Shown here in pieces: positions 1 through 32,821 of a stretch of 32,821 nucleotides of DNA (its first letter is position 1; each line of letters starts with the position of its first letter). Under the pieces are notes generated by a model. The model was not told the DNA's origin, ran no database searches, and was given only the letters and a program-made list of their open reading frames with translations. The stretch is from positions 1 through 32,821 of the IMG/VR virus record IMGVR_UViG_3300036715_002111; one strand, given 5' to 3'. Made by a program: the position numbers and the translations under genes. Source of the DNA: a virus.

Positions 1-127
1 CTGAGTAGAGGAAGGCCCGCGCCCCGTTGGGCCACTCGACGCGACGCTTGGACGAGATGTAGCTGGGCCTGAAGTCGTGACGTGCGGTGGCGAGGATGCC
101 ACTCTCACCTTCAACGATGACATCCCG
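1..127. repeat. Terminal direct repeat, left copy
   Basis: The first 127 bases are identical to the last 127 (32695-32821). Both copies lie in the same reading frame of the large terminase gene, which reads through without interruption when the ends are joined. A perfect 127-base end overlap is typical of an assembler closing a circular or circularly permuted genome, so I read it as one sequence present twice and not as a biological terminal repeat. Confidence 0.95.
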
Positions 128-418
128 GCAATCGGCGGCGGTCGGAGCGATGAGTGCGATACGCCCGTAGATGTTGCGCTCGACCTTGCCCCGCACCCAC
201 TCGGCTCCCGTGCGTGTCTTGCCCGCACCCCGGCCCGAGCGCAGGAGCCACGTCCTCCAGTTGCCATCGGGTTCGCGCTGGTCGGGCCGCGCCCACGTCC
301 CCTCCCAGTCGTACAGCGCGGCAAGGGCCTGCTCGTAGGAGAGGCGACCGATGACGCGTCGTCTCTCCTCGGGCGGGAGGTCAGCCAGTCGAAGTGCGAG
401 CGGCTTGGTCGGAGGCAT
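1..418 (-). CDS. terL: Terminase large subunit, N-terminal part (continues at the right end)
   Basis: This is the 5' part of the DNA-packaging motor gene; the rest is at 31772-32821. Joined across the circle the protein is 446 residues. The start is the ATG at 416-418, which overlaps the end of the small-subunit gene by 38 bases. A Walker A motif, RSGRGAGKT, lies at about residues 60-68, and a Walker B-like motif, AAWCDE, at about 153-158. These are the ATPase centre that drives DNA translocation into the prohead. The nuclease half is in the right-end part. The gene order small subunit, large subunit, portal is normal for tailed phages. The split is an artefact of where the circle was opened, not a broken gene. 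Confidence 0.93.
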   Translation of the reverse strand, partial: MPPTKPLALRLADLPPEERRRVIGRLSYEQALAALYDWEGTWARPDQREPDGNWRTWLLRSGRGAGKTRTGAEWVRGKVERNIYGRIALIAPTAADCRDVIVEGESGILATARHDFRPSYISSKRRVEWPNGARAFLYS

Positions 419-887
419 GGGCGAGGCGTTCGGCGGCGGCGTCGATGAGCGAGGAGAAGTGCGAACGCACCGACTCGGCGTCACCGAACAGCGGCGTCTC
501 GTCGGGGCCGCTCACCTCTTGGCGGGTAGGCGCGTCGAGGCCGAGGAGCTTCGCTCGCCGTTCCTTGATTCGCAACCGCGTATCGGTGAGGCGGGCGCGT
601 TCGCGCAAGGCAATTATGCTGCCCTTGTGCGGGACGAGGGCCATGGCGATGTCCCGCTCCATCGCGTCGAGGTCGGCAAGCTCGCGCGCCTTCACGTCGT
701 CAACCTTGCGCACCGCCTCCGCGCGCCATTGTTCGAGGAGCCAAGCGATGTCTCGACTGATGGTCGGTTCGCTCACGTTGAGCGTCCGCGCCATGTCGCG
801 TTGCGTGATGCGGCGCGACCACATCTCGGCCACCGATGCGCGACGCGCGGCAACATCTTGCTTGTGCCGTATCTTCTTCGGGTCCAT
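381..887 (-). CDS. Probable terminase small subunit (HTH DNA-binding)
   Basis: The protein is 168 residues and lies directly upstream of the large terminase gene, overlapping it by 38 bases. Residues about 25-52 form a helix-turn-helix (ITQRDMARTLNVSEPTISRD), followed by a long charged helical stretch that could form an oligomerisation coiled coil. Small terminase subunits recognise the packaging site on phage DNA and hand it to the large subunit. The assignment rests on position plus HTH and not on a strong family signature. The ATG at 885-887 overlaps the HNH gene's stop (TGATG), which implies coupled translation. Confidence 0.75.
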   Translation of the reverse strand: MDPKKIRHKQDVAARRASVAEMWSRRITQRDMARTLNVSEPTISRDIAWLLEQWRAEAVRKVDDVKARELADLDAMERDIAMALVPHKGSIIALRERARLTDTRLRIKERRAKLLGLDAPTRQEVSGPDETPLFGDAESVRSHFSSLIDAAAERLAHASDQAARTSTG

Positions 888-1216
888 CAGCGCTCACCCT
901 TCACGGACGCCCACCATGCAGGCGCACGCGACGCGACGATGCGTCGCGCTTCCTCATGTTGTTCCCATCGTTCTAACGACGCTCCCGCGCGACCGTCCAC
1001 GATGTCGTGACACTCATTCAGCCCTCCGCACAAAGGCACCCATTCGTCGTCCCCCCAACCCGCGTGGCCCCCGCCCATGCCGCGATGGCGAGGGAAGTGA
1101 GCGGGTACACAGCGCCCGATAGACCTCGGCGACTGGCATAGGAGGCAACGCGCTCCCGCAGCGATGCGCGATGCACGCTTGTGGGCCTCAAGGTTCTGTC
1201 GTGTCCGGGAGTTCAT
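887..1216 (-). CDS. HNH endonuclease-like protein
   Basis: This 109-residue protein has an HNH-type layout: a CLLC zinc pair at about 22-25, then a PAHFPRHRGMGG segment, then WVPLCGG with a second cysteine and ECHDIVDGR at about 60-75. HNH nucleases often sit beside terminase genes, and in some phages they are needed for cos cleavage and packaging. The ATG at 1214-1216 overlaps the upstream stop (ATGA), and a TGATG overlap couples it to the small terminase gene. The spacing between the histidine and cysteine parts is close to small phage HNH proteins. The catalytic histidine cannot be assigned with certainty by eye. Confidence 0.72.
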   Translation of the reverse strand: MNSRTRQNLEAHKRASRIAAGARCLLCQSPRSIGRCVPAHFPRHRGMGGGHAGWGDDEWVPLCGGLNECHDIVDGRAGASLERWEQHEEARRIVASRAPAWWASVKGER

Positions 1217-1476
1217 TTGGCTTTCACGTCACGACTTCCTCGACCTTTGTTTGCACGCTCGCGCAGCCAAGTGCCGACCGTTGGTGTGAACCGCGGCCTT
1301 GTCGGTCGCGTCAAGTCGTCGATGGCGCGAAGGTGCAACGGGTCGACTTCGCCCGTGCGCTCGGCGTAGGCCTCTGAGACTTTGATGCCATAGCGCTCTT
1401 GATTACAGTCCCACCACTCTTCGAGCATCCCCCAAAGGTCGCCTCGTCCCCAATGTTCCCAGTCGCTTTTGCTCAT
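1213..1476 (-). CDS. Hypothetical protein, 87 residues
   Basis: I do not recognise this protein. It begins with a tryptophan-rich, acidic stretch (DWEHWGRGDLWGMLEEWWD) and ends in a basic tail. An upstream in-frame start would add 26 residues, but these would overlap the glycosyltransferase gene. I chose the ATG at 1474-1476 because AGGAAA lies about 9 bases before it and it begins just 4 bases after the upstream stop. It sits between the glycosyltransferase and HNH genes in one transcription unit, so it is probably co-expressed with the packaging genes. Confidence 0.65.
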   Translation of the reverse strand: MSKSDWEHWGRGDLWGMLEEWWDCNQERYGIKVSEAYAERTGEVDPLHLRAIDDLTRPTRPRFTPTVGTWLRERANKGRGSRDVKAK

Positions 1477-1480
1477 CACG

Positions 1481-2881
1481 TCACGATTTCCTGCCCGGCC
1501 AGCGCAACACGACCTTGTTCTGGACGAAGGCGAGCGAAGCCCCTCGGTCAACAAGCTCGCGCACGACGCGGCGGTTGGGCATGGCCTGACTCTGCAACCC
1601 GATGAGGGCGCGGAATTTGCCCGCCAGCTCGGTCACGGCGTGGTCGCCCACGGTGAGCTTGTCGATGGCGCGCTCAATCTTCACCCGGTTCTTCTCTTTC
1701 GCTTGCGCCTTGCGCGGCACCAGAGCCTCGCGTTGCAGGATGTCGCTGTACGCGGCGCAGTAGGAATCGAGCGCGCAAACCTCACGCGCGTAGGCTCGCA
1801 GGCGAGGCGACCACTCCTCGTATTCCTTGGGCCACGTCGACAGGATGTGGTCGAGCATGGCGAGCTGTTCTTTCTCGTCGTTGAACAGGAACGGATACCC
1901 GTCAGGCACCAACTCGGGGAAGGTCACGGCGTTGGGCGCGACCATCAGTTGCCCGAGGGCGATGCTGTCTTGCATCGAGATGCAGAACGTCTCGTGCAGG
2001 CTGTTGATAACGTTGATGCCCGGCACGGCGATGTTCCTGATGTACTTGCGCTGGTCGGGGTCGCCGACCACCTTGTCGACTGGGAAGGACTTGATTTCCT
2101 GCCCTACGTACTGAGTGACCCAAACCTCGAATTTGTGTCCGCGCCGCTTCATCTCGGTGAGGGCGTCGGCGGTGAGCTGGGGCTGCTTGTAATTCTCGAA
2201 GCGATGATTGTAGATGACCACGGGCACGGGGTGCGGTCGGATGTCGACATCGAACAGCTTGGGGTCGACGAGGCCGAAGGGCAACACTTGCGACTTGTCG
2301 GCGATGCGTTGCAACGTCTTGCCGTTCATGAACTTCCCGAACGACTCCTCGGCCATGCGGTAACAGTGCTTCGAGTTGAACACCACGCGGTCGGCGGCGA
2401 GCGTCCCGCCCATCTGCGCCCAGAGGCGGGGCAACTGCGACTCGAACGGGTAGGGCAGCGACTCATGAATGATGTAGTGCTGTTGCGCGACGCAAGCTGG
2501 GTGAGCGTTGGTGTTGAACGAGCCAGCGTAGCCGTACTTGACTTGAAGGGCCGACTCGACTTGGTGCATCCAGTACACTGTCACGCCTTGGGCGTCGAGG
2601 AGCTTGAAGCGTTCGCTGTCCCACGTCAGGACGCTCGACCTCATGGCGGTGTCGTAGGGCCACGGGAACGGCACGATGCGGTCGGACCACAGGCCATCGT
2701 CGGCGTAACGCCACTTGTCCGCGCCCTTCGACCGTTGGGGCCACATCACGAGCCACAACCAATCGGGCATTTGCTCGCTCATCACCGGGAGGATGCGGCG
2801 CAAGTAAGCGTAGTTGGAGTCCCAGTTCATGGCGTCGCTTTGACTCCAGAACGGGAAGACGCAACACAGCTCGGCGGTCAC
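1481..2881 (-). CDS. GT-B glycosyltransferase resembling tRNA-queuosine mannosyltransferase
   Basis: The protein is 466 residues. Several motifs match the QTMAN/GTDC1 (DUF3524 plus GT4) pattern in order: IIHESLPYP around 137-144, DRVVFNS at 164-170, YNHRFENYKQP at 224-234 (compare HRWEHDK in GTDC1), SLHETFCISMQDS at 294-306 and FPELVPDGYPF at 321-331. The His-Glu pair and the C-terminal E-x7-E region are the nucleotide-sugar binding parts of retaining GT-B enzymes. The start is GTG at 2879-2881, overlapping the upstream stop (GTGA); the first strand of the Rossmann fold begins right there, which supports it. The acceptor is unknown: tRNA, a modified DNA base, or virion protein are all possible. 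No queuosine or 7-deazaguanine synthesis gene is visible here. Confidence 0.78.
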   Translation of the reverse strand: MTAELCCVFPFWSQSDAMNWDSNYAYLRRILPVMSEQMPDWLWLVMWPQRSKGADKWRYADDGLWSDRIVPFPWPYDTAMRSSVLTWDSERFKLLDAQGVTVYWMHQVESALQVKYGYAGSFNTNAHPACVAQQHYIIHESLPYPFESQLPRLWAQMGGTLAADRVVFNSKHCYRMAEESFGKFMNGKTLQRIADKSQVLPFGLVDPKLFDVDIRPHPVPVVIYNHRFENYKQPQLTADALTEMKRRGHKFEVWVTQYVGQEIKSFPVDKVVGDPDQRKYIRNIAVPGINVINSLHETFCISMQDSIALGQLMVAPNAVTFPELVPDGYPFLFNDEKEQLAMLDHILSTWPKEYEEWSPRLRAYAREVCALDSYCAAYSDILQREALVPRKAQAKEKNRVKIERAIDKLTVGDHAVTELAGKFRALIGLQSQAMPNRRVVRELVDRGASLAFVQNKVVLRWPGRKS

Positions 2882-3159
2882 AACACTTCCCCGGTATCTG
2901 GGTCGACCTCGGGGGCGTCATCCTCGGGCATCACGTAGAACTGGCCCTCAAGGGCGTCGGTCACGGCGAACACCTCGGCGCGCATCCCGAGGCCACGACA
3001 ACCTTCGTCGAACATGGCGAGCAGGGCAGTCGTCTTGTTGAACTTGACCGTCGCTGACTCGATGGCCTTCTTGTGCCGCTCAAGCTCGGCCACGAGCGTC
3101 TGGCGTACCTCCAGAAGTCGTTCCTCGGGCGTGCGGTCGAACATCTCATCTTGTTCCAC
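2878..3159 (-). CDS. Hypothetical protein, 93 residues
   Basis: I recognise no family. The N-terminal 45 residues are charged and helical, probably a short coiled coil, and the C-terminus is strongly acidic (EDDAPEVDPDTGEVL). A GGAGG site precedes the ATG. Its stop overlaps the GTG start of the glycosyltransferase gene, so the two are translationally coupled and may work together. It is the first gene after the 194-base gap holding repeated element C. Confidence 0.65.
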   Translation of the reverse strand: MEQDEMFDRTPEERLLEVRQTLVAELERHKKAIESATVKFNKTTALLAMFDEGCRGLGMRAEVFAVTDALEGQFYVMPEDDAPEVDPDTGEVL

Positions 3160-3187
3160 GGTTGCCTCCTGTCGTCAGGTGACGGAA

Positions 3188-3351
3188 CGCGCCACCGCGC
3201 CCACCACGCGATTTCCGACGCTGGACGTGCGCCAACGTATGTCCACATTGTGTTCGTCGTGGCCGTCGACCACGGGCGAAACCGTGCGCCGCCTGGACAG
3301 GCAACGGACGCGAACGGTTGTTCGTCTACATGGAACCGATGCAGCGTGCAT
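3188..3351 (-). repeat. Repeated structured element C, copy 1 (gap 3160-3353)
   Basis: The 194-base gap contains no gene. Bases 3222-3351 match 24827-24956 over 130 bases without gaps, about 80% identical by eye; a shorter copy is at 13746-13847. Read on the minus strand it holds inverted repeats: ATGCA/TGCAT (3 bases apart), CGAAC/GTTCG, GCCTG/CAGGC and GTGGTCG/CGGCCAC (one G-U pair), then a conserved block ending TGGACATACGTTGGCGCACG. Next to it, at 3188-3196, is CGCGCCACC, the first box of element M. It could be a structured leader RNA, a promoter or an operator; I do not recognise it. Confidence 0.7.
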
Positions 3352-3353
3352 AG

Positions 3354-3569
3354 TCACGAGCCTAGCGTCGCCACGAAGTACTCGATGAGTGCGTACGCGT
3401 CATCGACGGCGCGCTCAGCCTCGGCGACTTGGTCGTGCCAGTATTCGGCGTTCGCGGGATGGCGAGCCAACATCCGCTCGCGCTGTTTCCGCTCAGCCAA
3501 GGCGAATGACCGCAGGCGATAGGCCCGCTCCTCAGGGCCAGGCCCGAACAGGCGAGGATTGTCGTTCAT
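3354..3569 (-). CDS. Hypothetical protein, 71 residues
   Basis: A small charged helical protein with an arginine- and glutamate-rich middle; no recognised family. Its ATG (3567-3569) overlaps the stop of the ParB-like gene (ATGA), so it is translated as part of that unit. The 194-base gap with element C follows it, so the ParB-like unit may end here or read through into the glycosyltransferase unit. Confidence 0.62.
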   Translation of the reverse strand: MNDNPRLFGPGPEERAYRLRSFALAERKQRERMLARHPANAEYWHDQVAEAERAVDDAYALIEYFVATLGS

Positions 3570-4156
3570 GGCCGCACCGTCCGCACCGTCGCCTCCCAGC
3601 CGTTGTCCCTGAGCAAATCAACCACCGCGTCTCGGTCGCCGGGGCTGGGAGCTGCGACGACCACTTCCCACGTCACCTCGGCGCCAGCGAACTCGCCCTC
3701 GTCCCCAACCAAATCTTCGAAGATGTCGGTCGCCTCGATACCAGCTCGCTTGGCGAGTTCGCTCAGCATCTCTCTCACGGCGGGGTTCTCGGTGCTGACG
3801 CCGTGCAGGAGTTCTTCCAGCTTGTCGGCGTCGGGCACAGCGAGGTCGGCGATAGGGTCGAGTGCTGCGAGGACGAGCTGTTCTTCTTCCTCGGTGAGGT
3901 CAACGTACACGACGGGGACCTTGGGCTGTTCCTCGCGGATGGCGAGCGTGATGCGCAGGTGTCCGTCGATGACGTGCCCGGTGCGCTCGTTGACGATGAC
4001 GTTCTGCACCCAACCCACATCGTCAAGGACGCCTTCGAGAGCGTCTTGTTGGTGCTTGGGGTGGATGCGCCAGTTGAGGGGATTCGCGAGGAGTTGTTCG
4101 GGGTCTTCTTCAGCCGTCTTCACGATGCGGCTGCGCCACCGTTCGGCCTGCGCCAT
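3566..4156 (-). CDS. ParB-like N-terminal domain protein
   Basis: The protein is 196 residues. Residues about 15-95 have the ParB/sulfiredoxin-like fold signature: LLANPLNWRIHP, VGWVQNVIVN, TGHVIDGHLR (the nucleotide-binding GHxR-type motif) and VPVVYVDLTEEEE. There is no obvious ParB helix-turn-helix centre, so plasmid-style partition is unlikely. Such stand-alone phage ParB-like proteins occur near terminases, methyltransferases and DNA-modification genes, and some relatives are nucleotide-dependent nucleases or kinases. A very good ribosome site (AGGAGG, 4 bases before ATG 4154-4156) and a promoter at 4217-4246 make it the first gene of the unit leading to the glycosyltransferase and terminase. 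Confidence 0.85.
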   Translation of the reverse strand: MAQAERWRSRIVKTAEEDPEQLLANPLNWRIHPKHQQDALEGVLDDVGWVQNVIVNERTGHVIDGHLRITLAIREEQPKVPVVYVDLTEEEEQLVLAALDPIADLAVPDADKLEELLHGVSTENPAVREMLSELAKRAGIEATDIFEDLVGDEGEFAGAEVTWEVVVAAPSPGDRDAVVDLLRDNGWEATVRTVRP

Positions 4157-4216
4157 ATGTCCTCCTTCTCAGAGTGGCGGCGGGTCACCCGCTCGCCGTC
4201 AGCGTGACCGCGACCC

Positions 4217-4246
4217 ATATTACTGCCGCAGCCGCCGCGTTGTCAC
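4217..4246 (-). promoter_or_regulatory. Promoter of the ParB-like unit
   Basis: On the minus strand GTGACA (4241-4246) and TAATAT (4217-4222) are separated by 18 bases. Five of six -35 bases match consensus. The sequence just before the -10, CTGCGGCAGTAA, is also found before the ERF gene. Placed in the 91-base gap before the ParB-like gene. Confidence 0.6.
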
Positions 4247-4247
4247 G

Positions 4248-4502
4248 TCAACGAGTGGTAACGAACAGGAACGCGAACGCCACGACGATGAGGACGACAA
4301 CGAAGGTAACGTCGCCGCGCCAGCGTTCCCAGCGCGATTCCCACGAGCGCGCGGCGTCAAGCTCACGCGTCGCGCGTTCGAGGTCGGCGAAGTACGCGTC
4401 GCGCATCTCTTCGGCGTTGTTTGCGCGTTCGCGTTCCTGCAAAGCGAGGTTGCGCCACTCGTCGCGGTGTTGGGCGGTGGTCATCTTCTTGCTCTCGGTC
4501 AC
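4248..4502 (-). CDS. Small membrane protein with coiled coil, 84 residues
   Basis: The first 60 residues are highly charged and helical (many E, R, A), consistent with a coiled coil. Residues about 63-81 form one transmembrane segment (FVVVLIVVAFAFLFV), followed by a short TTR tail. A longer reading frame exists upstream, but the GTG at 4500-4502 has a near-perfect site (GGAGG, 6 bases away) and overlaps the upstream stop (GTGA). Its position at the end of the replication block could mean a membrane anchor for replication or a host-cell takeover protein; the function is not known. Confidence 0.68.
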   Translation of the reverse strand: MTESKKMTTAQHRDEWRNLALQERERANNAEEMRDAYFADLERATRELDAARSWESRWERWRGDVTFVVVLIVVAFAFLFVTTR

Positions 4503-4846
4503 GTCGTTCCTCCATCGGGTTGCCAGTCGCAGTCGAAACACAGCACCGGAGTCGAGTCAAGGACGGCAACCTTGTCTGAACCGCATGACGGGCAACGCCA
4601 CGCCTGTTGCACGTCGTCGCGTCGGTGTCCGGAGATTGCGTCAAGGATGGTCGCCACGCTGGGCAACTGCTCTTCGGTGCGGATAAGCGTCCTCACTGCT
4701 GCATTGACTTCTTCGGGAGTCGCCCCCGAGTCAATGAGGGCCATGCTGTATGCGGCGTCACTCTCCGGTTTCCACGCCGCCCGTGGGAAGGCTGAGGCGA
4801 GGAGCTTGACCGCCTTGAGGATGCGTTGCGGGTCCGATTCGTTCAT
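4499..4846 (-). CDS. Candidate helicase loader with zinc ribbon
   Basis: The protein is 115 residues. The first 75 (AVKLLASAFPRAAW, YSMALIDSGATPEEVNAAV, EEQLPSVATIL) resemble small phage helicase-loader/inhibitor proteins of the G39P type, which bring the host replicative helicase to the origin. The C-terminus carries two cysteine pairs (CPSC and CFDC), a zinc ribbon. It starts at ATG 4844-4846 with GGAGG 5 bases upstream; that ribosome site lies inside the upstream replication gene, and the two genes overlap by 89 bases. Pairing with a replication initiator supports the role; the sequence match alone is modest. Confidence 0.6.
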   Translation of the reverse strand: MNESDPQRILKAVKLLASAFPRAAWKPESDAAYSMALIDSGATPEEVNAAVRTLIRTEEQLPSVATILDAISGHRRDDVQQAWRCPSCGSDKVAVLDSTPVLCFDCDWQPDGGTT

Positions 4847-5699
4847 GGTCGCCTCCAAAGATGTCGATGCCTGCCTCAATCACATCGCTCAATCGCCGCG
4901 TGCCGCTCACGTCCATCGTTCCGTGTTCCTCGCCTTCGGCCCATTCCTTCCAGCGATTCAGGTCCTTGGCGAGGAAGGTGCGTGCGTGCTTCATCTTGCA
5001 ATCGGTCGCCTCACAATGCGACCTGTAGCCGCGTGCGGCGACGAACAGGTCGTCACGCGTCGCGCCTCGTTCGCGCCACCACCCGTACAATTTGCGCGCA
5101 TCGGCTTTGCTGCCGACCTTCCCGTACTCGACCCACCAGAACTCAAAGTCGTTGTCGATGTCGCTCGCCTTAAAGGGTTTAAGCTCTTTCTTCGTTAAGC
5201 GTTCTCCGTTAAGCGTTTGCGCGCCCGCGCGAGAGTCGCCTTCGTGTCGCCCTGTTGTCGTCGAATCACGTTCAGTTTGTCGCCTTCGTGTCGCCCTGTT
5301 GTCGCCTTCGTTGTCGCCTGTCGCGCGTTCGCGCTCAATGCGTTTCTGTTGACGCTTCAACAATCGTCGCTCCCACAGGAGGCCGTTGTACTGCGCCCAG
5401 TCGTGGACCTCAAGGAACGACCATTCGTCGTCGTTTGGCCCCGCATCGAGGAACCCAGTTTCAACGAGGGCGGCGACGACGGCACTGCCGTCCCGCCCCG
5501 TGCGTTTCCCGAGCAACCTCGTGAACGCGCGCAAGGCGCGCCCCTCAGCCCGTCCTGACGGTTCAACCTCGGCGAACCAGAGCCACGTCTGCAACAAAGC
5601 GAGCGCAGCCGCGCCTTCATCGTCGCCGAGGTCTTCCGCGAGGACTTGGAACTTGGGATGGTCGAGGAGGTCGCAATCAACCCGGACCCATTGCGCCAT
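4758..5699 (-). CDS. Phage replication initiation protein (winged-helix type)
   Basis: The protein is 313 residues. The N-terminal 110 residues (WVRVDCDLLDHPKFQVLAED, VAALVETGFL, DWAQYNG) match the winged-helix domain of phage replisome organisers. A basic low-complexity linker with many R, D, G and T follows. The C-terminal part has FEFWWVEYGKVGSK and MKHARTFLAKDLNRW, typical of these proteins. It would bind the phage origin and recruit helicase with the next gene's product. I chose ATG 5697-5699 (AAGGGAG 4 bases before) over ATG 5753: a promoter-like GATAAT plus ACACAGGC leader lies between the two, so transcripts from it could only use the later start. Confidence 0.78.
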   Translation of the reverse strand: MAQWVRVDCDLLDHPKFQVLAEDLGDDEGAAALALLQTWLWFAEVEPSGRAEGRALRAFTRLLGKRTGRDGSAVVAALVETGFLDAGPNDDEWSFLEVHDWAQYNGLLWERRLLKRQQKRIERERATGDNEGDNRATRRRQTERDSTTTGRHEGDSRAGAQTLNGERLTKKELKPFKASDIDNDFEFWWVEYGKVGSKADARKLYGWWRERGATRDDLFVAARGYRSHCEATDCKMKHARTFLAKDLNRWKEWAEGEEHGTMDVSGTRRLSDVIEAGIDIFGGDHERIGPATHPQGGQAPRLSLPTGGVETGE

Positions 5700-5729
5700 C
5701 GCGCTCCCTTCGTCTTCGCCTGTGTCGAC

Positions 5730-5760
5730 ATTATCAGGCCGCGTCGTCGACATGCCTCAA
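5730..5760 (-). promoter_or_regulatory. Degenerate P-family promoter before the replication gene
   Basis: GATAAT (minus strand, 5730-5735) is followed by the GACACAGGC leader seen at the four strong P-family promoters. Upstream is TTGAGG (5755-5760), but the spacing is 19 and not 16. It overlaps the alternative start of the replication gene. Confidence 0.4.
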
Positions 5761-5954
5761 CTGTTCGATGAAGCTGCAATCTCGCGCAACGCCTCGCTCA
5801 CAGCGACGTTGACCCGAGCCATGAACGCGCCCGCTTCCTCAACGTCATCGAAGTCTTTGCTGATGCAAAGAGAGTGCGGCAATTTGCCGATGATGTCGTC
5901 GGGCGCTGCGGGCATGGTGAAGCGGCTGAAACGAACCGTGATGAGGACCTTCAT
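5757..5954 (-). CDS. Hypothetical protein, 65 residues
   Basis: No family recognised. The start MKVLITVRFSRFTMP suggests a beta strand, and the C-terminal half is helical and acidic. A GGGAG site lies 5 bases before ATG 5952-5954. It is the first gene after repeated element M (6001-6055), so it probably opens a transcription unit leading to the replication genes. Confidence 0.65.
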   Translation of the reverse strand: MKVLITVRFSRFTMPAAPDDIIGKLPHSLCISKDFDDVEEAGAFMARVNVAVSEALREIAASSNS

Positions 5955-6000
5955 TCGTTCTCCCTCTGGAAATCGACGGTGGCGGCAGAAACGACGACTT

Positions 6001-6055
6001 CGACGTAGTACTCGCGTTCATGCGCGACCGCGCGCCACCGTGCGTTCTAATGCGT
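6001..6055 (-). promoter_or_regulatory. Element M, copy 1 (gap 5955-6075)
   Basis: The 121-base gap has no gene. On the minus strand it reads GCATTAGAACGC, then GGTGGCGCG (6031-6039), 17 bases, then GAGTACTACGTCG (6001-6013). The same two boxes with exactly 17 bases between them occur at 9961, 11744, 19856 and 30641. The second box here is the least conserved of the five. It ends 46 bases before a start codon, as a promoter would. Confidence 0.65.
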
Positions 6056-6075
6056 CATTCGCGCGTTGTCGCGCC

Positions 6076-6423
6076 TTACCTCGTCGCGTACCCGCATCGA
6101 GGGCAACGGTAAGGCCGCGTCAATTGCTTCTCGTAGTACAACAAAGCGTCGTCGAGCGACGACACGACGGGGATGAAGTACCCATGTGCCATCGCCCCGG
6201 CGTGGAAGCTCACTTGATTCTTGTTCAGCGATTCGCCGGGCCGCTTCAGCTCCCAGAGGTTGACTCGCCCGTGCCCGATGAGGGCGAGGTCGGGAAAGCC
6301 CGGCGTAGTGCGAGATGCGGCGGGGTCGCCACGGTAAGCGCGTGTCGATTGCACCTCGGCGACCATGAACCCAAGCTTGGTGAGGGCGGCGACGACTTGC
6401 CGCTGGAGGTCACGTTCGAGCAT
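6076..6423 (-). CDS. VRR-NUC family nuclease
   Basis: The 115-residue protein matches the VRR-NUC fold (PD-(D/E)xK superfamily): LERDLQRQVVAAL at the start, TPGFPDL with Asp45, WELK with Glu58 and Lys60, and a conserved Gln70. It probably cuts branched or flapped DNA during phage recombination or replication. The C-terminus adds a CPRCGY zinc knuckle. The start at ATG 6421-6423 overlaps the upstream gene by 14 bases; a longer frame exists but would add 25 residues unlike the family. It lies between the ERF and replication genes, fitting a DNA-metabolism unit. Confidence 0.82.
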   Translation of the reverse strand: MLERDLQRQVVAALTKLGFMVAEVQSTRAYRGDPAASRTTPGFPDLALIGHGRVNLWELKRPGESLNKNQVSFHAGAMAHGYFIPVVSSLDDALLYYEKQLTRPYRCPRCGYATR

Positions 6424-6769
6424 CGGGAGCCTTGACGATGCGCCAGACGCGCAGGTCGCTGCCGTGATTCGTGACGCGTTCACTCTTGGTCCAACCAACT
6501 TTGACGGTCACGCCGCGACGCGCGAGGCCCGCGATGTAACCCCCGACGCCGTTGTTCGTCGGCCTGCCGTCCTCGTCGGTCGGTTGCCCGATGTCGCTCT
6601 GGATGTCTTCGCTGGTGAAGTCGCAGCCGACACGTTCGCGCACCCATTCATCCGCGCGCTCGCGCCACGACAACAAGTGTGACTCGGCGAGCGTTTCGCC
6701 GCGCACCTTCTCGGCTTCGCTCAGGGGTCGGTCGAACAGTTCATGGAACAGGTTGCCTTGCGCGCTCAT
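6410..6769 (-). CDS. Winged-helix-like hypothetical protein, 119 residues
   Basis: The C-terminal part (FTSEDIQSDI, NNGVGGYIAGLARRGVTVKVGW, SDLRVWRI) has the layout of a small winged-helix domain common in phage replication regions: a helix that enters a 'two components needed' site, then GA-type helix, then a wing ending in VWR. It has no enzyme motif. GGAGG lies 6 bases before ATG 6767-6769, and the ATG overlaps the stop of the upstream 30-residue membrane protein (ATGA). DNA binding is an inference from the fold. Confidence 0.65.
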   Translation of the reverse strand: MSAQGNLFHELFDRPLSEAEKVRGETLAESHLLSWRERADEWVRERVGCDFTSEDIQSDIGQPTDEDGRPTNNGVGGYIAGLARRGVTVKVGWTKSERVTNHGSDLRVWRIVKAPDART

Positions 6770-6858
6770 AGGTTCCTCCAGTAGATGGCGATGGCGAGGA
6801 CGACGAGGCACACCGCAGAGAACCCCACCCACGCCCACATGATGACCGTGTTTGCCAT
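6766..6858 (-). CDS. 30-residue single-pass membrane protein
   Basis: This very short gene encodes almost only one transmembrane helix (MWAWVGFSAVCLVVLAIAIYW). It has a strong ribosome site (GGAGGG, 3-4 bases before ATG 6856-6858), and its stop overlaps the next start (ATGA). These features argue that it is real despite its size. A terminator-like hairpin lies just upstream. Function unknown. Confidence 0.62.
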   Translation of the reverse strand: MANTVIMWAWVGFSAVCLVVLAIAIYWRNL

Positions 6859-6870
6859 GGTCCCTCCAAA

Positions 6871-6905
6871 GGAAGGGGGCGGGACGCGCAGGACGCCCCG
6901 CCCCC
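6871..6905 (-). terminator. Intrinsic-terminator-like hairpin after ERF gene
   Basis: GGGGGCGGG (minus strand) pairs with CCCGCCCCC across 13 bases, then TTCCTTT follows. It lies between the ERF stop (6911) and the next start (6858), so it may limit ERF transcripts or partly terminate them. Confidence 0.6.
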
Positions 6906-6910
6906 CGGTT

Positions 6911-7876
6911 TCACGTCGTTTTTCCTTGGTCGTCAGGTTCGCCTGTGATGAAGGGCGCGTCGTCGTCGTTCCCGAAGGGAACGTTCTCGTCGGCAAGCCC
7001 CCCGACCCAACCGATGAGGTCGGCGTATTCTTCGAGAGTCAATTCGTCGAGGTGCTGGACGCCGAACGCCTCGCCCGCGTGGGCCATCACGTCGGTCGGC
7101 ACGATGCCGCTCGCTTGCACTTCGCCGCCAAGCTTGCGTTGCGCGTCACCGACATTCCGTGCCCAATCGGTCGCCGTCTTCAGTTGGTCGACGGTCGCGG
7201 CCTTCGTTGAATCGAGGCCGAGGTTGCGTTTGAACCAGCGGTGGATGGTGCCTTCGTCGAGTTTGTTGCTGCGCGCGACGGCCCAGAACTGTCGCAGGAA
7301 AGCCGCCGCGGGGTCGCCGTTGCTCGCGGGCGCGGGCGGAGAGGCGGGAGCGTTGCGCGGCGCGCTGCGTGCGCCCCGTTCTGCCCCGGAGTGTTCGTTG
7401 TCTGCCTCGTCCCCCGACTCGATGAAGAACGTTTTGAGCAATGCGTTCTTGGTCAAGTACGACAGCGCTTTTCCCGTCGCCTTGTCGCCCGTGTCGATGC
7501 CTTCGCCGACGAAACGAGACGTGATGCGTTCATCGGGCTTGTCGACGTTGAAAAAGGTCAGGGTCGCCCACAAAGTCCAGAGAGTTTGTTCTGCCCCCGA
7601 TTTCGTCTTGCCCGCAGGTTCAGACCTCGACAACTCGGGGTCGACGTTGATTGACCACCCGACGCCGTAACGGATGAGCGCGGGTCGGACGGCTGCCATC
7701 ACGTCGTCATGTTTCGCGTAGTTGTACGTCCCGCCTGCGGTTGCACGTCCTTTCTTCTGGACGTAGCTGGCCTCGCTCGCCACGAGCAACAGGCGTTGGT
7801 GGATGTTCAGCGACGCATCGTGCTTGAGCGTCGCGGGAACTTCCGCCTCAGGGGTGGGTTCGGTCCTCTTCGCCAA
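6911..7876 (-). CDS. erf: ERF-family single-strand annealing recombinase
   Basis: The 321-residue protein has the ERF-family N-terminal domain: NIHQRLLLVASEASYVQKKG, YNYAKHDDV, VRPALIRYGV, then DKPDERITSRFVGEGIDTGDKATGKALSYLTKNALLKTFFIESGDEAD at about 110-160. ERF proteins anneal complementary single strands for phage recombination and genome circularisation. A proline- and alanine-rich linker and a second C-terminal domain follow. The start is TTG (7874-7876); AGGAGG is 4 bases upstream and no better start is near. A promoter at 7895-7923 precedes it. Confidence 0.88.
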   Translation of the reverse strand: MAKRTEPTPEAEVPATLKHDASLNIHQRLLLVASEASYVQKKGRATAGGTYNYAKHDDVMAAVRPALIRYGVGWSINVDPELSRSEPAGKTKSGAEQTLWTLWATLTFFNVDKPDERITSRFVGEGIDTGDKATGKALSYLTKNALLKTFFIESGDEADNEHSGAERGARSAPRNAPASPPAPASNGDPAAAFLRQFWAVARSNKLDEGTIHRWFKRNLGLDSTKAATVDQLKTATDWARNVGDAQRKLGGEVQASGIVPTDVMAHAGEAFGVQHLDELTLEEYADLIGWVGGLADENVPFGNDDDAPFITGEPDDQGKTT

Positions 7877-7894
7877 TGTGCCTCCTTTGACAAT

Positions 7895-7923
7895 CGTTTA
7901 CTGCCGCAGGTTCATCGTGTCAG
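7895..7923 (-). promoter_or_regulatory. Promoter of the ERF gene
   Basis: On the minus strand CTGACA (7918-7923) and TAAACG (7895-7900) are 17 bases apart. CTGCGGCAGTAA before and across the -10 is identical to the sequence at the ParB-like promoter, 3.7 kb away. Confidence 0.55.
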
Positions 7924-7930
7924 CGTGGCG

Positions 7931-8140
7931 TCAATGAGTCAACAAGCTCACCACGACGTGCGTTCCCAGGTACAAGACGGTGAACAATGCGAGGGCGAAG
8001 AGCGCGATGTTGCCCGCTCGCCGACGCCTTCGCTCGCGGCGGGCGCGAGACAACCGCTCGCGTTCCCTGCGCGCCCGCCATCGAGCCTCCCACTCTTCGG
8101 GAGTCATCTCCACTTCCAACGGTCGCCACTTCAAATTCAT
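7931..8140 (-). CDS. Small basic membrane protein, 69 residues
   Basis: The first half is rich in R, E and W (about 12 arginines between 20 and 45), then one transmembrane helix follows (IALFALALFTVLYLG, about 47-65). GGGAGG lies 3 bases before ATG 8138-8140, which overlaps the upstream stop (ATGA). It pairs with a second small membrane protein just upstream. Function unknown; a membrane-attached regulator is possible. Confidence 0.65.
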   Translation of the reverse strand: MNLKWRPLEVEMTPEEWEARWRARRERERLSRARRERRRRRAGNIALFALALFTVLYLGTHVVVSLLTH

Positions 8141-8355
8141 TCGCCTCCCTTGCTCCCTATGCCGTAGCGAGTCACCCACGGGGCGAGCCAATTCGTGGCG
8201 AAGACGCCGAGGCCGCTGATGATGGCGACCACGGTCGTCTGCCAGTTCTCGCTCGTCATGTTGAACACGTCATAGCGAAAGGTCGCCAGTGCGGAGACGA
8301 AACCCCATGCGGCAACCACGCCGAGTGTCCAAAGGATGCCTTTCCAACCGTTCAC
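8137..8355 (-). CDS. Small two-helix membrane protein, 72 residues
   Basis: Two hydrophobic helices (about 6-24 and 41-60) are separated by a short polar loop (RYDVFNMTSENWQ). This looks holin-like in size and layout, but the lysis genes are 6 kb away, so I do not call it a holin. The start is GTG 8353-8355 with GGAGG 6 bases upstream, overlapping the XRE regulator's stop (GTGA). Confidence 0.62.
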   Translation of the reverse strand: MNGWKGILWTLGVVAAWGFVSALATFRYDVFNMTSENWQTTVVAIISGLGVFATNWLAPWVTRYGIGSKGGE

Positions 8356-8633
8356 GCGTCACCTCCTCTCACGATGATGGGGATTACAACGTGCAGCAGC
8401 CTACCACCGTGAAGTGACTCCAAGGCGAGGAGTTCATGCGGCTCGGGGAGTCGCAATCCGCGTTCGATTTCGCTGAGATGACTTGCGCTGATGCCCGTCT
8501 GCGCGGCGAGGGCGGCGACGCTCATCTCGCCCCGCGCCTCGGTCAAGGTGCACACGTCTTCGCCAAGGTGACGCTTGCACAGCGCGGCGGCGAAGGCGGG
8601 AGCGGGGTACTCGGTCGGGGCCTTGCGTTTCAC
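8352..8633 (-). CDS. XRE/Cro-type HTH regulator
   Basis: The 93-residue protein carries a Cro/CI-type helix-turn-helix at about 31-70: SVAALAAQTGISASHLSEIERGLRLP. The C-terminus is a short strand-rich tail with no protease or oligomer domain. The start is GTG 8631-8633; a G-rich site (GGGGGG) lies 7 bases before and the GTG overlaps the stop of a 40-residue gene (GTGA). It is the only clear transcription-factor gene, so it is the best candidate to bind the repeated operators. No integrase is present, so a lysogeny role is not implied. Confidence 0.8.
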   Translation of the reverse strand: MKRKAPTEYPAPAFAAALCKRHLGEDVCTLTEARGEMSVAALAAQTGISASHLSEIERGLRLPEPHELLALESLHGGRLLHVVIPIIVRGGDA

Positions 8634-8752
8634 GACAGGCCCCCCGAAAGAGCGGGGGCAGTCGACCTGCGGCGGGTCGACTGCCCCCAGAGGCAACCAT
8701 CGTCGGCGAAGACGACGTTGCCACTGTACCGCAGTCTGCCATTCGTTGTCAT
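8630..8752 (-). CDS. Short gene, 40 residues, containing a strong hairpin
   Basis: The ATG at 8750-8752 overlaps the upstream stop (ATGA) and its own stop overlaps the XRE gene's GTG (GTGA). This double overlap argues for translation. The peptide is basic and polar with no recognised domain. The DNA for its C-terminal third forms a perfect 14-base stem (8654-8688). Translation through the hairpin may set whether the regulator gene is translated, as in a leader peptide; that is inference. Confidence 0.5.
   Translation of the reverse strand: MTTNGRLRYSGNVVFADDGCLWGQSTRRRSTAPALSGGLS
8654..8688 (-). promoter_or_regulatory. Perfect 14-bp hairpin upstream of XRE gene
   Basis: GGGGGCAGTCGACC (8654-8667) pairs perfectly with GGTCGACTGCCCCC (8675-8688) around 7 bases. 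No T-run follows on the minus strand, so a normal terminator is less likely. It ends 20 bases before the XRE start and lies inside the 40-residue gene. Confidence 0.7.
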
Positions 8753-9066
8753 TCGTCGTTCCCTTCCTCGTCGCGGGGCACCCAGCGAGACGGATAAAAC
8801 TGACAGCGCCAGTCGGGTTCGATGATTGGCCATCCCTCTTCGATTACCTCGGGCGCGCTGTTGGCGGTTGGCTTGGAGTAACATTCGCTCAGGCTGAACG
8901 AATGCGGTTGACCGCAATTGGCACAACACCGCAATCGGACTGACTCCCCCCGCAACCGTTTCACCTCGGCCTCGGCTTGCTTCAGCATCTCCGCAACGGT
9001 AACCGGGGGAACGTATCGCTTCCCGTCCACAAAGTTGCCGCGCGCGGAGTCGTATCGGATGCTCAT
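8749..9066 (-). CDS. Zinc-binding family member 1, 105 residues
   Basis: The middle has a short helix (VAEMLKQAEAEVKRLRGESVRLR) followed by cysteines C48, C51, C62 and C88 and a YPSRW ending. Two adjacent upstream genes have the same plan: helix, CxxC, single C, C with a nearby aromatic, SRW. They look like tandem paralogues. The ATG at 9064-9066 overlaps the upstream stop (ATGA). A longer upstream frame has a poor start. Role unknown. Confidence 0.65.
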   Translation of the reverse strand: MSIRYDSARGNFVDGKRYVPPVTVAEMLKQAEAEVKRLRGESVRLRCCANCGQPHSFSLSECYSKPTANSAPEVIEEGWPIIEPDWRCQFYPSRWVPRDEEGNDE

Positions 9067-9437
9067 GACTCGCCCCCTTCGTCCACGCGGGCAGCCCATA
9101 GAGATTCGCCATCGAACCACTCGACATGACAGTGCTCGTGCGGCATCGTGAGGCGATAGGGACTCCGCGCATAGCAACGGAACCCAGATGCCCATCCGTA
9201 TTGCGTATATGCGCAGTTGCCGCAGCACTTCAGCCGCTCCGCCTCGGCTTCCAGTGCGGCGACGCGGGCGACCTCTGCCTGCACATCACGTGAGCGAATG
9301 ACGACCTCGTATCGCTCGGCGCACTTGGAACAGAGGCACACCAAATCTCCGACGCCTGAGCTCCACCAATCGAAGTCTGCGTCGTAGAACGTCTTTGCCT
9401 TGCAGATATCACACAGGTAGTAATTACCGCCCGCCAT
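9063..9437 (-). CDS. Zinc-binding family member 2 with extra zinc ribbon, 124 residues
   Basis: Two cysteine groups are present. The first (CDIC at 9-12, CLCSKC at 34-39) looks like a separate zinc ribbon. The second (CCGNC at 71-75, C88, C103) follows a coiled-coil helix and matches the two neighbouring genes. The start is ATG 9435-9437; GTG directly before it is an alternative. It overlaps the upstream gene's end by 14 bases. Function unknown. Confidence 0.65.
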   Translation of the reverse strand: MAGGNYYLCDICKAKTFYDADFDWWSSGVGDLVCLCSKCAERYEVVIRSRDVQAEVARVAALEAEAERLKCCGNCAYTQYGWASGFRCYARSPYRLTMPHEHCHVEWFDGESLWAARVDEGGES

Positions 9438-9696
9438 CACTTGCTCTTCTCTTCGCGTAGGCAGTCCAGCGCGACGGCGTGAAGTGACAGTGGTTGAGGT
9501 TGTAGTAGTCCCCGCTCCATGGCCTTTGCTTGTCGTATGTAGGTTCCAACTTGCAATCGAACCGCACGGGGTCCCAGTGTGCGCAGCTCCCGCAGACCTT
9601 CGTCATCTGCAGCTCGCCCTCCAACTCGGCGATGCGGGCCTCATATTTCTCGGTGAAACAACCGCAGTCAATGAAGTGCGTCGTGTGTTCTCTCAT
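9424..9696 (-). CDS. Zinc-binding family member 3, 90 residues
   Basis: The same plan as the two genes downstream: helix (YEARIAELEGELQ), CGSC at 35-38, C48, C70 and TPSRW at 73-77. The N-terminal DCGC adds two more cysteines. The ATG at 9694-9696 overlaps the stop of the HTH gene (ATGA). With the neighbours it forms a three-gene series in one unit, probably by duplication. Confidence 0.66.
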   Translation of the reverse strand: MREHTTHFIDCGCFTEKYEARIAELEGELQMTKVCGSCAHWDPVRFDCKLEPTYDKQRPWSGDYYNLNHCHFTPSRWTAYAKRRASDGGR

Positions 9697-9896
9697 TCGT
9701 CGCCACCTTCCTCGGGGTGGCCCCACGCATCGGCGACCGACGCGCGCACTTTCCAATGAGAGTTCGGCCTGCGACGTTTCGCCTTCAGGTCGCCGCGTTG
9801 CACGGCTCGCCACGCGGTCATGTAGCAACAGCCCTCGCGAGCTGCGACCTCGTGCAACGTCAGCCACGGGTCTTTTGTTGGGGTAGGTTCTGTCAT
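9693..9896 (-). CDS. Excisionase-type HTH DNA-binding protein, 67 residues
   Basis: LTLHEVAAREGCCYMTAWRAVQRGDL followed by a basic wing (KAKRRRPNSHWKVR) matches the MerR/excisionase-type (HTH_17) domain. The protein is just this domain plus a short acidic tail. GGAGG lies 5 bases before ATG 9894-9896. It opens the zinc-protein unit, 60 bases after element M copy 2. Without an integrase it is more likely a transcription factor than an excisionase. Confidence 0.78.
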   Translation of the reverse strand: MTEPTPTKDPWLTLHEVAAREGCCYMTAWRAVQRGDLKAKRRRPNSHWKVRASVADAWGHPEEGGDE

Positions 9897-9958
9897 CGTC
9901 ACCTCCTGTCGTGGTGCGTTCGTTGGGTCAACGGTGACGCGTTGGTCGATGCGAACGA

Positions 9959-10010
9959 ATGTAGTACATCGAAGATGCACCTCCCGCGCGCCACCGTCGT
10001 TCCAAATGCG
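9959..10010 (-). promoter_or_regulatory. Element M, copy 2 (gap 9897-10010)
   Basis: On the minus strand: degenerate GCGTT-type inverted repeat, GGTGGCGCG (9987-9995), 17 bases, then ATGTACTACAT (9959-9969), a palindrome around one base. Nineteen bases (GAACGAATGTAGTACATCG on the plus strand) are identical to 29769-29787. A later CGCGTCACCGT can pair with ACGGTGGCGCG (one G-U). Confidence 0.65.
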
Positions 10011-10739
10011 TCACCGTTCATCCGTGCGTGGGCGTCCCACGACCGTCGTCATCTCTCGCCAGACGCGAACGCCGGGAAGGTCGGCGGCGAATATTTCGAG
10101 CGCGCGGTCCCAGCCGAATTGCTTGACCGCGAAGTCTACGTACCTGTGTATCGCCTTCTCGTCGGGCGTGCAGTACGCACGCGGCACGAGGTTCGCGTCC
10201 TCGATTGCAACGCGCGTGACGGGCCGCGCCGACACCGAACCAGCCGCCGTGTCGACACGTCGCACGTTCTCGGGCACGACGACGGCGAACGTGTCGGGGT
10301 CGGGTCCTGCGAGCGTTGCGGGGTCTACGCCGATAGCCTGCGCGAGACGTTCGTTCTCGGCCTCGCGTCGTTTCGCTGCTTCACGCAGCGCCTCGCGGGC
10401 CTCGATTTCGCGGCGCCGTCGTTCATGCTCTTTCTCGGTGTGGTAGGCGGCGATGGCCCTCCGCAATTTGGCCTCCATGTCGACGACCGGGGCAAGCTTC
10501 TCCTTGAACAACGAGTCGATGAGCTTCTTGTGGTCGAGGAGCGGTTTGGTGAGTCGTTTCCGGAGTTCCTCGGAATCCTTCAAGTGCGCGTTGCAACGGG
10601 CGAGGAGTTCGCTCGCCGCGCTCACGTTGCTGTCGGAGACGACCGCGACCGACTCAGCCTCGGCGGCGAGGACCATCGCTTGCGCCGACACCTCGGCGAC
10701 CTGTAGGGACTCCCATTCGTTGTTCGTCGCAGTCGTCAA
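10011..10739 (-). CDS. Coiled-coil protein of the recombination block, 242 residues
   Basis: A long central coiled coil (about 45-130; LRKRLTKPLLDHKKLIDSLF and a charged EKEHERRRREIEAREAL run) is followed by a C-terminal globular part with VPRAYC and LPGVRVWREM. Phages with ERF-type recombinases often carry such a partner, usually annotated as unknown; an annealing or exonuclease accessory role is inference. The start is TTG 10737-10739, overlapping the upstream stop (TTGA), with GGGAGG 7 bases upstream. A longer GTG start at 10754 would swallow this ribosome site. Confidence 0.65.
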   Translation of the reverse strand: MTTATNNEWESLQVAEVSAQAMVLAAEAESVAVVSDSNVSAASELLARCNAHLKDSEELRKRLTKPLLDHKKLIDSLFKEKLAPVVDMEAKLRRAIAAYHTEKEHERRRREIEAREALREAAKRREAENERLAQAIGVDPATLAGPDPDTFAVVVPENVRRVDTAAGSVSARPVTRVAIEDANLVPRAYCTPDEKAIHRYVDFAVKQFGWDRALEIFAADLPGVRVWREMTTVVGRPRTDER

Positions 10740-10984
10740 CGGCTCGCCTCCCACTTCACGGCGGTGGCGAACATGTCGTCGCGGCGCTTATCCGCGCACG
10801 CAACGCACAACAGCCCATCGACGGACTGATAGTGCGAGGAGTCGGATGTGTAGCCGTAGGGGTTGCCCTTCGGGACGATACGCACCGATACGCTCATCAT
10901 GACGCGTCGCCCTCCGGGGTACGTGCAATCCTCAGTCGCCTCGATGTCTTTGCCGCAGTCGGCGCACTTCACTGTCTCGTTCAC
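10736..10984 (-). CDS. Zinc-ribbon hypothetical protein, 82 residues
   Basis: CADC near residue 8 and CVAC near residue 62 form a probable zinc site, with a strand-rich middle (RVMMSVSVRIVP) between. The start is GTG 10982-10984 with GGAGG 5 bases upstream; an in-frame ATG at 11018-11020 lacks a ribosome site. It opens the unit leading to the coiled-coil protein. Function unknown. Confidence 0.65.
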   Translation of the reverse strand: MNETVKCADCGKDIEATEDCTYPGGRRVMMSVSVRIVPKGNPYGYTSDSSHYQSVDGLLCVACADKRRDDMFATAVKWEASR

Positions 10985-11002
10985 GGTTGCCTCCGTGGTC
11001 GT

Positions 11003-11019
11003 TGGTCGAATGTCGACCA
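11003..11019. promoter_or_regulatory. Inverted repeat, candidate operator
   Basis: TGGTCGA and TCGACCA form a perfect 7-base inverted repeat with 3 bases between. It lies 18-35 bases before the GTG of the zinc-ribbon gene, where a repressor could block transcription. TTATCAT nearby is a possible -10, but no convincing -35 is present. Confidence 0.45.
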
Positions 11020-11080
11020 TTGTTGAACGATGATAACAGACGAACGTAACGTAAGGCGATGTCCTCCTTTCAGGTTGTTT

Positions 11081-11115
11081 CGCTGCCGCCAGCCCCGAAG
11101 GGCGACGGCGGCGGG
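11081..11115 (-). repeat. Repeated GC-rich hairpin, copy 1 (gap 10985-11126)
   Basis: CGCTGCCGCCAGCCCC and GGGCGACGGCGGC form a stem with an internal loop; on the minus strand the tip is CCC-TTCG-GGG, a stable UUCG loop. The second copy is at 12887-12921. It follows a gene stop and lacks a T-run. An AAGGAGG site just after it has no start codon, perhaps a remnant. Confidence 0.6.
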
Positions 11116-11126
11116 TGTCGAGCGGG

Positions 11127-11564
11127 TCAACGCGCGACGTCTTCGATGCCGATGTAGCGCGGGGCGACGGGCATTTGGCGGGCGAGTTTGCGTTCGCGCG
11201 TCGCGGAATCGTCGTCGTGAAGGATGGAGAAATTGTCGCCGGAGTTCGGGCCGTCAAGGTCGACGACGAGCGGGAAATCGGGGGATGTGTAAACGGCGGC
11301 GCGGTTCATGGATTCATAGACGCGCACGACGTTGTTGTAAGCGATGCGCGCGTTAAGGTCGAAATAACGTGACGGGTCGGTGATGCGGGAACAATCGGTC
11401 ACGGCATTGACCAATTCGAGAAGGTCGATGCGCGTGACGCGGCGCGATTTCATCACGGCGGCGTAGAAATCGACGAAGTAAGGGAAACGCGCGTCGTTGA
11501 GATGTTCGCGCATCACGAGGTAAATGTCGTTCGTCAGGTCGGTGAAGTTCGGCGTCGGGTTCAT
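11127..11564 (-). CDS. Hypothetical protein, 145 residues
   Basis: No family recognised. It is mostly helical at the N-terminus (DLTNDIYLVMREHLNDARFPYFVDFY) with a strand-rich C-terminal half. GGAGG lies 4 bases before the ATG, and a full P-family promoter is 50 bases upstream. Next after it is the UUCG hairpin. Its own strong promoter and lack of overlap with neighbours mark it as a single-gene unit. Confidence 0.66.
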   Translation of the reverse strand: MNPTPNFTDLTNDIYLVMREHLNDARFPYFVDFYAAVMKSRRVTRIDLLELVNAVTDCSRITDPSRYFDLNARIAYNNVVRVYESMNRAAVYTSPDFPLVVDLDGPNSGDNFSILHDDDSATRERKLARQMPVAPRYIGIEDVAR

Positions 11565-11600
11565 CGTTCCTCCAGTGTTGCGATTGCCTGTGTTGGGTTC

Positions 11601-11650
11601 ATTATCGACACCCAGGCGAGGAAGTCAATCCCTGTAAACGTTCACGCACG
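11601..11650 (-). promoter_or_regulatory. P-family promoter P3
   Basis: On the minus strand: GAACGTTTACAGG, two bases, TTGACT (11623-11628), exactly 16 bases, GATAAT (11601-11606), then the ACACAGGCAA leader. GTTGTC/GACAAC, an inverted repeat, lies 15 bases upstream of GAACG. The same layout is at P1 and P2. Confidence 0.8.
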
Positions 11651-11743
11651 CACTGTGTGTTGTCGTCTCGGACAACGCCGTGTGTAGACATCGTTCCCGT
11701 CATTTGGGACGACGGTGGCGCGTCCACCCTGCGCCCGCGACAC

Positions 11744-11792
11744 GATACATTCGCGAGTGCATGGCGACGCGCCACCGTGCGTTAGAACGCGT
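11744..11792 (-). promoter_or_regulatory. Element M, copy 3 (in gap 11565-11801)
   Basis: GCGTTCTAACGC inverted repeat, GGTGGCGCG (11768-11776), 17 bases, ATGTATC (11744-11750) on the minus strand. The arm ACGGTGGCGCG pairs perfectly with CGCGCCACCGT about 45 bases on. The 237-base gap holds only this element and promoter P3. Confidence 0.65.
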
Positions 11793-11801
11793 CGAATCAA
11801 G

Positions 11802-12077
11802 TCAAGCGTCGATGTCGCCCTCGTCCATGCGCGATTCCGCACGGGCGATGGCCGCTTCTTCTTTGCTTTCGCGTCGCGCTTCGTCGCGCGACAACAGGTT
11901 GGACTCCCAACCCGACCATCCGCAGGTGCAGACGGCGGTGCGTTCGTTTGAGTGTTCGCCGCAGTCTTCGCCCGAATCGGCGGGCGTCGCGTCGTCGAAG
12001 TCTTCGACCGGGCGATAACACCAAGGGCAGTAACCTCGGTCGTCGGGCGGCGTCGTCTTCCAATCGTCGTAGCTCAT
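11802..12077 (-). CDS. Zinc-ribbon hypothetical protein, 91 residues
   Basis: CPWC near residue 16, CGEH near 38 and CTCGWSGW near 50 suggest a zinc ribbon; the C-terminus is charged and helical. The ATG at 12075-12077 overlaps the upstream stop (ATGA); an ATG four codons earlier is possible, but neither has a clear ribosome site, which fits coupled translation. Function unknown. Confidence 0.6.
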   Translation of the reverse strand: MSYDDWKTTPPDDRGYCPWCYRPVEDFDDATPADSGEDCGEHSNERTAVCTCGWSGWESNLLSRDEARRESKEEAAIARAESRMDEGDIDA

Positions 12078-12220
12078 TCGTCGCACCATTCGCCCATCGT
12101 GTCGTTGCTCACGCGGTCCTCGAAGGCGACATCTTCGAGGTCTGGCATGTTCGCGGGCACGAAGCTTGAGTCGCGGTCCCCGTATTCCCAGATGCGCCCC
12201 GCGTCGTTGTGACGTTTCAT
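12074..12220 (-). CDS. Hypothetical acidic protein, 48 residues
   Basis: A small acidic protein (many D and E) with one cysteine near the end and no recognised domain. GGAGG lies 6 bases before ATG 12218-12220. It overlaps the next gene by ATGA. The N-terminal extension in the same frame (up to 12274) lacks a good start. Confidence 0.55.
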   Translation of the reverse strand: MKRHNDAGRIWEYGDRDSSFVPANMPDLEDVAFEDRVSNDTMGEWCDE

Positions 12221-12221
12221 G

Positions 12222-12284
12222 TCAGTCCTCCAAATGTTTGCAACCGATGCAGGACGGGGCGAAGTCGGCGTCAAACGGCGACAT
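12222..12284 (-). CDS. Possible 20-residue peptide with CxxC
   Basis: A very short frame, MSPFDADFAPSCIGCKHLED, begins 14 bases inside the end of the upstream gene and stops 1 base before the next start. GAGG is only 3 bases before the ATG. The CIGC pair resembles half a zinc site. It may be real, but the evidence is spacing and packing only. Confidence 0.35.
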   Translation of the reverse strand: MSPFDADFAPSCIGCKHLED

Positions 12285-12594
12285 GCGCCTCATCGTCGGT
12301 CGCCTTCTTCGTCCCGCGCTTCGAGGGCTTGGGGTCGGGCGTCGCCTGCGGTTTATTCGGGGAAGCGTCTTTCTTCGGCGCGTTCGCTTCCGGGTCCTTG
12401 GGCGGTGCAACGGCTTTGCGCTGCGCCTTCCGCGCTTCGCGCAACGCTTGCCCGAGAGCGTCCCGCAGGATGCGGGTTTGGGCGGCGGTCATCCGCGTCG
12501 GGAGCGGGTTCACGAGGTCGACGAACGCCTCGGCTCCTTCGAGGGTCACGGTCGCGACCGGTTCCTTGTTCGCGTCGATGATGTTCCTGGTCAT
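12271..12594 (-). CDS. Hypothetical protein with basic, proline-rich tail, 107 residues
   Basis: The first 60 residues look globular (PVATVTLEGAEAFVDLVN, helical after). The last 45 are low complexity, rich in K, P, A and D (APPKDPEANAPKKDASPNK). Such tails can bind nucleic acid or be flexible linkers. AAGGAG lies 6 bases before ATG 12592-12594. Function unknown. Confidence 0.6.
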   Translation of the reverse strand: MTRNIIDANKEPVATVTLEGAEAFVDLVNPLPTRMTAAQTRILRDALGQALREARKAQRKAVAPPKDPEANAPKKDASPNKPQATPDPKPSKRGTKKATDDEAHVAV

Positions 12595-12595
12595 G

Positions 12596-12865
12596 TCAGT
12601 CTCCTTGATCGGTCGGCTCAGGGCCGAGCTTCGTGACGTCGACGCCCTCCATCTTGAAGTAATCGACAATCGGTTGGACGACGGATGCGCCCATGTCGAG
12701 CACGTCGTGCATGGCCTGTAGCGCGACGAGGCGCGCGAGTTCGAGGCGCACAACCGGATGATGCACGGGGTTGATTTCGAGCTTCTGGGCCGGGTCGTAC
12801 AGCGTGCGGGCGAACATCACATACTTGGCTTGTTCCTCGGGCGTCAGTGTCTTCCACAATTGCAC
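12596..12865 (-). CDS. Hypothetical helical protein, 89 residues
   Basis: Mostly helical, with no known motif. The start is GTG 12863-12865 with GGGAGG 7 bases upstream, and the repeated hairpin ends about 6 bases before that site, so the hairpin may control or protect this mRNA. It runs almost directly into the next gene (1-base gap). Confidence 0.62.
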   Translation of the reverse strand: MQLWKTLTPEEQAKYVMFARTLYDPAQKLEINPVHHPVVRLELARLVALQAMHDVLDMGASVVQPIVDYFKMEGVDVTKLGPEPTDQGD

Positions 12866-12886
12866 AATGTCACCTCCCTTCGATTC

Positions 12887-12921
12887 CGCTGCCGCCAGCC
12901 CCAGCCGGGGCGACGGCGGCG
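12887..12921 (-). repeat. Repeated GC-rich hairpin, copy 2
   Basis: CGCTGCCGCCAGCCCC and GGGGCGACGGCGGCG form the same stem with internal loop as at 11081-11115, but with a different tip (AGCC). It lies in the 69-base gap between two genes. Confidence 0.6.
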
Positions 12922-12934
12922 TATATGAGGGAAG

Positions 12935-13138
12935 TCAGTGCATCCAGACGACGAACCCGCGCGAGGGCACGTAAGCGAGGGCGACATCGTGCCCAGCGTT
13001 ATCGCGGCGACGGGCGTACTCGAAGGCGTGCTTGGGGGTCGTGTACGTGCGTGAACGCGCCCACATGGCGTCGAACGTCATGGCGAGCGCGTCGTCGATG
13101 GTGGGGAACTGGAGCGAATAATCGATGTTGTGGAGCAT
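12935..13138 (-). CDS. Hypothetical protein, 67 residues
   Basis: No recognised family. A helical, aromatic-rich protein (AMWARSRTYTTPKHAFEYARRR). AGGAGG lies 7 bases before ATG 13136-13138. Promoter P4 lies 40 bases upstream, and a hairpin follows, so it may be a single-gene unit like the genes behind P1-P3. Confidence 0.65.
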   Translation of the reverse strand: MLHNIDYSLQFPTIDDALAMTFDAMWARSRTYTTPKHAFEYARRRDNAGHDVALAYVPSRGFVVWMH

Positions 13139-13176
13139 TGTCGTTCCTCCTGCGCGGCGTTGCCTGTGTCGGTTCG

Positions 13177-13204
13177 ATTATCGACAGCCCGATGCGGGAG
13201 TCAA
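13177..13204 (-). promoter_or_regulatory. P-family promoter P4
   Basis: TTGACT (13199-13204), exactly 16 bases, GATAAT (13177-13182), then GACACAGGCAA on the minus strand. The upstream GAACGTT box and inverted repeat of P1-P3 are not kept here. Confidence 0.75.
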
Positions 13205-13247
13205 ACGCTGTCAAAGCTTGAGGCGTATGCCATATGGACAACGAAGT

Positions 13248-13281
13248 GAGGCCGCCCCGCACAGGCATACAGGGCGGCCTC
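13248..13281 (-). terminator. Hairpin, probable terminator
   Basis: GAGGCCGCCC (13248-13257) pairs perfectly with GGGCGGCCTC (13272-13281) around 14 bases. It lies after the 98-residue gene and before promoter P4. The following minus-strand sequence (ACTTCGTTG) has few T's, so efficiency is uncertain. Confidence 0.5.
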
Positions 13282-13330
13282 GTGTCCCCGCCCGGAGGAA
13301 CGACCCGAGGGGCAGGGGTATTTGTCGACG

Positions 13331-13627
13331 TTACGCGACTCGCTCAGCCAAGGTCAACACTCGGTAAACGCGGGTGAGGTCGACGTTGCTCAAGTGAAGC
13401 GCGGCGTCGGATGCGAGGGCTTCAAGCTCGGCGAGGGCCAACACCTCGTCAGCCTCGCCGCGAGCGTCGCCGAGGATGGCGGCGACCTCATGCACGCGAG
13501 CCGCGAAGCTGAGGAACAAGTCGCGTCGCGCCCACTCGCCATCGCGGGAGCAACGCTCGGCCTCGGCGCGGAAGTTCCCGTCGATGCGGCCCAACTCGTA
13601 CATCTGCGCCATGAGGATGCAATTCAT
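13331..13627 (-). CDS. Hypothetical helical protein, 98 residues
   Basis: Almost entirely helical and rich in A, E and L (RDLFLSFAARVHEVAAIL, ADEVLALAELEALASDAALH). No family recognised. A G-rich site (GGGGGGGTGAGG) lies 3-10 bases before ATG 13625-13627, and a TTGACA promoter is 46 bases upstream. A long upstream extension has no good start. Confidence 0.63.
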   Translation of the reverse strand: MNCILMAQMYELGRIDGNFRAEAERCSRDGEWARRDLFLSFAARVHEVAAILGDARGEADEVLALAELEALASDAALHLSNVDLTRVYRVLTLAERVA

Positions 13628-13649
13628 TTGCCTCACCCCCCCACGGCCT

Positions 13650-13678
13650 ATGTTCGTCGCCTTGTCGATGTCTGTCAA
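13650..13678 (-). promoter_or_regulatory. Candidate promoter
   Basis: A perfect TTGACA (13673-13678) with GAACAT 17 bases on (13650-13655), on the minus strand. The -10 is weak. Confidence 0.4.
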
Positions 13679-13745
13679 TCCTTGAACGTCGGTCGACGTG
13701 AAGGCGCGAAATCGACGGACACGCGTTTCCACGCGCTTTCCGACG

Positions 13746-13847
13746 CCAGACACGCGCCAACGTGTGTCCATATGCGACGTGTCGTGGCCGTCAATCCGTG
13801 CGCCGCCTGGGCAGGCAACATGCGAACATAGGTGCGCCTTGCATGGA
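13746..13847 (-). repeat. Repeated element C, shorter copy 2 (gap 13628-13868)
   Basis: The 241-base gap has no gene. Bases 13746-13847 share with the other copies GGCGGCGCACGG, GGCCACGACAC and ATATGGACACACGTTGGCGCG (minus strand), and the GCCTG/CAGGC hairpin of copy 1. The 5' stem (ATGCA/TGCAT) is missing, so it is partial or diverged. Confidence 0.55.
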
Positions 13848-13868
13848 CCTGACACAGTTTGCACCGCG

Positions 13869-14003
13869 TCAATCCGCGTCGTGGTCGCGTCCGTTCCACC
13901 GTCGCTCGGCGTCGTTCTCGCAAAGGGTCGACATGCGGCAAAGCGCGGCCCCAAAGACGAGGACGGCGGCGAAAACGACGGCGACGAAGGCGAGTAAGAA
14001 CAT
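13869..14003 (-). CDS. 44-residue membrane protein overlapping the endolysin
   Basis: The ATG at 14001-14003 overlaps the endolysin stop by one base (TGATG). The protein is one strong transmembrane helix (MFLLAFVAVVFAAVLVFGAAL) followed by a charged tail (CENDAERRWNGRDHDAD). This is a pattern of small pinholin/holin or lysis-accessory proteins. With the XhlA-like protein upstream, the cassette would be membrane protein, endolysin, membrane protein. The role is inferred from position and topology. Confidence 0.6.
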   Translation of the reverse strand: MFLLAFVAVVFAAVLVFGAALCRMSTLCENDAERRWNGRDHDAD

Positions 14004-14623
14004 CACGGCTGAGGCGGGCGAATGACCATATGCACCTGCGCCACCGTTCGCAGGTGAGTCCTCACGCCATCTTCGGTGTTACCTTCGATGGTCGGCAAGG
14101 TGCCGCCCTCCCACGCACCTCGGGCGAGGCCGATGTGGTCGCCTTGCGGGTCGCTGTCGAACTGGAATGTCACGATGTCGCCGCGACGCACGTCCGCCTT
14201 GGGCACGACAAGGCCCTTGGCTCGCGCCATGTCCTCCCACGAAGGCACGTAGCCTTTATCCGTCGGCCATGGCCCCGCGTACTTCATCTCATGCAGCCAC
14301 AGGCTGACCATCGCGGCACACCAAGGTTCCCCGGATTTCAGCCCGCAGAACTTGAGCGCTTCATCGATACGCGGCCCTGAATTCGAGCCTAGAGGCTCCT
14401 CGGTCACGCCAACGTCTTTGAGCGCGTGCTCGACGAGGCGTTCCCGCCATTCTTTTTGAGGCGGTTCGCTCGCGGCGAGGCGGCGCAGGAGAGTCTTCGC
14501 GGCCTCCCCCAACACGGGCGACGTGGGGATGAACCCGCTCGGGATATCGACGTTGCGGCCCTTGGCGATGCGGTGAGCAACTTTCTTGAGGGCGATGATG
14601 TCTTTGCCTTCGGGATGTTCCAT
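14003..14623 (-). CDS. Endolysin with CHAP-type amidase/peptidase domain
   Basis: The protein is 206 residues. The catalytic domain is C-terminal: Cys102 in EPWCAAMVSLWL, His163 in GDHIGLA, and Glu180/Asn182 in TIEGN, as in CHAP-type cysteine enzymes that cut peptidoglycan. The N-terminal 50 residues are helical (ALKKVAHRIAKGRN) and may bind the wall or a partner. GAGGAGG lies 6 bases before the ATG. No signal peptide, so a holin would be needed. The next gene overlaps by TGATG. Confidence 0.85.
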   Translation of the reverse strand: MEHPEGKDIIALKKVAHRIAKGRNVDIPSGFIPTSPVLGEAAKTLLRRLAASEPPQKEWRERLVEHALKDVGVTEEPLGSNSGPRIDEALKFCGLKSGEPWCAAMVSLWLHEMKYAGPWPTDKGYVPSWEDMARAKGLVVPKADVRRGDIVTFQFDSDPQGDHIGLARGAWEGGTLPTIEGNTEDGVRTHLRTVAQVHMVIRPPQP

Positions 14624-14632
14624 GACCCCTCC

Positions 14633-14668
14633 TCAGTTGAATAACGGTTTAGTGGGACCGGTCATCAT
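14633..14668 (-). CDS. Possible 11-residue leader peptide
   Basis: MMTGPTKPLFN, with GAAGGGAAC before it. Its stop lies within the endolysin's ribosome site (TGAGGAGG), an arrangement seen in translational coupling. Too short for confident calling. Confidence 0.3.
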   Translation of the reverse strand: MMTGPTKPLFN

Positions 14669-14675
14669 GTTCCCT

Positions 14676-14996
14676 TCACTTGAAAATCGCCCCTAAAGCC
14701 CCCGCGATAAGCCCGACAATACCAGCCCCGACGGCCATCCACATCACCCTGCCGATGTTCCCCATCGCCCCCTCAACACGACTCAGCCTCTCGGTTACGC
14801 CCTCGCGTCCCTCTTCGGCGCACCCGTATACCACCTTTTCCAGCGAATCGAGCCTCGGCAAAGGACTCAATCTCGGGTCCTTGAATACTTCGTCAATCAC
14901 TTTCTTGGCAGCCGCTTCAGCCGACTGGTCAATCAACATCCGTAAGACTTTCTCATCCCTGACCGAAAGCCCCTCGAATAGGCTGTTATTCGTCAC
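14676..14996 (-). CDS. XhlA-like holin or holin accessory protein
   Basis: The 106-residue protein has a charged helical N-terminus (SAEAAAKKVIDEVF, TERLSRVEGAMGNIG) and one C-terminal transmembrane helix (WMAVGAGIVGLIAGALGAIF). This is the XhlA/hemolysin layout of Gram-positive phages, where the protein works with a second membrane protein to release the endolysin. It lies directly before the endolysin. The start is GTG 14994-14996 with only a weak GGTGGG site. Confidence 0.7.
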   Translation of the reverse strand: MTNNSLFEGLSVRDEKVLRMLIDQSAEAAAKKVIDEVFKDPRLSPLPRLDSLEKVVYGCAEEGREGVTERLSRVEGAMGNIGRVMWMAVGAGIVGLIAGALGAIFK

Positions 14997-15026
14997 CGCA
15001 ACCCACCGTCGATATATCGTTTGTCC

Positions 15027-17306
15027 TTACCCGTCCCACTTCCTGCTCATAGGCCTGCGTTTCGGTGGCCTCGGTGTTCGCCCCCCCGGTAAGAGCCAAC
15101 CGATGTTGCGCGGTCGATAAGTGTAGTCGCGTTCGCTGCCGCCGATATACAAGGTCACGTCCTCGATGCCGTTCACCTCGACACCGGTGATGTACAACGG
15201 CCCCACGTTGAACAGGTCGAGCGGCTGAATCCAGTCACCGTTGCGCGCGTGACACGAGGGCACCCACAGTCCATCGACGGTGCGCAACGAACCGCCGAAT
15301 CCGCTGATGGGGCCAGCCTTCGCTTGCGAGTCGTTCCACGTCAGCCATTGGTCGCCTGCGTCTTGCGCCGCCGCCGTCGTCATCGGGCCATAGTCGGTCA
15401 TGTCGAGCGTGCCGACGCGAGCAATCGAGTAGGGCGGAACGGTCGGTCGATAAACGACTTGAGGAATGCCTTGCGGGATGGTGTGGTCGCCTTTGATTAG
15501 GTACGTCACCGCCACATAATCGACGCGACGCGCCTCGTCCGAGACGACGCCCCACTCGCAACGCCTAGTGTCGATGACGTACCAACGAGTGCGGTCGTCG
15601 GGCAGGCTCGGTTTCGGGCGACAGTAGAAGATGCCTCCTCGCCATCCCCATTCGACTTCGCCGCGATGCATAAGCGCGGTCTGTTCCATCGCCTCCGAGC
15701 GTGTCGTCGGGTCGAAGAACGCGAGCGACGACAAGGTCGTATCGACCGTCTCGACCACTTGGTCGGTGTAACCGAGGTCGGATGCAATAGACGACAACAC
15801 TTGGTCGACGCGAGGTTCCACGTCGACGTTGACGAACACTTGCGGGTCCACGAGGTCAACCCAACGCGTGTTCGTCGAATCAGCGGCGCTGAGGTCGGTG
15901 TCGCAAACAAGGAGGATTTTCACCGCGTAGACGTTGGCGTACCCGTCGTCAGCGAACGAGTGCCCAGCCGTCTCGGGGATGCGAATGGCGGTGTCGCTCA
16001 GTGTCTCGTTGTTCCATTCCTTCACCGTCGTCCACGTCGACCAGGGCGAAGTTGCGACTTGGAAACGCGCGAACCAATGAGCCGAACCGACATCGATGGA
16101 CGAGGCGTCGCTGAACTCAACATGGTCGATGGCGACGTTCTTCTTGCCGCCGTTGACCCAATACCAGACGCCCGCGCCTTTGCCGCTCTCAACCCCGCGG
16201 CCCTTGGTGTGCATGACGGATGGCCCGCCCTCGGTGTCGCACCCGAACGCTTTGGACGCCTTGCTGCTGATTGTCCAATGAGATGGGTCGGCGTCGACGA
16301 ACGTTTCAAGGTATGAAGTGTCCTGCTTCGCGAGGTCGAGCGGGCCAGCCGCGTCGATGACGAGCGCGGATTCATCGCCCGAGACGGGCATCGGCGGCTT
16401 GAGTTTCCCGTCCCAGAGGAGCAACGTGCCGTCCCAGAGCTTCACATCCTCGCCCGCCGTGATTTCGTTCGCCCAGCGGCGCAACGGATGCTCGACGGGG
16501 ATGCTCGCCTGCAACGAACCCGGCCCGTGTTCGCCGATATTGAACTTCGGCGGCGCATCGAGGGCGTCGATGACATCGATGGTGGTGCCAAGCTGGAGTC
16601 GCCAGTTCGTGATGTCGACAGGCGCAGCGGCCCCGCCGAGCGTGTCGGCAGGGCCGATAACGTCGATGTCCGCACTCACGACGATGGTGTTCCCCTTGTC
16701 GTCGCGCAACATGACCTCGACGGTGTGGGTGCTGGCGTGCGGGAACGAGAAGGGCACGGTCATCCAGCCCTGCGCCGTGCGCACGTCATCCGGTGCGTAG
16801 GTCGCCCAGTCTGACCATGTTCCGCTTGCGTCCCTGATGCGGTACGAAGACGGCAACTTGTAACGCAAGCTCGACGCCGACGAGAAACCCCTGAAGCGGC
16901 ACGACACGTCAGGGCTGAAGGTCGCGGGAGCGCCGCCGTTGATAAGCAATGCAAGCAACGTCCAAACGACTTGGAGCATGATGCTGTCGCTGACTTCTCC
17001 GCCCACACTGCCATCTGCGGTGCGAAACTTGGCATAAACGGTCTTGAGTTCGCCCGGATAGCTGGTCTGCGGCGGCAACGTGTATGAACGTTTCGTCGCG
17101 TAGGTTTCCCACGGACTCCAGGTTGCGCCGTCGTCCGAAAAACACATTTGCGCTGGCGCCACGTCGTCCGCTTTAGCCGAAATGGTCAAGGTTACGGCGT
17201 TGGTATCAGTCGTCGGCGCGTCGTCGTTGATAAGTAACGAAAGTCCGGTCCACGAGACTTCACCATCGAACCCATCTAGGGTTGTTTGCTGAGTGAGGAG
17301 TTGCAT
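15027..17306 (-). CDS. Tail hub/baseplate protein (ReqiPepy6 gp37-like)
   Basis: The protein is 759 residues. The first 210 are two related Ig-like repeats, each with LLIN.(2)AP and a TWS(P/D)W(E/A)TYA motif. From about 230, FNIGEHGPGSLQASIPVEHPL, EDVKLWDG and later RVDYVAVTYL match siphovirus tail proteins of the gp37 type, which form the tail tip and open the cell surface. A carbohydrate-binding-like stretch lies in the middle (VEFSDASSIDVGSAHW). It is the last structural gene before lysis and is likely to touch the host. The assignment to 'hub' versus other tip protein is inference. Confidence 0.7.
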   Translation of the reverse strand: MQLLTQQTTLDGFDGEVSWTGLSLLINDDAPTTDTNAVTLTISAKADDVAPAQMCFSDDGATWSPWETYATKRSYTLPPQTSYPGELKTVYAKFRTADGSVGGEVSDSIMLQVVWTLLALLINGGAPATFSPDVSCRFRGFSSASSLRYKLPSSYRIRDASGTWSDWATYAPDDVRTAQGWMTVPFSFPHASTHTVEVMLRDDKGNTIVVSADIDVIGPADTLGGAAAPVDITNWRLQLGTTIDVIDALDAPPKFNIGEHGPGSLQASIPVEHPLRRWANEITAGEDVKLWDGTLLLWDGKLKPPMPVSGDESALVIDAAGPLDLAKQDTSYLETFVDADPSHWTISSKASKAFGCDTEGGPSVMHTKGRGVESGKGAGVWYWVNGGKKNVAIDHVEFSDASSIDVGSAHWFARFQVATSPWSTWTTVKEWNNETLSDTAIRIPETAGHSFADDGYANVYAVKILLVCDTDLSAADSTNTRWVDLVDPQVFVNVDVEPRVDQVLSSIASDLGYTDQVVETVDTTLSSLAFFDPTTRSEAMEQTALMHRGEVEWGWRGGIFYCRPKPSLPDDRTRWYVIDTRRCEWGVVSDEARRVDYVAVTYLIKGDHTIPQGIPQVVYRPTVPPYSIARVGTLDMTDYGPMTTAAAQDAGDQWLTWNDSQAKAGPISGFGGSLRTVDGLWVPSCHARNGDWIQPLDLFNVGPLYITGVEVNGIEDVTLYIGGSERDYTYRPRNIGWLLPGGRTPRPPKRRPMSRKWDG

Positions 17307-17311
17307 CGGGT

Positions 17312-17491
17312 TTACTTACTGCTCGTGGGTCCCTTGTAACCTTTGAGTTGCTTGTATGCGTTCAACCCTACGAACACGTCGACATCCGTGTAGACGGTCG
17401 CGAGGTCTTTAGCAGTGCGCGTCAGGAAAACGAGCAACGCGGCAGGGTCGGCCCACGACGGGGCGGTTTGCTGTGTCGCCAACGCAGCCAC
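17312..17491 (-). CDS. Small tail-region protein, 59 residues
   Basis: GTG 17489-17491 follows the upstream stop directly (TGA GTG), and the stop codon TAA is 5 bases before the hub gene. The peptide (SWADPAALLVFLTRTAKDLATVYTDVDVFVG) is helical and moderately hydrophobic. It sits between two tail genes, so a small tail-assembly or virion role is likely. No family recognised. Confidence 0.62.
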   Translation of the reverse strand: MAALATQQTAPSWADPAALLVFLTRTAKDLATVYTDVDVFVGLNAYKQLKGYKGPTSSK

Positions 17492-18598
17492 TCAGACCGC
17501 CCTCACAAAGGGAAATAGGGAAGTGCCGCCAATGTCGGTGTAGGAACTTGTGGGTGTCAAGGCCGTCCAATCACTGACTCCGTCAATAGTCGTCGTGTCT
17601 GCCCAAGAATGACCCGCGTAATCATAGAGAGCAAGCACGTCGGCGGGCAAAAAACCGCGAAGGTAGCCCACATACCCCGGCCAAGTCGCGTTGCCGGGAG
17701 CGACCATCCGGTGCGTGACGGCGACGCGGCAAGCAACATCCAAATTACTCAGCCAAAGGTCGTTCGCTCCGCTCGTGTTGCCGCCGTTCTGCAAATTTCC
17801 ATTGAGAACAGGCGACGATGCACAACACCACACTCCGTTGTTGGCCAAGTTCGTCAAGCCAGCCGCCGAGATGGAGGCCGAGGTCACCCCAGGCAACCGC
17901 GAGAAAGCCCCGCGAGAAACGCTGGGCGAATAGACCGATACATTCATCACGCCTCGTGCCACATTGCTTCCGCTTATCCCAAAGAGCACGAGCGGCATCG
18001 GGTCGGAGATGTTGGTCAAAGCGCTCTGCATGAGGCCCGCGTAAAAGGAATACGCAGTGCCACCGTACAACACGCTCATGATGAGGAAATCCTTGTGCAC
18101 CTTGATGAAGTAACTGAAGCCGGAGTTGGTCAATGTGGCGCCCCAATAAGAGCCGTAACTCTTTCGCGCCTCGAAAGTGCGATAGGTAGGCGTGCCTGCC
18201 GAAGAATCGAAGGAATAGTCGGTCGTATCAGGCACCGTGACTGGTGCGTTGGATTGTCCGGTGGGTCTCGCCGTCATGCCTTTGTTCGACGCGTTGGCGA
18301 TGGGCGAGTACAACTCGAACGTCCACAGGGTGAACCCGTTGTTCGGCGAACTGACGGGGCGAGCGATGGCCACGTAGAAATCGATTCCGGCAGAGTTCGC
18401 GTTCGTGCCGTTGCCCGCACACTTGAATACGTCAACGCTGTAAGACGTGCTGCCCGATTGCCCCGCTCCCGTCCCCGCAGGAACGTTCTCAACGAACTTC
18501 CAGTTCGCAACGCCAGACCCCCCTACCAACGCCTTCAGGCGGTCACTCAGGTCGGCGGCGCAGTTGTTGGTAGTGAGTGCCGATTTCTCCCATGCCAT
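17492..18598 (-). CDS. Virion structural protein (tail), 368 residues
   Basis: The sequence is rich in S, G, N and aromatic residues with alternating beta-strand pattern, typical of tail or receptor-binding proteins. MAWEKSALTTNNCAADLSDRLK opens the protein; no enzyme motif is seen. It lies between the distal tail protein and the hub gene. A GGGGAG site lies 10 bases before the ATG. A receptor-binding role is possible. Confidence 0.62.
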   Translation of the reverse strand: MAWEKSALTTNNCAADLSDRLKALVGGSGVANWKFVENVPAGTGAGQSGSTSYSVDVFKCAGNGTNANSAGIDFYVAIARPVSSPNNGFTLWTFELYSPIANASNKGMTARPTGQSNAPVTVPDTTDYSFDSSAGTPTYRTFEARKSYGSYWGATLTNSGFSYFIKVHKDFLIMSVLYGGTAYSFYAGLMQSALTNISDPMPLVLFGISGSNVARGVMNVSVYSPSVSRGAFSRLPGVTSASISAAGLTNLANNGVWCCASSPVLNGNLQNGGNTSGANDLWLSNLDVACRVAVTHRMVAPGNATWPGYVGYLRGFLPADVLALYDYAGHSWADTTTIDGVSDWTALTPTSSYTDIGGTSLFPFVRAV

Positions 18599-18619
18599 GC
18601 GGTATCAACTCCCCTTTTC

Positions 18620-19801
18620 TCAACCCAACCAGTTGCGCCGTGGGTTGTAAGTCACCTGTATGTCAGCGAAGTGTTGCAGAGCGGTGCCAGCCGCTTCTTC
18701 GGTCAACACGATGAGTTGCCCGCCGAGGCACTTCAACCCGCCGCCGAGGATGTTCTCGTAGTCCACCACGTCGTCGACGAAAATGTCCTCCCATTCGGCG
18801 CGCAACGTCGAAATGTCGGCGGCGGGGTTGTCTTCGTCGTGATAACGACAGAAACCCCAGCGCAAGGGCAAGAACGCGAGGCGATGACAATACGCCGCTT
18901 GCGTCGTCGCGTCGGCGGAGATGCTCAACGTCGTCGCTCCCGCGCCGCGCGTCTTGCGTGTCGGCAAAACGACTTCGCCGAGCGACACCCATTGCCAACG
19001 GTCAAGCGTCTCGGTCACGTTGTTCCCGTATTCCTGCGCGATGACGAGCGACCCGCCTGTGGTGACTTTGACTCGCGCGAGGACGATGTACGAAGACGCA
19101 GGGAAGTCGGTCACGTCGACCGTGCCGATGTCGGCGGGAGCGCCGGCAGCGAAACGCACGACATTGACGCCCAAGCCCGCGTCGGCGACCTCATCATCCC
19201 AGCCGGTCACGTTGATTGCTTCGACGACGAACCCATGCCACGTCTCGTCGGCGCAAAGGGCGAGCCAAACGCTGTGCATGTCGGGTTGCCCGTTGGACTT
19301 CTGGATGGTCACGGTTAAGGGAGCGGGATACTCGCCCGTCATGTTCGACAAGTCGACAGACGTTGGCGTTGCGCACGTCGTCTCGTTCACCTGTTGTGTC
19401 GCGTCGTAGGCGTACGGTTGCACCCGCACCTGCATCGTCTCGCGGTACGTCAGGCCGTGGCGATAAAGGTCGTTCACGGGGACGGGCAACGGGTCGCTGG
19501 GATACGTGTACCAGGTCGCCGTCTGCCCCTCGTCGTTCTCAAAGACGAGCGTGTTCTCGGTCGTCAACTGACGGTTGATTGCCGATATTGCGGCGTCGAT
19601 GTCGCCCGTGTCTTCCCCGTCTTTGGCTTCGAGGATGATTTCGAGCGGGATGGTGCGCACGTCGGGCGCGATGATGCGCCCCGCGCGCGGCACGTCGCCA
19701 CGACCTCCGGGGACGAACGTTGTCTGCCAGACGAGCGGCGGGATGCTCTGCACCGAGGCGAGCGGGAGTTCGATGTTGCCGAGCGTCGCGGTGAGAATCA
19801 T
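18620..19801 (-). CDS. Distal tail protein (Dit-like)
   Basis: The 393-residue protein begins MILTATLGNIELPLASVQSI, then VRTIPLEIILEAK and LTYRETMQVRVQPY, matching the ring-forming N-terminal domain of distal tail proteins. The second half (CRYHDEDN, LRAEWEDIF) is a jelly-roll-like addition. It follows the tape measure gene, as in most siphoviruses. The start is ATG 19799-19801 with GGAGG 6 bases before; a longer frame lacks a site. Confidence 0.7.
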   Translation of the reverse strand: MILTATLGNIELPLASVQSIPPLVWQTTFVPGGRGDVPRAGRIIAPDVRTIPLEIILEAKDGEDTGDIDAAISAINRQLTTENTLVFENDEGQTATWYTYPSDPLPVPVNDLYRHGLTYRETMQVRVQPYAYDATQQVNETTCATPTSVDLSNMTGEYPAPLTVTIQKSNGQPDMHSVWLALCADETWHGFVVEAINVTGWDDEVADAGLGVNVVRFAAGAPADIGTVDVTDFPASSYIVLARVKVTTGGSLVIAQEYGNNVTETLDRWQWVSLGEVVLPTRKTRGAGATTLSISADATTQAAYCHRLAFLPLRWGFCRYHDEDNPAADISTLRAEWEDIFVDDVVDYENILGGGLKCLGGQLIVLTEEAAGTALQHFADIQVTYNPRRNWLG

Positions 19802-19855
19802 GCGTGGCCTCCTGCGGAAATCGCGCGGAACGGCCAAAGACGCGCCTTCGACGTG

Positions 19856-19903
19856 TTACATGCGCGAAGGCGTCGCGTCGCGCCACCGCGCGTTCTAACG
19901 CGT
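19856..19903 (-). promoter_or_regulatory. Element M, copy 4 (gap 19802-19913)
   Basis: GCGTTAGAACGC inverted repeat, GGTGGCGCG (19879-19887), 17 bases, ATGTAA (19856-19861) on the minus strand. Here CGCCTTCG/CGAAGGCG also makes an 8-base stem around the second box. It ends 55 bases before the distal tail start. The gap holds nothing else. Confidence 0.65.
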
Positions 19904-19913
19904 GTCAGTGTCG

Positions 19914-22052
19914 TCACGATGCGCTCATCCTATTGCGCCGTTCCTCAACCGATTGCGCACCGCGCACCGCGAGGTTCCAGAGGCGTTCAACGCCAGCCTG
20001 CGATGAGTCGACGAAGATTGCTCCGCTGAAGTCGAGCGACAACATCCTCGCGGGCGCTGGCGTGGCGACGCTCACGGCTGGTGCAAGAGCGAGTTTGTTT
20101 GGGTTGGCAGCGCCGACCGTCATCGAAGAAAGAGCCGGGGCCTCGGGGGCAACGGTGATGAGCGCCCCCAACCGCGACACGGCACCGCGAACTGCCGATT
20201 CGCTGCCGTGAATGCCTTTCTCGATGCCTTTCCCAAGCCAATATCCTACGTCGACGCCAGCCTTGGACGGACTGTTAGGCCAAAGTTTGCCCAGACCGCT
20301 CTTCACCGCGTTGAAGACGCCCGACGCGATGCCTTTCACCTTCCCCCAGAGCCAACCGCTCATCGAACTGAGGCCGTCCCACAGGCCTGTCGCTATCCTC
20401 CTCCCCGCCGCGAGCATCGACTTGTAGAAGTCGAGGGCCGCGAGGACGCGCGACTTGATTCCTGACCAAAGCCCTCCCGCGATGCCCGCGATACCGCTCC
20501 ACGCTGCGCGCAACGCGTTGACGACCGCCCGCGCCGCGCCCGACACGACGCCCCTCAATGTGTCCATCACCGAACGCACGACGTTGAGCATGGCGTTCCA
20601 CTGCGCGCGCACGACACCTGCGATGGCCACGAGGATGGTGGCGACTTCGCCTTTGATTGCGTTCCAGACCGAGCGCACGATCGAGGAAATCGCGTTCATC
20701 ACCGTCTGCACCACGGCGAGGTACATGCGGAAGTAAGTCGACACGACGGTGTAGATGTCCCTCGCGACCGTCGTAACGGCGTCCTTGATTGCGTCCCACA
20801 CTTTCCGCGTCACGCTGATAAGCGCGTTCCATACCGTCGTCACGACTTTGAGGATGAACGCGACAGCAGCCTTCACCCCTTCCTCGATTGTCGACCAGTG
20901 CTCGATGATGAGCGTTGCGGCGACGGCGATGGGGCCGACGAGGATGGCCAACATGACCTTCCAGTGTTTGCTCACGAACCCGACGACCGCCTGCACCGCC
21001 TTTGAGACGAAGGAGAAGGCCCACTTGACGACCTTCACCACGACGCGCAGGGCTGCGTCTACGCCCTTCCTGAACCAGCCGACCTTCTTGTACATCAACA
21101 CGAACGCGGCGATCGCCGCTGCGATGGCGATGACGATGATGCCGATGGGGTTGGCGTCGAGGGCGGCGTTCCACAACCATTGCGCAGCCGTGATGATCTT
21201 CAGCACCTTGGCGAATTGGCTGAAGATGGAGACAACCTTGCCCACCGCAAGGAAAGCAGCCAACCCTGCCGCAACGTACTTCAAGACGCCGCCATAGGGC
21301 TGAAGGATGGTGAGGATCGCGCCGAACCACTTGACGAGCGAAGTCAAGGTGGGGATGAGCGCTTGCGCGATAGTCATCTGCAAGCCGAGCCACGCGAGCT
21401 TCATATCGCCTTGCGCCGCCGCCATGTCCTTGTAGGTTTTGAGCTGTTTGTCGCCCCAAACGAGGCCGAGTTTCTGCAACGACTTGTTGACGTTCGCTAT
21501 GCTGCTTGGTGCTTGTTTCGTCCAGTTCACCATCTCGGTGCCCGAACGACCGAACAGTTTGAGCATCAGGGCGGTGCGCTGCGTCTTGTCTCCCATCATG
21601 CTCATGGCGTCGCGCGCTTTCATCATCACCTGCGCTGCGCTCATGTTCTTGAGGTCGTTCATGCTGATGCCGAGTTGCTTGAAGGAAGCGATGGCGCCCT
21701 TGTTGCCTTGCTTGGCGGCAACGATGTTTCTGGAGAGGAGTTTCACGGCCATCATGCCCGTCGAAGCCTCGATGCCGTAGCGTTGCCATTGGCCGACAAG
21801 GCGCGACGCGTCCTCGGTGCTGACGTTCATGAGCGAAGTGAGCTTGTTGACCGCGCCGCCGTAATCCTTGTACGCGCCGACCGACTTCGTGGCGATGGCG
21901 GTGATGGCGGCGAGGCCCGCAGCCGCCCCTGCCTGCGCGACCTTGTAACCTTTGCCGAACCTGCTCACGTCTTTGCCCGCGTCGTTCATCGCCGAGCTGA
22001 AATCGCCCGTGTCGGCGGTGAGCTTGACAACCAACGTGCTGATGACACTCAT
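19914..22052 (-). CDS. Tape measure protein
   Basis: The 712-residue protein is the longest structural gene apart from the hub. It starts MSVISTLVVKLTADTGDFSSAMNDAGKDV, the usual tape measure opening, and is almost entirely helical. Hydrophobic segments lie at about 255-330 (YVAAGLAAFLAVG, IIVIAIAAAIAAFVLMY). Many tryptophan-containing repeats (TVWNALISV, SVWNAIKGEV, AQWNAMLNVV) follow. It sets tail length and helps carry DNA into the cell. GAGG lies 7 bases before the ATG. It comes after the frameshifted chaperones. Confidence 0.9.
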   Translation of the reverse strand: MSVISTLVVKLTADTGDFSSAMNDAGKDVSRFGKGYKVAQAGAAAGLAAITAIATKSVGAYKDYGGAVNKLTSLMNVSTEDASRLVGQWQRYGIEASTGMMAVKLLSRNIVAAKQGNKGAIASFKQLGISMNDLKNMSAAQVMMKARDAMSMMGDKTQRTALMLKLFGRSGTEMVNWTKQAPSSIANVNKSLQKLGLVWGDKQLKTYKDMAAAQGDMKLAWLGLQMTIAQALIPTLTSLVKWFGAILTILQPYGGVLKYVAAGLAAFLAVGKVVSIFSQFAKVLKIITAAQWLWNAALDANPIGIIVIAIAAAIAAFVLMYKKVGWFRKGVDAALRVVVKVVKWAFSFVSKAVQAVVGFVSKHWKVMLAILVGPIAVAATLIIEHWSTIEEGVKAAVAFILKVVTTVWNALISVTRKVWDAIKDAVTTVARDIYTVVSTYFRMYLAVVQTVMNAISSIVRSVWNAIKGEVATILVAIAGVVRAQWNAMLNVVRSVMDTLRGVVSGAARAVVNALRAAWSGIAGIAGGLWSGIKSRVLAALDFYKSMLAAGRRIATGLWDGLSSMSGWLWGKVKGIASGVFNAVKSGLGKLWPNSPSKAGVDVGYWLGKGIEKGIHGSESAVRGAVSRLGALITVAPEAPALSSMTVGAANPNKLALAPAVSVATPAPARMLSLDFSGAIFVDSSQAGVERLWNLAVRGAQSVEERRNRMSAS

Positions 22053-22077
22053 GCCTGCACCTCGATGCGCGTCAGAC

Positions 22078-22101
22078 GCGTTCTAACGCGCGTGGACGCG
22101 A
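22078..22101 (-). promoter_or_regulatory. Partial element M before tape measure gene
   Basis: The perfect inverted repeat GCGTT-AG-AACGC (22078-22089) with CGTCCACGCG next to it is also found at 29733-29752. It lies 26 bases before the tape measure start. The GGTGGCGCG and ATGTA boxes are absent. Confidence 0.4.
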
Positions 22102-22128
22102 CGCGCGCCTGTTCTGCAACATATCCCT

Positions 22129-22425
22129 TCACTCCGCGTCTTTCTTGCGGAACAACGATGCCAACATCTTCATCTTGGCGGCGTTGTTCGCCGTTGTCTC
22201 GGCGCGTTGTTCGTCGAGGTCGCGGAACGTCAACGCGCACTCCTCCGGCGTGAACGGCTCGCGCTTCTTCTTCTCGTCCCTGAAGACGTTGGCGATGGTG
22301 GCGGCGATGCCTCCCGCCCGAAGGTCGGCTCGACGGTCGCCGATGGGTTCCACCTGGCGGTCGAACACCACCCACGCCGCAAACTCCCTCGCGCTCATGC
22401 GGTCAAGCATCTCCTCCACCGTCAT
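22129..22425 (-). CDS. Tail assembly chaperone, frameshifted part
   Basis: The 98-residue frame has features of the second chaperone (gpT-like): FAAWVVFDRQVEPIGDRR, GGIAATIANVFRD, EKKKREPFTPEE. Its own ATG (22423-22425) has no convincing ribosome site. The -1 frame is open from the slippery site at 22479-22485 into this gene, so it is probably made mainly as a fusion of 241 residues with the upstream chaperone. Such products hold tape measure and tail tube during assembly. Confidence 0.78.
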   Translation of the reverse strand: MTVEEMLDRMSAREFAAWVVFDRQVEPIGDRRADLRAGGIAATIANVFRDEKKKREPFTPEECALTFRDLDEQRAETTANNAAKMKMLASLFRKKDAE

Positions 22426-22442
22426 GCCACCGAGGGCCAGAG

Positions 22443-22853
22443 CTAATCGGTGAGCGAACCTTCGCTCTGGCCGTCTGAGTTTCCCTCAAGCTCGGCGAAG
22501 TCGTCGTCCGTCATGCCCGACAGGTGCCTGATGGTGTCGAACAACCGCTCCAACGCGAGGGCGGACTTCTTGCCCAACTCGTTCACATCGCTCTCGGTGA
22601 AGACAGGCTGACCACCCTCGTCACAGATGCCCAGCGCAACAAGGCGAGCACGCACGTTGCGTGCGTTCACCTTGCGTTCGCCGTTCTTGTCGACCGATAC
22701 GATGCTCGACTCGAAAGCGTCACGCTCACGAGCCGTGAGGCCGCGCACGTATACACAGCCGCCCCATTCGGGCATCTCAACCCGCTGGGGATGAATGTCG
22801 GGCGCGGCGAGAATGTCGTCGCGCCCGAGCACCCGAGTCTTCAGGTTCGTCAT
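22443..22853 (-). CDS. Tail assembly chaperone, first (gpG-like)
   Basis: The 136-residue protein (DDILAAPDIHPQRVEMPEWG, YVRGLTARERDAFE, ALALERLFDTIRHLSGM) resembles actinophage tail assembly chaperones. It lies between the tail tube and the tape measure genes, as expected. The ATG at 22851-22853 overlaps the upstream stop by one base (TGATG). Near the end the codons GGA AAC form a slippery heptamer that may send part of the ribosomes into the -1 frame. Confidence 0.82.
   Translation of the reverse strand: MTNLKTRVLGRDDILAAPDIHPQRVEMPEWGGCVYVRGLTARERDAFESSIVSVDKNGERKVNARNVRARLVALGICDEGGQPVFTESDVNELGKKSALALERLFDTIRHLSGMTDDDFAELEGNSDGQSEGSLTD
22479..22485 (-). promoter_or_regulatory. -1 frameshift slippery site GGGAAAC
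   Basis: On the minus strand the in-frame codons GGA AAC are preceded by G, giving G-GGA-AAC, a canonical X-XXY-YYZ heptamer. A -1 slip here yields CTC AGA CGG and so on, with no stop, into the next chaperone. Frame-zero product 136 residues, fusion 241. Confidence 0.85.
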
Positions 22854-23305
22854 CAGGAACCGCTCCCCCTCTTGGTCTCCACGTTCTCGCCGCAAATGCT
22901 GAGGACGATGTTCGCTTTGAGGATGCCGTTCACCGGAGCCTCGGGCTGGAAGTCCTCGACGATGGCTGCGAAGGTGTAGGTCGTATTGACGTCATCGGGA
23001 AGGACGCACTGGAAGTTGTTCTGTTTGCCCGAATCCGCGAGCGACTTGAGGCCCGTTACGCTGTCGTGCGTCGGGTCGGAGGGGTCCCAGTTGATGGAGA
23101 ACTCGACCGTAGCGTCCTTCTGGAGCGTGACCTTGTAGTCTCGCTTCCGACCGGGGGTCGTCTGCACGGTCACGTCTTCTTTCTCGTTGCCGAAGTTCGG
23201 CAACGTGATGTCGCCCACCTCGGCGACCGTGGTGAAGACCTCGGGGCTTGCCCCGTCGCCAATCTTCAACAGGGTGCCGTGTGAGGCGATTGCCTTCGTA
23301 GCCAT
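22853..23305 (-). CDS. Major tail (tube) protein
   Basis: The 150-residue protein (LLKIGDGASPEVFTTVAEVGDI, VTLQKDATVEFSINWDPSD, YTFAAIVEDFQPEAPVNG) fits the major tail protein of siphoviruses that form the tube by hexameric rings. GGGAGG lies 6 bases before ATG 23303-23305. Position between tail terminator and chaperones agrees. Confidence 0.85.
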   Translation of the reverse strand: MATKAIASHGTLLKIGDGASPEVFTTVAEVGDITLPNFGNEKEDVTVQTTPGRKRDYKVTLQKDATVEFSINWDPSDPTHDSVTGLKSLADSGKQNNFQCVLPDDVNTTYTFAAIVEDFQPEAPVNGILKANIVLSICGENVETKRGSGS

Positions 23306-23580
23306 CAGCTACCTCCCATTCGTTTGCACTCGCCTACGTGGGCGAGCATCGTTTCCTCGTCGAGCGTGGAGAAAGAACAGGACGCGCACTCGTACATGAT
23401 GCGCCCGTGCCATTTCGCGTCTTTCCTGTAGGGCAAGAAGATGCGCGGCGGCGGGGGTGGCGGCATATCGTCATCTTTCTCCGTCGTGCGCGCGCGCTCC
23501 GGTTTCACGCCATCGGGCGGCACGGGGGTCGACGGTGCCTCGTCGACCGATTCAGCCGTCACGCCCTGCGGTTCCTCCAT
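23305..23580 (-). CDS. Hypothetical protein with C-terminal zinc finger, 91 residues
   Basis: The first 55 residues are polar and disordered, with a run of six prolines (DDMPPPPPPR). The C-terminus has CASCSFSTLDEETMLAHVGEC, a C2HC zinc-finger pattern. The ATG at 23578-23580 overlaps the upstream stop (TGATG), and its stop abuts the tail tube start. A longer frame upstream would overlap the tail terminator gene. It lies between terminator and tube, an unusual place for a zinc finger. Function unknown. Confidence 0.65.
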   Translation of the reverse strand: MEEPQGVTAESVDEAPSTPVPPDGVKPERARTTEKDDDMPPPPPPRIFLPYRKDAKWHGRIMYECASCSFSTLDEETMLAHVGECKRMGGS

Positions 23581-23948
23581 CACGCTACCTCCTCGGTGTA
23601 GACCTGCGCGTCCAACCTCACGCCCCGCAGGGGTACGTCTGCCTGGAAGATGTCGCCACCGCCTACGATGATAGCGGCTCGGGGGATGCTGCGGATAGCC
23701 CCCTTCAACGCGAGGGCGACTTCCTCTGCCTCGTCGGGGTCTTCCGACCACGCGACGAACTGGTAGCGCGGCCATGACATCGTGCAACCCGTGTGCGTCT
23801 CGCCGTGAGGATGGTCGACGCGGAAGTAGGTCACGCAGGGAAACCCCGACTTGGGCGGGCGGTTGGACGGATAGACGCGTTCCTCGACCAATGCGGCGAG
23901 GTCGGCATGCCCGGTGAGGGCGGTGAAGATGTCATCGAGGACGGTCAC
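23580..23948 (-). CDS. Tail terminator/completion protein
   Basis: The 122-residue protein (DIFTALTGHADLAALVEERVYP, FPCVTYFRVD, YQFVAWSEDPDEAEEVALALKGAI) matches the DUF3168-type tail completion proteins that cap the tail tube for joining to the head. The start is GTG 23946-23948, overlapping the upstream stop (GTGA), with GGGGGG upstream. Confidence 0.75.
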   Translation of the reverse strand: MTVLDDIFTALTGHADLAALVEERVYPSNRPPKSGFPCVTYFRVDHPHGETHTGCTMSWPRYQFVAWSEDPDEAEEVALALKGAIRSIPRAAIIVGGGDIFQADVPLRGVRLDAQVYTEEVA

Positions 23949-24385
23949 TCCGCGCCCCCCTTCGTCGCGCGCAACTGTTCGAGACGTTTCTGCAAGGAGT
24001 ACGCCACGGCGGCGCGGGCCTTGCCCACGTTCTCGTCGAACGCTGGCCTGAGCCAAGGTCGCGCGCCCATGCGCGACGTGCCGAACTCTTGGTAGACGCC
24101 GTACTCGACGGGCGTGCCGATGTCGACGCTCACCTGTGTCTTGCCGCCTTGCCCGCCCGTGGTGTATTCGGGGGGCCACGACTGCACCGAGTTCAACAGG
24201 TTTCCTGTGTCGATGATGTCCTTCTCTCGGATAATCTGTTTCGCCGCGCCTACGATGACCTGAGCGCCGAGTTGCAACCCCTCAGCCACGGCCTTTGAGG
24301 CGTCGTCGCCCGCGCGCTCAAGCTTGCGGCGCAATTCGTTGACGCCGACGACTTGCTCACGCACCGGGGTCCCTGATTTCGCCAT
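23945..24385 (-). CDS. HK97 gp10-like neck protein
   Basis: The 146-residue protein has the gp10-like pattern: GVNELRRKLERAGDDASKAV, TGNLLNSVQS, VEYGVYQEFGTSRMGARPWLRPAFD. These proteins join head and tail. The ATG at 24383-24385 overlaps the upstream stop (TGATG), with GGAGG 4 bases before. The order connector, closure, gp10, terminator, tube is standard. Confidence 0.85.
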   Translation of the reverse strand: MAKSGTPVREQVVGVNELRRKLERAGDDASKAVAEGLQLGAQVIVGAAKQIIREKDIIDTGNLLNSVQSWPPEYTTGGQGGKTQVSVDIGTPVEYGVYQEFGTSRMGARPWLRPAFDENVGKARAAVAYSLQKRLEQLRATKGGAE

Positions 24386-24771
24386 CACGCCTCCACTCGG
24401 TTGAGCGGCACGACGAGGCCCGAGGGACCGCGCGCAGGCTCGCCCGCGACATCCCACTCTTCTTCGGGGTTGAGTGCGACGCCGAGGCGGTGGGTGAGTT
24501 TCACGCGGTCGGTGGCGTCGATTGCCGTGCCGAGGGGGAGGCGCAAAGAAGCGTCGCTGAAGACGGGCGAGCCGTCAGTACGCTCGGAGACTTTGCTGCC
24601 CTTGGGCGAGAACCCGCAGGCGACGCCCGCGCCGTAGCTGAAGCTCGCGCTGACGTGGCCCGAGGGCGACTGAGATTCGGTTTTGGTGCCGAGTTGGCAG
24701 GTGTCCATCATGTGGTCTTCCTGCGCAGTTCTCATGCTTGCCAACTCGTCCGAGGTGAACGCTTTGCTCAT
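24385..24771 (-). CDS. Head closure/head-tail joining protein
   Basis: The 128-residue protein (DTCQLGTKTESQSPSGHVSASFSYG, ATDRVKLTHRLGVALNPEEEWDVAG) has the small beta-barrel pattern of head closure proteins that sit below the connector. AGGAGG lies 7 bases before ATG 24769-24771. It follows the element C gap, so it may start a transcription unit. Confidence 0.72.
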   Translation of the reverse strand: MSKAFTSDELASMRTAQEDHMMDTCQLGTKTESQSPSGHVSASFSYGAGVACGFSPKGSKVSERTDGSPVFSDASLRLPLGTAIDATDRVKLTHRLGVALNPEEEWDVAGEPARGPSGLVVPLNRVEA

Positions 24772-24792
24772 CCGTGCGCCTCCTCGTCAAAA

Positions 24793-24956
24793 CGCGCCAC
24801 CGCGCGTTGGAACGACGGTGACGCGTTGGACGTGCGCCAATGTGTGTCCATATTGCGCGTGTCGTGGTCGTCGACCACCGTTGAAACCGTGCGCCGCCTT
24901 CCGAGACAACGGACGCGAACACGGGTTCGCTTTCATAGAACCGATGCAACGTGCAT
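24793..24956 (-). repeat. Repeated structured element C, copy 3 (gap 24772-24964)
   Basis: The 193-base gap has no gene. Bases 24827-24956 align without gaps to 3222-3351. Inverted repeats on the minus strand: ATGCA/TGCAT, GCGAAC/GTTCGC (loop CCGT), GTGGTCG/CGACCAC. One stem position differs from copy 1 but still pairs (G-U to A-U). After it at 24793-24815 is a partial element M (GGTGGCGCG plus GTTGGAAC repeat). It lies just before the connector genes. Confidence 0.7.
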
Positions 24957-24964
24957 AGGTCATC

Positions 24965-25384
24965 TCAGGGCACCGGGCCGATGTCCTCGGTCGACGTGTC
25001 CTCGTCGTCATCCTCGTCGACGCGCAGCACGTAAGGACGACTCGACTGAAACGTGACGCTCGTGACGGCGCGGCGCGAGCGGTAACGACTCGACAGCCTG
25101 GACCAGTGCTCGAATTCCTGCGAACGAGTGTAACTCCCCCCGTCAGCGCTGAAGTCGAAATTGCCCGAGAGGGCAGCGGCCTTCTCCTCGCAAATGTCCG
25201 ACGCGGCGAGGTACGTGTCGTAGGTCGGACTCCAGAGATTGTCGTCAGGCTCGTAGCCGTTCTCGTCCATAAGCGGGCGTCGCTCGATGTACTCGGCCAC
25301 CACCTTGTCGGTGTAAGTCGTGTCTCCCGCGTCGATGGAGCAAAGCCGCTTGACGCGCGCGACCTGTTCATCCGATGCACTCAT
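24965..25384 (-). CDS. Head-tail connector protein
   Basis: The 139-residue protein (ARVKRLCSID, YTDKVVAEYIERRPLMDENGYEPDD, YDTYLAASDICEEKAAAL) matches phage connectors of the gp6/gp15 type that extend the portal. It is helical with a strongly acidic C-terminal tail (DEDDDEDTSTED). GGAGG lies 6 bases before the ATG. It follows the hairpin region after the capsid gene. Confidence 0.75.
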   Translation of the reverse strand: MSASDEQVARVKRLCSIDAGDTTYTDKVVAEYIERRPLMDENGYEPDDNLWSPTYDTYLAASDICEEKAAALSGNFDFSADGGSYTRSQEFEHWSRLSSRYRSRRAVTSVTFQSSRPYVLRVDEDDDEDTSTEDIGPVP

Positions 25385-25411
25385 GTCTCACCTCCTCGGT
25401 CGAGGAAGTGA

Positions 25412-25520
25412 GTGCGCCACGCCGTGAAGTCAATGGGAAGCCCCACTGGTGTCCCCGCCCCGCAGGGCGATACATCGACCGACGGGCAACGACCGTCGTC
25501 GTCTTCACGGCGTGGCGCAC
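25412..25520 (-). promoter_or_regulatory. 18-bp perfect inverted repeat with nested hairpins (gap 25385-25534)
   Basis: GTGCGCCACGCCGTGAAG (25412-25429) and its exact complement (25503-25520) enclose 73 bases. Inside are three more pairs: CGACGG/CCGTCG (6), CGCCC/GGGCG (5) and TGGG/CCCA (4). The minus-strand RNA could fold into a multi-branched shape. It follows the major capsid stop (25535). It lacks a T-run. It could end or process the capsid mRNA. Confidence 0.75.
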
Positions 25521-25534
25521 CGTTATGCCTCGAC

Positions 25535-26497
25535 TCAGGCAGCGGGCTTCAGGACGCCCAGCGGGTACCGGTGAGCATCGACGTCCTGCATCCGATTGAT
25601 TGGGTTCGGGCACTGCCAACCGAGGCGCATCACGCAACGCAGGGCGACCATGTCCTGCTGCGCGAGGTTGTACACGATGTCACCCGTGTCGGGGTCCTGA
25701 ATGACGGCCTCGGTGAGAATCGTGTACGTCATTTCCTGACGCATCGAGTACACCAGCTTATCCCACTCGCCCGCGACCATCAGGGCGGCGCTGTCGTCAA
25801 GCGCGCCCGTGCGGATGAAGTCGAGCGGCACGCCGTCGACCGTGTAAATGGTCTGGCCCTGCACGCTGTCGCGCTTGAAGATGGGCTGCCCGTTCTCGTC
25901 ACGCAGGCCACGCAGCTTGGCCTGCATCGCCGGAACCGCCACCGCGCCGTCGACCACAAACCCGTCGTCCTCGACGACCGACCAGACGCCACCGGGGGCG
26001 AGCAAATCGTTGTAGATGTCACCGCGCTCACCGAGCGTGACGACGTTACCGGCAGCGGTCGCGGCGGTGATGATGTCAGCCGGCCATGAGGCGGGCGCGT
26101 TCGTGCCATGGAAGATGGCGGCGTCGAGCGCAACGCCGAACGCCTCGACCACGGCGGGTTTGACCTCGCCCCAGATGTCGTAGTTGATATCGTCGAGCAA
26201 GTCCATGCCGATGGGCACGATGACCGCGATTTCCTCTGCGTTGATATATTTGTTCGCCCACTCCATCGCGGTCGTCTTCTTCTTGCCCGGCGCGTTGGTC
26301 GTCTTCGACCCGCTCACGAAGTAAGCGGTCGGGAGAGCCGACAGGACCGGGATGCGCGTCTGCGCGCGGCTCATGTTCTGGAGTCGACTCATGCGCGTGA
26401 GCGCCTTCGAACCGCCCTCGTCGAGCGACTTCTGAATTTCACTCACGTAGTCCTCGGGGACGAGGGCTGCCGCACCTGATGCAGAGATGAAAGCCAT
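25535..26497 (-). CDS. Major capsid protein (HK97 fold)
   Basis: The 320-residue protein shows the HK97-type pattern: YVSEIQKSLDEGGSKALTR, RIPVLSALPTAYFVSG, EEIAVIVPIGMDLLDD, GTNAPASWPA and IRTGALDDSAALMVAGEWD. It has no long scaffold domain in itself; the scaffold gene is separate upstream. AAAGGAG lies 10 bases before ATG 26495-26497. The structured repeat follows. Confidence 0.9.
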   Translation of the reverse strand: MAFISASGAAALVPEDYVSEIQKSLDEGGSKALTRMSRLQNMSRAQTRIPVLSALPTAYFVSGSKTTNAPGKKKTTAMEWANKYINAEEIAVIVPIGMDLLDDINYDIWGEVKPAVVEAFGVALDAAIFHGTNAPASWPADIITAATAAGNVVTLGERGDIYNDLLAPGGVWSVVEDDGFVVDGAVAVPAMQAKLRGLRDENGQPIFKRDSVQGQTIYTVDGVPLDFIRTGALDDSAALMVAGEWDKLVYSMRQEMTYTILTEAVIQDPDTGDIVYNLAQQDMVALRCVMRLGWQCPNPINRMQDVDAHRYPLGVLKPAA

Positions 26498-26524
26498 GGC
26501 GTTGCTACTCCTTTCCTCGGCGGG

Positions 26525-27106
26525 TCAGACCTTTGCGCCCGCCGCCTCACGGATGAGGTCGTTCATTGTCTTGGACGCAGGCGGTTTCCCGTTCGCCCCG
26601 CGCCCGGCGTTCGTCGTTCCCGGCGTCGTCTTTTGGCCGAACAGTTCGGGCACCTTCGCCTTCACGGCTTCGATGTTCGGCCTCCCCGACGCGTCGAACG
26701 CACCTTCTCCCACCGCGATGTGGTAAGCGGCGTCGACGTTCGTACAGCCTGCCGCCACTGCGAGTGAGTAGAAGTCCGCACGCCTGACCGCAGCGTCACG
26801 CTCGTCGGCGATTGCTTCCAATTGCCTCTTGAGGTCGTCGCTCGGCATGTTCTTCGCTGCCTCACGCAACTGCGAACTGAGCGTCTTGTTGTTCTCGCGC
26901 TCACGTTGAAGCGCGGTCATCAGCTTTTGGACCTTCGCCTCGACCAGAGGACCTACGACGCCGTCGGCGTCGTTCTCCTCAAGCCACGCCTCAATGCTCT
27001 CGGGCGTCTGCGACCCGTCGTTTGCGCCGTCGTCCTGCGCGTCGTCGCCTCCCGGAAACGGTGTCCCCTGCGCGTTGTTCGCGTCGTCATTGGCGTTCTT
27101 TGCCAT
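26525..27106 (-). CDS. Capsid scaffolding protein
   Basis: The 193-residue protein is acidic at the start and has a central coiled coil (VQKLMTALQRERENNKTLSSQ), then a C-terminal stretch that would bind the capsid subunit. This matches phage scaffold proteins. The ATG at 27104-27106 has AGGAGG 5 bases before. It lies between the head morphogenesis and capsid genes, as expected. Scaffold leaves the head before packaging. Confidence 0.82.
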   Translation of the reverse strand: MAKNANDDANNAQGTPFPGGDDAQDDGANDGSQTPESIEAWLEENDADGVVGPLVEAKVQKLMTALQRERENNKTLSSQLREAAKNMPSDDLKRQLEAIADERDAAVRRADFYSLAVAAGCTNVDAAYHIAVGEGAFDASGRPNIEAVKAKVPELFGQKTTPGTTNAGRGANGKPPASKTMNDLIREAAGAKV

Positions 27107-27120
27107 CACGGCCTCCTGAG

Positions 27121-28134
27121 TCACGCCACCTTCTCGGCGGCTTGGGCGATTGCGCGAAGGTCTGACACGCTCGCGGGGCCTATCGCCCCTCCCCACGTGT
27201 CGTCCCACGTCCTCGCGCTGAGGTCGGACCAACCGACTTGTCCCGTTGAGTACAGTTCATACCTTCCCGGCCCCATCATGGCAAGTTGTTGTGCGTCGCT
27301 CAGGCTTGAGAACCAGTCTTGACTGCTTTGCCACGTGGGCGCTTCAACCCCCGGAACGATGGGCACCGCCGTGCAACGGCAATTTGGATGCGCGTCGAAT
27401 CCGTCCGGAGTCGAGTACACCTCGCCGTCCTCGGCGAGGCACCCGATGCAAGTCAACTCGTCGTGAGTGGCGATGCGCTTGTACTCGGTGATGCCGAGTT
27501 GCGTGAAACGTTGAAGCTGCGGCTCGCGGTACGCGCGCAGCGTCTCGGTGCGGGCGATGGTCAAAGCGCGGTCAAGGTGGATGCCGAGCGCGTTCGATGC
27601 GTTCTCGGCGACAGTGCGCGGCGATTGGCCGAGGGCGATGCCGTCGAGCAAGCGGTTGGCGACTTCATCGGCGGAGTCACCGTACGCCTTGACGAGCAAT
27701 TCCCCGAGCGGCGCGTCCTTCTGCAACTGCGCCACCATCTGTTCGATGTTCGCCTTCGGGAGCTTGTCAATGGCGACGCGCAGGCCCGACGCGGCGGCGA
27801 GCCTGTCGGCGTGACTGACGCCCATGCCCGCCATGTCGTGACGTGTCGCCTCGACTCGCGCCTGTGCCCATACGTTGTACGCTTTCATCTCCTGCGCCAT
27901 CTGCGCCTGCAACTCTGCGTAACGGTTCATGCGGTAGAGCGCACCCTTGGTGGGGATGATGCCGAGTTCCTTCTCGTGAGCGAGGCGAGCGGCGAGGGCT
28001 TCGATGGACGATTCGAGGTTCTTGACCACCGACTTGTAACGAGCGCCCATCTCCGCGACGTTGGCTTCTTCGCGTCGCGCGAGGTCGGCCTTGAACTCGC
28101 GGGCCATGGCGACGACGCGAGGTACTTCGGCCAC
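27121..28134 (-). CDS. Mu gpF-like minor head protein
   Basis: The 337-residue protein has a helical first half and a Mu gpF-type domain at about 165-260: TIARTETLRAYRE, then DELTCIGCLAEDGEVY and HPNCRCTAVP with Cys229, Cys232, His249, Cys252 and Cys254. These proteins lie in the head near the portal and are needed for assembly. The start is GTG 28132-28134 with GAGG 6 bases upstream. Confidence 0.88.
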   Translation of the reverse strand: MAEVPRVVAMAREFKADLARREEANVAEMGARYKSVVKNLESSIEALAARLAHEKELGIIPTKGALYRMNRYAELQAQMAQEMKAYNVWAQARVEATRHDMAGMGVSHADRLAAASGLRVAIDKLPKANIEQMVAQLQKDAPLGELLVKAYGDSADEVANRLLDGIALGQSPRTVAENASNALGIHLDRALTIARTETLRAYREPQLQRFTQLGITEYKRIATHDELTCIGCLAEDGEVYSTPDGFDAHPNCRCTAVPIVPGVEAPTWQSSQDWFSSLSDAQQLAMMGPGRYELYSTGQVGWSDLSARTWDDTWGGAIGPASVSDLRAIAQAAEKVA

Positions 28135-28135
28135 G

Positions 28136-28324
28136 TCAGACCTCGAGGTCGGGCTTCTCGCCCTTGGACTTCTGCGAGCGAGAGATGACGACAGCCTGAG
28201 CCATCGCGCGTTTCTTCGCTACCGCTTCAGACGACGCGACGCCGGGAGTGTAGGTGTAACACTGACCGGACTCGCCCCAACGCCAGCCGGGTTTACCCCC
28301 CAGATGACACTGTTGGAGAGGCAA
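28136..28324 (-). CDS. Small conserved head-gene-region protein, 62 residues
   Basis: KPGWRWGESGQCYTYTPG followed by a basic KKRAMAQAV helix. Short proteins with this GxRWG..G.CYTY pattern are common between portal and gpF genes, with no known function. The start is TTG 28322-28324 (AAGGGGGG about 6 bases before). It overlaps the portal gene's end by 32 bases, which is the main reason for caution. Confidence 0.65.
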   Translation of the reverse strand: MPLQQCHLGGKPGWRWGESGQCYTYTPGVASSEAVAKKRAMAQAVVISRSQKSKGEKPDLEV

Positions 28325-29687
28325 CGCTTCCCCCCTTCACCGTCGTGCCGTTGTCGCCGCCGTTGAAGTCGCGCATGGCGCGAACCATCGCTTCGCCCAT
28401 GCTCAACGATTGTCTCGCCTGCGCCTCGGCGGCGGCGTTGTTCATGTCGGCGATTTCGTCAGGCGTCCAACCCTCACGATGCTCAAGCCAGAAGTTGAGC
28501 GGGATGCCAGCGGCGATGGCGAGTTGCCGCGCTTGTCCCTCCGCGAGCGGCTGCACGGTGCGAGCGTCGTTCCACGTCACCTTGATCGATGCGCGGTCGG
28601 TCGTGATGCCCTCGCGCGACAACAGGAACAGGGCGACCTCCGTCCACACGGGGTCAAGTCGCCTCTGATAACTCAGCGTCTTCTTGACCAACCCCGATTC
28701 GGCGACGAGCAACGCTTCGCCCGACGGGTCCCCGCCCGTCGCGAGCAAATAGTGCTTCGGGGTCCGTGTGACGACAGCCACCTTGTTCGCCACAAAGTCC
28801 ATCGCCGTCGTGAAGTTGGACAGTTCGGTCGCGTCGAACTGGCCCACCGTGGTCGGCTGTTCTCCCTGTTCACCGGCGGGAATCTCCCATATCTCGTTGG
28901 GCGCGTTCTTGAGCTTGGCGGTGTCGGCATTGCTGATGACGTAGCGTTGCTTGAAGGCACCGAACTCGGACGCCATCATCATGTCGGCGAAGAGTTTGTT
29001 AAATGCATCCTGAAGGTCGATGACGTTCTGCAACTCGCCTTTGCCGCTGCGACGGTCGCGCCTGAAGTGGAAGACGGGGATGACCGGGCTGAAGGGGTTG
29101 ACGACCTCGCTTTCTTCGGTCGGTTCGAAGGAGCTGGCCGACTGCACATCGTCGGCTTGCCGCTTGCTCACGTAGTTCTCGATGCGCTCGGGGTAATACA
29201 AACTGATGTAACGGCGCCCGTCGTATTCGTCCACCCACCACTTCGCTGCGAAGCGTTTGCGCTTGGGGTTGGACGACTCGTAGAAGACGTGACATATCTC
29301 GGGCGGGTTAGAGAACAACGCCGTCGTGCCATCGTCGTCGACGTCGGCGACAAGGAACCCCTCGCCCGTGACGCCAACCGCCTTGTGAATTTCCTCGGCC
29401 TCAACGTCCATTCCGGCCATGTCCCAAGCAGAGGCGAGGCGCCGAGCTACGTCACTGTCCTCGTGCGACAGGCCGGACAAGTCGAGGCGGTCGGTGAGCG
29501 AATCGACGACGACAGCGCACCAGTTGGCGGTGAAGTGCTCGACAAGCTTGCGGAACTTGGTCTTGAGGTTGGGGTTGGCGTACCGAAGCGGCTGGTCGCC
29601 GTCGTAATACGCCCAGAGCGTCCGATACGGCATCGCCTTCGCGCTGAGCGCGTTGTACGCACGTTGAAGGTCGGGCAGTGTCGCCAT
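28293..29687 (-). CDS. Portal protein (SPP1 gp6-like)
   Basis: The 464-residue protein (YYDGDQPLRYANPNLKTKF, LVEHFTANWCAVVVDSL, FNKLFADMMMASEFGAFKQRY, PKHYLLATGGDPSGEALL) is a typical portal, the ring through which DNA enters and leaves the head. The ATG at 29685-29687 has no ribosome site within range. A promoter (29695-29724) is placed so that transcription could start on the ATG itself, so the mRNA may be leaderless. Confidence 0.88.
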   Translation of the reverse strand: MATLPDLQRAYNALSAKAMPYRTLWAYYDGDQPLRYANPNLKTKFRKLVEHFTANWCAVVVDSLTDRLDLSGLSHEDSDVARRLASAWDMAGMDVEAEEIHKAVGVTGEGFLVADVDDDGTTALFSNPPEICHVFYESSNPKRKRFAAKWWVDEYDGRRYISLYYPERIENYVSKRQADDVQSASSFEPTEESEVVNPFSPVIPVFHFRRDRRSGKGELQNVIDLQDAFNKLFADMMMASEFGAFKQRYVISNADTAKLKNAPNEIWEIPAGEQGEQPTTVGQFDATELSNFTTAMDFVANKVAVVTRTPKHYLLATGGDPSGEALLVAESGLVKKTLSYQRRLDPVWTEVALFLLSREGITTDRASIKVTWNDARTVQPLAEGQARQLAIAAGIPLNFWLEHREGWTPDEIADMNNAAAEAQARQSLSMGEAMVRAMRDFNGGDNGTTVKGGSVASPTVSSGG

Positions 29688-29694
29688 CGGGCAC

Positions 29695-29724
29695 AGTTTG
29701 CATCTCGGCGCGTCGTCGCGTCAA
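29695..29724 (-). promoter_or_regulatory. Promoter of the portal gene, probably leaderless
   Basis: TTGACG (29719-29724), 18 bases, CAAACT (29695-29700) on the minus strand. The portal ATG starts 8 bases after the end of the -10. TGCAAACTGTG also occurs at 13854-13864 but without a -35 at that spacing. Confidence 0.5.
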
Positions 29725-29732
29725 GCGGTGAC

Positions 29733-29787
29733 GCGTTCTAACGCGCGTGGACGCGACGGCCATACGTGAACGAATGTAGTACATCGC
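29733..29787 (-). promoter_or_regulatory. Partial element M (in gap 29688-29917)
   Basis: The GCGTTAGAACGC repeat (29733-29744) and the palindrome ATGTACTACAT (29774-29784) are present, but in the reverse order to the five full copies and without GGTGGCGCG. The rest of the 230-base gap is the terminator at 29870 and the portal promoter. Confidence 0.45.
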
Positions 29788-29869
29788 GCTCAAGGGTCTA
29801 GGCGCGGAAAGGCGCATGGAAACGACGGGGGTTGCGTCTACGCACGGACGCGCGTGAGGGCAAACGAAA

Positions 29870-29890
29870 GCGGGCGCGTGGTGCGCCCGC
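29870..29890 (-). terminator. Intrinsic terminator
   Basis: GCGGGCGC and GCGCCCGC form a perfect 8-base stem with a 5-base loop, followed on the minus strand by TTTCGTTTG. It is 28 bases after the stop of the 92-residue gene and separates the small genes from the portal unit. Confidence 0.7.
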
Positions 29891-29917
29891 GTTCGCGCGT
29901 CGTGATGTCGCGTGAAG

Positions 29918-30196
29918 TCAATCGCGGCGACCGCCAGGGTCGACGACGTTCAGGCCAGCGGCAAGCGAGACCGCAGTGCGGCGCGCGAGGGCGGCGTCCT
30001 CGTGCGTCGTGTAGACGTGCCCGCCATCCGCGCCCTCGCGGTAACCGTAGAAGTCGACGCGACACGGATACTGCGGGTCGTCGTCAACGGTGGTGTACTT
30101 GCGCAGGTAAGCGCGGCACACCTCGTCCCCGGTGTCGTCGAGGACGGCGAAGCCTGGGTTGCCCCAGCGGGCGCGTTCAATGTCAGCGTGGTACAT
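29918..30196 (-). CDS. Hypothetical protein, 92 residues
   Basis: A charged protein with a strand pattern in its middle (YPCRVDFYGYREG) and helical C-terminus. No family recognised. GGAGG is 4 bases before ATG 30194-30196. The leader shares GTACGCGACACAGGCA with promoter P2, so part of a P-type unit was probably duplicated here. A terminator follows. Confidence 0.64.
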   Translation of the reverse strand: MYHADIERARWGNPGFAVLDDTGDEVCRAYLRKYTTVDDDPQYPCRVDFYGYREGADGGHVYTTHEDAALARRTAVSLAAGLNVVDPGGRRD

Positions 30197-30238
30197 CGTT
30201 CCTCCTTGGGGTGCCTGTGTCGCGTACTCGCGGTGATG

Positions 30239-30460
30239 TCAGGCTTCGCGTTCCTGCACCGCGCGCTCGGTGGCGAATTCGTCGATGCGGAAAAGGGCCA
30301 TTTCGTCGACGTGGACGGCACCTTCTTGCCCGTCGTCCCATGACACGAAGATGACCCGGCCCTTCCGCGATGCGACGACGCCCCGCGCCTCGTATTGGGT
30401 GCCCTCGTTGAAGATGAGGCGGTCGCCCGCCCGCAAGGTATTTGCCGTTTCGCGGTTCAT
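30239..30460 (-). CDS. Hypothetical small beta-rich protein, 73 residues
   Basis: LRAGDRLIFNEGTQYEARGVVASRKGRVIFVSWDDG has an SH3-like barrel pattern; the C-terminus is helical and acidic. No family named with confidence. GGAGG lies 5 bases before ATG 30458-30460. P2 precedes it. Confidence 0.65.
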   Translation of the reverse strand: MNRETANTLRAGDRLIFNEGTQYEARGVVASRKGRVIFVSWDDGQEGAVHVDEMALFRIDEFATERAVQEREA

Positions 30461-30495
30461 GTCGTCCTCCGGTTCGGATTGCCTGTGTCGCGTAC

Positions 30496-30545
30496 ATCAT
30501 CGACAAACCACCGGAGAAGTCAATACCTGTGAACGTTCACGCACG
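30496..30545 (-). promoter_or_regulatory. P-family promoter P2
   Basis: GAACGTTCACAGG, two bases, TTGACT (30518-30523), exactly 16 bases, GATGAT (30496-30501), then the GACACAGGCAA leader on the minus strand. TGAACGTTCA here is a perfect palindrome. A GACAAC box is 15 bases further upstream. Confidence 0.8.
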
Positions 30546-30640
30546 AGCGGGTCGTTGTCGATGCAGGCGACGCCGTGCGTGGGCGTCGTCACCGCGACGT
30601 GGGCGCACGGTGGCGCGTTGGCCATACGCTTGCGACGTGG

Positions 30641-30687
30641 TACATGCGTGAGCCTGTCGCGTCGCGCCACCGTGCGTTGGAACGCGT
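30641..30687 (-). promoter_or_regulatory. Element M, copy 5 (in gap 30461-30693)
   Basis: GCGTTCCAACGC repeat, GGTGGCGCG (30663-30671), 17 bases, ATGTACC (30641-30645 region) on the minus strand. GCACGGTGGCGCG pairs perfectly with CGCGCCACCGTGC (13 bases) about 55 bases on. The gap has only this and P2. Confidence 0.65.
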
Positions 30688-30693
30688 CCTTTT

Positions 30694-30939
30694 TCACGCC
30701 CCGTCAGGCATGAACAACAGGCGGCGCGAGTACGGGATGTCGCGCATGATTGACGTGCAGTCGTCGGCGACGACGTGCGCACGTTCGACGAATTCGACGA
30801 ACGACGGGTATTGCATCCCGACCTGTGCGAGCGCGCTGGTGATGGCGTCGTCGACGTTCTGGGTCCACACTTCGGCGACGGCGACGGCCTGCGAGATGTC
30901 GCGGTCGTCGGTGAGCAAGGTCACGACGTAGTGCGGCAT
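30694..30939 (-). CDS. Hypothetical protein, 81 residues
   Basis: MPHYVVTLLTDDRDISQAVAV starts with a strand, then mixed helix. No family recognised. The ATG (30937-30939) overlaps the upstream gene by 19 bases; GAAAGAAAC is a weak ribosome site, so coupling is likely. Confidence 0.62.
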   Translation of the reverse strand: MPHYVVTLLTDDRDISQAVAVAEVWTQNVDDAITSALAQVGMQYPSFVEFVERAHVVADDCTSIMRDIPYSRRLLFMPDGA

Positions 30940-31163
30940 GATGTTTCTTTCATGAGTCGCCTGAAGTCGCGGTACTCTGCAGGCGTGATGCTGATGGCGA
31001 CGGGGTGGTAAGTCCGAGGCATCCCCGCGCGATGCGCGACGGCGACGCCTTCGTAGCCTTCGTCCACGACCGCGCCGAAGTCGCCGTCGACCACCTCAAC
31101 GTAGAGCCTTCGCGGGTTGCCGTTCGTGTCGTTCGTCGTCGACAAGTGCAGCCATTCGCTCAT
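30921..31163 (-). CDS. Hypothetical protein, 80 residues
   Basis: A polar, beta-rich N-terminal half (RRLYVEVVDGDFGAVVDEGYEG) and a helical end. No family recognised. AAGGGAAC lies 6-10 bases before ATG 31161-31163, which overlaps the upstream stop (ATGA). Confidence 0.62.
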   Translation of the reverse strand: MSEWLHLSTTNDTNGNPRRLYVEVVDGDFGAVVDEGYEGVAVAHRAGMPRTYHPVAISITPAEYRDFRRLMKETSCRTTS

Positions 31164-31390
31164 GGAAGTTCCCTTCCCGCTTCAACGTCGACGACGCTGA
31201 GCGTTGTGACGAGTTGCCGTGCGGCATGGCGGACGATGAGGCCGTAGACCTCGGGGCGTTCGTCCTTGAGGGTTGCGATGTGGGCGCGGATTGCGACGTG
31301 CGCGGGCATACCTGCGTCGACGCTGCGCTGGGCGACGAGGAACACGCGCGCGAGTGCTTCGGCGGCAAGTTCGTCGTTCGTTCGCGTCAT
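31160..31390 (-). CDS. Hypothetical helical protein, 76 residues
   Basis: Mostly helical and alanine-rich (ELAAEALARVFLVAQRSVDAG). No family recognised. I chose ATG 31388-31390 (AAGGAAAC before it); an ATG at 31424-31426 would overlap the upstream gene and has no ribosome site. Confidence 0.6.
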   Translation of the reverse strand: MTRTNDELAAEALARVFLVAQRSVDAGMPAHVAIRAHIATLKDERPEVYGLIVRHAARQLVTTLSVVDVEAGRELP

Positions 31391-31412
31391 CGTCGTTTCC
31401 TTCAGTGTCGGA

Positions 31413-31658
31413 TTAGGCGAGGACATAGAGAGTGATTTCGCGCGGGAGCAGGTGACCGGTGGCGAGCATCCGGGCGGTGATTTCCTTGCGCGCCCACTTC
31501 TTGGCGTCGGTGTAGGTCATGCTCGGGCTGGAGATGGTGTTGGAGTAATCGCCGTGGTCGACTTCGTCGAGGTCGAGGGCGAACATCCATCCCCCGCGCC
31601 CACGCGGTGTTTCGAGGTGACTGTTGAGGTAATCGTGAATGTCGAATTTGACGGTCAT
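31413..31658 (-). CDS. Hypothetical protein, 81 residues
   Basis: A mixed alpha/beta protein (GGWMFALDLDEVDHGDYSN, AKKWARKEITARMLA). No family recognised. GGAGG lies 5 bases before ATG 31656-31658, and P1 is 35 bases upstream. It is the first of a small-gene series after the terminase. Confidence 0.65.
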   Translation of the reverse strand: MTVKFDIHDYLNSHLETPRGRGGWMFALDLDEVDHGDYSNTISSPSMTYTDAKKWARKEITARMLATGHLLPREITLYVLA

Positions 31659-31691
31659 GTCGTTCCTCCGGTCGTTGCCTGTGTCACTTAC

Positions 31692-31740
31692 ATCATCGAC
31701 AGAAACCGGTGGGAGTCAACTCCTGTAAACGTTCAAGCGC
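31692..31740 (-). promoter_or_regulatory. P-family promoter P1
   Basis: GAACGTTTACAGG, two bases, TTGACT (31714-31719), exactly 16 bases, GATGAT (31692-31697), then GACACAGGCAA on the minus strand. Fifteen bases upstream is the hairpin at 31748-31769. Confidence 0.82.
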
Positions 31741-31747
31741 CAGCGAT

Positions 31748-31769
31748 GCGTTGTCGCACCCGACAACGC
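31748..31769 (-). promoter_or_regulatory. Hairpin after terminase gene
   Basis: GCGTTGTCG and CGACAACGC form a perfect 9-base stem with 4-base loop, 3 bases after the terminase stop. The GTTGTC/GACAAC core is also found 15 bases upstream of the GAACG box of P3, so it may be an operator and not just a terminator; no T-run follows. Confidence 0.55.
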
Positions 31770-31771
31770 GG

Positions 31772-32821
31772 TCAGCCTGTACGCGACGCCGCGACCTTGC
31801 GCCCGCGCTTTCCGATGAGGAGGAAAGTGAAACCCCAGACGAGCGCGTCAACGCGGTCGGGCGAGCCGAAGGCCTTGCGGTCGAGGTCGGGCGTGAAGTT
31901 GCACATCTGGTCTTCCAAGGGACCAAAGAGTCCGACGTGATGCACGCGGCCTTGTTCGTACAGGGCGGCGACGGGTTCGGCACGAACCCACTTGCCGCGC
32001 GACGCGACGACCTTGCGGTAAGAGATGTTCGGGTCGACCGTGCGGATGGTGTGCTCAACCAAGTCGCCGCCGTTATTCACCTCAGCCACCACGCGGTCAG
32101 CTCCCCAACGGTGGTACGCCTCGACTGCGATACGCGCCCACCGGTCGGGCGTGTAGCGCCCGCTCAAGTCTTCGAGGACGTAGCCATGAGGCGGTGTCGC
32201 GTCGTCACACCCGACCACGACGATGCCAGTTTCGTCGCTCGCTTCACCGCTGGTCACTGCGGGGTCGACGGCGACGGCGATGCTGGTCAACGACGTGCGC
32301 ACGTTGTCGCTCTCGGCGGCGGCGAGGCGCGACGTGTCGAGCATCGCTCGGTTCCACAGCGCGCCGATGATGTCCTCGATGATTTCGCCGTAGATTTCCT
32401 GTCGCCCGAGGTGCGTGCCCGCGTAGGTGCCCACCACGTCGTCGATGAACTGATGGGCGAGGAACGCCACGTTGGCGTAGGTTGAAGCAACCGTCGTCAC
32501 CGTCGTAGGCGACTCGGCGATGCGTCGCACGAGGCGCGTCGGGCGGGGCGTCGTCGTCACGATGGCGCGAGGGTCACGCCCAAGGCGCAGGCCGAGGAGC
32601 ATCATGTCCCACGTCTCGGGGTGCCGCCACGAGGCAAGCTCGTCGCACCACGCCGCGTCGTGCTGAGGCCCGCGCAAGCGGTCGGGTTCCTCGCCTGAGT
32701 AGAGGAAGGCCCGCGCCCCGTTGGGCCACTCGACGCGACGCTTGGACGAGATGTAGCTGGGCCTGAAGTCGTGACGTGCGGTGGCGAGGATGCCACTCTC
32801 ACCTTCAACGATGACATCCCG
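31772..32821 (-). CDS. terL: Terminase large subunit, C-terminal part (begins at the left end)
   Basis: This part gives residues about 98 to 446 of the packaging enzyme; its first 127 bases repeat the left end. The Walker B-like AAWCDE is followed by the nuclease domain: AVAVDPAVTSG with Asp283, VVAEVNNGGD with Glu344 and SPDRVDALVWG with Asp422, the three acidic sites of an RNase H-like fold. It cuts the DNA concatemer at the start and end of packaging. The protein ends in a basic tail (GKRGRKVAASRTG). Promoter P1 and a hairpin follow the stop. Confidence 0.93.
   Translation of the reverse strand, partial: RDVIVEGESGILATARHDFRPSYISSKRRVEWPNGARAFLYSGEEPDRLRGPQHDAAWCDELASWRHPETWDMMLLGLRLGRDPRAIVTTTPRPTRLVRRIAESPTTVTTVASTYANVAFLAHQFIDDVVGTYAGTHLGRQEIYGEIIEDIIGALWNRAMLDTSRLAAAESDNVRTSLTSIAVAVDPAVTSGEASDETGIVVVGCDDATPPHGYVLEDLSGRYTPDRWARIAVEAYHRWGADRVVAEVNNGGDLVEHTIRTVDPNISYRKVVASRGKWVRAEPVAALYEQGRVHHVGLFGPLEDQMCNFTPDLDRKAFGSPDRVDALVWGFTFLLIGKRGRKVAASRTG
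32695..32821. repeat. Terminal direct repeat, right copy
   Basis: Identical to 1-127. Evidence that the genome is circular or circularly permuted in this assembly, of about 32,694 bp. Confidence 0.95.

Follow-up and report, generated by a model that had tools for sequence, protein, structure and literature searches.

Three kinds of phage element described in the literature, put, ESAS and stoperators, are the nearest found to the one analyzed here, which is termed element C. The put RNA of HK022 (putL and putR) is phage-encoded and has RNA polymerase as its target (PMC9378689). It is about 70 nt in length and consists of two stem-loops within the leader RNA downstream of early promoters; it binds to the polymerase at the zinc-binding domain, and both pausing and termination are suppressed (PMC9378689). 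In cluster K mycobacteriophages, the extended start-associated sequences (ESAS) couple a 17-base inverted repeat with a 13-base start-codon sequence, the latter being present in 11-19 copies per genome (PMC3203893). In cluster A, stoperators are 13-base asymmetric repressor sites that are present in many copies (PMC6550527, PMC9283540).

Element C occurs in three copies in the window, that is, the whole stretch of DNA analyzed, an IMG/VR virus record of 32,821 bases. As with put, more than one similar structured copy is present in a single phage, the copies are non-coding, and they are proposed to be read as RNA with the same direction as the genes; element C differs from put in its length of about 130 nt, its four or five small hairpins, its location behind stop codons and its lack of a recognizable promoter. 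It resembles ESAS as a repeated, conserved gap element with inverted repeats and an actinobacteriophage connection, but it is found after stop codons and in three copies, and the cluster K 13-mer GGGATAGGAGCCC was absent from the window when up to 2 mismatches were allowed. Dispersed sites with a single orientation relative to transcription recall the stoperators; in comparison, element C is ten times longer, has three copies, and contains longer tracts without close recurrence. An intrinsic terminator combines a G+C-rich hairpin with a T run behind it on the transcribed strand. The hairpins of element C are likewise located behind stop codons, but without a minus-strand T run. Since the defining feature tested was not found for put, ESAS or stoperators, element C was filed under none of them and is regarded as a new family among the lineage-specific, repeated, conserved gap elements of phages. 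No description of the proposed gene-joint device of this lineage was found.

Genome organization and placement of element C

The two ends of the window consist of an identical stretch of 127 bases, which indicates that the DNA is circular or permuted. The record begins and ends at arbitrary points inside the large terminase gene, which is thereby divided into 1-380 and 31772-32677 (minus strand) and whose reading continues across the junction. The shared ends and this reading over the junction show the assembled genome to be circular and complete. Every gene called in the window is on the minus strand, and any RNA would therefore read as the reverse complement of the strand given. The gene products include portal, head, tape-measure, endolysin, replication and Erf-like annealing proteins. 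Distant matches for the portal and capsid proteins were mainly from phages of Actinobacteria, with some from Firmicutes, and a tRNA/tmRNA search returned none. It should be noted that a gene-free length of 130 bases is rarely spared by compact phages.

Copy 1 (24827-24956, minus strand) extends over 130 bases from the start of hairpin P1 to the end of hairpin P5, within a gap at 24772-24964 flanked by genes 24965-25384 and 24385-24771. Copy 2 (3222-3351, minus strand, 130 bases) is located in a gap at 3160-3353 flanked by genes 3354-3569 and 2878-3159. An ungapped alignment of these two copies over 130 bases at about 80%, as given in a preliminary description of this DNA, was reproduced with a core identity of 107/134 (80%); the repeat call made by program, family D8, spans 135 bases at 81%. 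The third, shorter version reported there is also real, but its extent, given as 13746-13847, needs a small correction to about 13747-13864 (minus strand, 118 bases). This copy 3 is 12 bases shorter overall through indels of +1, -2 and -11, and its identity to the other two window copies is 73-74%. The gene-free gaps, for which about 190-240 bases had been stated, measure 194, 193 and about 240 bases. An unfiltered covariance search with a model built partly from these same copies returned them with E-values of 4e-46, 2.5e-44 and 1.5e-28, and no further copy in the window was obtained below E 0.1.

In gene direction, all three copies start within 2-13 bases of the preceding stop codon and end some 55 to 120 bases ahead of the next start codon, before the next ribosome-binding site. 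The genes that follow the three copies are mutually unrelated. The 3' tail of copy 1 (24793-24826, minus strand) contains a core, CGGTGGCGCG, that is common to intergenic repeat family B; the same core is present in the tail of copy 2 with a different lead-in. Copy 3 is placed behind a small membrane-protein-like frame, which itself follows the endolysin gene (14003-14623). This frame (13871-14004, minus strand; MFLLAFVAVVFAAVLVFGAALCRMSTL...) overlaps the endolysin stop and has the look of a one-helix membrane protein, perhaps a holin. No sigma-70-type promoter was detected in the 600 bases round any copy, and no minus-strand stem with a T run, as in an intrinsic terminator, in any of the three regions. 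One terminator-type site was observed on the plus strand within the element, at 3222-3245.

Conservation in related viruses

Element C was found in two further IMG/VR contigs, L089 and L008, in both at the position matching copy 1. A query made from the three window copies only (nhmmer) recovered them with E-values of 3.5e-42 (L089) and 1.2e-34 (L008). The protein encoded after the element is 90% (L089) and 70% (L008) identical to that of the window, and the capsid protein of L008 is 74% identical. When copy 1 and its surroundings are compared with L008 at the DNA level, the gap is 83% identical, against 67% and 72% for the flanking genes, in which 50% and 44% of the four-fold degenerate sites differ. 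Because a non-coding gap is here changing more slowly than the adjoining coding sequence, element C is judged from these comparisons to be under selection and very probably does something. Copy 1 is 80% identical to its sister copy 2 and 84% identical to the matching copy of L008. Since copy 2 is nearly as close as the L008 match, it too has been kept over that time. Searches with the genes adjoining copies 2 and 3 gave no close relatives, and these two copies are therefore without matching copies for comparison. An element that is kept more strictly than the surrounding capsid-region genes, in three places, suggests that this lineage controls its gene joints.

The covariance search across phages that had been proposed was run and returned the element in two close relatives only. 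The covariance model, run over whole contigs, found no element C in 30 relatives that have a similar capsid gene but are more distant, and in several of them the two matching genes are separated by another open frame or by no gap at all. Against Rfam, the window gave no match at the curated threshold and chance-level matches only at a relaxed one, and a DNA search of named phages with the element gave short chance matches only. Pattern scans of viral contig DNA yielded just the two relatives, besides a frame in contig L090 and 17-base core matches with weak scores. The L090 frame, HNH-endonuclease-like, shares the core GTTGTCT..AGGCGGCGCACGG, which was taken as chance. One scan of bacterial genomes gave a single match in a Gemmatimonadetes assembly, at chance level. 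As a separate observation on gene order, the connector gene of the window directly follows the capsid gene, and in L089 two extra genes (1-1135), glycosyltransferase-like and methyltransferase-like by look, are located upstream of it.

Hairpins and folding

Five hairpins were delineated, for which coordinates in copy 1 are given. P1 (24944-24956, minus strand; ATGCA-CGT-TGCAT) is paired in 5/5 sequences, three pairs being made via G-U. P2 (24915-24930, minus strand; GCGAAC-CCGT-GTTCGC) has a loop in which 4/4 bases are variable. P3 (24892-24911, minus strand; CGTTGTCT-CGGA-AGGCGGCG) contains 8 pairs, two of them invariant G-U; its loop is variable, and its arms, which read CGTTGYCT/AGGCGGCG across sequences, pair in all five on the minus strand. 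It is followed by a conserved run, CACGGTTTC, that is partly missing in copy 3. In P4 (24864-24878, minus strand; GTGGTC-GAC-GACCAC), one pair is seen as T-A, T-G and C-G. Copy 3 has lost the 5' arm of P4, and the 3' arm with its neighbours, CGGCCACGAC, is unchanged. Being kept there without a pairing partner, this stretch is conserved for its sequence. P5 (24827-24850; TGGACGTGCG-CCAA-TGTGTGTCCA) is a plus-strand hairpin of 10 pairs, consistent on that strand via G-U. Eight consecutive plus-strand pairs of P5 are consistent in all five sequences, four of them varied; among 2000 column shuffles, its score was reached by six and its length by none. A minus-strand reading of these columns yields A-C mismatches.

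The arms previously named, namely ATGCA/TGCAT, CGAAC/GTTCG and GTGGTC/GRCCAC with one G-U pair, are all present, and the claim that differences are found mainly in loops holds for four hairpins. In P1-P4, 13/14 loop columns and 10/50 arm columns are variable (Fisher p 1e-6), a contrast that is partly built in, as the stems chosen were those common to all copies. When three hairpins were taken from the strict pairing of a single sequence, 9/10 loop columns were variable versus 9/34 arm columns (p 5e-4). The contrast between arms and loops gives real support to the view that the arms would matter. It had been suggested that selection acts on RNA shape or on protein sites. Selection itself is borne out, with a gap more conserved than its flanking genes and with arms kept as loops vary; as regards RNA shape, the kept arms speak in favor, but covariation, folding energy and the strand of the wobble pairs give no backing. 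In the covariation check proposed with that suggestion, nothing rose above shuffles on either strand (250/500 and 220/500), with the little power that five sequences afford. Minimum free energies were ordinary, with z between -2.0 and +0.9 for the minus strand and between -1.9 and +0.6 for the plus strand. The wobble pairs of P1 and P4 favor the minus strand and those of P5 the plus strand, a disagreement to be expected with palindromes that matter on DNA or with some hairpins arising by chance. A plus-strand consensus fold displayed three double-change pairs, but in helices with broken cells, and was rejected. Long invariant tracts were located outside the stems.

Proposed mode of action and alternative explanations

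Element C is interpreted, tentatively and with less than even confidence, as a conserved non-coding control element at the gene joints of one-directional operons that would work via the transcript. It would be copied into the minus-strand messenger RNA, in which the working form may consist of the four or five small hairpins together with the conserved linkers CGCACGGTTTC, CCACGAC and ATnTGGAC. The transcript could act in a general manner on the passing RNA polymerase, by anti-pausing or attenuation, or it could instead mark the messenger for cutting or protection between genes. The predicted outcome is unequal expression of the genes before and after the joint. Since the three following genes are unrelated, a general device is indicated and a gene-specific switch is unlikely. 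It is considered very improbable that the three copies, set over early and late operons in a phage with actinobacteriophage-like genes, encode a put-like RNA of a non-lambdoid phage, without sequence relationship to put, that acts alone on RNA polymerase as it passes.

For a lineage-specific element at operon joints, action in messenger RNA has to be weighed against a protein-binding site in DNA, and the former is favored as somewhat more likely. A row of differing hairpins with conserved linkers is more natural for RNA, which tips the balance towards action at the level of the transcript; the dissimilar arms would fit poorly with repeated sites for a single DNA-binding protein. The disagreement between strands and the lone P4 arm of copy 3, in turn, render the DNA-binding reading nearly as likely. 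Taken by itself that reading has a substantial minority chance: a phage regulator or a host protein would bind the inverted repeats and invariant tracts as a cluster of sites on double-stranded DNA. Such binding may, with a similarly limited chance, control transcription across the gene joint, for example as an operator or a repressor-dependent stop site. It is consistent with a wobble pattern indifferent to strand, with a CGGCCACGAC stretch that persists without its partner, and with invariant tracts outside stems, and other repeated gap elements of this genome carry palindromes beside TTGACT...GATAAT promoters. However, the inverted repeats of element C are dissimilar and its longer tracts have no close recurrence outside the copies, so that no common half-site is visible, and no sigma-70-type promoter was detected in or beside the copies. 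As RNA, element C would add to the cases in which a phage exerts control without a protein; as DNA, it would point to an undescribed regulator. Its three-copy design means that the copies can easily be tested singly.

The similarity of the copies might also be attributed to a spreading or recombining repeat, either a small mobile element or a recombination linker at gene joints that the Erf-type annealing protein of the phage would use, in which gene conversion and not function keeps the copies alike. Similar copies dispersed at gene joints, an Erf-like protein encoded by the genome, and a 3' tail in L008 that is closer to window copy 2 than to its own counterpart, as conversion or tail exchange would produce, fit this explanation. 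It is nevertheless considered unlikely, as terminal repeats and target duplications were not seen, the site of copy 1 is constant in three phages, and the copies are old and unhomogenised, with sister copies differing about as much as those matched between separate phages. Coding was tested because a minus-strand frame of 58 codons (MTYARCIGSMKANPCSRPLSRKAAHGF...) is open in copy 1 and its two counterparts in L089 and L008, running from an ATG behind the upstream stop to a TGA before the next ribosome-binding site. Its equal length in all three matching copies, and the comparison of copy 1 with L089, where 6/12 differences are in third positions and the aligned core gives a pN/pS of 0.25, would suit a small protein gene whose other copies have decayed. 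In the comparison with L008, however, the three codon positions contribute evenly to the differences (13, 11, 15) and pN/pS is 0.74. Moreover, in copy 2 the aligned frame meets a TAG after eight codons, and copy 3 contains frameshifts, both copies being conserved all the same, and neither a Pfam match nor a clear ribosome-binding site was found for the frame. A plus-strand frame was best in a substitution-placement test, but it displayed no third-position excess and had no match among phages. A small protein gene is thus held to be quite improbable, and coding potential over the six frames is unlikely and not supported overall.

Other repeats in the genome

Additional repeats were observed in the gaps of the genome. 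Four promoter-like units are located on the minus strand at 11584-11681, 13160-13214, 30479-30576 and 31675-31772, and another at 390-460 of L008. Each consists of TTGACT, 16-17 bases, GATAAT or GATGAT, and then ACACAGGCAA. A palindrome-like sequence, TGAACGTTYACA, is found directly upstream in three of the four, and the units probably form one co-regulated promoter set with an operator. A second family of gap repeats, CGCGTTNNAACGCRCGGTGGCGCG, is present at 6023-6057, 9921-10005, 11713-11794, 19871-19905, 22075-22105, 29714-29748 and 30608-30689. It often has an inverted arm, CGCGCCACCG, about 50 bases off, round an ATGTAC-like center, and often occurs immediately after stop codons; its CGGTGGCGCG core also ends element C. 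Furthermore, L008 contains about 18 degenerate 20-base units (ACGAGATTCCCGTTG...) at 3-358, just upstream of its promoter-like unit at 390-460. In the window, the end of the terminase gene is located directly before the corresponding promoter (31772).
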